From positions 1 through 20,723 of IMG/VR virus record IMGVR_UViG_3300020083_000864: 20,723 nucleotides of DNA; one strand, written 5' to 3'. Below, piece after piece: positions 1 through 20,723 of the stretch. Position 1 is the first letter of the stretch. The number at the start of each line of letters is the position of its first letter. The stretch comes from a virus. The notes beneath the pieces are model-generated. The model ran no database searches. It saw only the letters and a list, made by a program, of their open reading frames with translations, and had not been told where the DNA came from. Position numbers and translations under genes: made by a program.

Positions 1-264
1 GGTGAAGAAAACATTCACAGCCTATATTGCACTCCATCATCCGCTGCCAAAAGAGAGGTTCTTATCCTCAATAGAGATAAGGGTCACATATGGGTAGACG
101 ATAATATATCAAATGTTGAACTTGGTGAAGAATTAGGATATGAGTCAATTTTATACACATCTCCCTATAATAAGCACTACAAAGTTGAACCGCCAATGAA
201 ACGTGTAGATTCATGGAGAGAAATATATAATAGAATCAAGGAACTAGAAAAAGGCGGGTTTTAA
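1..264 (+). CDS. HAD-superfamily 5'-nucleotidase-like protein, 3' part only
   Basis: An open frame runs from the first base to a TAA at 262-264, so the 5' end lies outside the window; 87 residues are visible. The fragment contains a hydrophobic strand leading into V-D-D at visible residues 32-34 (context HIWVDDNISN), then a conserved-looking 'elGyesIlYtsPYN' stretch and a C-terminal 'RVDSWREIY' segment. This arrangement is typical of the C-terminal third of HAD phosphatases of the 5'(3')-deoxyribonucleotidase type, where the DD pair binds the metal and the following Asn and Pro-Tyr-Asn close the site. A role in nucleotide dephosphorylation is inferred from family only; the nucleophile Asp motif is not in the window. 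The stop codon sits in the loop of a terminator hairpin. Confidence 0.6.
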   Translation, partial: GEENIHSLYCTPSSAAKREVLILNRDKGHIWVDDNISNVELGEELGYESILYTSPYNKHYKVEPPMKRVDSWREIYNRIKELEKGGF

Positions 265-278
265 TACTCGCTTTTTTT
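254..278 (+). terminator. Intrinsic terminator after the HAD gene
   Basis: Six-pair stem GCGGGT (254-259) with ACTCGC (266-271), one G-U pair, six-base loop, then seven T (272-278). The loop contains the stop codon of the HAD gene. It isolates the next gene, which has its own late promoter 35 bases downstream. Confidence 0.7.
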
Positions 279-312
279 ATGACTGATTTTAGATTATGAA
301 GATGCCTCGTCG

Positions 313-320
313 TATAAATA
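313..320 (+). promoter_or_regulatory. T4-type late promoter (TATAAATA), plus strand
   Basis: Exact TATAAATA, the T4 late-promoter -10 element used by gp55-directed RNA polymerase. It lies directly after the terminator at 254-278 and 31 bases before the ATG at 352. It is the only plus-strand exact match noticed in the window. Confidence 0.75.
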
Positions 321-351
321 AATGTATAAAGAAAATAGTGAGAGGAAACAA

Positions 352-588
352 ATGCCCTTATATTCTATGAGAAACACCGAAACAGGTGAAGAATTCGAAA
401 TCTCCCTTTCCATGAAAGAACGAGAAGAATATCTTGAAGAGAACAAGCACATGAAGCAAATTTTTAATAAATTTCCTGCATTCATTGACCCTGTAAAGCT
501 TGGCGTCCGTAAGCATGATGCTGGCTTCAAAGAAGTTCTTAGTAAAGTAAAAGAAAATCACAAATACTCAACAGTAGATGTAAAATAA
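352..588 (+). CDS. Small FmdB-like phage protein without zinc cysteines
   Basis: 78 residues. The start at 352 is preferred over an in-frame ATG at 322 because GAGAGG lies a normal distance upstream and the protein then begins MPLYSMRN, as FmdB-like phage proteins do (Met-Pro-x-Tyr). The pattern 'TETGEEFE...SMKEREEYLEEN' followed by 'VRKHDAGFKEVLSKVKENH' resembles a small protein common in T4-like and cyanophage genomes. The FmdB zinc ribbon normally has two Cys-x-x-Cys pairs; this protein has no cysteine, so it would not bind zinc that way. Transcription from the late promoter at 313 suggests expression late in infection, unlike its plus-strand neighbours. The function is unknown. Confidence 0.75.
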   Translation: MPLYSMRNTETGEEFEISLSMKEREEYLEENKHMKQIFNKFPAFIDPVKLGVRKHDAGFKEVLSKVKENHKYSTVDVK

Positions 589-731
589 GATTGGTAGTGG
601 TGGGTATCATATACGCACTTTTACCTTTGTTTTATATTATGAATAACGTGAATTTTCACGACCCTTAAACATGTCTGGGTCATAACGACAAATTAGCAAT
701 TGGCGCACTATCGTCAAATAGGAGAGCATTT
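589..731 (+). other. Intergenic region with two inverted repeats upstream of phoH
   Basis: This gap holds no convincing gene. Two inverted repeats are visible: CGTGAA-TT-TTCACG at 647-660, and GACCC at 660-664 with GGGTC at 677-681 around a 12-base spacer. Neither is followed by a T run, so they do not look like terminators. A weak sigma70-like pair (ACGACA at 685-690, 18-base spacer, TATCGT at 709-714) could drive phoH but is only a partial match. The sites could be operators or leader structure; this is inference. Confidence 0.4.
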
Positions 732-1466
732 ATGTCAAAAAAACTAACTAGAAAACAGCGCAATACCCGTGTAGCAACTCATAACGAGTATGTTAGTCAG
801 TCAAGACTATCTTTGAAAGAGTTGTATCCCATTACTAAAACTCAGGAGACAATGTTTGATTTCTATGATGACAATTATAGTATGGCTGCAATAGGCACCG
901 CTGGCACCGGAAAAACAATGTGTGCATTGTATTTGGCTCTAGATGATATTATAAATGAAAAGAATTACGAAAGACTAATTATTATCAGAACAGCCGTTCA
1001 AAGCAGGGATCAAGGTTTTATGCCGGGAACATTGGACGAAAAAATGTCTTACTATGAAGGTCCATACTGCGATATCGTCAACGAATTGTTTGGTAAAAAA
1101 GATGCTTACAAGCAATTGAAAGACAAGGGCGTTATCACATTTATGAGTTCATCATTCGTAAGAGGTCTAACCTTTGACAATGCTATTATCATTTTTGATG
1201 AATGCCAAAATGCTAACTATGACGAATTAAGATCAATTATTACTCGCGTAGGTAATAACTCAAAGATCATTTTCTGCGGTGACACAAAGCAGGACGATCT
1301 AAAAGCCGGTAAGAATAGAAACGATAAATCAGGACTTGGTGACTTCTTGCAAGTATTGTCAACTATTCCTGAATTCAGAACTGTTAAATTCAATGTCGAA
1401 GACGTTGTAAGATCAGGTCTGGTTAAAGCGTTTATTCTTGCAGAAGAAGACGTAATGGCAGCATAA
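732..1466 (+). CDS. phoH: PhoH-like P-loop ATPase
   Basis: 244 residues, a normal size for phage PhoH. The ATG at 732 has a strong AGGAG site ten bases upstream. Walker A is GTAGTGKT at residues 55-62 and Walker B is IIIFDECQN at 152-160. Other PhoH signatures are the 'RTAVQSRDQGFMPGT' block (86-100) and 'FCGDTKQDDL' (181-190), where GDxxQ matches the helicase superfamily 1 motif III. PhoH proteins are cytoplasmic ATPases related to SF1 helicases, common in T4-like and marine phages; in phage their exact substrate is not settled, with RNA or phosphate-stress roles proposed. It is followed 12 bases later by the PAAR gene, so the two are probably co-transcribed. Confidence 0.95.
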   Translation: MSKKLTRKQRNTRVATHNEYVSQSRLSLKELYPITKTQETMFDFYDDNYSMAAIGTAGTGKTMCALYLALDDIINEKNYERLIIIRTAVQSRDQGFMPGTLDEKMSYYEGPYCDIVNELFGKKDAYKQLKDKGVITFMSSSFVRGLTFDNAIIIFDECQNANYDELRSIITRVGNNSKIIFCGDTKQDDLKAGKNRNDKSGLGDFLQVLSTIPEFRTVKFNVEDVVRSGLVKAFILAEEDVMAA

Positions 1467-1478
1467 AGGAAGGACGCC

Positions 1479-1799
1479 ATGCCACTATTAGTAACAGGAA
1501 ATGAAACATGTGAGGTAGAATCACCGGATGGCGCAAGAAACAACTGCGCCTTCCCATTGATTACATCCACAAATGAATGTTCAGAAAAAGTTAAAGTAAA
1601 TGGGCATGGCGTCGTCCGCGAAGGCGATATGATTACTCCGCATCTAAGAGCAGGGTGTAATCCAACCAATTTAGATAGAAGCCTCTTGACAACATTCTCT
1701 TCAAAGGTCAAGGTAGAAGGTCGAGGGGTTGCACGTGTGGGTGACATGTATGCAGAGAACGAAATCAAAACAGGTGTAGCCAAGATAGATTGTGGTTGA
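1479..1799 (+). CDS. PAAR-repeat spike-tip protein (T4 gp5.4-like)
   Basis: 106 residues, close to T4 gp5.4 (97 residues). An AAGGAAGG site precedes the ATG. Two repeats of the PAAR beta-hairpin type are visible: 'KVKVNGHGVVREGDM' (residues 37-51) and 'KVKVEGRGVARVGDM' (76-90), each ending in Gly-Asp-Met. His43, His55, Cys60 and Cys105 are candidate zinc ligands for the pointed tip. PAAR proteins cap the central gp5 spike of contractile tails and sharpen it for membrane piercing. It lies beside phoH and far from the tail genes in this window, so its placement gives no support to the role; the assignment rests on the repeats. Confidence 0.85.
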   Translation: MPLLVTGNETCEVESPDGARNNCAFPLITSTNECSEKVKVNGHGVVREGDMITPHLRAGCNPTNLDRSLLTTFSSKVKVEGRGVARVGDMYAENEIKTGVAKIDCG

Positions 1800-1824
1800 C
1801 AACCAGAATCAGACATGCTAGACA
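1796..1824 (+). promoter_or_regulatory. Sigma70-type promoter before the DUF2786 gene
   Basis: TTGACA at 1796-1801, 17-base spacer, TAGACA at 1819-1824 preceded by TGC, which supplies an extended -10 element. The -35 overlaps the PAAR stop codon. The context GTGGTTGACA is the same as at the promoter at 2971. The -10 is a poor match, so the call is moderate. Confidence 0.45.
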
Positions 1825-1863
1825 GAGACATATTGTAATTCCATCCTGATAGGAGAGTTTTCT

Positions 1864-2598
1864 ATGTCTGATATGAAAATCGAACAGATTCGCAGTCTTT
1901 TCAACAAGACCATTGAAAATGGGGCATCCGAAGCAGAAGCCATGCAAGCTATTGCATTAGCTAAAAAACTCATGGCTAAACATGGTCTGACTATGGATGA
2001 TATCAAGCAGCGCAAAGTCAATCTTGGCGATTATGTTTGGGGGTCCAACGATCCTGTTCCAACCGTCAAATTGGGTTCTTTTGAACGGACCATTGCCAAA
2101 AAAATTGCAGATTATACTAACACTAAAGCAGTTGTTATCACCAAACGTAAGCACAATAAAGAAAAATATGAACGTGAAGCAAAGCAACTTATGTTCTTTG
2201 GTCACAAAGTCGATGTTGAATTGGCTATCTACATTCTTAATATTGCAAAAAGCGCCCTGAAAATTGAATGGGCAAAATATGTTGCATCCAGTGAAGAAAA
2301 AATTCACGGCAATCGTATGAAGAATTTTTCTATCGGTATGTCCGCTTCAATTTGCAACAAAATCAATGAACTGATGGAAGCTGAAAAACAAAATTCTAGC
2401 TCTACGGAACTTATTGTAGTTAAAAATGCTTTGGTTGCGAAACTGTATGAAGAGGCCACCGCAAGCTTTAGTGAAAAGTCAACCTCAGTGGTTAAATACA
2501 ATAAAGATGATTCCTTTGAAAAGGGAGTTGAAGCTGGTGAGCGAGTTGAGCTTCACCGTAAATTTGAAGATAAAAAAGTATTGAAAATTGGAGGATAA
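1864..2598 (+). CDS. DUF2786-domain protein
   Basis: 244 residues. The ATG has an ATAGGAGAG site like that of phoH. The N-terminal 40 residues ('QIRSLFNKTIENGASEAEAMQAIALAKKLMAKHGLTMDDI') fit the DUF2786 pattern of two helices with spaced Glu-Ala and a terminal 'LMAKHGL'. The remainder is helical and probably corresponds to the domain that often follows DUF2786 in phage proteins. DUF2786 proteins occur widely in phages and bacteria and have no firm function. A TTG-started gene follows after two bases, so the pair is likely one transcription unit driven by the promoter at 1796. Confidence 0.8.
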   Translation: MSDMKIEQIRSLFNKTIENGASEAEAMQAIALAKKLMAKHGLTMDDIKQRKVNLGDYVWGSNDPVPTVKLGSFERTIAKKIADYTNTKAVVITKRKHNKEKYEREAKQLMFFGHKVDVELAIYILNIAKSALKIEWAKYVASSEEKIHGNRMKNFSIGMSASICNKINELMEAEKQNSSSTELIVVKNALVAKLYEEATASFSEKSTSVVKYNKDDSFEKGVEAGERVELHRKFEDKKVLKIGG

Positions 2599-2600
2599 AA

Positions 2601-2945
2601 TTGTCATATATTATCATACATAAAGAAAGAGGAATTTTTGCCGCTCTTGGCGAAAGTCTTAATGGATACAATACACAACTTCTTTTCACACTAGATGAAC
2701 AGGACGAAGAGCATCCGTTTATCATTAAACAAACTACTAAATTTTCATCCGAAGAGGTTGCCAGCGAGTTTCTAAAAGAAGTCTTGCGACCAAAGGAGAT
2801 TGAAAAGTGCAAAATATTCGAACTAAAAGTTGAAAACGAATCAAATAAGTTCGCATCATATCAAGAGATTCTAAAGAGTGGCTACAATGAGTGGGCCGGA
2901 AACATGATCCATAGCGTTCCCATGATTTCTACGGCCATGCACTAA
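2601..2945 (+). CDS. Hypothetical protein, TTG start
   Basis: 114 residues, not recognised. The frame opens with TTG at 2601, six bases after GGAGG (2590-2594) and two bases after the stop of the DUF2786 gene, which makes TTG the natural start; the next in-frame Met is far downstream. The N terminus (MSYIIIHKERGIFAALGESL) looks like alternating beta-strands, with acidic and Lys-rich helices after it. There is no signal peptide or membrane segment. It is probably a cytoplasmic early protein translated together with its upstream neighbour. Confidence 0.7.
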   Translation: MSYIIIHKERGIFAALGESLNGYNTQLLFTLDEQDEEHPFIIKQTTKFSSEEVASEFLKEVLRPKEIEKCKIFELKVENESNKFASYQEILKSGYNEWAGNMIHSVPMISTAMH

Positions 2946-2970
2946 AACGACACGATCTTAAAATGAGTGG

Positions 2971-2999
2971 TTGACAGTTACATCCGAATCGGTTATAAG
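2971..2999 (+). promoter_or_regulatory. Near-consensus sigma70 promoter before the DUF932 gene
   Basis: TTGACA (2971-2976), exactly 17 bases, then TATAAG (2994-2999), which is 11 of 12 consensus positions. The transcript would begin around 3006, 34 bases before the ATG at 3040. It should be read by host polymerase immediately after infection. Confidence 0.8.
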
Positions 3000-3039
3000 T
3001 TCTGTATCGAAAGACACAAACCTTATAGGAGTATTTATA

Positions 3040-4008
3040 ATGCATGAACTTGAAATCCTGAGCAACGGCACCGCTTCTATGGCTTATCGCGCCAGCAATG
3101 GCAAACCTTGGCATGGCCTTGGTGTTCCTGTCGGTGATGATATGACTCCCGCAGAAATCATGAAAGCTGCCAACCTTGATTGGACCGTGAGCAAACATGA
3201 GATGTTCATTGAAGGTGATTTTGGCGCTGGCCTGCAACGGGTCAAAACCGGAAAAGATGCTCTTGTTCGCGATAGCGACGGCAAGATCATGACTATTGTT
3301 GGTGAAAACTGGAAAGAAGTTCAAAACAGCGAAGCATTCAACTTCTTCCACGATTTTGTTGAAAAAGGCGACATGGTTATGGATACCGCTGGTGCGCTGA
3401 AAGATGGCCGCATTGTCTGGGCGCTTGCTTCGATCAAGGATGGCTTCACCCTCTTCAACGGCGATGAAGTGAAAGGCTACCTGCTTTTCAGCAACCCGCA
3501 CCTTTACGGTAAGTCGATTGATATCCGTTTCTGCGCCGAGCGTGTTGTTTGCAATAACACCCTGACTATGGCTCTGGCAGAACGCGGAAAAAATGCTGTG
3601 AAAATCAACCACCGCTCGGTCTTTGATGCTGATCGCGTCAAATCCATCCTTGGTGTTTCTTCCGACAAACTGAATAACTTCAAGGAAGCTGCTGAATTCC
3701 TTGGTTCGAAGAAATTCACCAAAGAAGCTCTGACCGAATACTATGGCACTCTTTTTGGTAAATCTGAAATGGAAGGCAAAGACCTTTCTCGGAATGGTCA
3801 GATTGTCATGGACCTGATCGAAAATCAACCGGGCGCTGAGTATCAAGCTGGAACCTTCTGGCAGGCGTTCAACGCTGTTACTTACGCAACCGATCACGTT
3901 CTTGGTCGTGAAAACGATACTCGTCTTGAATCGGCTTGGTTTGGTAAAAACTCCAATGTGAAACAGCAAGCCCTTACTCTTGCACTTGACATGGCGAAGG
4001 TTGCGTAA
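3040..4008 (+). CDS. DUF932 / TIGR03299 phage-plasmid protein
   Basis: 322 residues from the ATG at 3040, which follows AGGAG (3027-3031). An in-frame TTG at 2971 is rejected because it is the promoter -35 box. The N terminus has the family signature 'MAYRASNGKPWHGLGVPV' (about residues 9-26) followed by 'MTPAEIMKAANLDWTV', as in phage/plasmid-like TIGR03299 proteins; the body ends with 'WQAFNAVTYATDHVLG', also typical. Function in the family is unknown. Base composition differs sharply from its neighbours: two sampled 60-base stretches give about 53-57% G+C against about 32% in a phoH stretch, with many C- or G-ending codons. With its strong promoter this suggests high early expression, or recent acquisition. 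Confidence 0.85.
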   Translation: MHELEILSNGTASMAYRASNGKPWHGLGVPVGDDMTPAEIMKAANLDWTVSKHEMFIEGDFGAGLQRVKTGKDALVRDSDGKIMTIVGENWKEVQNSEAFNFFHDFVEKGDMVMDTAGALKDGRIVWALASIKDGFTLFNGDEVKGYLLFSNPHLYGKSIDIRFCAERVVCNNTLTMALAERGKNAVKINHRSVFDADRVKSILGVSSDKLNNFKEAAEFLGSKKFTKEALTEYYGTLFGKSEMEGKDLSRNGQIVMDLIENQPGAEYQAGTFWQAFNAVTYATDHVLGRENDTRLESAWFGKNSNVKQQALTLALDMAKVA

Positions 4009-4017
4009 GCAACCTTC
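3996..4017 (+). terminator. Hairpin with GTAA tetraloop at the end of the DUF932 gene
   Basis: Perfect nine-pair stem GAAGGTTGC (3996-4004) and GCAACCTTC (4009-4017) closed by GTAA, a GNRA-type tetraloop that contains the TAA stop. The following bases (CTTATTTAAGG) are only partly T-rich, so it may terminate weakly or protect the 3' end of the mRNA while letting polymerase through to the membrane genes. Confidence 0.55.
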
Positions 4018-4037
4018 CTTATTTAAGGGGATATAAA

Positions 4038-4538
4038 ATGAAAATTTTTCTTACACTATTTGGGTTCCCTATAATCGTAGGATCGTTTCTGTATTTTGGG
4101 GCATTTACTGCCCTAACCTATTTTCTTATTTTTTCTATGGGTCTTAACTTATTTAAGAGCCTCAGTTTCTACCTAGTGACAATGCATCACGCCCCTCTTC
4201 TTAAACTAGATGATAAAGAATTTCTAGAAAATGAAACTATTATCCGTAAGACAGTTGAAGTATATGCCAAGAAAATTAAAGAAGGCAAACTGACCCTTAT
4301 GGAGTATGATGACAACACCATCATATTTTTCAACGTGTTTCGATGGATTTCAATTTTTTCTATCGTGGGTCTGTGTATTGCATACTTCCCTACGCTAGTT
4401 CCTATCTTTCTGACATTCTGTGCGTTTGCTTTGATTGCATTCATGACTTCGATTGAATACATGAATGTTCAAGAGAGGATGTTTCGCAAATTTCAACGCA
4501 CGGTAGTTGCAGTGCATCATAAATCAAAAAGGACTTGA
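4038..4538 (+). CDS. Hypothetical multi-pass membrane protein
   Basis: 166 residues, unrecognised. AAGGGG precedes the ATG. Hydrophobic stretches lie at about residues 4-34 (one long or two short segments), possibly 38-49, then about 101-115 and 118-137. Between them is a charged region with 'KKIKEGKLTLMEYDDN' (78-93). The C terminus is basic (KFQRTVVAVHHKSKRT), which by the positive-inside rule would be cytoplasmic. It is the first of three consecutive envelope proteins; the next gene begins at 4541, two bases after this stop codon, so the two are likely translated together. Role in the infected cell envelope is inferred from topology only. Confidence 0.7.
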   Translation: MKIFLTLFGFPIIVGSFLYFGAFTALTYFLIFSMGLNLFKSLSFYLVTMHHAPLLKLDDKEFLENETIIRKTVEVYAKKIKEGKLTLMEYDDNTIIFFNVFRWISIFSIVGLCIAYFPTLVPIFLTFCAFALIAFMTSIEYMNVQERMFRKFQRTVVAVHHKSKRT

Positions 4539-4540
4539 TA

Positions 4541-5647
4541 ATGCTTTTAAATTTCTTTTTGTTTTTCATTCCGGCTCTACTAGTGATGGTAGTTTCACAC
4601 TATGTTTTAAGTTGTAAATATAGTGTGAAAGAGCTACTGGTTCAGCTTGTAGCGACACTTGTTGTAGTTTCAGGCGTCATTTTGATTGATAATTACTCAC
4701 AGGTCACAGATACCATGCACGTCAACGGTGTTGTATCTGACAAACAAATGGTTCAAAGATCGTGTATGCAAACGTGGTCTACTAGTAAGGACTCATGGTG
4801 TGAAGTTCATTATACCAGAACAGTTACTAAAACTCGCCTCGCCCGCGATGCAGATGGTAATATGAAAACTGAAACATACTTTGAAACACAATACTATCCT
4901 AAGTATCCTTGGGAGAGAAAGTATTATGTGAAAACAACGCTCGGTGATTACAAGATCGAACGAGTTGACCAACAGGGCGTATATGAACCTCCGTTCTACA
5001 AAAATGCAAAAAGGAATGATCCTGTAACCTCCACGAAATCTTATACAAATTATGTAAAAGCGGCGTCGGATACTCTGTTTCGTCACTCAGATGATGCCTA
5101 TCCCGAACTCAAAGTTAAAATGCCTGCCATCTATGACTACTATAATATTGATAGGGTTGTCTTCACTCATGACGTATCGCCAGAATTTTTAAAAGAACAC
5201 AACAGGCGTCTATCCGAAATCAACTCTGCCATGTCCAACAATGCGAACCTAATTGTTTATGTAACTGAGTATCCAGAGGATTTTGCCACGTCTTTGCAGG
5301 TAAAATGGGATGGTTTTAGGCTAAATGATGTTGTGGTCGTATTGGGGCTTGACAAACCAGACAACATGTATCAATATGTGAGAGTGTTCAGTTGGTCCGA
5401 ATCTAGCTCTGTTGAAGTGCTGATTAAGGATCATTTTGTCAACAAAAATATAAACTCACTCTATGAGGATTTGCAAACAGTTGGGTCGATTATAAATTCC
5501 AACTATGTTGAGCCTGATCCAGCAAAGTTTGACTATCTTAAATATGATGTTAAACTATCGTGGTTCAGCTACATTCTTTTGTGGGTTATAACTCTAATCG
5601 TCACCCCGGCTGTGACTTATTTCTTCTGTCGTAATGAAATTTTTTGA
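4541..5647 (+). CDS. Hypothetical membrane-anchored protein
   Basis: 368 residues from the ATG at 4541, chosen because AAGGA (4529-4533) is at normal distance; an in-frame TTG at 4535 overlaps the previous stop codon and is less likely. Two hydrophobic segments near the N terminus (about residues 2-21 and 31-50) and one at the C terminus (about 341-362) frame a soluble domain of nearly 300 residues rich in Tyr, Lys and Asp. The soluble part carries a Cys pair in 'RSCMQTWSTSKDSWCEVHY' that could form a disulfide if outside the cytoplasm. The stretch 'LNDVVVVLGLDKPDNMYQYVRV' with a following 'LIKDHF' faintly recalls TPM domains, which accompany LemA in bacteria; this is a weak impression, not an assignment. 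Confidence 0.7.
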   Translation: MLLNFFLFFIPALLVMVVSHYVLSCKYSVKELLVQLVATLVVVSGVILIDNYSQVTDTMHVNGVVSDKQMVQRSCMQTWSTSKDSWCEVHYTRTVTKTRLARDADGNMKTETYFETQYYPKYPWERKYYVKTTLGDYKIERVDQQGVYEPPFYKNAKRNDPVTSTKSYTNYVKAASDTLFRHSDDAYPELKVKMPAIYDYYNIDRVVFTHDVSPEFLKEHNRRLSEINSAMSNNANLIVYVTEYPEDFATSLQVKWDGFRLNDVVVVLGLDKPDNMYQYVRVFSWSESSSVEVLIKDHFVNKNINSLYEDLQTVGSIINSNYVEPDPAKFDYLKYDVKLSWFSYILLWVITLIVTPAVTYFFCRNEIF

Positions 5648-5659
5648 AAGGGATTGTAA

Positions 5660-6202
5660 ATGAAAAGTCTTATTGGTATTGGTGCTATTATCGTCATCAT
5701 TGGTGCAATTTTCTTGACTGTTGTATCATACAACAACATGGGCAATCGCTTTGAACAAAATATCGTTGCAATTCAAGATAATGCTGTAAACATTGCATCT
5801 CAGTATCAAAACCTCATTTTTGAGGCAGCACAGGTTCCAGAGATGCAACGTGATGACTTGCGTGAAGTTATTACTGCCGCCCTTGAAGGTCGTTATGGTG
5901 AAAACGGATCGCAAGCAGTCTTTCAAGCAATTGCAGAAGATAATCCTAACATCGACTCTACTGTTTACGTCAAGCTACAGCAGCTTATGGAAAGTGGACG
6001 CAAAGACTTTCAACGTGAACAAACTCGCATGATTGATGCAGTCAGGGATTATAAAATTAAACTTGGCAATATGCCATCTGGGTTTTTTCTCAACATGATG
6101 GGATATCCCAAAATTAATCTCGAAAATTACCGTGCCGTTTCTACTGAGCGTGTCCGCAATATGTTTGAAACTGGAACAGAAGAACATCTTAAACTACGTT
6201 AA
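5660..6202 (+). CDS. LemA-like membrane protein
   Basis: 180 residues with an AAAGGGA site. One N-terminal transmembrane segment (about residues 3-23, ILE/VAL-rich) is followed immediately by Tyr-Asn-Asn and a long helical region, which is the LemA layout: an anchor, 'YN', then a helical bundle. A second LemA-like element is the late 'AVRDYKIKLGNMPSGFF' segment before the C-terminal 'YP...LENYRA'. Bacterial LemA proteins average about 190 residues, have a short outside N terminus and a cytoplasmic helical bundle; their molecular role is poorly known. In bacteria lemA often sits with other small membrane-protein genes, as it does here. The function in a phage is unknown. Confidence 0.6.
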   Translation: MKSLIGIGAIIVIIGAIFLTVVSYNNMGNRFEQNIVAIQDNAVNIASQYQNLIFEAAQVPEMQRDDLREVITAALEGRYGENGSQAVFQAIAEDNPNIDSTVYVKLQQLMESGRKDFQREQTRMIDAVRDYKIKLGNMPSGFFLNMMGYPKINLENYRAVSTERVRNMFETGTEEHLKLR

Positions 6203-6216
6203 TAAAGGAATATAAT

Positions 6217-6477
6217 ATGAGTGATGAAAACGATGATATCGACTACGCAAATGCTAGTGGCGAACTTCTTCAAATGATTGAAATTTGGGAAGGAATTGAT
6301 GCCGATAAAAAGGAAGTATCTACCCGCATGAAGGAGCATAAAGCTGAGTGCAAGGCGCGAGGGTATGATACAAAAATTATGGGTATGGTTGTAAAGCTTC
6401 GCGCCCGTGATCGTGCAGCAGTTGAGGAAGAGCAAGCTCTTCTAGAAACATATAAATCTGCCGTTGGTATGGAGTAA
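6217..6477 (+). CDS. gapR: GapR-like nucleoid-associated protein (DUF2312)
   Basis: 86 residues, close to Caulobacter GapR (89). AAAGGA precedes the ATG. The pattern 'DADKKEVSTRMKEHKAECKARGYDTKIMGMVVKLRARD' followed by 'EEEQALLETYKSAVGM' matches the DUF2312 layout: helix, 'aEaKarGyDtKi', 'vvkLR', then a second helix ending in Leu-Tyr-like 'TYKSAVGM'. GapR is a dimeric or tetrameric clamp that binds overtwisted AT-rich DNA ahead of polymerases in alphaproteobacteria. A phage copy could act on the AT-rich phage genome, modulate transcription, or interfere with host GapR. Some key positions, such as the basic residues of the first helix, are replaced by acidic or neutral ones, so the DNA contacts may differ. 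Confidence 0.8.
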   Translation: MSDENDDIDYANASGELLQMIEIWEGIDADKKEVSTRMKEHKAECKARGYDTKIMGMVVKLRARDRAAVEEEQALLETYKSAVGME

Positions 6478-6481
6478 ATAA

Positions 6482-6760
6482 ATGCAAAATCGTCCTTGGG
6501 ATATTTGGTGGGATTTTCACTGGAATGACAATGAAGGTTGCATCAGCGGCATTGTAATTGAAACCAATCTACCGGGACATAATGGCTTTCTACACAAATA
6601 TTCAATTTATGATATTGTGGATGAAAATGGTCATGTTGATCTTTGGATTGAAAACGAATTCCAACAAATCAGGGACGATTTAAAATCTGGTAGGGTATCA
6701 ATTAACAAAGTCGATAGTAAGTATTTTAATAAATTTAAAAGGAAAGTAAAATGTCAGTAA
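6482..6760 (+). CDS. Hypothetical protein, Trp-rich N terminus
   Basis: 92 residues, unrecognised. The ATG is four bases after the gapR stop, and GGAG within the last gapR codons (about 6471-6474) serves as ribosome site, so translation is probably coupled. The N terminus is striking: five Trp in the first 18 residues (RPWDIWWDFHWND), followed by a beta-rich middle and a basic C terminus (KYFNKFKRKVKCQ). It overlaps the next gene by ten bases. There is no membrane segment. No function can be assigned. Confidence 0.7.
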   Translation: MQNRPWDIWWDFHWNDNEGCISGIVIETNLPGHNGFLHKYSIYDIVDENGHVDLWIENEFQQIRDDLKSGRVSINKVDSKYFNKFKRKVKCQ

Positions 6761-7176
6761 TATCAGATATTAAAGCTGCCAGAGTTTCGGCACTTAAAAA
6801 TAAACAAAAAGATGTGGCATCATTTCTAAGCTTTGTGATTGGCTCTCTAGAGGCTATTGGTAAAAATGCTGGCAACCGTGAGACTACGGATGATGAAGCC
6901 ATTGCAGCTATCAAGAAGATTATTCAGAAAAATAATGAAATTCTGGAAGTATCTAAATCAGAAGCGACGAATGCAAGCCTATCATTTCAAAATGAGATTT
7001 TAGAATTGTATCTTCCGCAGATGGTCAGCGAAGATGATCTTCGTGCCTTCATCAACTCTATTTCACTTGACAACCCCAACAAAGGTCTGTATATGAAAGA
7101 GGTCAAGGCTAAGTATGGGCAATCAGTAGACATGAAGCTTGCAGGCAAGATAATTGACGAAAAACTATCGGATTAA
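6751..7176 (+). CDS. YqeY/GatB-like protein
   Basis: 141 residues, close to the roughly 150 of bacterial YqeY. AAGGAAAG lies within the preceding gene. Family features in order: N-terminal 'ISDIKAARVSALKNKQKDVASFLSFVIGSLE' helix, 'TDDEAIAAIKKIIQKNNE', 'FQNEILELYLPQMVSEDDL' with the characteristic Glu-x3-Leu-x2-Tyr-Leu-Pro-x2-Val/Leu, and a C-terminal helix pair with 'KAKYGQSVDMKLAGKIIDEKL'. YqeY resembles the tRNA-binding tail domain of GatB in tRNA amidotransferase; its biological role is uncertain. Its neighbour is a peptidyl-tRNA hydrolase-like gene four bases downstream, which fits a tRNA-related module. Confidence 0.85.
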   Translation: MSVISDIKAARVSALKNKQKDVASFLSFVIGSLEAIGKNAGNRETTDDEAIAAIKKIIQKNNEILEVSKSEATNASLSFQNEILELYLPQMVSEDDLRAFINSISLDNPNKGLYMKEVKAKYGQSVDMKLAGKIIDEKLSD

Positions 7177-7180
7177 ATAA

Positions 7181-7579
7181 ATGACAAAATCAGTTCTATA
7201 CATCATAATGAGAACAGACATGAATTCGGCCAATGCAGGAAAAATGATGGCTCAAGCAAGCCATGCCTCTAATGCGTTTGTAAATAATGCCGCCAAAGTT
7301 GGCAAAGATATTTCTTCTTGGACCCAAGAAACTAATCAAGGTTTTGGAACAGTGTATGTTCTGGACGGAGGTTCTATTTCTAACATTGAAAAGAAAATCT
7401 CAATGCTTTGGTCTATGGGTAATATTCTCGCAGATTTGGTTGTCGATCCAACCTATCCACTCATTGATGGCACTGCAATTCATTATCTAAACATTGCCAC
7501 GTGTGCGTATGTATACGCAGATGAGAATGTAATGGATCAAGTGAAATTTGTTCTGAGTGATATGTCTCTTCACCCATGA
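7181..7579 (+). CDS. PTH2-like peptidyl-tRNA hydrolase family protein
   Basis: 132 residues. No good ribosome site is visible; the ATG comes four bases after the YqeY stop, so coupling is likely. The N terminus has the PTH2 hallmark: a strand ending in Arg-Thr-Asp-Met, then 'SANAGKMMAQASHASNAF' (residues about 16-33), matching Gly-Lys-x2-Ala-Gln-x2-His-Ala. The middle carries 'LVVDPTYPLIDGTAIHYLNIATCAYV', which fits the second half of the fold. PTH2 enzymes release peptides from tRNA in archaea and eukaryotes and have bacterial and phage homologues of unproven activity. The gene overlaps the next by ATGA. Confidence 0.75.
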   Translation: MTKSVLYIIMRTDMNSANAGKMMAQASHASNAFVNNAAKVGKDISSWTQETNQGFGTVYVLDGGSISNIEKKISMLWSMGNILADLVVDPTYPLIDGTAIHYLNIATCAYVYADENVMDQVKFVLSDMSLHP

Positions 7580-8076
7580 AGTATTATGCAGGAATAGGAA
7601 GTCGCGCGACTCCTACTAAGTTCAAATCTATCATGGCAAACACTGCAACTTTTCTTTATGAGAAAGGTTATATACTAAGGTCTGGCGGTGCGGCTGGTGC
7701 AGATTCTTTCTTTGAAGAAGGCGCACCACCAGAGGGTAGACGGATATACCTTCCGTTCGATGGGTTTCAGAAAAAATTCGTCAACGGTAAGGATTATATC
7801 ATTCCACCCTTTAACGACTACTACACCAAAAAGCTGCATCCGAAACCAAACAGGCTCAACGAAGACGGTCAGTTATATATGTCAAGAAATGCAAATCAGG
7901 TGTTAGGAGATGATCTTAAAACGCCTGCATCTTTCATATTGTGCTGGACGCCAAATGGTGAGATGACAGGTGGGACAGCCCAAGCGATTCGCATCGCCAA
8001 GTTGTATAACATTCCAGTATTTAATTTTGCGACTCAGATACCAGAGATTAAATACTACTTAGAAAATTTTATTTGA
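7576..8076 (+). CDS. SLOG/DprA-like nucleotide-binding protein
   Basis: 166 residues; start overlaps the previous stop as ATGA. Features of the SLOG (SMF/DprA-LOG) Rossmann fold: 'YYAGIGSRATP' (residues 3-13), 'LRSGGAAGADSFFEEGA' (34-50) with the Gly-Gly-Ala-x-Gly-Ala-Asp loop, 'RIYLPFDGF' (56-64), and 'LCWTPNGEMTGGTAQAIRIA' (122-141) with Thr-Gly-Gly-Thr. SLOG domains bind nucleotides or nucleotide-derived ligands; related domains act in DprA DNA loading, in LOG cytokinin enzymes and as sensors in Thoeris ThsA. Being translationally joined to NadE suggests a ligand from NAD metabolism, but this is inference. Confidence 0.85.
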   Translation: MKYYAGIGSRATPTKFKSIMANTATFLYEKGYILRSGGAAGADSFFEEGAPPEGRRIYLPFDGFQKKFVNGKDYIIPPFNDYYTKKLHPKPNRLNEDGQLYMSRNANQVLGDDLKTPASFILCWTPNGEMTGGTAQAIRIAKLYNIPVFNFATQIPEIKYYLENFI

Positions 8077-8087
8077 AAGGAAGACAC

Positions 8088-9197
8088 ATGGATGTAAAAT
8101 CTATGCTAGAAAATGCTACCAATGCTGCAATCGAATATGACAACGGGATTTTTGAACGAATTCTTTACAACTCCCGACAGAATGAAGCAGAACCACTAAG
8201 CCCTTGGATGCACCATATGCTAAAAAGCGTAGTTTGTAAACCACTATATTTTTATCATGGACATGAGCAAGATATTACGGATTATGTTGTAAGTTCAGTT
8301 ATAGATTATGTTGATGCAACGGGCATTACAAACTTTGTTGTAGGCGTTTCAGGTGGCGCAGATTCCGCAACCGTTCTAGCCGTTCTTAAAGCAGCACAAG
8401 CAAAAAACTCAGACATTAAAATTCACGCATATACCCTTCCTATTAATCAAAAACCAAAAGAAGTCGATCTTGCAAAAGAAGTGTGTGAATTTCTTGGCAT
8501 TAAACTCAACTACAAAGATTTGACTTATGCAGCAAGTGTTATGGTAGATGATATTGGATTAGATTCTGAAAATTCCAGTGATTACAATATACGTAGGGGA
8601 AATGTATATGCTAGACTGCGTATGACATACCTGTATGATGCTGCCAAGTCTGTAAATGGCATTGTGGTAAGCACTGACAATTTCTCAGAATATTCAGCAG
8701 GCTTATTCACAGTGAACGGTGATGTGGGAGACTTTGCCCCTCTACAAAGCTTCTTCAAATCCACAGAAATTCCTGTAATTGCACAAGAGCTAGGTCTGCC
8801 CGAAAAGTTCTGGCGCGTTGTCCCTACGGACGGATTAGGCATTTCAAATTCAGATGAAGACCAACTTGGTATGACTTATCTTGAATGGGATATTCTCACG
8901 ATATCATATCTTTCATTAGTCGGAATTACTAACAAATATATGGAAGCAAAAACAGGCATTGAGCATATCAAGTTTGACCATGAAATGGTTGAAGAGGTAA
9001 TTCTTCTAGGCGTATCAGATGAAATGGAAGCATCTGAACAAGATAAAGAAAAGCTTAAAATCTTTCTAGACAGAATTTATTCAACATGGTTCAAACGATA
9101 CGGAACAATTAGAGTAACAGATGGTGTAGTGAATAAACTAGAACTATTACACTATACTGAGATTGCGACTACTGTTCCAGACAGTCCAATGTTCTAA
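8088..9197 (+). CDS. nadE: NAD+ synthetase, ammonia-dependent type
   Basis: 369 residues from the ATG at 8088, which follows AAAGGAAG; an in-frame TTG at 8073 overlaps the previous stop. The PP-loop is SGGADS (88-93), then 'RRGNVYARLRMTYLYD' (169-184), 'VVSTDNFSEYSAGLFTVNGD' (193-212), 'DFAPLQSFFKSTEI' (215-228) and 'DEDQLGMTYLEWD' (256-268), all NadE signatures. The enzyme adenylates nicotinic acid adenine dinucleotide and amidates it to NAD+. There is no glutaminase domain, so ammonia would be the nitrogen donor. At 369 residues it exceeds E. coli NadE (275) by an N-terminal arm of about 70 residues and a longer C-terminal part. It probably raises NAD+ during infection, which could offset NAD-depleting host defences. 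Confidence 0.93.
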   Translation: MDVKSMLENATNAAIEYDNGIFERILYNSRQNEAEPLSPWMHHMLKSVVCKPLYFYHGHEQDITDYVVSSVIDYVDATGITNFVVGVSGGADSATVLAVLKAAQAKNSDIKIHAYTLPINQKPKEVDLAKEVCEFLGIKLNYKDLTYAASVMVDDIGLDSENSSDYNIRRGNVYARLRMTYLYDAAKSVNGIVVSTDNFSEYSAGLFTVNGDVGDFAPLQSFFKSTEIPVIAQELGLPEKFWRVVPTDGLGISNSDEDQLGMTYLEWDILTISYLSLVGITNKYMEAKTGIEHIKFDHEMVEEVILLGVSDEMEASEQDKEKLKIFLDRIYSTWFKRYGTIRVTDGVVNKLELLHYTEIATTVPDSPMF

Positions 9198-9209
9198 TAC
9201 GCGAATAAA

Positions 9210-9233
9210 AAAAGAGGGCCGAAGCCCTCTTTT
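9210..9233. terminator. Bidirectional terminator between nadE and gene 23
   Basis: Ten-pair perfect stem, AAAAGAGGGC (9210-9219) with GCCCTCTTTT (9224-9233), loop CGAA. T runs follow on both strands, so it ends both the plus-strand accessory operon and the minus-strand capsid operon. Confidence 0.9.
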
Positions 9234-9252
9234 CTTTTAGATTAAGTAAAAC

Positions 9253-10581
9253 TTACATCAAGTTTTCGATGTAAATCTTACGGTAGTAAACGTTGGAGTT
9301 AGCAACGATAGAACCATCAGAAGGGTTAGCACCACCGGAGAATGGGTTCGCAACCATGCCGTAGCGGGTTTTGAAGCCAATTTTCGGCTGGAATGAATGC
9401 TCACCGATTGCACGGACCATTTGCATTGGGACGTATGGGCAGTAGAACAAACCAGCGTCGAATGAAGATGCACCTTTATAACCGACAACTAGATACTGAC
9501 CAGCAGCATATGGGTCGATATAAACGCGGTAACGACCGTTTAGAACACCAGCGAAGGTATTACCAGTATCGTCTACGTTTAGAGCATTTGAATTCAAAGC
9601 AGGGGTGTAGTCTAGAACACCAGCCATTTGTAGCGCAGAAGCAACGTCTGAGGAACAAATAACGATGTTACCTTTACCTCTACGTGTAGCTTTAGCGATA
9701 GCGTTAGCTTCACGGTCGATTTGGAACATCAAGCCCTTGAATTTCTCAACTGACCAACGGCCATTTGCGTCAACGTCAAGGTCGAATGTGCCTGCAACAG
9801 CAGTCTCAGCAGCACCGGCGACAGCAGAAGTCCAAATGCTACGGATCAACTCACGGTTGATTTCAACAATGATTTCTGAGGACAGGATGTTTGCCAATTC
9901 GGCTTCTGCGTTTAGACCATGAACAGCTTTCAAGTCTTGTGCTAGTTCAGTGGTGTATTCTGCTTTCAAAGCACGTGATCTAGCTTGAACAGCAACTTTT
10001 TCGATGCTGAAAGCCATCTCAGCGAAGTCATTGGTGCCGGGAATGGAACCTAGAGCTTCGGCAGCAGCAGTTGTCATGGCTACACCATTTGATACACCAG
10101 CACCCGGAATAGAACCAGAATGTGGGAAGTTTGGAGTGCCACCGGTAGCTGTTCTATCACCAGAAAATGCGGTGTTAGCTTCACCGTAGAATGCTTCTGG
10201 GCCAGTTTGGCTAACATAACGTGAACGCATTGCGAAGACTAGGCCAGTAGGACCGGTCATTGGCTGAACGCCAGCAATATCGTAAGCAATTAGGTTAGGC
10301 ATTGCACGACGAACAAGTGAAATCAACACAGGGTCGTAACCAGCAACAGGACCACCAGCATTAGCTGCACTAGAGTAACCACCGGTGCCTGCGGCGTTGG
10401 TGTGTGTTTCTAGCAAGCTAGTAAGACTTGCAGAAGAACCATCTTCCTGCAAAGCTTTTAGAGTGTTTTCAAGAACGACAGCAGTTGTGTCTCTCTTGAC
10501 ATTTGATTCGATAGGCGCGAAATTTGTATTTTCAAGAATCGGTGCCCATCTTTTGGATATCTCACGGTTTTCCAGAGTCAT
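9253..10581 (-). CDS. 23: Major capsid protein gp23
   Basis: 442 residues; GGAGAG lies at normal distance before the ATG. The sequence matches T4-type gp23 from the start ('ISKRWAPILE'), through 'PVAGYDPVLISLVRRAMPNLIAYDIAGVQPMTGPTGLVFAMRS' in the N-terminal half, to 'GYKGASSFDAGLFYCPYVPMQMVRA' and 'TRYGMVANPF' near the C terminus. gp23 forms the hexamers of the prolate head. T4 gp23 loses its first 65 residues to the gp21 protease; here Leu56-Leu57-Glu58 fits the Leu/Ile-x-Glu cleavage pattern and is a likely site. It is the last gene of the structural series in this window, with its own late promoter at 10618 and a strong terminator downstream. Confidence 0.97.
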   Translation of the reverse strand: MTLENREISKRWAPILENTNFAPIESNVKRDTTAVVLENTLKALQEDGSSASLTSLLETHTNAAGTGGYSSAANAGGPVAGYDPVLISLVRRAMPNLIAYDIAGVQPMTGPTGLVFAMRSRYVSQTGPEAFYGEANTAFSGDRTATGGTPNFPHSGSIPGAGVSNGVAMTTAAAEALGSIPGTNDFAEMAFSIEKVAVQARSRALKAEYTTELAQDLKAVHGLNAEAELANILSSEIIVEINRELIRSIWTSAVAGAAETAVAGTFDLDVDANGRWSVEKFKGLMFQIDREANAIAKATRRGKGNIVICSSDVASALQMAGVLDYTPALNSNALNVDDTGNTFAGVLNGRYRVYIDPYAAGQYLVVGYKGASSFDAGLFYCPYVPMQMVRAIGEHSFQPKIGFKTRYGMVANPFSGGANPSDGSIVANSNVYYRKIYIENLM

Positions 10582-10617
10582 CGTTTTATCTCTCCTTAGT
10601 TTAAAACTTAATAATAT

Positions 10618-10625
10618 TATTTATA
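10618..10625 (-). promoter_or_regulatory. Late promoter for gene 23
   Basis: TATTTATA on the plus strand, so exact TATAAATA on the minus strand, between the gp22 stop (10627) and the gp23 start (10581). Confidence 0.85.
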
Positions 10626-10626
10626 A

Positions 10627-11592
10627 TTATGCGAAATTACGCGCGTTGATTGCTTGAGCAATTGCATTAATGTGAACATCTTCACTCAAAGCAGTTGCGG
10701 TTGGCTCTTCTTTAACGATAGGCGCTTCTTCTTTTTCCTCAACAACAATCTGACTCTGGAAGAATGATTCTTTAATAGAAATCAAATCTTGTTTGAAGGT
10801 GTCTGCGTCTTCTTTAACTAGTTTCTTTGAAAGAGAACGTAGTTTTTCAGACTGGCTGGTTGTTAGTCCCTCAGAAACTTCGGTGAAAATCAACTCAGAT
10901 TTCAATTCTGCCAATTCTTTTCTAGCAGCAATGCCTTCTAGAATAGCTTCATTTGTGTTAGCATTTGCGGTTGCAAGTTCTTCTTCCAATGCTGCGATAG
11001 CTTCTGCATTGTCAACGTCAACCATGATTTCATGCTCTACGAACAAGTCTTTCATGCTGTTAACAAAAGCTTCTGCGATTTCTACAGTTCTAGCGTCTTG
11101 AATTGCAATTCTGTTTTCTTCTAGCCATTTAGCGGAAGCATCTTCCATAAATGTATTTAGATTTTCTTCAAGTTCAGCAATTTGAGCTTCGTGTGCTTCT
11201 TTTAGAGCAGCAACTTCGGCATCGTGAGCTTCAACAATAGCAGCTTTTTCAGCTTCTAGTTTTGCTTCAACAATAGCTTCTGCTTCCGCAGCAACAGCAG
11301 CTTCAAAAACTACTTTCAACTTGTGTTTAGCTTCCTCAGATAGTTCAACACCTTCGAATACGCGAAGAACATCAGTCTCGCCTTCAACTACGGTATCTTT
11401 ACCTTCTTCGGTTTCTTCGCCTTCGGATAGTGGAGGCTCTGGTAGGGTTTCGGCGTTAGGATCAACTTTCTTTTTCAAGTCAGCTTTGCGATCTTTGACT
11501 TTGCCACCTTCACCGTCTACAGGGGTCGGCACGTGTGAAACGCCATCGGCGCTCATGATCTTGCCTTCTTCTGCTAGGTTTTCGACTGTCAT
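10627..11592 (-). CDS. 22: Prohead core scaffold protein gp22
   Basis: 321 residues, longer than T4 gp22 (269), with AAGGAG before the ATG. Residues about 20-75 are Pro-, Glu- and Lys-rich and look disordered. Then 'GVELSEEAKHKLKVVFEAAV' opens the conserved scaffold region, followed by a long Ala/Glu coiled coil and the C-terminal pattern 'SEGLTTSQSEKLRSLSKKL' and 'DLISIKESFF', as in T4-like gp22. The protein fills the prohead and is degraded by gp21 during maturation. Its place between genes 21 and 23 is the T4 order. Two tandem late promoters and three more further upstream serve it, which fits the large amounts needed. Confidence 0.93.
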   Translation of the reverse strand: MTVENLAEEGKIMSADGVSHVPTPVDGEGGKVKDRKADLKKKVDPNAETLPEPPLSEGEETEEGKDTVVEGETDVLRVFEGVELSEEAKHKLKVVFEAAVAAEAEAIVEAKLEAEKAAIVEAHDAEVAALKEAHEAQIAELEENLNTFMEDASAKWLEENRIAIQDARTVEIAEAFVNSMKDLFVEHEIMVDVDNAEAIAALEEELATANANTNEAILEGIAARKELAELKSELIFTEVSEGLTTSQSEKLRSLSKKLVKEDADTFKQDLISIKESFFQSQIVVEEKEEAPIVKEEPTATALSEDVHINAIAQAINARNFA

Positions 11593-11634
11593 ATTGTTCT
11601 CCTTAGAATAAGTTCAATTCTTCCAAATTGTTTT

Positions 11635-11650
11635 TATTTATATATTTATA
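11635..11650 (-). promoter_or_regulatory. Two tandem late promoters for gene 22
   Basis: TATTTATATATTTATA on the plus strand holds two abutting copies of the minus-strand late element TATAAATA (11643-11650 and 11635-11642), 43-58 bases before the gp22 start. Confidence 0.8.
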
Positions 11651-11734
11651 CTTTTCCAGTTTTCACCGTAAAGTGTCACCAAAACATGGACTTCACATAC
11701 TATCATGAGGACGGATGTTTGCCACAGTTAACTT

Positions 11735-11742
11735 TATTTATA
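11735..11742 (-). promoter_or_regulatory. Late promoter, third copy upstream of gene 22
   Basis: Exact minus-strand TATAAATA in the gp21-gp22 gap, about 143 bases before the gp22 start. Confidence 0.65.
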
Positions 11743-11759
11743 ATTTCAGATATTTCTAT

Positions 11760-11767
11760 TATTTATA
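11760..11767 (-). promoter_or_regulatory. Late promoter, fourth copy upstream of gene 22
   Basis: Exact minus-strand TATAAATA in the gp21-gp22 gap, 25 bases from the copy at 11735. Confidence 0.65.
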
Positions 11768-11787
11768 ATAACGCAAATCTATGAAAT

Positions 11788-11795
11788 TATTTATA
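11788..11795 (-). promoter_or_regulatory. Late promoter, fifth copy upstream of gene 22
   Basis: Exact minus-strand TATAAATA just downstream of the gp21 terminator hairpin. Confidence 0.65.
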
Positions 11796-11810
11796 ACATT
11801 TTGCATTAAA

Positions 11811-11838
11811 ATGCACCAGATAGTTGCATCTGGTGCAT
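11811..11838 (-). terminator. Terminator after gene 21
   Basis: Perfect 11-pair stem (11811-11821 with 11828-11838), loop of six, four bases past the gp21 stop codon. On the minus strand the hairpin is followed by TTTAATGC, a modest T tail, so termination may be partial. Confidence 0.65.
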
Positions 11839-11842
11839 AATA

Positions 11843-12517
11843 TTATTTAGATGAAATCGCTTTCATAAAGTTAGAAAATGCCTTAATAACACTTTCTTCG
11901 TTGAATTTTTTTGCAGTTGGGGTATATTCAGCTTTAAGCTCTGCAATAGTATTTTCAATCATTTCTTGAGCAACCCAATTACCAGAAGCTATATCATAAT
12001 AGTATTGGGTGTTTTCCATTATACCATTAACAAAACAATCTGGACCGCTAGGATCAGTAACAATATCAACTGTGACCAAATGGAAATCTTTTACTTCCAT
12101 GATACCGTTGTAGTTCTTTTGGACTTGACCTAAACCTCTGGTGGAAACGCCGATCTTAACGCCTTCTTCCATGAATGTTTTAACAATGTTGCCCATTGGG
12201 GTTGAAAGAATTTTAGCTTTTCCGTAGAAATCATTGCCGTTTCTTTCCATTTCAACGATCAAATGGGAAATTCTGTCTTCATTTAGTTTAGGGCCGTCTG
12301 GATGACCTAGTTCGCCCAAAGCTCTTTTTGCAGAAACAAATGAGTCATTATATCTAACCATTTCTTTTTCTAGAAGGTCAGATGGGTATACTCTACCATT
12401 TCTGTTTTTAATGTTGCCTTGCATGAAAATACCTTCGATGAAATAGTTTTTCTTATCACCGACACTTTCAGTAAGAGCAACGCAGTTATCTTCGTATACT
12501 TCTCTTATTAACTTCAT
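11843..12517 (-). CDS. 21: Prohead core protease gp21
   Basis: 224 residues, like T4 gp21 (212). The serine protease motifs are in place: 'NRNGRVYP' (residues 38-45), the catalytic His in 'GELGHPDGP' (His72) and the catalytic Ser in 'GVSTRGLG' (Ser125), followed by 'VTVDIVTDPSGPDC'. The fold is related to herpesvirus assembly proteases. Packaged inside the prohead, it cleaves scaffold and capsid proteins after Leu/Ile-x-Glu and then itself. A late promoter lies at 12549 and a hairpin follows the stop codon. The ribosome site is a modest AGGGA. Confidence 0.96.
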   Translation of the reverse strand: MKLIREVYEDNCVALTESVGDKKNYFIEGIFMQGNIKNRNGRVYPSDLLEKEMVRYNDSFVSAKRALGELGHPDGPKLNEDRISHLIVEMERNGNDFYGKAKILSTPMGNIVKTFMEEGVKIGVSTRGLGQVQKNYNGIMEVKDFHLVTVDIVTDPSGPDCFVNGIMENTQYYYDIASGNWVAQEMIENTIAELKAEYTPTAKKFNEESVIKAFSNFMKAISSK

Positions 12518-12548
12518 TTGATATTTCCCTTGATGTAGTATTTACTTT

Positions 12549-12556
12549 TATTTATA
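12549..12556 (-). promoter_or_regulatory. Late promoter for gene 21
   Basis: Exact minus-strand TATAAATA in the 51-base gap between the core-protein stop (12569) and the gp21 start (12517). Confidence 0.85.
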
Positions 12557-12568
12557 ATTTTCCGAATA

Positions 12569-12988
12569 TTACACGAAACGTTTAGCGAAATCAATTAGAT
12601 CAATATCGTTATCAAGAGCATAATTTATGTTTTCTTCACTAAGTTGTGATAGAATTTCAGTATATTCTTCTTTAAGGTCTTCGTCGTCACCACATGCTTC
12701 ATCAATAATTTTTTTCAAAACTTCTTGGGCATCGTGACGTGCTTCTTCGGCGTCATTAATTTCATCTTCACCTTGAATGTTCAAATTGGCTTCGTAAACT
12801 TGAACATCCTTGCCGTTCTTATAATCGGCAAGTCTGGTGAATTTTTTAATATCGCCGCCAGTGAATTGATCCTCAACATCAATAGGGTAATCTATCAATA
12901 TTGTGACGTGCTTGTTCATGAAATCAATCTCATCGCCAGCTACAGGACGTGCTACCTCTGAGACAAATTGGCGAAATGATTTACTCAT
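12569..12988 (-). CDS. Small head protein in the gp67/gp68 position
   Basis: 139 residues. It starts inside the end of the portal gene (8-base overlap), with a GAGGA ribosome site in the portal's last codons. T4 has the small prohead core genes 67 (80 residues) and 68 (141 residues) exactly here; the length and the start 'SKSFRQFVSEV' recall gp68, since small head proteins of T4-like phages often begin with a Lys-Ser-Phe-x-Gln-Phe pattern. The protein is acidic, with 'DDEDLKEEYTEIL' and a helical C-terminal half. It could be a core component cut by gp21, but I see no decisive motif, so the identity rests mainly on position. Confidence 0.6.
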   Translation of the reverse strand: MSKSFRQFVSEVARPVAGDEIDFMNKHVTILIDYPIDVEDQFTGGDIKKFTRLADYKNGKDVQVYEANLNIQGEDEINDAEEARHDAQEVLKKIIDEACGDDEDLKEEYTEILSQLSEENINYALDNDIDLIDFAKRFV

Positions 12989-14771
12989 CTTTGCTATCCT
13001 CTTCTTTCTTTGGTTTCGATTTAGACTTTAGACCTTTTGATCTTTTTCTATTCTTCTCATTACTATTTAGCTTTTCCTCTTCTTCCTCGTCGTCAACCAA
13101 TTCTTCTTCTTCGGTTTCCTCTTCGGGATTTTCTTCTTCCTCTTCGTCTTCCTCAGTTCCAGCTAATCCGTCTACATATTTTTCAGAATCTTGATCTATG
13201 ATGATATTGGTATCGCCACTATTATCTTCATAATAACCCAATTCTTTTTCTTCATCAATTTCTGCTCTCATTTCTTCCATCTCATCATCTGACATGAATA
13301 GAACATTTCTATAAGCCCAACGAGTAGAAACATGTTTGCCTATTAGCTCTTCCATTGATTGGAACATAGCAATTTTTTCTCTTAGGATTTCCATAGACTT
13401 CAATTCTTCGAAGTAGTTATCCTTCATATAGTCGTAGCGCATTTTTTCTTGAATGGTGGGCCACTCATCCGGTGTAATAACACCTTTCAAAATAAGCTGT
13501 CTTTCCAATAGCTTATCAAATAGAACAGAGAATTTTGCTCTAAGTCTTCTAACGAATTTACCAAAGTTTACTTCTTCTCTGGACATTTCAGTAACTCTAC
13601 CCAAAGAGTAGTTGTTTTCACTATCAAATCTAGATGCAGGTATTGACAACGCCTGATATAGATTTTTCTTGAAGTATTCCAATTGGTCATTATCGCTTAG
13701 TGATCCACTACCCGGAAGGGTTTCAATCTCAGTTGATCTTGAGCCTTCTCTTCTAGGGAACCAGTAATCTTGTGTCATTGTCATAAAGCGTCTATCGTCA
13801 GCAATTTGACCTGTGGTGTTGTCATAAGTTACTTTATTCTTATGTCTAACCATCATATTGTGTAGATATTGTTCAGCTTTATTGGTTGGCAAGTTACCAA
13901 CGTCGATATAGAAAATTCTTCTTTCTGGCGCACGTGTAATAGTGTAAATAACGTTTGCGTCTTCAAGTGATCTTAGCAAGTTTAGAGGCTTGATCGCTTT
14001 GTGCAAATGTGATAATACCATAGCATTATCTTCTGAAACCAAACCAGATGGAACTCTAACAACGCTGTCTTTAGCAATTCTAATAGAATCATTTGTCATG
14101 CCAGTTGAATAGTTGGTAGATAATCCGCCCGCTGCACCTGTCATAGATGGGTTGTTTGTATTTCCAAAACCGTTTTCGTTATACAAGAAATATTCGTTTT
14201 TAATCTTTTTTGTGGTCACGGCAATACCAGCTTCTCTATCTGGTATCTCCATGATTTCTTTAACAAGTCTTAGTTTTCTTGGGTCAACGTAAACAAGTTC
14301 AACTATGCCGCGCTTTAGATTTGATTCATCAATTACAACGTTATAGTTTATTCTTCCGTCTACAAACCACTTCTGGAATATGTCGTATGCGTTATTGCTG
14401 AAATTTAGAAGTTTAAGAATTACTTCAAATTCTTCATAAATTCTAGCTTTTGTTTTCTCGCCTACTTCAACATCGTCTAGAATTATTTTAACAATATTTT
14501 CTTCTGTGTCGATGGAAATAGCTTCATTAACAATGTTTTCAACTGCAAAGGAAACCTCTGGTTGGAGTGACATTGTTCTATATTGTGTTATTAAGTCTGA
14601 TTCTGATTTAAACGTAGAATCCATATTGAAGATGTGACCATATGAACCACCCAATGCGGCTCCAATATTAATTGCACCATCTTCATTTACAGGAGTTGCA
14701 AAAGATTTTACGTTCTCAATATCTTCTTCATCTTCTTGGCGTTTAATTTCAAACCCAAACAACTTTACCAT
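12981..14771 (-). CDS. 20: Portal vertex protein gp20
   Basis: 596 residues against 524 in T4. GAGG precedes the ATG. Typical portal features are seen: 'PEVSFAVENIVNEAI' near residues 72-86, 'VYVDPRKLRLVKEI', 'LNLLRSLEDANVIYTITRAPERRIFYIDVGNLP' in the clip/stem region, 'DYWFPRREGSRSTEIETLPG' and 'NYSLGRVTEMSREEVNFGKFVRRLR'. The dodecameric ring initiates the prohead and is the DNA channel. The last ~65 residues are unusual: a run of Glu and Asp (about 536-565) followed by a basic Lys/Arg/Ser tail. On the plus strand this is a pyrimidine-rich tract around 13000-13160. This tail is discussed as a finding. Confidence 0.96.
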   Translation of the reverse strand: MVKLFGFEIKRQEDEEDIENVKSFATPVNEDGAINIGAALGGSYGHIFNMDSTFKSESDLITQYRTMSLQPEVSFAVENIVNEAISIDTEENIVKIILDDVEVGEKTKARIYEEFEVILKLLNFSNNAYDIFQKWFVDGRINYNVVIDESNLKRGIVELVYVDPRKLRLVKEIMEIPDREAGIAVTTKKIKNEYFLYNENGFGNTNNPSMTGAAGGLSTNYSTGMTNDSIRIAKDSVVRVPSGLVSEDNAMVLSHLHKAIKPLNLLRSLEDANVIYTITRAPERRIFYIDVGNLPTNKAEQYLHNMMVRHKNKVTYDNTTGQIADDRRFMTMTQDYWFPRREGSRSTEIETLPGSGSLSDNDQLEYFKKNLYQALSIPASRFDSENNYSLGRVTEMSREEVNFGKFVRRLRAKFSVLFDKLLERQLILKGVITPDEWPTIQEKMRYDYMKDNYFEELKSMEILREKIAMFQSMEELIGKHVSTRWAYRNVLFMSDDEMEEMRAEIDEEKELGYYEDNSGDTNIIIDQDSEKYVDGLAGTEEDEEEEENPEEETEEEELVDDEEEEEKLNSNEKNRKRSKGLKSKSKPKKEEDSKDE

Positions 14772-14792
14772 TATATTTACCTCAAATAATAA

Positions 14793-14831
14793 AAAAATCT
14801 CTCGTATTTATTTATACTACGAGAGATTTTT
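14793..14831 (-). terminator. Terminator after gene 19 with a late promoter in its loop
   Basis: Perfect 14-pair stem (14793-14806 with 14818-14831), 11-base loop. On the minus strand it follows the gp19 stop and ends in a T run continuing past the stem (TTTTTTT, then ATTATT), so it is a strong intrinsic terminator. The loop encloses the gene 20 late promoter at 14809-14816. Confidence 0.88.
14809..14816 (-). promoter_or_regulatory. Late promoter for gene 20
   Basis: Exact minus-strand TATAAATA, 38 bases before the gp20 start and entirely within the loop of the gene 19 terminator. With the usual late start site 5-7 bases downstream, the new mRNA begins inside the 3' arm and so lacks the hairpin. 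Confidence 0.85.
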
Positions 14832-14851
14832 CTTGTTGATTTTTAACACTA

Positions 14852-15388
14852 TTAGGTAGTAGAGCTACCAGTGATACCGGAAGAAATTTCCCACTCATCA
14901 TAAGCGAAGGTGACTTGGAATTCTTCGATTTCATCTGTCTGCGCCCATGCTGTTTCAATTGCAGCGATGTTAATTGGGAAAATACCGTTGAAGGTGTATG
15001 TTCTCAATTCAGTTCCACTTTTCGCATACTGAACGACTTGTGCGCTAGATTTGTAGGTCTGAGCAAGAGTTCTAGTATTTGATTGGTGCGAGTTGATAGC
15101 GTTTGACCATGCTTCCATAGCATTTCTTACAGCAAAGTCTTCGTCGTTTATGACTGTTACAGTCCAATCTTCGAATGTTCTATCACCACCAAATGGAATT
15201 TTTCTTCCCATCCAAGGAACTTCAATTTTACCAATAGTGGATGCTGGCAATGAAGCGGCCTTTACCATGAAAGGAATTTTGAAATCAGCGGCAGGAAGAA
15301 TAGGGTTGGTGATGAACACTTTGAAAAGTGAACCTCTAGCCCCATCGCCCACTAGCTGTGCCTTAAATTCATTAATTGCGAAACTCAT
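14852..15388 (-). CDS. 19: Tail tube protein gp19
   Basis: 178 residues (T4: 163). AAGGAGAG precedes the ATG. Key stretches are the N-terminal 'SLFKVFITNPI', 'PFMVKAASLPASTIGKIEVPWMGRKIPFGGDRTFEDWTVTVINDEDF' in the middle, and the C-terminal 'EIEEFQVTFAYDEWEI'. This is the T4 tube protein pattern, shared with Hcp-like tube folds. Hexameric rings of gp19 stack to make the inner tube inside the sheath. It follows gp18, from which it is separated by a hairpin and its own late promoter, and it ends at a strong terminator. Confidence 0.95.
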   Translation of the reverse strand: MSFAINEFKAQLVGDGARGSLFKVFITNPILPAADFKIPFMVKAASLPASTIGKIEVPWMGRKIPFGGDRTFEDWTVTVINDEDFAVRNAMEAWSNAINSHQSNTRTLAQTYKSSAQVVQYAKSGTELRTYTFNGIFPINIAAIETAWAQTDEIEEFQVTFAYDEWEISSGITGSSTT

Positions 15389-15413
15389 TTTTATGTCTCT
15401 CCTTACGTAAAGA

Positions 15414-15453
15414 AATTATTGTTGTATATACGAGTTTATTTATAACAATAATT
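15414..15453. repeat. Inverted repeat framing the gene 19 late promoter
   Basis: AATTATTGTT (15414-15423) and AACAATAATT (15444-15453) are exact inverted copies, separated by 20 bases. The late promoter at 15437-15444 lies in the spacer, sharing one base with the right arm. Confidence 0.7.
15437..15444 (-). promoter_or_regulatory. Late promoter for gene 19
   Basis: Exact minus-strand TATAAATA about 50 bases upstream of the gp19 start, inside the inverted repeat 15414-15453. Confidence 0.85.
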
Positions 15454-15482
15454 GCTCCATAGACCAATTTAATATGCGAAAT

Positions 15483-15504
15483 AGAGGGGGCCGAAACCCC
15501 CTCT
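15483..15504 (-). terminator. Terminator after gene 18
   Basis: Eight-pair G/C-rich stem AGAGGGGG (15483-15490) with CCCCCTCT (15497-15504), six-base loop, seven bases past the gp18 stop. The minus-strand tail is ATTTCGC, short of a full T run, so it may be a partial terminator or a mRNA-stabilising hairpin. Confidence 0.65.
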
Positions 15505-15511
15505 GAGTTTA

Positions 15512-17338
15512 TTATACTTGACCGATAATCTCGTTGAAGTCGATACCAGTTCTAGTTGCAACGAATGTTAGTTCAATTACAGAGATAGTTCTGGCAGGCT
15601 TAATGAAGATGTGGCCTTTGAAAGTATTTGCGTCAACAATGTCTGGTGTGTTGATGCTTGCGTCGGATACAACTCTGAAATCAGTAATACCTCTTTTACC
15701 TTGAATATTTGCAAGGAAAGGATTGACTGTGTTTCTGAATTGGTTCTGAGTGAATGTGTCGTTAAAATCGAACAAGAATGATGCAGCCATAGTTGCAATT
15801 GCTTTTTCGACAGTAATGAACAATCTACGAACGTTAATTCTGTTGAATGCAGACTCAGTGCCTAGACCAGTTTTGTCGCCAAATAGCATGACGCCTTGTC
15901 CGACTTGGCTCATTACAGGGTTAACGTCAGAACCGAATAGCAAATCACGATGTGTTTTATTTGGGTTGTAAGCCAATTTTATAACATTCTTGATTGTGCC
16001 ACGCTTGTATCCAGCAGGAGATTCCCAAGGATCAATTCTTGCAGAAAGACCAGCAATGTCGCCGTTTAGAGGAACCCAACGATATTTGTCATTGTATTTG
16101 TCGTAACGATATTTGTAGCCGCTGTCCATGAACCAGTAAGATGAATTCTGAACTGTATTTCTGAAAGAAATGATATTGTTCAACTTAACTTCTACGCTTG
16201 CTGGTGTAACAACAGCGTCATATGAAGGAGATATGAACAACATACAATCTTTTCTATATTCAACAATGTTGCTTAGGATGTAGTTTGCGATACCGCTTCC
16301 GTTGGTTCCGCCAATAGCTTTACCTTGTAGAATGAAAGAAATATCAATTTCTTCTGCATTCTTGAAGGTATCGTAGCCTAGAGCGACTGCACCAAATGAA
16401 ATTTGGTTTTCGTTTGCACCATTGCTACCGTTTTCTAGAGTTCTGTAGCTTATGGTGTTGTTTCCAATTGTAACGCTTGTGTCAACTTCAACGTAGTCTG
16501 AACGGTTTGCAATAACAGTTGCATAATGGTTTGAAGCACCATCAAATGTTCTGGCATTTGCAGACAATGAAACGTTGTCAAATATTTCAACAATAGAACC
16601 TGCGGTGCCGGTTATTCTACCGTCAACGTCATAAACTACAACATGAATATTGCCTTCTCTTGGCGCGGATGATACGAACGGCGCAAATCTCCACTCTCTT
16701 CCGAAAGAAAGCTCCGCAACGTTTGTGATAGGTAGTGAATAAGGGGTGTTGATACCAATAGTATAAGTAACTTCGCCTGTGACACCATCTGGTGAACTTG
16801 CATTAAAAGTAGTAACTCTGAATTGTTGGAAACCAATAGCGGTATTTCCTACTTTTAGAGTATCACCTACAATAACTTTAGACCCAATGGAAACATCGGT
16901 TGATCTGAAAATGATTGTTCTAGATGCGAAAGTGATGTTACCAGCGGCTTCACCAACGTTCATCAAAGTTTCTGCGAATTTTGTTGCACTTGAAACAAAT
17001 GACACGCCCAATGAGTTACCAAGGCTACCAACATATTTCGCACGAAACGCGAAACCATTGGCAGAAGCTTTTGCAGCATTTTCTGCAACGCGAGTAACGT
17101 AAAGAGCATTTGAGTATGCTAGATAATCTGCGGCAACGAAGAATGTTTCACCATTGTTGTCATTTGGTCTGCCAAAGCGTGAAATTAAATTACTCTCAGA
17201 TGTTATCAGAACCGGCTCCATTACTGGACCCCAATTGAAAACACCCGCAATAGCCGCTGGCGCATTAGCAACAGCAGGTATTGAACCTGTGGCGTCAACC
17301 TCCCTCACGATTACAGAAGGGCTAACTGAAAAAGCCAT
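15512..17338 (-). CDS. 18: Tail sheath protein gp18
   Basis: 608 residues (T4: 659) from the ATG at 17338, which follows AGGAGAG; an in-frame upstream start at 17362 would put eight extra residues over the ribosome site and is rejected. The N terminus 'VSPSVIVREVDATGSIPAVANAPAAIAGVFNWGP' is typical of contractile sheaths, as are 'GETFFVAADYLAYSN', 'RVPL/WVPLNGDIAGLSARID', 'WESPAGYKRG' and the C-terminal 'NRINVRRLFITVEKAI' with 'FKGHIFIKPARTISVIELTFVATRTGIDF'. The sheath contracts to drive the tube through the envelope. Three late-promoter matches lie upstream, two of them well placed. Confidence 0.96.
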   Translation of the reverse strand: MAFSVSPSVIVREVDATGSIPAVANAPAAIAGVFNWGPVMEPVLITSESNLISRFGRPNDNNGETFFVAADYLAYSNALYVTRVAENAAKASANGFAFRAKYVGSLGNSLGVSFVSSATKFAETLMNVGEAAGNITFASRTIIFRSTDVSIGSKVIVGDTLKVGNTAIGFQQFRVTTFNASSPDGVTGEVTYTIGINTPYSLPITNVAELSFGREWRFAPFVSSAPREGNIHVVVYDVDGRITGTAGSIVEIFDNVSLSANARTFDGASNHYATVIANRSDYVEVDTSVTIGNNTISYRTLENGSNGANENQISFGAVALGYDTFKNAEEIDISFILQGKAIGGTNGSGIANYILSNIVEYRKDCMLFISPSYDAVVTPASVEVKLNNIISFRNTVQNSSYWFMDSGYKYRYDKYNDKYRWVPLNGDIAGLSARIDPWESPAGYKRGTIKNVIKLAYNPNKTHRDLLFGSDVNPVMSQVGQGVMLFGDKTGLGTESAFNRINVRRLFITVEKAIATMAASFLFDFNDTFTQNQFRNTVNPFLANIQGKRGITDFRVVSDASINTPDIVDANTFKGHIFIKPARTISVIELTFVATRTGIDFNEIIGQV

Positions 17339-17383
17339 ATTTCTCTCCTTTTTTAATATCAAAATAAAATAATAAGTCTTATA

Positions 17384-17391
17384 TATTTATA
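17384..17391 (-). promoter_or_regulatory. Late promoter for gene 18, proximal
   Basis: Exact minus-strand TATAAATA in the 77-base gap between genes 17 and 18, 46 bases before the gp18 start. Confidence 0.85.
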
Positions 17392-17412
17392 TTTTGGGGT
17401 TGGTTGTATTAC

Positions 17413-17420
17413 TATTTATA
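17413..17420 (-). promoter_or_regulatory. Late promoter for gene 18, distal
   Basis: Exact minus-strand TATAAATA overlapping the gp17 stop codon (17416-17418). It forms a tandem pair with the copy at 17384. Confidence 0.75.
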
Positions 17421-19059
17421 GGTTGACGGGTTTCCAGTATGAATTATCATCGGCATTGCCATCATTAATGTAGAAAAATGGCATAACCATATCATCTAAT
17501 TCGTCGTCTGTCTTTTCTCTTAATTTATTTAATGTATTTATATCAGTCATTTCAGCAAAATAGCCCTGATCGGACAACCATGCAAATAAAACTAGAGTCA
17601 TAACAAGGTCATCGTGAGAACCTTTTTCAGCAGCATAGCTATTATTTTTCTTTGAAAATCTTCTCAATTCGTCAATAGTGTTTTCGTCACAAATAATTAA
17701 CTGATTTTGTTCTATAAGAAGCTTCAAGATGGAGCATCCAATAATCTTTACCTTTTCAGATGTTCTAATACCTCTGTCTACGTTTCTACCAAAACCACCT
17801 GATATTCTTTTACCTGAACGCCCATTAGTTTCTGTAGAAAGAACATTCTCGTAACCAAAGTCCATCCACAAACTGTCTGCTACCTGTCCACCAATATCGT
17901 TAACTTCTATCAAAACCATCGCTTCATTATATTTCTTTGCGAAATTATGAATAACCGCAGCATAGTCAATTGGACCTATTTCATTGTTTCTATAAACACA
18001 TACCTGTTTGTAAGGCATCTCTGTAACGTCAATAATTGAAAATGCAGAATAGTCCAAACCTTTTCCACGCCCAACGTCTGAAATAAGAGCATATTGTCTG
18101 TCAGCTTTGACTTGCTCATACTGGAATATATTATTTGAATGTTGAAGAGGTCTTTTTGCAACCAAATTGGACAAACCTTGAGATGAAATCAAAGTGTCAG
18201 AGCTACCAATGAATGAGCAATCAAATTCCTGATTGAACTGATCGTAGTTCCAACCTAAGCTGGCAAGAGCATCTTGTTTCCATTTTTCATCTCTACCCGG
18301 CACACGATCCCATTTAACTTCAATATAAATGAAACCATTTTTTCCAACATTAGAGCCTGCCTTTTCCGCTTCTGGCGAAATTTCCATGGCTTCGGTGCAT
18401 ATCTTATAAAAATGATTCATACCTTTGGGGGTTGATGTTAAAAGAACTTTACTTTCTTTACCAGATGAAATTGTAGGATAAACTGAGGCGTAGAATTCGT
18501 CCCAATTTTCCAAGAATGCTGTTTCGTCAATATACAAAAACGCAACAGCTTTACCACGAATAGCAGATGAGCTAGAGGCAGCAGCCAGAACTTTACATCC
18601 ATTTTCTAATTCAATAGAACCTTTATTCCATTCCATAACACCTTGTTGCAAGAATTTAGGAAGGTTTTGATATGATATTTGAATTCTGTCCATAATTTCA
18701 CGTGCTGCGTCAGCTTTGTTAGCAAGTAGAGCAACAGTTTTATGTTCATTAAATAGAATGTAGTGTAGAATAATTGCGGATGCAGATGTAGTTTTACCAG
18801 ACTGTCTAGCAGTGTTGACTACAACCCTTCTATTATTTGTAATTGATGTTATAATTTCTTTTTGATAATCGTAGAGTTTAATAGGTATCAAACCTTCATT
18901 CATGTTTACGATGTAGATATATTTCTCTGCAAAGTAAATTGGGTCTTTGGCGCACTTTTGAAACTCCATAAGCATTTCATAAGTCCACTCAATTTTCTCT
19001 CCATGTTTTTTTAATAGCGGGTTGCCTAAGTAACCGCCACTGTCTTTCTTTTCTGCCAT
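17416..19059 (-). CDS. 17: Terminase large subunit gp17
   Basis: 547 residues (T4: 610). The ATPase domain has the Q-like 'LYDYQKEII' (62-70), Walker A ARQSGKTT (84-91), Walker B FLYIDE (174-179, catalytic Glu179) and the C-motif TST (208-210). The nuclease domain has Asp328 in 'LISDVGRGKGLDYS', Glu385 in 'VLIEVND' and Asp483-Asp484 in 'SHDDLVMT', matching the T4 acidic triad. It packages DNA into the prohead through gp20 and cuts the concatemer. The ATG is one base past the stop of the small ATPase gene and has only a weak ribosome site, so translational coupling to that gene is likely. Confidence 0.97.
   Translation of the reverse strand: MAEKKDSGGYLGNPLLKKHGEKIEWTYEMLMEFQKCAKDPIYFAEKYIYIVNMNEGLIPIKLYDYQKEIITSITNNRRVVVNTARQSGKTTSASAIILHYILFNEHKTVALLANKADAAREIMDRIQISYQNLPKFLQQGVMEWNKGSIELENGCKVLAAASSSSAIRGKAVAFLYIDETAFLENWDEFYASVYPTISSGKESKVLLTSTPKGMNHFYKICTEAMEISPEAEKAGSNVGKNGFIYIEVKWDRVPGRDEKWKQDALASLGWNYDQFNQEFDCSFIGSSDTLISSQGLSNLVAKRPLQHSNNIFQYEQVKADRQYALISDVGRGKGLDYSAFSIIDVTEMPYKQVCVYRNNEIGPIDYAAVIHNFAKKYNEAMVLIEVNDIGGQVADSLWMDFGYENVLSTETNGRSGKRISGGFGRNVDRGIRTSEKVKIIGCSILKLLIEQNQLIICDENTIDELRRFSKKNNSYAAEKGSHDDLVMTLVLFAWLSDQGYFAEMTDINTLNKLREKTDDELDDMVMPFFYINDGNADDNSYWKPVNL
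17535..17542 (-). promoter_or_regulatory. Possible intragenic late promoter in gene 17
   Basis: Exact minus-strand TATAAATA inside the 3' end of gene 17, about 200 bases before the gp18 start. It may be a third gene 18 promoter or a chance match in AT-rich coding sequence. Confidence 0.35.
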
Positions 19060-19060
19060 T

Positions 19061-19543
19061 TTATTCCATATATACCTTATTAAAATTCCTCAAATCATCC
19101 ACTTCGGATGTTGAGGTTGCTATTATTTTTGATTTTAAATTTGTTGCTAGGCATGGATATATACTGACCATGCAATCGTAAAAATCGTATAAATCTATAT
19201 TGTCAAGCAAAACAACGTCGAGGGAATACCCGCGCATCTTGTGAGTTTCACTAGTCCCAAATGCTATTATAGAATTTATTTTTTCACTTGCGATTTCTTT
19301 TTTGTCTACTTTTGAGATAATTTTATCATCACCGCTCTTACTGATTATCAAATTGACTATTTCATCTCTTTTGGAAAGAGAACTACTGTAGTCCTTATCT
19401 ATTATCAGTATTCTAAAATTACCTTTTAGAAAATGCTCTGCTGCTAGTTCTATTAACAGAGATGTTTTTCCTGCGCCTCTTTTACCTATTACTAATGTTT
19501 TATTTGTGAATAACGAATTAAATCTGTCACTAAAAGCTTCCAT
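19061..19543 (-). CDS. Stand-alone terminase-like P-loop ATPase domain
   Basis: 160 residues, encoded between gp16 (7-base gap) and gp17 (1-base gap); GAGG precedes the ATG. Walker A is GKRGAGKTS (residues 20-28) and the Walker B region is DVVLLDNID (109-117). It matches gp17 in order and spacing: Walker A Lys26 to Walker B Asp114 is 88 residues here and 89 in gp17. 'HKMRGYSLDVVLLDNIDLYD' aligns with the gp17 stretch beginning 'AIRGKAVAFLYIDETAFLE', 'SIYPCLATNLKSKIIATSTS' aligns with 'SVYPTISSGKESKVLLTSTP', and the protein ends just after this C-motif. It lacks a nuclease domain. The position of the catalytic Glu of gp17 is Asn115 here, so hydrolysis may be impaired. T4 has no gene here. A role in packaging-motor assembly or regulation is inferred. 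Confidence 0.75.
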   Translation of the reverse strand: MEAFSDRFNSLFTNKTLVIGKRGAGKTSLLIELAAEHFLKGNFRILIIDKDYSSSLSKRDEIVNLIISKSGDDKIISKVDKKEIASEKINSIIAFGTSETHKMRGYSLDVVLLDNIDLYDFYDCMVSIYPCLATNLKSKIIATSTSEVDDLRNFNKVYME

Positions 19544-19550
19544 ATAAACC

Positions 19551-20087
19551 TCATTTTTTAAGTGTTTTTAATATTTCTGCTGTAGTTAAAATGACAGTGT
19601 TATTTGTTGTGTTGTTAGTAATACCGTTAGCATCTCTATTTTTCATAGTTTTTGCGTCACGCTTCATGTTGGACAGGTTAGCCATTTCTTTGTTAGCATC
19701 AACTAGAGTTTTGAGTAATCTAGAAGCAGAATCAAATGCAGTTGGATTTTCTGTCTGAGTGGCGACGAGAAGTAATTTCTCAAACGCCCAATGACCATCC
19801 ACTATCATTTTAGAAACGTTTTTCTTGGCCTTAGTAACATCATCAATATATTCTTTATCTATTTCAGATTCAAATATAGCAACATCATTTGTATCATTGT
19901 CAATAATTTCAGCATGTGTTTCTTCATAATCAACCAATTCATTTGATTGAGTTGTTTCATTCTCGGTCACGTCTTCTGCAATAGTTTCTTCAACTATCTC
20001 TGCGTCTTCTATCTCAGAGTTAACGTCATCTCTCATGTCAGGCATACTAGGCAAGCCCAATGCCTTTGATATGATATCATCGCTCAT
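19551..20087 (-). CDS. 16: Terminase small subunit gp16
   Basis: 178 residues (T4: 164), with AGGAAAA before the ATG. Residues about 20-80 are acidic and probably disordered. The conserved core follows: 'DDVTKAKKNVSKMIVDGHWAFEKLLLVATQTENPTAFDSASRLLKTLVDANKEMANL' is the T4 gp16 pattern of a helical hairpin with 'p.afe..s.LlkTl.dAN..l..l'. The C terminus has 'NNTTNNTVILTTAEILKTL', which may contact gp17. gp16 binds phage DNA as a ring and stimulates the gp17 ATPase. The gene lies directly after gp15 (9-base gap) as in T4. Confidence 0.85.
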   Translation of the reverse strand: MSDDIISKALGLPSMPDMRDDVNSEIEDAEIVEETIAEDVTENETTQSNELVDYEETHAEIIDNDTNDVAIFESEIDKEYIDDVTKAKKNVSKMIVDGHWAFEKLLLVATQTENPTAFDSASRLLKTLVDANKEMANLSNMKRDAKTMKNRDANGITNNTTNNTVILTTAEILKTLKK

Positions 20088-20096
20088 TTAATTTTC

Positions 20097-20723
20097 CTAT
20101 AGTTTTCCATTGGTTCTGTGAGGATCAGGATTTTGGTCTGATAAGCCTTTTTCAAGTAACTCTTCAAAGGTGTGCAATTGTTTCAAATAATCCCAATCAT
20201 CATCAATATTTATAGAAACATAACTTACGGTTTCATCTATGTTCTTAGTTGGTTCACCATTCGCATCCATTCCCGGTTGAACAGTGATAATAGAACCAAG
20301 ATAATTTTGATCGAAAGCACTTGTTTTGGATAGCTTATTTTGAACATCCACAAATTTAATGACCTTACCGTGTCTGACAGGACCGAAGTAATATCCTTTC
20401 ATGGTAAACATTAATGTCCAAACCATAACTCTACTTGATTGAAAGTCGCCGTCATATGCGTCTGTAAATGTCACTTGCTCCAAATCTATTGAGATATCAA
20501 CTGGTTCTTCTAGTCCATCTATCAAATAAACAGAAGGTGTATAGCTAGGCTGGAAGAATGGAATAATTTGTTCAATTATTTGAATGCCGTCTTCCATGTT
20601 CAAGGCAGTCACATGCAAAGTAAAGTTTAATATATAAGGCGTTGGAGTGTATACGAAATCGTTTCCGTCTGGGCCTGAAACTTTCAATTTTTGAATCTGC
20701 GAAACTCTTCTTTCTGGATCATA
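20097..20723 (-). CDS. 15: Tail completion and sheath stabiliser protein gp15, C-terminal part
   Basis: The frame is open to the window edge, so the N terminus is missing; 208 residues are visible against 272 in T4 gp15. The visible start is 'YDPERRVSQIQKLKVSG', then 'TPYILNFTLHVTALNMEDGIQIIEQIIPFFQPSYTPSVYLI', 'DAYDGDFQSSRVMVWTLMFTMKGYYFGPV', which are the T4 gp15 signatures (Glu-Asp-Gly-x-Gln-Ile-x-Glu-Gln-Ile-x-Pro-Phe-Phe and the WTL-FT-K-YYxGP block). The TTG at 20687 is not the true start. gp15 forms a hexameric ring that caps the tail tube and sheath at the head-proximal end. Its position before gp16 is the T4 order. Confidence 0.93.
   Translation of the reverse strand, partial: YDPERRVSQIQKLKVSGPDGNDFVYTPTPYILNFTLHVTALNMEDGIQIIEQIIPFFQPSYTPSVYLIDGLEEPVDISIDLEQVTFTDAYDGDFQSSRVMVWTLMFTMKGYYFGPVRHGKVIKFVDVQNKLSKTSAFDQNYLGSIITVQPGMDANGEPTKNIDETVSYVSINIDDDWDYLKQLHTFEELLEKGLSDQNPDPHRTNGKL
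20207..20214 (-). promoter_or_regulatory. Possible late promoter within gene 15 for gene 16
   Basis: Exact minus-strand TATAAATA inside gene 15, 120 bases before the gp16 start. No other late promoter is seen before genes 16, the ATPase gene or 17, so it may serve them, but a chance match is possible. Confidence 0.4.

Follow-up and report, generated by a model that had tools for sequence, protein, structure and literature searches.

A terminase ATPase paralogue with changed catalytic residues in the gp16-gp17 slot of a virus with T4-ordered late genes

Introduction

The packaging motor of phage T4 is a ring of five gp17 subunits that is regulated by gp16 (excerpts of PMC8589836 and PMC9958956). 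According to the excerpted text of PMC3012670 and PMC9958956, changes to the predicted catalytic residues of gp17, even swaps between Asp and Glu, abolish packaging, and a Glu-Asp switch mutant, although its ATP binding is tighter, does not hydrolyze the nucleotide. The Q163A mutant, described in the excerpted text of PMC8589836 (in which one figure legend reads Q143A), is impaired in ATP hydrolysis and its bulk packaging is undetectable. The mutant protein binds heads like wild type and enters pentamers, and motors still work, with impaired packaging, when up to two or three of their subunits are Q163A (PMC8589836, excerpt). Engineered inactive subunits have in this way been used to study subunit coordination (PMC8589836, excerpt).

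In T4 itself, gp16 and gp17 overlap and no gene lies between them; the initial annotation of the locus described here likewise had gp17 directly after gp16 in T4. ATPase-only terminase genes are already annotated in this slot in Sinorhizobium phages: phiM12 (KF381361) carries a 196-aa ‘gp17.2, terminase large subunit’ (SmphiM12_113) and phiN3 (KR052482) a 194-aa terminase gene (PHIN3_97). Our literature search, whose coverage left out most subscription journals, found no paper on ATPase-only terminase genes in this slot. Here we describe a more degenerate gene in the same position, P0001, from which the catalytic Glu is gone.

Results

A 160-codon gene lies between gp16 and gp17

The window, by which we mean the whole stretch of DNA analyzed, is the 20,723-nt viral record IMGVR_UViG_3300020083_000864. 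It is identical to a 284,776-bp IMG/VR contig across the 19,153 bases compared and to a 4,403-bp contig across 3,467 bases; as far as the records overlap, the window, L001 and L003 are one virus. Its minus-strand late genes follow the T4 order, namely gp15 (cut), gp16, P0001, gp17, gp18, gp19, gp20, gp21, scaffold and gp23, with the gp19 match (28.1 bits) falling slightly below its 28.2 cut-off. The terminase genes are laid out as follows.

19551..20087, minus strand: gp16, small terminase, 178 aa (phrog_445, E=7.6e-11)
19549..19552, minus strand: GAGG, ribosome-binding-like site of P0001, 5 nt before the ATG and overlapping the gp16 stop, read from the sequence
19061..19543, minus strand: P0001, 160-aa terminase-ATPase subdomain I paralogue, an ORF with an ATG start and with PHROG, profile and fold matches
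17416..19059, minus strand: gp17, full-length large terminase (Terminase_6N, 3.2e-26; Terminase_6C, 2.3e-10), with ARQSGKTT, YIDE and TSTP intact

P0001 thus occupies the gp16-gp17 slot on the same strand as its neighbors, its ATG 7 nt past the gp16 stop and its own stop 1 nt ahead of the gp17 ATG.

P0001 descends from the large-terminase ATPase

It is near certain that P0001 descends from a T4-type large terminase ATPase. The highest of its 14 PHROG matches was PHROG 2, TerL (E=2e-8), in which P0001 residues 17-158 aligned with profile positions 281-412. A profile of the gp17 ATPase region, built from 109 gp17 rows that all came from other viruses and excluded the gp17 of this one, scored P0001 at 24.5 bits and residues 39-160 alone, without the Walker A half, at 25.0 bits. 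Not one of 20,000 shuffles reached the real score in each of three designs: shuffles of the full protein (best 12.6 bits), shuffles keeping residues 1-38 (best 16.4 bits), and shuffles of residues 39-160 (best 9.8 against the real 25.0 bits). Because residues 39-160 outscored all of their shuffles, the signal cannot be the Walker A motif alone, and the profile score arises from residues 77-147. Together with the PHROG 2 match, these scores bear out the initial reading of the gene as a terminase-ATPase paralogue.

Searching 5,071 ORFs from 171 loci with the gp17 profile (E≤0.1) matched 149 ORFs of at least 450 aa and 40 shorter ones. Recovery of gp17s by this profile is expected by construction, and the informative part is the gap between P0001 (E=3.9e-6) and the first match other than gp17, gp17.2 or P0001 (E=0.038). 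The shorter ORFs, named with an earlier version of the profile, comprised 19 gp17s cut by a contig end, three gp17.2 ORFs from two phages, two pieces of a broken gp17, 12 copies of P0001 that all come from this single virus, and four weak matches (E 0.038-0.056). The broken gp17 (L065:3384-5479) lies in two overlapping frames, reflecting a frameshift or an assembly error.

The case for homology rests on profiles because direct BLASTP comparison was weak or nil: P0001 matched its own gp17 marginally (E=3e-4, a single 52-column segment) and did not match gp17.2. P0001 was likewise not recovered by phmmer with gp17 at E≤1e-5 across the surveyed loci, and Pfam Terminase_6N was missing from its matches at E≤1. 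The families that were listed were generic. Sixteen Pfam families matched P0001, the best being AAA_14 at 19.8 bits against a cut-off of 27. All 10 NCBIfam matches were under their cut-offs, led by VirB4_CagE (residues 15-55, E=2.8e-5, 22.5 against 643.1 bits), and included Rad50 (E=0.0083) and no terminase. In a phmmer search of the PDB, Rad50 came first (E=0.0035), with T4 gp17 chains at E 0.24-0.52. Rad50, VirB4 and AAA_14 match at or near Walker A (residues 14-91, 15-55 and 16-69, respectively), and we set them aside as identities for P0001 since the gp17 score comes from farther along the protein and holds without residues 1-38.

Two short PHROG families of unknown function, 1488 (177 aa) and 28229 (154 aa), match the window’s gp17 (E 8e-7 and 9e-6) and, weakly, P0001 (E 0.0011 and 0.047). 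They may be further ATPase-only relatives of the terminase.

P0001 is subdomain I alone and has lost three conserved positions

The active-site features of P0001 were assigned by alignment to gp17.

19460..19486, minus strand: Walker A GKRGAGKTS, residues 20-28; Arg22, Gly25, Lys26 and Thr27 kept (T4 R162, G165, K166, T167)
19475..19477, minus strand: Gly23 replacing the Walker A Gln (T4 Q163), which is Gln in 114 of 114 gp17 rows
19193..19219, minus strand: Walker B DVVLLDNID, residues 109-117, by motif position and alignment
19199..19201, minus strand: Asn115 replacing the catalytic Glu (T4 E256), which is Glu in 114 of 114 gp17 rows
19109..19117, minus strand: C-motif (coupling motif) TST, residues 143-145 (T4 TTT, 285-287)

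The corresponding motifs of the window’s gp17 are ARQSGKT from residue 84, FLYIDETA from 174 and TSTP from 208. Most of what had been described from the sequence alone was recovered by alignment. Asp114 corresponds to T4 D255, Thr143-Thr145 to T4 T285-T287, and Asn115 to Glu179 of the resident gp17 and Glu256 of T4. The spacing claimed for the motifs also holds, with 88 residues from Lys26 to Asp114 (89 from Lys89 to Asp178 in gp17) and 29 from Asp114 to Thr143 (30 in gp17), and the linking segments RGYSLD and SIYPCLA align with RGKAVA and SVYPTIS as proposed.

Two further losses went beyond that description: the Walker A Gln is Gly23, and Ser5 stands where gp17s have a nearly invariant upstream Gln. 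P0001 is therefore altered at three positions that gp17s keep invariant or almost invariant. The upstream Gln is known as the ‘Q-motif’, and the T4 counterpart of Arg22, Arg162, acts as the arginine finger. Across the 114 gp17 rows, 11 of which are over most of their extent duplicates of another row, there is no variation at the aligned active-site Arg, Gln, Lys, Asp and Glu; at the P-loop Gly, 110 rows have Gly and the four from phiM12 and phiN3 have Ala. P0001 retains Arg22, the Gly-Lys-Thr, Asp114 and Ser144-Thr145, and carries an acidic residue, Asp117, three past the Walker B Asp, where 113 of 114 gp17 rows have Ala.

P0001 starts too late to include the N-terminal stretch of gp17 and ends 15 residues past the TST; Terminase_6C does not match it and does match its own gp17. 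P0001 is thus the nucleotide-binding subdomain I only (T4 about 139-306), with neither subdomain II nor the RNase H-like nuclease/translocation domain. The initial annotation placed its end at the junction with the nuclease half; the protein in fact stops earlier, before subdomain II. In sum, P0001 has in common with T4-type gp17 (PF03237, PHROG 2) subdomain I, the P-loop Arg and GKT, the Walker B Asp, the C-motif and the RG segment, and differs from it in lacking subdomain II, the nuclease, the catalytic Glu, the Walker A Gln, the upstream Gln and the N-terminal stretch.

Judged by these residues, P0001 may bind nucleotide without hydrolyzing it efficiently. With subdomain II and the translocation/nuclease domain absent, it would be unable to translocate or cut DNA and so to act as a full, working motor subunit, and the earlier suggestion that it might join the motor is not supported in the sense of a full subunit. 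The engineered T4 Q163A protein (PMC8589836, excerpt) is substituted at the equivalent Walker A Gln, but it is full-length and joins pentamers, whereas P0001 is subdomain I only and has also lost the catalytic Glu. Because inactive subunits impair T4 motors (PMC8589836, excerpt), P0001 could be pictured as a dominant-negative factor directed against the terminases of co-infecting related phages. We regard this as very unlikely, as P0001 would meet its own gp17 as well and lacks the domains needed to enter the ring as a full subunit.

gp17.2 of Sinorhizobium phages is the closest described counterpart

A tblastn search with gp17.2 gave at least 80% identity in seven of 2,512 matching phage records (two each for phiM7, phiM12 and phiN3, and one for phiM19). 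This protein is ATPase-only, 36% identical to the window’s gp17, and its motifs ERATGKTT and YIDE keep the Glu and show the Walker A Gln changed to Ala. Emdodecavirus gp17.2 and P0001 both lie in the gp16-gp17 slot beside a full-length gp17, and both consist of the ATPase part only, stopping just past the C-motif. The Walker A Gln is replaced in each (Ala in gp17.2, Gly23 in P0001), and three residues past the Walker B Asp each has an acidic residue (Glu in gp17.2, Asp117 in P0001). Unlike P0001, gp17.2 still has the N-terminal stretch, including its Gln, and the catalytic Glu, where P0001 has Asn115. The two proteins are 18-19% identical. We do not consider gp17.2 of phiM12 a fully competent ATPase, given the Ala at the T4 Q163 position, even though the Glu is kept.

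Between phiM12 and phiN3 (L081:4405-4995 against L084:3001-3585), gp17.2 has a dN/dS of 0.205, from which we conclude that the ATPase-only paralogue of these phages is kept by selection for some function. At 0.48, its dS greatly exceeds the values for gp13-gp17 in the same pair (0.055-0.105), so gp17.2 has probably been swapped as a single-gene cassette.

The full-length gp17s of these same phages are themselves unusual, reading RQSAKTT rather than RQxGKT (phiM12, L081:4992-6623; phiN3, L084:3585-5216). These are the only four of 114 gp17 rows without the P-loop Gly, representing two phages twice each, and they are the phages with gp17.2.

P0001 is no more similar to the resident gp17 than to several other gp17s

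P0001 is 20.5% identical to its own gp17 over 156 columns, several other gp17s score higher (up to 23.7%), and at most 25% of its residues are common to any gp17 aligned. An AU test found the grouping of P0001 with its own gp17 compatible with the data (p=0.386), which does not reject a recent duplication of the resident gene; nothing favors one. The description of P0001 as a duplicated, trimmed ATPase domain is supported for the trimming and not for duplication of the resident gp17, and the ATPase domain is not present as a whole. A route for gene 17 duplicates does exist, since gp16-dependent gene amplification occurs near the T4 pac site and gene 17 amplification mutants appear among the reference titles (PMC3012670, excerpt).

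The branch leading to P0001 is very long, at 10 changes per column, and its grouping with gp17.2 in the tree carried no star (87/100) and could be an artifact of long-branch attraction. P0001 and gp17.2 have six rare residues in common against 2.9 expected, a result found in 1,258 of 20,000 permutations. Slot and architecture hint at a common ancestor for the two paralogues, which the tree, the AU tests and the shared rare residues do not bear out. Grouping of gp17.2 with phiM12 gp17 was rejected (uncorrected p=0.02; three AU tests were run), and the window’s gp17 clusters with the gp17s of phiM12, L004, XG4 and RHph_I1_18 in a clade with support of 100/98.

P0001 was found in a single virus, in a slot that accepts cargo

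At E≤1, tblastn with P0001 matched none of 50,697 phage records. Of six stretches matched in a scan of viral contigs, two were confirmed, both 100% identical, and none of the 61 stretches that fitted the pattern in genome contigs was confirmed. Two degenerate motif scans of viral contigs yielded one extra match, L171, and no true relative: L171 has only the P-loop stretch GKSGAGKTSLL in common with P0001 and does not match the gp17 profile. Such scans reach close relatives, and distant ones could escape them. Within these searches this version of P0001 occurs in one virus only (three records, identical where they overlap), so that a survey of related phages, as had been proposed, turns up an ATPase-only terminase gene in the phiM12 and phiN3 slot and this version nowhere else. 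As all copies found are identical, selection on P0001 is not measurable.

Among 160 loci with a plus-strand gp17, the gp16-gp17 gap was readable in 105; it was under 60 nt in 73 and 60 nt or more in 32, the latter including five records of this virus and three of phiM12 or phiN3. We inspected 14 of the other 24 wide-gap loci (L017, L040, L055, L074 and L150 are examples of wide gaps). Small ORFs were present in twelve of them; none matched the terminase profile, and several looked by eye to contain a hydrophobic segment. The other two (L105 and L120) had no gap ORF of 45 aa or more. The small ORFs indicate that the slot accepts cargo. One such ORF, of 156 aa in L150, has internal repeats.

This permissiveness bears on the possibility that P0001, though descended from a terminase ATPase, is a P-loop protein repurposed for a job unrelated to packaging. 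Its Walker A has the classical GxxxxGKT form, generic P-loop families match it weakly, and wide gaps often hold small ORFs that the terminase profile does not match. However, all 16 Pfam matches are under their curated cut-offs, the stretch past Walker A carries the terminase score, and a terminase ATPase paralogue in the same slot of other phages points to packaging; we think repurposing unlikely.

The nearest gp17 relatives with a readable gap (60-70% identity; L004, L006-L008, L030, L071 and L073) have no insert, their gap being -8; L005, L009, L010 and L057 fall outside this readable set. Absence from these relatives would be expected if P0001 were a relic: a terminase fragment, once duplicated or acquired, now decaying and without function. 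The loss of three active-site positions and the very long branch agree with decay, as does codon use: the codon score of P0001 (0.022) is the lowest among eight late genes (0.232-0.517 for the others), which fits recent arrival or weak constraint, although its reading frame still scores best of the three forward frames. Against decay, the frame has stayed open for 160 codons despite the low similarity to any gp17, and none of 100,000 base shuffles left it open over that length, a model that does not cover drift from a coding ancestor. Retention of the phosphate loop, the Arg, the Walker B Asp and the Ser-Thr also counts against it, as do the tight spacing to gp16 and gp17 and the purifying selection on gp17.2, the parallel case. 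A relic is improbable in our estimate, about as much so as a repurposed P-loop protein.

The predicted fold is consistent with gp17

Folded with an alignment of 30 rows (P0001, 28 gp17 segments and one gp17.2), P0001 gave a model with a pLDDT of 83.5 whose first Foldseek match was T4 gp17 (E=2.5e-7). By VIA, it aligned with T4 gp17 (2o0h 139..303) at Z 16.4 and rmsd 3.4 over 159 aligned residues, and other folds, including NAT10 and RNA helicases, reached Z 11-14. Structure prediction, which the initial annotation had put forward as a check, therefore agrees with the terminase assignment as a consistency check and not as independent proof, because the input held the gp17 alignment. The single-sequence fold (pLDDT 54.5) was uninformative, with no structural match at E≤0.001.

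The terminase chain bound to Avs3 (8dgc_E) was among the matches to the alignment-based model, at rank 16 by Foldseek and 9 by VIA. Avs1-4 recognize the large terminase, the portal or another phage protein (PMC12931631, excerpt), and the slot is variable, as might be expected if P0001 were a decoy, an inert ATPase look-alike that occupies an Avs-type STAND sensor of the large terminase or competes with gp17. An ATPase subdomain alone might equally trigger such a sensor rather than block its activation, and a position in the terminase operon is expected under a packaging role too. We consider a decoy decidedly improbable.

Discussion

We tentatively favor, at somewhat less than even odds, a reading in which P0001, a hydrolysis-dead paralogue of the terminase, modulates assembly or start-up of the holoterminase through gp16, gp17 or the portal. 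Made beside gp16 and gp17, P0001 would bind one of them or the portal through surfaces inherited from the ATPase domain, and could modulate the gp16/gp17 holoterminase, for example by competing for the stimulatory contact of gp16. Alternatively, it might cap a neighboring gp17 ATPase before the motor docks. P0001 could be likened to a dominant-inactive motor subunit without the wheel. The link to packaging is pointed to by gp17.2, a terminase ATPase paralogue in the same slot of other phages.

An ATPase-only paralogue altered at catalytic positions beside a full-length gp17 suggests a third terminase component, and it may represent a little-noticed way of regulating genome packaging. More generally, and more doubtfully, some T4-superfamily phages could have a hetero-oligomeric packaging apparatus with a dedicated, naturally inactive terminase-ATPase paralogue between gp16 and gp17. 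This exchangeable cassette, changed at the residue mutated in engineered inactive T4 subunits (Q163), would tune holoterminase assembly or motor start-up. A phage encoding its own inactive part would, if this is true, make subunit coordination testable by simple gene removal, a test that is feasible in phiM12 because that phage is cultured.

Elsewhere in the window, an ORF at 8073-9197 on the plus strand, possibly a phage NAD salvage gene, encodes 374 aa that include an NAD synthase domain (PF02540, E=2.6e-37), and PhoH-like, DUF932 and YqeY-like proteins are encoded on the same strand at 732-1466, 2971-4008 and 6751-7176, respectively.
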